Positions 1 to 5,301 of a stretch of 5,301 nt of DNA are shown one piece after another. Position 1 is the stretch's first letter; each line of letters starts with the position of its first letter. The stretch lies in contig PXSC01000135.1 of assembly GCA_003023535.1 (NCBI GenBank), forward strand, positions 1 through 5,301, read 5' to 3'. The DNA comes from Halobacteriales archaeon QS_9_70_65. GTDB taxonomy: Archaea; Halobacteriota; Halobacteria; Halobacteriales; Haloarculaceae. Below the pieces are notes generated by a model. It made no database searches. It had not been told where the DNA came from and saw only the letters and a program-made list of their open reading frames with translations. A program made the translations under genes and the position numbers.

Positions 1-373
1 TGCAGACCACGCCGTCGACGGTGTCGAGGTAGCGGCGCTCGACGGCCCGGTACAGCGGCGCGAGCCGGCGGCGCTCGCTGGCCCGGAGGTGGTGGACGAC
101 GCTCACCACCGGGTACGGGAGCCGGCGGTTGTGCCGGACGAGCGACGGGTGGGCGAGTTCGTCCTGTAGCATCACGTCCACGTCGACGGCCAGCCGGCGA
201 CGGACGGCCGACGAGAGCCCGTCCAGCAGCCCCCGGGGGTACGTCCGCCACGGCAGCGACACCACCTCCACCTCGTCGCCGGCCGCCCGCAGTTCGGCGA
301 CGAGCCTGCGGTCGTACCGGAAGCCGCCGGACCGCTCTCCCAGGTCTCCGTACAGCGTCAGTCCGACCCTCAT
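1..373 (-). CDS. Glycosyltransferase, GT4/GT-B type, N-terminal part (gene continues beyond position 1)
   Basis: The 124 residues in the window read as the N-terminal Rossmann domain of a GT-B, family 4 type sugar transferase. Such enzymes move a sugar from a nucleotide- or lipid-linked donor to an acceptor at the cytoplasmic membrane face. The protein opens with strand MRVGLTLYGDL, followed by the glycine-containing loop SGGFRYDRRL at about residues 15-24 and a helix/strand pair ending DEVEVVSLPW. Later come VDVMLQDELAHPSL, VSVVHHLRASE and, at the edge, DGVVC, where family members normally continue with a serine-rich donor-domain linker. The ATG overlaps the stop of the upstream PTPS-like gene by four bases (ATGA), so the two are probably translationally coupled. 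Donor and acceptor cannot be inferred because the C-terminal donor-binding domain is outside the window. No frameshift is seen. Confidence 0.85.
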   Translation of the reverse strand, partial: MRVGLTLYGDLGERSGGFRYDRRLVAELRAAGDEVEVVSLPWRTYPRGLLDGLSSAVRRRLAVDVDVMLQDELAHPSLVRHNRRLPYPVVSVVHHLRASERRRLAPLYRAVERRYLDTVDGVVC

Positions 374-726
374 GCCGCCGCGATGTAGCCGGCGGCCCCG
401 TCGTCCCGGGCGGCGGCCAGCTCGGCGACGGTGTCGTCGGTCACGCGATCGAAGACGACGCGGGAGAACCGCTCGACGCCGGGGTGGTAGCCGTCGAACT
501 CCGGCAGGTCGTCCAGCGTGGCATCGGTGTAGCGGTCGGCCAGCGCCTCGAGGGCGGCGGTGTCCTCGTCGATGTCGACCAGGTAGTCGTACTCACCGAG
601 TTCGGGGCCCCGAAGCTCCAACTCCGCCCGGAGGTGGTGGGAGTGCAGCTCTCCCTCCGGCCCCGGATCCGGGGCGGTGAGGTAGTGCCGTGCCGCGAAG
701 TCCGTCCGAACCGTCGTCGTGCACAC
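370..726 (-). CDS. 6-pyruvoyl-tetrahydropterin synthase/QueD-like protein with Glu in the usual Cys position
   Basis: A 118-residue protein of the tunnelling-fold PTPS/QueD family, whose members act on dihydroneopterin triphosphate in pterin, folate or queuosine/archaeosine synthesis. The three zinc ligands are visible as H14 (AARHY) and H28/H30 (LHSHH), followed by the family elements LVDIDEDT, LDDLPEFD and HPGVERF. The Cys that normally lies four residues before the first His of HxH is replaced by E24. The Asp-His dyad reads D68-A69, and the C-terminal catalytic Glu region reads AAARDDGAAGY with no Glu. It is therefore a divergent member whose reaction cannot be assigned. I chose the GTG at 724-726 because it gives the family's usual short N-terminus (MCTTTVRTDF) and lies about 27 nt from a TATA-like box; longer in-frame extensions look non-coding. 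It is first in an operon with the glycosyltransferase. Confidence 0.85.
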   Translation of the reverse strand: MCTTTVRTDFAARHYLTAPDPGPEGELHSHHLRAELELRGPELGEYDYLVDIDEDTAALEALADRYTDATLDDLPEFDGYHPGVERFSRVVFDRVTDDTVAELAAARDDGAAGYIAAA

Positions 727-750
727 GCCCGTAGTCGGGGCCGGGAACCA

Positions 751-759
751 CCTAAATCC
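751..759 (-). promoter_or_regulatory. Probable TATA box of the PTPS-like/glycosyltransferase operon
   Basis: On the minus strand the AT-rich word GGATTTAGG stands out in very GC-rich surroundings. It ends about 25 nt upstream of the chosen GTG start, as expected for a leaderless or near-leaderless haloarchaeal transcript. This is judged by position and composition only. Confidence 0.45.
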
Positions 760-767
760 ACGGGGCG

Positions 768-1164
768 GTGGCGCCGTTCGGCGAGTACCACCGTGCCGGC
801 CACCCGGAGGGCGAGGGGGAGCCCGTCGGCGCCGGCATCTACCGGTTGGCCCGGCGGGAGACCGGGTTTCGGTTTCGCTGCGGCCCACCGACGCGCCGGA
901 ACCCGAGCCGGAGTCAACGTTCGAGGACCCCGGGGTGCCGGCCCTACTGACGAACGGACCGGATGATTCTACGAGACCGACCCGGAGTCGACGGCGTACC
1001 CGGCGCCCTCGGTCGAGCGGGTCGGGCCGCCCGCCCGGATCGACTCCACCTTCCACGACCGGAGCCGCGAGCGGCTGTCGGGGAACCCCTGCGACCGGAC
1101 GCTATACAAGCTGGGCGACGGCGAGTGGTTCCACGTCGAGGGCGAGGACCCCCTGCGGGAGTAA
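768..1164 (+). pseudogene. Hypothetical haloarchaeal gene broken by two -1 frameshifts
   Basis: No single frame is open throughout, but three consecutive segments read as one acidic, GC3-rich protein. Segment one starts at a possible GTG (768) and reads APFGEYHRAGHPEGEGEPVG then AGIYRL up to about 848. Segment two, shifted by -1, reads GDRVSVSLRPTDAPEPEPES and onward to TNGPDD at about 967. Segment three, again shifted by -1, reads FYETDPESTAYP, then RIDSTFHDRSRERLSGNPCD, then KLGDGEWFHVEGEDPLRE and a TAA at 1162-1164. Segment three has almost only G/C at third positions, which supports it most strongly. In its own frame an upstream TGA at 964 prevents translation. I do not recognise the family. 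It converges with aroC, 10 nt from that gene's stop. It could instead be an intact gene with sequencing errors, or only the last segment may be real. Confidence 0.45.
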
Positions 1165-1174
1165 CGGGGCAGGC

Positions 1175-2137
1175 TTACTCGTCACGAGGGCTGGAAGGGT
1201 GGTAGTCGGTGTCGTACTCGCCGGGGCGGTCGTCCAGGCGGTCGGGGTTGATGCGACCGTCCAGCAGCATGAAGTCGAGGATGATGACCCGCAGCATCGC
1301 CTCGACGACGGGGACGGCCCGCGGCGGCAGCGACGGGTCGTGGCGGCCGACGACGTGGACGTCTTTCTCCTCGTCGGACTCCCAGTCGGCCGTCCGCTGC
1401 TCCTTCGGGATGGAGGTCGGCGCGTGCCAGGTCGCCTCCCCGTAGACCGGTTCGCCGGTCGTGATGCCGCCCTGGAGGCCGCCGTGGTCGTTGCCGACCG
1501 GCACCGGGTCGCCCTCCTCGGCGACCGTGTCGGGGCGGGTGTCGCCGTCCTCGAAGGTCCAGTCTTCGTTGCGCTCGGCGCCGGGCACCGAAGCTGCCGC
1601 CCGACCGCCCGCCGACCGAATCGCCGCGGGCCTGGAACTCCTCGAGCAGTTCACGCATCTCCGCGGCCGTTTCGGGGTCGGCACACCGCACCTCCGTCTC
1701 CTCGGTGTGTTCGAGCATCTCCTCGAACGTCACGTCGGGCGCCTCGACGTCGTGCAACTGGTTGACGTGGGCCTTCACCCGGACGTCGTGGTCCGACTGC
1801 TCCAGTACCTGCTTTGCGACGGCACCGGCGGCGACCCAGTTGACCGTCTCGCGGGCCGACGACCGGCCGCCGCCGCCCCAGTTGCGCGTGCCGAACTTCG
1901 CCGAGTAGGTGTAGTCGCCGTGCGACGGGCGGGGCGCCGTCACGAACGGCTCGTACTTCCCCGAACGGGCGTCCTTGTTCTGGATGACCATCCCGATCGG
2001 CGTGCCCGTCGTGTAGCCGTCGAGCGTCCCGGAGTTGATGGACACCTCGTCCGGTTCGCCCCGGGAGGTGGTGATCTGCGACTGGCCGGGCTTGCGGCGG
2101 TCCAGCTCGTGCTGGACGTCCGCCTCGTCGAGTTCAT
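1175..2137 (-). pseudogene. aroC: Chorismate synthase pseudogene, with two out-of-frame deletions
   Basis: Chorismate synthase makes chorismate from EPSP using reduced flavin, the last shikimate-pathway step. The retained middle part (one frame, about 2135-1610) reads ELDEADVQHELDRRKPGQS, SINSGTLDGYTTGTPIG, the His-bearing RPSHGDYTY and the signature GGRSSARETVNWVAAGAVA. The retained C-terminal part (another frame, about 1600-1175) reads ERNEDWTFEDG, VPVGNDHGGLQGGITTGEP, GRHDPSLPPRAVPVVEAML and YDTDYHPSSPRDE, then TAA. Missing are about 30 N-terminal residues with the essential GESHG histidine motif, and about 45-50 central residues normally lying between GDSVGG and SERNEDW. An ATGAAC at 2137-2132 fits the usual MN start but is out of frame with the middle part; that frame hits TGA at 1940-1942. 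An enzyme made from this locus would be dead. aroA lies upstream on the same strand, beyond the toxin-antitoxin pair. Confidence 0.9.
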
Positions 2138-2160
2138 CACCCGTCCCTCGGGGCGCCGAA

Positions 2161-2169
2161 GGTTTAGCC
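2161..2169 (-). promoter_or_regulatory. Surviving aroC TATA box
   Basis: On the minus strand GGCTAAACC lies 24-32 nt upstream of the ATGAAC at 2137, the spacing expected of a leaderless haloarchaeal promoter. It suggests that the original aroC promoter and start codon are still in place and that the lesion begins just after the second codon. This is inferred from spacing and composition. Confidence 0.45.
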
Positions 2170-2172
2170 TTG

Positions 2173-2249
2173 CTATCTTCGAACAGCGAGAGAACCCTGG
2201 TCTTCGGGCCAGGGGTGAATCGCGTAAGCGTCGGGGCTTTCTATCTTCG
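2173..2249 (+). repeat. 9-bp direct repeats (CTATCTTCG) flanking a UUCG hairpin segment
   Basis: CTATCTTCG occurs at 2173-2181 and again at 2241-2249, enclosing 59 bp. Within it, CCCTGGTC (2195-2202), TTCG (2203-2206) and GGCCAGGG (2207-2214) form an eight-pair stem with one G-U pair, closed by the exceptionally stable C(UUCG)G tetraloop if transcribed from the plus strand. A smaller CGC-GTAA-GCG hairpin follows at 2221-2230. The segment lies between the vapC stop and the aroC promoter and codes for nothing I recognise. It could be a scar or non-autonomous end of a hairpin-ended element such as IS200/IS605, whose right ends have this look, or simply a terminator region for vapC. No transposase remains. 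Confidence 0.35.
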
Positions 2250-2264
2250 GGGTGTCGGGCAGAA

Positions 2265-2695
2265 TTAGTTGGACGGATCGGTTGGCGTCTCCAGACGAGT
2301 GATCCTCTCGATCGCGCCGAAGTCGCCGTCGAAGGAGTACAGGTGCTCGATGTTCTCGCGTTCCATGTACGCGGCGATGGTCGCGTCACCGAACGAAAGG
2401 GATTCGTAGGTCTCGAAGAGGTCCACGGCGCGGTGGAAATCCTTCTGCGCCGAGTGAATCAGCTCGAACCCTGCCGAACTGGAGAGTCGGTCGCGGAGTC
2501 GACCGCGATGTCGTGGCGCTGCCGCTCGTGAATCCAGTTCAGAGACCCCAGCAGTACATAGTTCGTGATTCGGATGGTCGGGAGGTCGCCCCTATCGATG
2601 GCGTGGACGATGTTTTCCGCCCGTTCGTGGCGGCCGTCGGCGCTCGTATCCTTGTAATCGATGAGGACGTTGGAATCGAGGACGGCGACTGCCAT
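2265..2695 (-). pseudogene. vapC: PIN-domain (VapC-type) toxin, frameshifted and missing a catalytic acidic residue
   Basis: VapC toxins are small PIN-fold ribonucleases with a Mg-binding cluster of four acidic residues. Frame one reads MAVAVLDSNVLIDYKD, then DRGDLPTIRITNYVLLGSLN, then HERQRHDIAVDSAT, and after about 70 residues runs out of frame to a TGA at 2459-2461. In the -1 frame homology resumes at once: DRLSSSAGFELIHSAQKDFH, LFETYESLSFGDATIAAYM, NIEHLYSFDGDFGAIERIT and RLETPTDPSN, ending in TAA at 2265-2267. The junction is at about 2487-2496. The 431-nt span is one base short of a 143-residue frame, which fits a one-base deletion. D7 and the later SFGDA and YSFDGD aspartates remain, but position 50 is Gly (NYVLLGSLNW) where PIN proteins normally carry Glu. 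The start directly follows the vapB stop. A sequencing error could explain the shift but not easily the Gly as well. Confidence 0.85.
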
Positions 2696-2968
2696 TCAGG
2701 CGTCCTCCGCGAACTCCGGATCCTCTTCGCGTCCGGCGAGGTCGTGCGTTTCGAGGCCGTCACCGCCCATCGGAGCCTTCAGATCGTCACCTTCGAACGC
2801 ACCGTAGCGCTGACGGACGACTTCAACGGAGAGGTCACCCTCTTCGCCGACGTCCCAGCGCAGTTTGTCGCCAGCCTCGATGTCGAGACGTCGCCGTAGC
2901 GATGCTGGGACCGTAACCATCCCCCGGTCACTGACCTTCGTTTCCTCGGGAGCGTCTTCGGTTGTCAT
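2696..2968 (-). CDS. vapB: AbrB/SpoVT-type (VapB family) antitoxin
   Basis: A 90-residue protein with an N-terminal swapped-hairpin AbrB DNA-binding domain at about residues 9-51: TKVSDRGMVTVPASLRRRLD, then IEAGDKLRWDV and DLSVEVV. A short acidic C-terminal tail (residues 52-90) is the region that in this family binds and inhibits the partner toxin. The ATG at 2966-2968 is preferred over a longer in-frame reading because the domain normally begins within ten residues of the N-terminus, upstream sequence is not coding-like, and a TATA-like word lies about 24-31 nt upstream. Its TGA is immediately followed by the vapC ATG with no gap. Family members bind their own promoter as repressors, and an inverted repeat upstream fits that. 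The reading frame is intact although the toxin is broken, so it may survive as a stand-alone regulator. Confidence 0.85.
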   Translation of the reverse strand: MTTEDAPEETKVSDRGMVTVPASLRRRLDIEAGDKLRWDVGEEGDLSVEVVRQRYGAFEGDDLKAPMGGDGLETHDLAGREEDPEFAEDA

Positions 2969-2991
2969 GCTCGCTGATACGGGCTCTCGCA

Positions 2992-3013
2992 CGATACATG
3001 TTGCGCCACATGT
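2992..3013 (-). promoter_or_regulatory. vapBC promoter with overlapping candidate antitoxin operator
   Basis: ACATGT (2996-3001), a 6-bp spacer, and ACATGT (3008-3013) form an inverted and direct repeat, since each half is itself palindromic. The minus-strand TATA-like word ATGTATCG (2999-2992) overlaps the proximal half-site and lies 24-31 nt from the vapB ATG. Binding of the antitoxin there would block TATA-binding protein, a plausible autoregulatory layout. The repeat is seen directly; the function is inferred. Confidence 0.45.
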
Positions 3014-3081
3014 GATTCGGGACTCCAGCTCTGCGTTCCGTTCACGGCTCCGAGTCGGCGCCCTCAGTTGCACGCTCCTCG

Positions 3082-3240
3082 TCAGGCATCCCGAACGTCG
3101 ACCACTTCGACCGCCGGGGTATCCCAGCGCGCTCCTTCGTTCGCTCGCGCCGTCAGCGGTCCCACTGTGACTTCCTCCCATTCTCGACGTATCGGACCCT
3201 ATCGTCCGCGTCTATTACCGTCTGGTGTTGCCACGAGGGA
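3082..3240 (-). pseudogene. Possible C-terminal remnant of an unidentified gene
   Basis: Within the otherwise non-coding 319-nt gap, the minus strand gives the coding-like stretch EWEEVTVGPLTARANEGARW followed by DTPAVEVVDVRDA and a TGA at 3082-3084. In another frame immediately upstream, to about 3240, it reads WQHQTVIDADDRVRYVENG. Joined, they would look like the acidic, Val-rich C-terminus of a haloarchaeal protein carrying one indel near 3180; an in-frame TAG at 3199-3201 stops the last frame from extending. No start codon exists because the upstream part runs into the promoter of the next gene. I do not recognise the family, and chance is a real alternative. Confidence 0.25.
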
Positions 3241-3249
3241 GCGACGCGC

Positions 3250-3255
3250 TTATAC
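3250..3255 (+). promoter_or_regulatory. TATA box of the IMPDH/GMP reductase-family gene
   Basis: TTATAC lies 33-38 nt upstream of the ATG at 3288. This predicts a start of transcription near 3278-3282 and a very short leader, typical of haloarchaea. No Shine-Dalgarno sequence is present. Confidence 0.5.
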
Positions 3256-3287
3256 GGCCGTGTCCGCTACCCGCCGAGGGTTCGGAC

Positions 3288-4322
3288 ATGGCACGCGAGA
3301 CGGGACTCTCCTACGACGACGTGCTGCTGGTGCCGCAGCGGTCGCCGGTCGATAGCCGGGAGTCGGTCGACCTCACCACGGTACTGGCCGACGGGCTCGA
3401 GCCCTCGGTGCCGGTTCTCAGCGCCGCGATGGATACCGTCACCGAGGCGGAGTTGGCCCGGGCCGTCGCCGAGGCCGGTGGGCTCGGCGTCGTCCACCGC
3501 TTCCTGACGCCGGACCGGCAGGCCGCGATGGTCCGGTCGGTCGCCGACGACGACCACCCCGTCGCCGGCGCCGTCGGCGTCGCCGAGTCGTACGTCGATC
3601 GGGCGGCGGCGCTCGTCGAGGCCGGCACCACGATGATCGTCGTCGACGTCGCCCACGGCCACATGGAGCGGGTGCTCGAGGCCGCCGAGCGGCTGGCCGA
3701 GCGGTTCCCCGACACGCCGCTGTGTGCCGGCAACGTCGTCACGCGGGCGGCCGTCGCCGACCTCGCGGCGGTCGGCGTCGACTGCGTGAAGGTGGGTGTC
3801 GGCCCGGGGTCGCACTGCACGACCCGGGAGGTGACCGGCTTCGGCGTCCCGCAGTTCACCGCCGTCGAGCGGTGTGCGGCGGCGGCCGACGACCACGGCG
3901 TGACCGTCGTCGCCGACGGCGGCGTCCGGGCGTCCGGCGACGCGGTGAAGGCGCTGCTGGCCGGCGCCGACGCCGTCATGATGGGCGGCTTCTTCGCCGG
4001 CTGCGAGGAGGCCCCCGGCGAGGTGATCGAGGTCGACGGCGAGCGGTACAAACGCTCGCGGGGGATGTCGACGGCCGCCGCCGCCGAGGACCGCGAAGAC
4101 AAAGCGGTCGAGGTCGCCGCCGACGAGGGCGTCGAGGCCGTCACCGAGTACGCGGGGCCGGCCGGCTCCCGCATCGAGGAGTTCGCCGCCGGTATCCGCT
4201 CGGGGCTGTCCTACGCCGGCGCCGACGACCTCGCAACTGCCCGGCAGAACGCGGAGTTCGTGCGCGTGACGCCGACGACGAGGCGCCGCAACGGCGCCCA
4301 CGGCTTCGCGCGAACGGAGTGA
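3288..4322 (+). CDS. CBS-less IMP dehydrogenase/GMP reductase family enzyme
   Basis: A 344-residue cytoplasmic (beta/alpha)8-barrel enzyme of purine nucleotide interconversion. It opens with LSYDDVLLVPQRSP (7-20) and SAAMDTVTE (45-53). EAGGLGVVHRF follows and runs straight into the barrel with no CBS pair, so the protein is about 150 residues shorter than normal IMP dehydrogenase. The active-site loop GVGPGSHCTTR gives catalytic Cys177, followed by VPQFTAVERC. The phosphate-binding elements are DGGVRASGD (210-218) and MMGG (231-234), and the flap start is RYKRSRGM (253-260). The flap lacks the Arg-Tyr pair characteristic of IMP dehydrogenases, which favours GMP reductase or a separate activity, yet the Lys-containing HKHY motif of GMP reductases is also absent (VHRF here). 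I chose ATG 3288 because MARETGLSYDD matches the family N-terminus; the frame extends 21 codons upstream through the promoter. It converges on aroA. Confidence 0.88.
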   Translation: MARETGLSYDDVLLVPQRSPVDSRESVDLTTVLADGLEPSVPVLSAAMDTVTEAELARAVAEAGGLGVVHRFLTPDRQAAMVRSVADDDHPVAGAVGVAESYVDRAAALVEAGTTMIVVDVAHGHMERVLEAAERLAERFPDTPLCAGNVVTRAAVADLAAVGVDCVKVGVGPGSHCTTREVTGFGVPQFTAVERCAAAADDHGVTVVADGGVRASGDAVKALLAGADAVMMGGFFAGCEEAPGEVIEVDGERYKRSRGMSTAAAAEDREDKAVEVAADEGVEAVTEYAGPAGSRIEEFAAGIRSGLSYAGADDLATARQNAEFVRVTPTTRRRNGAHGFARTE

Positions 4323-4337
4323 CGAAAGGAAATGAAA

Positions 4338-4353
4338 GGGGATGTACGTCCCC
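4338..4353 (+). terminator. Hairpin downstream of the IMPDH/GMPR gene
   Basis: GGGGATGTACGTCCCC begins 16 nt after the stop codon and folds on itself (five Watson-Crick pairs plus a G-U extension). It is followed by the near-palindromes GGTGGACCACC (4355-4365) and CACCG...CGGTG (4362-4381), then CTTTTC at 4413-4418. This may mark the 3' end of the plus-strand transcript. Archaeal terminators rely mainly on T-runs, so the assignment is tentative. Confidence 0.3.
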
Positions 4354-4421
4354 AGGTGGACCACCGCGTGCGCCGGCGGTGCGGGCTCCGGCGCATCGGC
4401 GAGCTTTTCAGGTTAGGTATT

Positions 4422-4437
4422 TGAGACTTTCGTCTCA
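4422..4437 (-). terminator. GAAA-loop hairpin containing the aroA stop codon
   Basis: On the minus strand TGAGAC-GAAA-GTCTCA is a perfect six-pair stem with a GNRA-type GAAA tetraloop. Its first three bases are the TGA stop of aroA. It lies in the convergent gap between aroA and the plus-strand gene and may stabilise or end the aroA message. It is followed by AT-richer sequence (AATACCTAACC) but no clear T-run on that strand. Confidence 0.35.
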
Positions 4438-5301
4438 CGACGGCCGCTCGACGGCGGCGCCGAGCGCCGACAGCGTCTCGAAGAACGCCGGAAAGGAGAC
4501 GTCGACGTGGTCGGCGCCGACGACGGTCGTCTCGCCGTCGGCGACGACGCCGGCGACCGACAGCGCCATCACGATCCGGTGGTCGGCGTGACCCGAGACG
4601 GTCGCCCCCTCCAGGCCGCCGCCGTCGACGACGAGCTCGTCCGTCCGCTCCTCGACGTCGACGCCCATCCGCTCCAGTTCCGCCGCCATCGCGGCCACCC
4701 GGTCGGTCTCCTTTAATCGGACGTGCTCGCAGTCGGTGATGCGGGTGGTGCCGTCGGCGGCCGCCCCGAGGACGGCGATCGTCGGCAGCAGATCCGGCGT
4801 GTCGGCGACACCGACCTCGACGCCCTCCAGCGACGACGCCGCGACGCGCACCCGGCCGGCCTCGCGATTCCAGGCGACGTCGGCGCCCATCCGCCCGAGG
4901 ACGTCGACGACGACGGCGTCGCCCTGCGCGCTCGGGCGGACGCCCTCGACGACGAGGCCGTCATCGGCCGCGAGCGCCCCGACGGCGAGCAGGTACGACG
5001 TCGACGAGAAGTCCCCCGGCACGACGTAGTCGCCGCCGTCGGGGGCGTACGATTGGCCGCCGGCGACCCGGAAGCCGTCGGCGCCGGCCGCCACGCCGGA
5101 GTCGTCGCCGCCGACGGCCTCGGCGTCGACGCCGAAGTCCGCCAGCAGCTCCAACGTGACGTCGACGTACGGCGCCGACTTCAGGTCGGTCGTCAACTCC
5201 ATCTCGACGCCGCGGTCGGTCACCGCGCCGGCCATCAGCAGCGCCGTGACGTACTGCGAGGAGACGTCGCCGCGAACCGAGACCGCGTCGCCGTCGATTC
5301 C
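4435..5301 (-). CDS. aroA: 3-phosphoshikimate 1-carboxyvinyltransferase (EPSP synthase), N-terminus outside window
   Basis: EPSP synthase transfers the enolpyruvyl group of PEP to shikimate 3-phosphate, the penultimate step to chorismate. The 288 residues present are about two thirds of the usual 420-430. They begin in [20 protein letters not shown], which holds the substrate-binding SSQ(Y/F) motif, and continue with [19 protein letters not shown] and [24 protein letters not shown] follows, the second family signature with PEP-binding residues (LKETDR at 4717-4700). The end is [15 protein letters not shown] and [19 protein letters not shown]. No frameshift or missing motif is seen, and codon use is uniformly haloarchaeal. 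In many haloarchaea, as I recall, aroC follows aroA directly; here a convergent gene and a toxin-antitoxin pair lie between aroA and the aroC remnant. Confidence 0.95.

Follow-up and report, generated by a model that had tools for sequence, protein, structure and literature searches.

Gene content and aroC remnants

The window, by which we mean the whole stretch of 5,301 nt that was analysed, is haloarchaeal. On its minus strand are found a glycosyltransferase fragment (2–373), a gene resembling those for 6-pyruvoyl-tetrahydropterin synthase (PTPS-like, 370–720), aroC (1175–2137), a PIN-domain gene (2265–2695), an AbrB-type gene (2696–2968) and part of aroA (4435–5301). The plus strand carries a guaB-like gene with an IMPDH domain (3288–4322) and, between the PTPS-like gene and aroC, a hypothetical gene (768–1166) that is fragmented, its pieces being in different frames. 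Sequences related to the C-terminal part of this hypothetical gene occur in the fetched aroC loci of several haloarchaea. The partial aroA and the guaB-like gene of the window are in frame, which weighs against an assembly error as the cause of the aroC lesions described below.

The closest relatives of the window are two metagenome genomes, Halobacteriales archaeon QS_4_69_225 (genome G001, aroC locus L001) and QS_8_69_73 (genome G003, aroC locus L003). Other aroC loci discussed below are those of a Haloarculaceae MAG (L002), QS_1_69_70 (L004), QH_10_67_13 (L011) and Halophilic archaeon J07HX64 (L046).

The start codon of aroC (ATG, 2135–2137, minus strand) corresponds to the ATGAACG start of the gene in L001 to L004. 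It is preceded by a short stretch that is common to the relatives (2136–2176, 92.7% identity to L001 over 41 bp) and contains GGCTAAACC at 2161–2169, which we take to be TATA-like. The intact promoter that the initial annotation placed here is unproven; homology to L001 and L003 stops at 2176, where the PIN/AbrB pair begins. Both long remnants of aroC match the chorismate synthase family (PF01264, TIGR00033). The middle part (1609–2131), which is in a shifted frame, matches positions 56–189 of the Pfam Chorismate_synt profile (4.5e-44) and has 95.8% DNA identity to L001, and the C-terminal part (1175–1607, stop codon 1175–1177), which is read in the same frame as the original ATG, matches positions 231–327 (1.9e-22) with 93–94% identity to L001 and L003.

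Two gaps in aroC

On the minus strand, GGCTAAACC (2169–2161) is followed by 23 nt, the ATG (2137–2135), AAC and then TCGACGAGGCGGAC. With TCGACGAGG directly after ATG-AAC, the start codon runs into codon 36, and the ELDEAD segment is outside the frame of the ATG. The initial annotation had described a lesion of aroC at this site, with an ATGAAC start joined to ELDEAD in another frame, and the gene as well as the position are borne out by the minus-strand sequence and by alignment; that the C of AAC had been counted twice is trivial. The deletion of about 30 codons that was then proposed turns out to be exactly 100 bp as compared to L001 and L002, with loss of codons 3–35, including the GESHG segment, and with the expected shift of frame. 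The alignment with these two loci allows five equivalent placements of the junction, which confirms that GAAC is shared at both ends (2132–2135).

A second gap and the sequence upstream of 2176 that is not shared with L001, L002 and L003 had gone unmentioned. Relative to these same three loci, 125 bp are missing at 1607/1609, so that ~42 internal codons are gone. There are one or two equivalent placements of this junction, with at most one shared base, and it is thus without real microhomology. Because 100 + 125 = 225 bp are lost in total, the last third of aroC returns to the frame of the ATG, whereas translation of the middle part in that frame yields stop codons. As compared to other chorismate synthases, the window therefore differs by the loss of two blocks of codons and by changing frame twice, and a continuous AroC frame with an N-terminal GESHG was not found in the window sequence as given.

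It could be argued that the middle fragment is still produced from an internal GTG (2045) and retains some function, as an open frame of 287 codons starts there. This is almost certainly not the case: behind the second junction, the last ~140 codons of that frame no longer follow AroC, the Pfam match ends at residue 147, and neither GESHG nor the region of the internal IPA motif is present.

The exact GAAC at both ends of the first gap would fit a real and very recent pseudogene, in which aroC was lost by two end-joining deletions, one of them via GAAC, in an aromatic auxotroph that is fed by its community. We consider this unlikely. Microhomology end joining occurs in Haloferax, according to PMC7521656, and the first junction, with its few shared bases, resembles the microhomology-mediated end-joining deletions described there for Haloferax volcanii. 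The second junction differs in this respect, and no break-inducing agent is known here. In a simulation of random 100-bp deletions in aroC, microhomology of at least 4 bases was obtained in 1.3% of the cases, which makes GAAC mildly unusual for a single junction; since it is present at one junction of two, it is weak evidence for end joining. That two private lesions of similar size are present within one gene also speaks against a pseudogene.

DNA hairpins were considered as a cause of the gaps and rejected. Folding of the L001 stretches over the missing segments gave z values of −0.14 and −1.26, as against 0.84, −1.67 and −1.50 for three other stretches of aroC, so no special structure is indicated.

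Selection and possible strain signals in the remaining codons

The differences between the window and L001 at codon positions 1/2/3 amount to 4/1/17 and 5/2/17 for the two remnants, and those with L003 to 2/1/18 and 6/2/11. From the counts against L001 no relaxed constraint was found in the remaining aroC codons, although a very recent loss would look alike. As the differences are mainly at third positions, nothing suggests a long decay. The codon pattern shows that purifying selection has acted on aroC up to the present or almost up to it, and the heavy third-position bias argues against a pseudogene.

The middle part of aroC has 15 differences that are private to the window (against both L001 and L003), hand-picked from the difference lists. 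All but one of these (14/15) are in codons 59–69 or 189–207, adjoining the two junctions. Within the middle part, codons numbered 69 or lower and 189 or higher account for 30%, which gives a binomial P of 4e-7 with limits that were set post hoc. In our reading, this clustering points to joins between different strains, but natural recombination could equally cluster private differences. The identity to L001 across four tiles of ~130 bp in the middle part varies from 89% to 100%. Such a strain mosaic would be in line with a mixed population, in which intact and deleted alleles coexist and from which the assembler gave a composite of strains. We regard that as very improbable: neither of the gaps was seen in the four close loci that were aligned or in the best 80 of 310 candidate aroC loci, which weighs against a deleted allele in a mixed population and against a pseudogene alike.

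aroC in related genomes

AroC is encoded in one full frame in 77 of the best 80 of the 310 loci, and the three exceptions (L003, L011 and L046) are all metagenome assemblies. L001, L002 and L004 are intact at both gap sites, and L003 is intact at the second. The segment that the window lacks at the first gap is carried by L001, L002 and L004 in the alignment. At its aroC start, L003 has a private gap of 74 bp that overlaps the first gap of the window, and in L011 a different frame break is found, between codons 272 and 305; both lesions speak for assembly errors. In J07HX64 (L046:4163–6080) two partial copies of aroC are arranged in tandem, with codons 1–272 followed by 30–394; this may reflect a duplication or a further assembly error.

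Among 31 genomes around G003, aroC is full length in 28, absent in two and truncated in one, which is G003 itself. When 146 genomes of the order were sampled, an aroC match was obtained in 138; it is full length in 133 and partial or split in five (G003, G021, G037, G091 and G144). The genomes of L001 to L004 and L010 have exactly one aroC match each.

Some of these observations favour the pseudogene. The remaining eight of the 146 sampled genomes gave no aroC match, some of them perhaps merely because they are incomplete, and in G003 both aroC and aroA are broken and there is no second aroC. The lesion in aroA of QS_8_69_73 is a gap of 114 bp that is flanked by a 14-bp overlap. One could go further and envisage a Halobacteriales lineage of salt crusts that repeatedly loses the last steps of the shikimate pathway and depends on its neighbours for aromatic amino acids, with aroC lost by two end-joining deletions in the strain of the window and aroC and aroA lost independently in QS_8_69_73. 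Such a scenario is rather improbable.

Broken essential genes and gap frequencies in related assemblies

AdoMet synthetase (metK) and the isoleucyl-, valyl- and leucyl-tRNA synthetases (IleRS, ValRS and LeuRS) are encoded by essential genes. In a set of 17 genomes, 14 have a full-length metK, and in one (G156) the gene is cut short by the end of a contig. The remaining two genomes have a broken copy: in G001 it is split into two frames (G001:C11:57075–58129), and in G003 profile positions 1–18 are missing (G003:C63:33457–34584). A second copy of metK was found in neither G001 nor G003. The synthetase genes of these two nearest relatives are damaged as well (L120, L122 and L126). In G003 the frame of IleRS changes at a gap of 31 bp and that of ValRS at a gap of 26 bp, the latter gene also being divided between two contigs, and in G001 LeuRS misses ~109 residues and changes frame. 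The enzymes were identified by the NCBIfam names of intact copies (IleRS and ValRS of G001, LeuRS of G005). In each of four Haloferax isolates, three long matches cover the full PF00133 profile in one frame. RpoB (PF00562) is full length in 14 of the 17 genomes and was not found in G002, G003 and G005, perhaps due to incompleteness.

The lesions in essential genes of the relatives cannot all be real and are best read as assembly errors. Since these single-copy genes are broken in the relatives' assemblies and the gaps in aroC look alike, the latter are, by analogy, probably artefacts too, and the breakage of metK and aminoacyl-tRNA synthetases by the same class of lesion is at the same time an argument against a pseudogene.

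A similar picture is obtained from gap frequencies, for which clean one-sided gaps (at most 20 bp on the shorter side) of 40–200 bp were counted. For the G003 and G001 contigs that hold L003 and L001, which share 93.7% identity over 41,803 aligned bp, 15 such gaps were obtained, along with four longer clean gaps and five complex ones. Three comparisons between Haloferax isolates yielded two clean gaps each, in 58,007 bp (96.5% identity), 94,876 bp (96.8%) and 55,267 bp (91.8%), the third of which re-uses one contig each from the first two. The frequency for G003/G001, about one per 2.8 kb, is thus roughly 10–12 times that of the isolates. A second pair with QS/QH names, G004 and G005, has a lower frequency than G003/G001 (one gap in 6,732 bp and two in 17,500 bp), and between G001 and G002, which is from another source, there are no clean gaps of 40–200 bp in 9,164 bp and one gap of 331 bp. 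Both results weigh against an assembly error.

The 15 clean gaps between G003 and G001 span 57–181 bp, and nine of them fall within open reading frames that match a Pfam family. The genes concerned encode RPE65 (presumably a carotenoid-oxygenase-like protein), Mch, AdoMet synthetase (two gaps, one per genome), AroC, AroA, a peptidase M24, a member of the N-acetyltransferase family and a DUF5804 protein. The length is not a multiple of three in eight cases and a multiple of three in seven, so selection on the reading frame is not clearly absent.

Assembly error as the most probable explanation

Taken together, these analyses make it quite probable that the two aroC gaps in the window are local assembly errors and that aroC is intact in the cell. 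Although the gene, the position and the shape of the first lesion were correctly described, the biological inactivation of aroC deduced from them is not supported, and the alternative that had been named alongside, an error that would disappear once reads are consulted, is the better fit in view of the second gap of 125 bp, the purifying selection in the remnants and the private gaps in essential genes of relatives. The gaps resemble the local errors in metagenome scaffold assembly that PMC7111523 describes, in that short private losses without N are found at junctions of otherwise good sequence, a conserved gene is broken and the nearest assemblies of the lineage are affected alike. The defining check for such errors is read support; here the judgement is made from assembled sequence.

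The probable course of events is that the assembler left out sequence about as long as one read (100 and 125 bp) at places where it failed to join short reads of co-occurring strains cleanly, the errors being presumably due to strain variation close to the joins. The bin names of L001, L003, L004 and L010 (QS, QH) match site names in a study of Atacama salt crusts, which used 100-base paired HiSeq reads and assembly with IDBA_UD (PMC5532433). From these names we infer a link of the QS/QH genomes to that study, and the window presumably stems from data of the same kind as the assemblies of its relatives. If the gaps are indeed artefacts, such gaps and smaller frame breaks mimic pseudogenes, even of metK and aminoacyl-tRNA synthetases, and gene loss or auxotrophy should not be claimed from metagenome genomes of this kind without read support.

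The PIN/AbrB pair and the guaB-like gene

The stretch with the PIN/AbrB pair (2177–3212, ~1 kb) adjoins aroC on its upstream side and has no counterpart at this position in L001, L002 and L003. The pair has relatives on haloarchaeal plasmids, the best plasmid match of 2177–3212 being to Halobacterium noricense (82%, covering 69% of the query). The pair may have separated aroC from its regulation and could in that way have relaxed selection on the gene, which would favour a pseudogene. The frame of the PIN gene itself changes midway; intact copies exist.

The window segment 2177–4152 is missing from L001 and L003 with the same end points (2176/4153), leaving 79 bp in between, and sequence matching it is kept in L002 and L004. 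In view of the identical end points, the absence of the larger part of the guaB-like gene from L001 and L003 is a shared and probably real event, unlike the private gaps in aroC.
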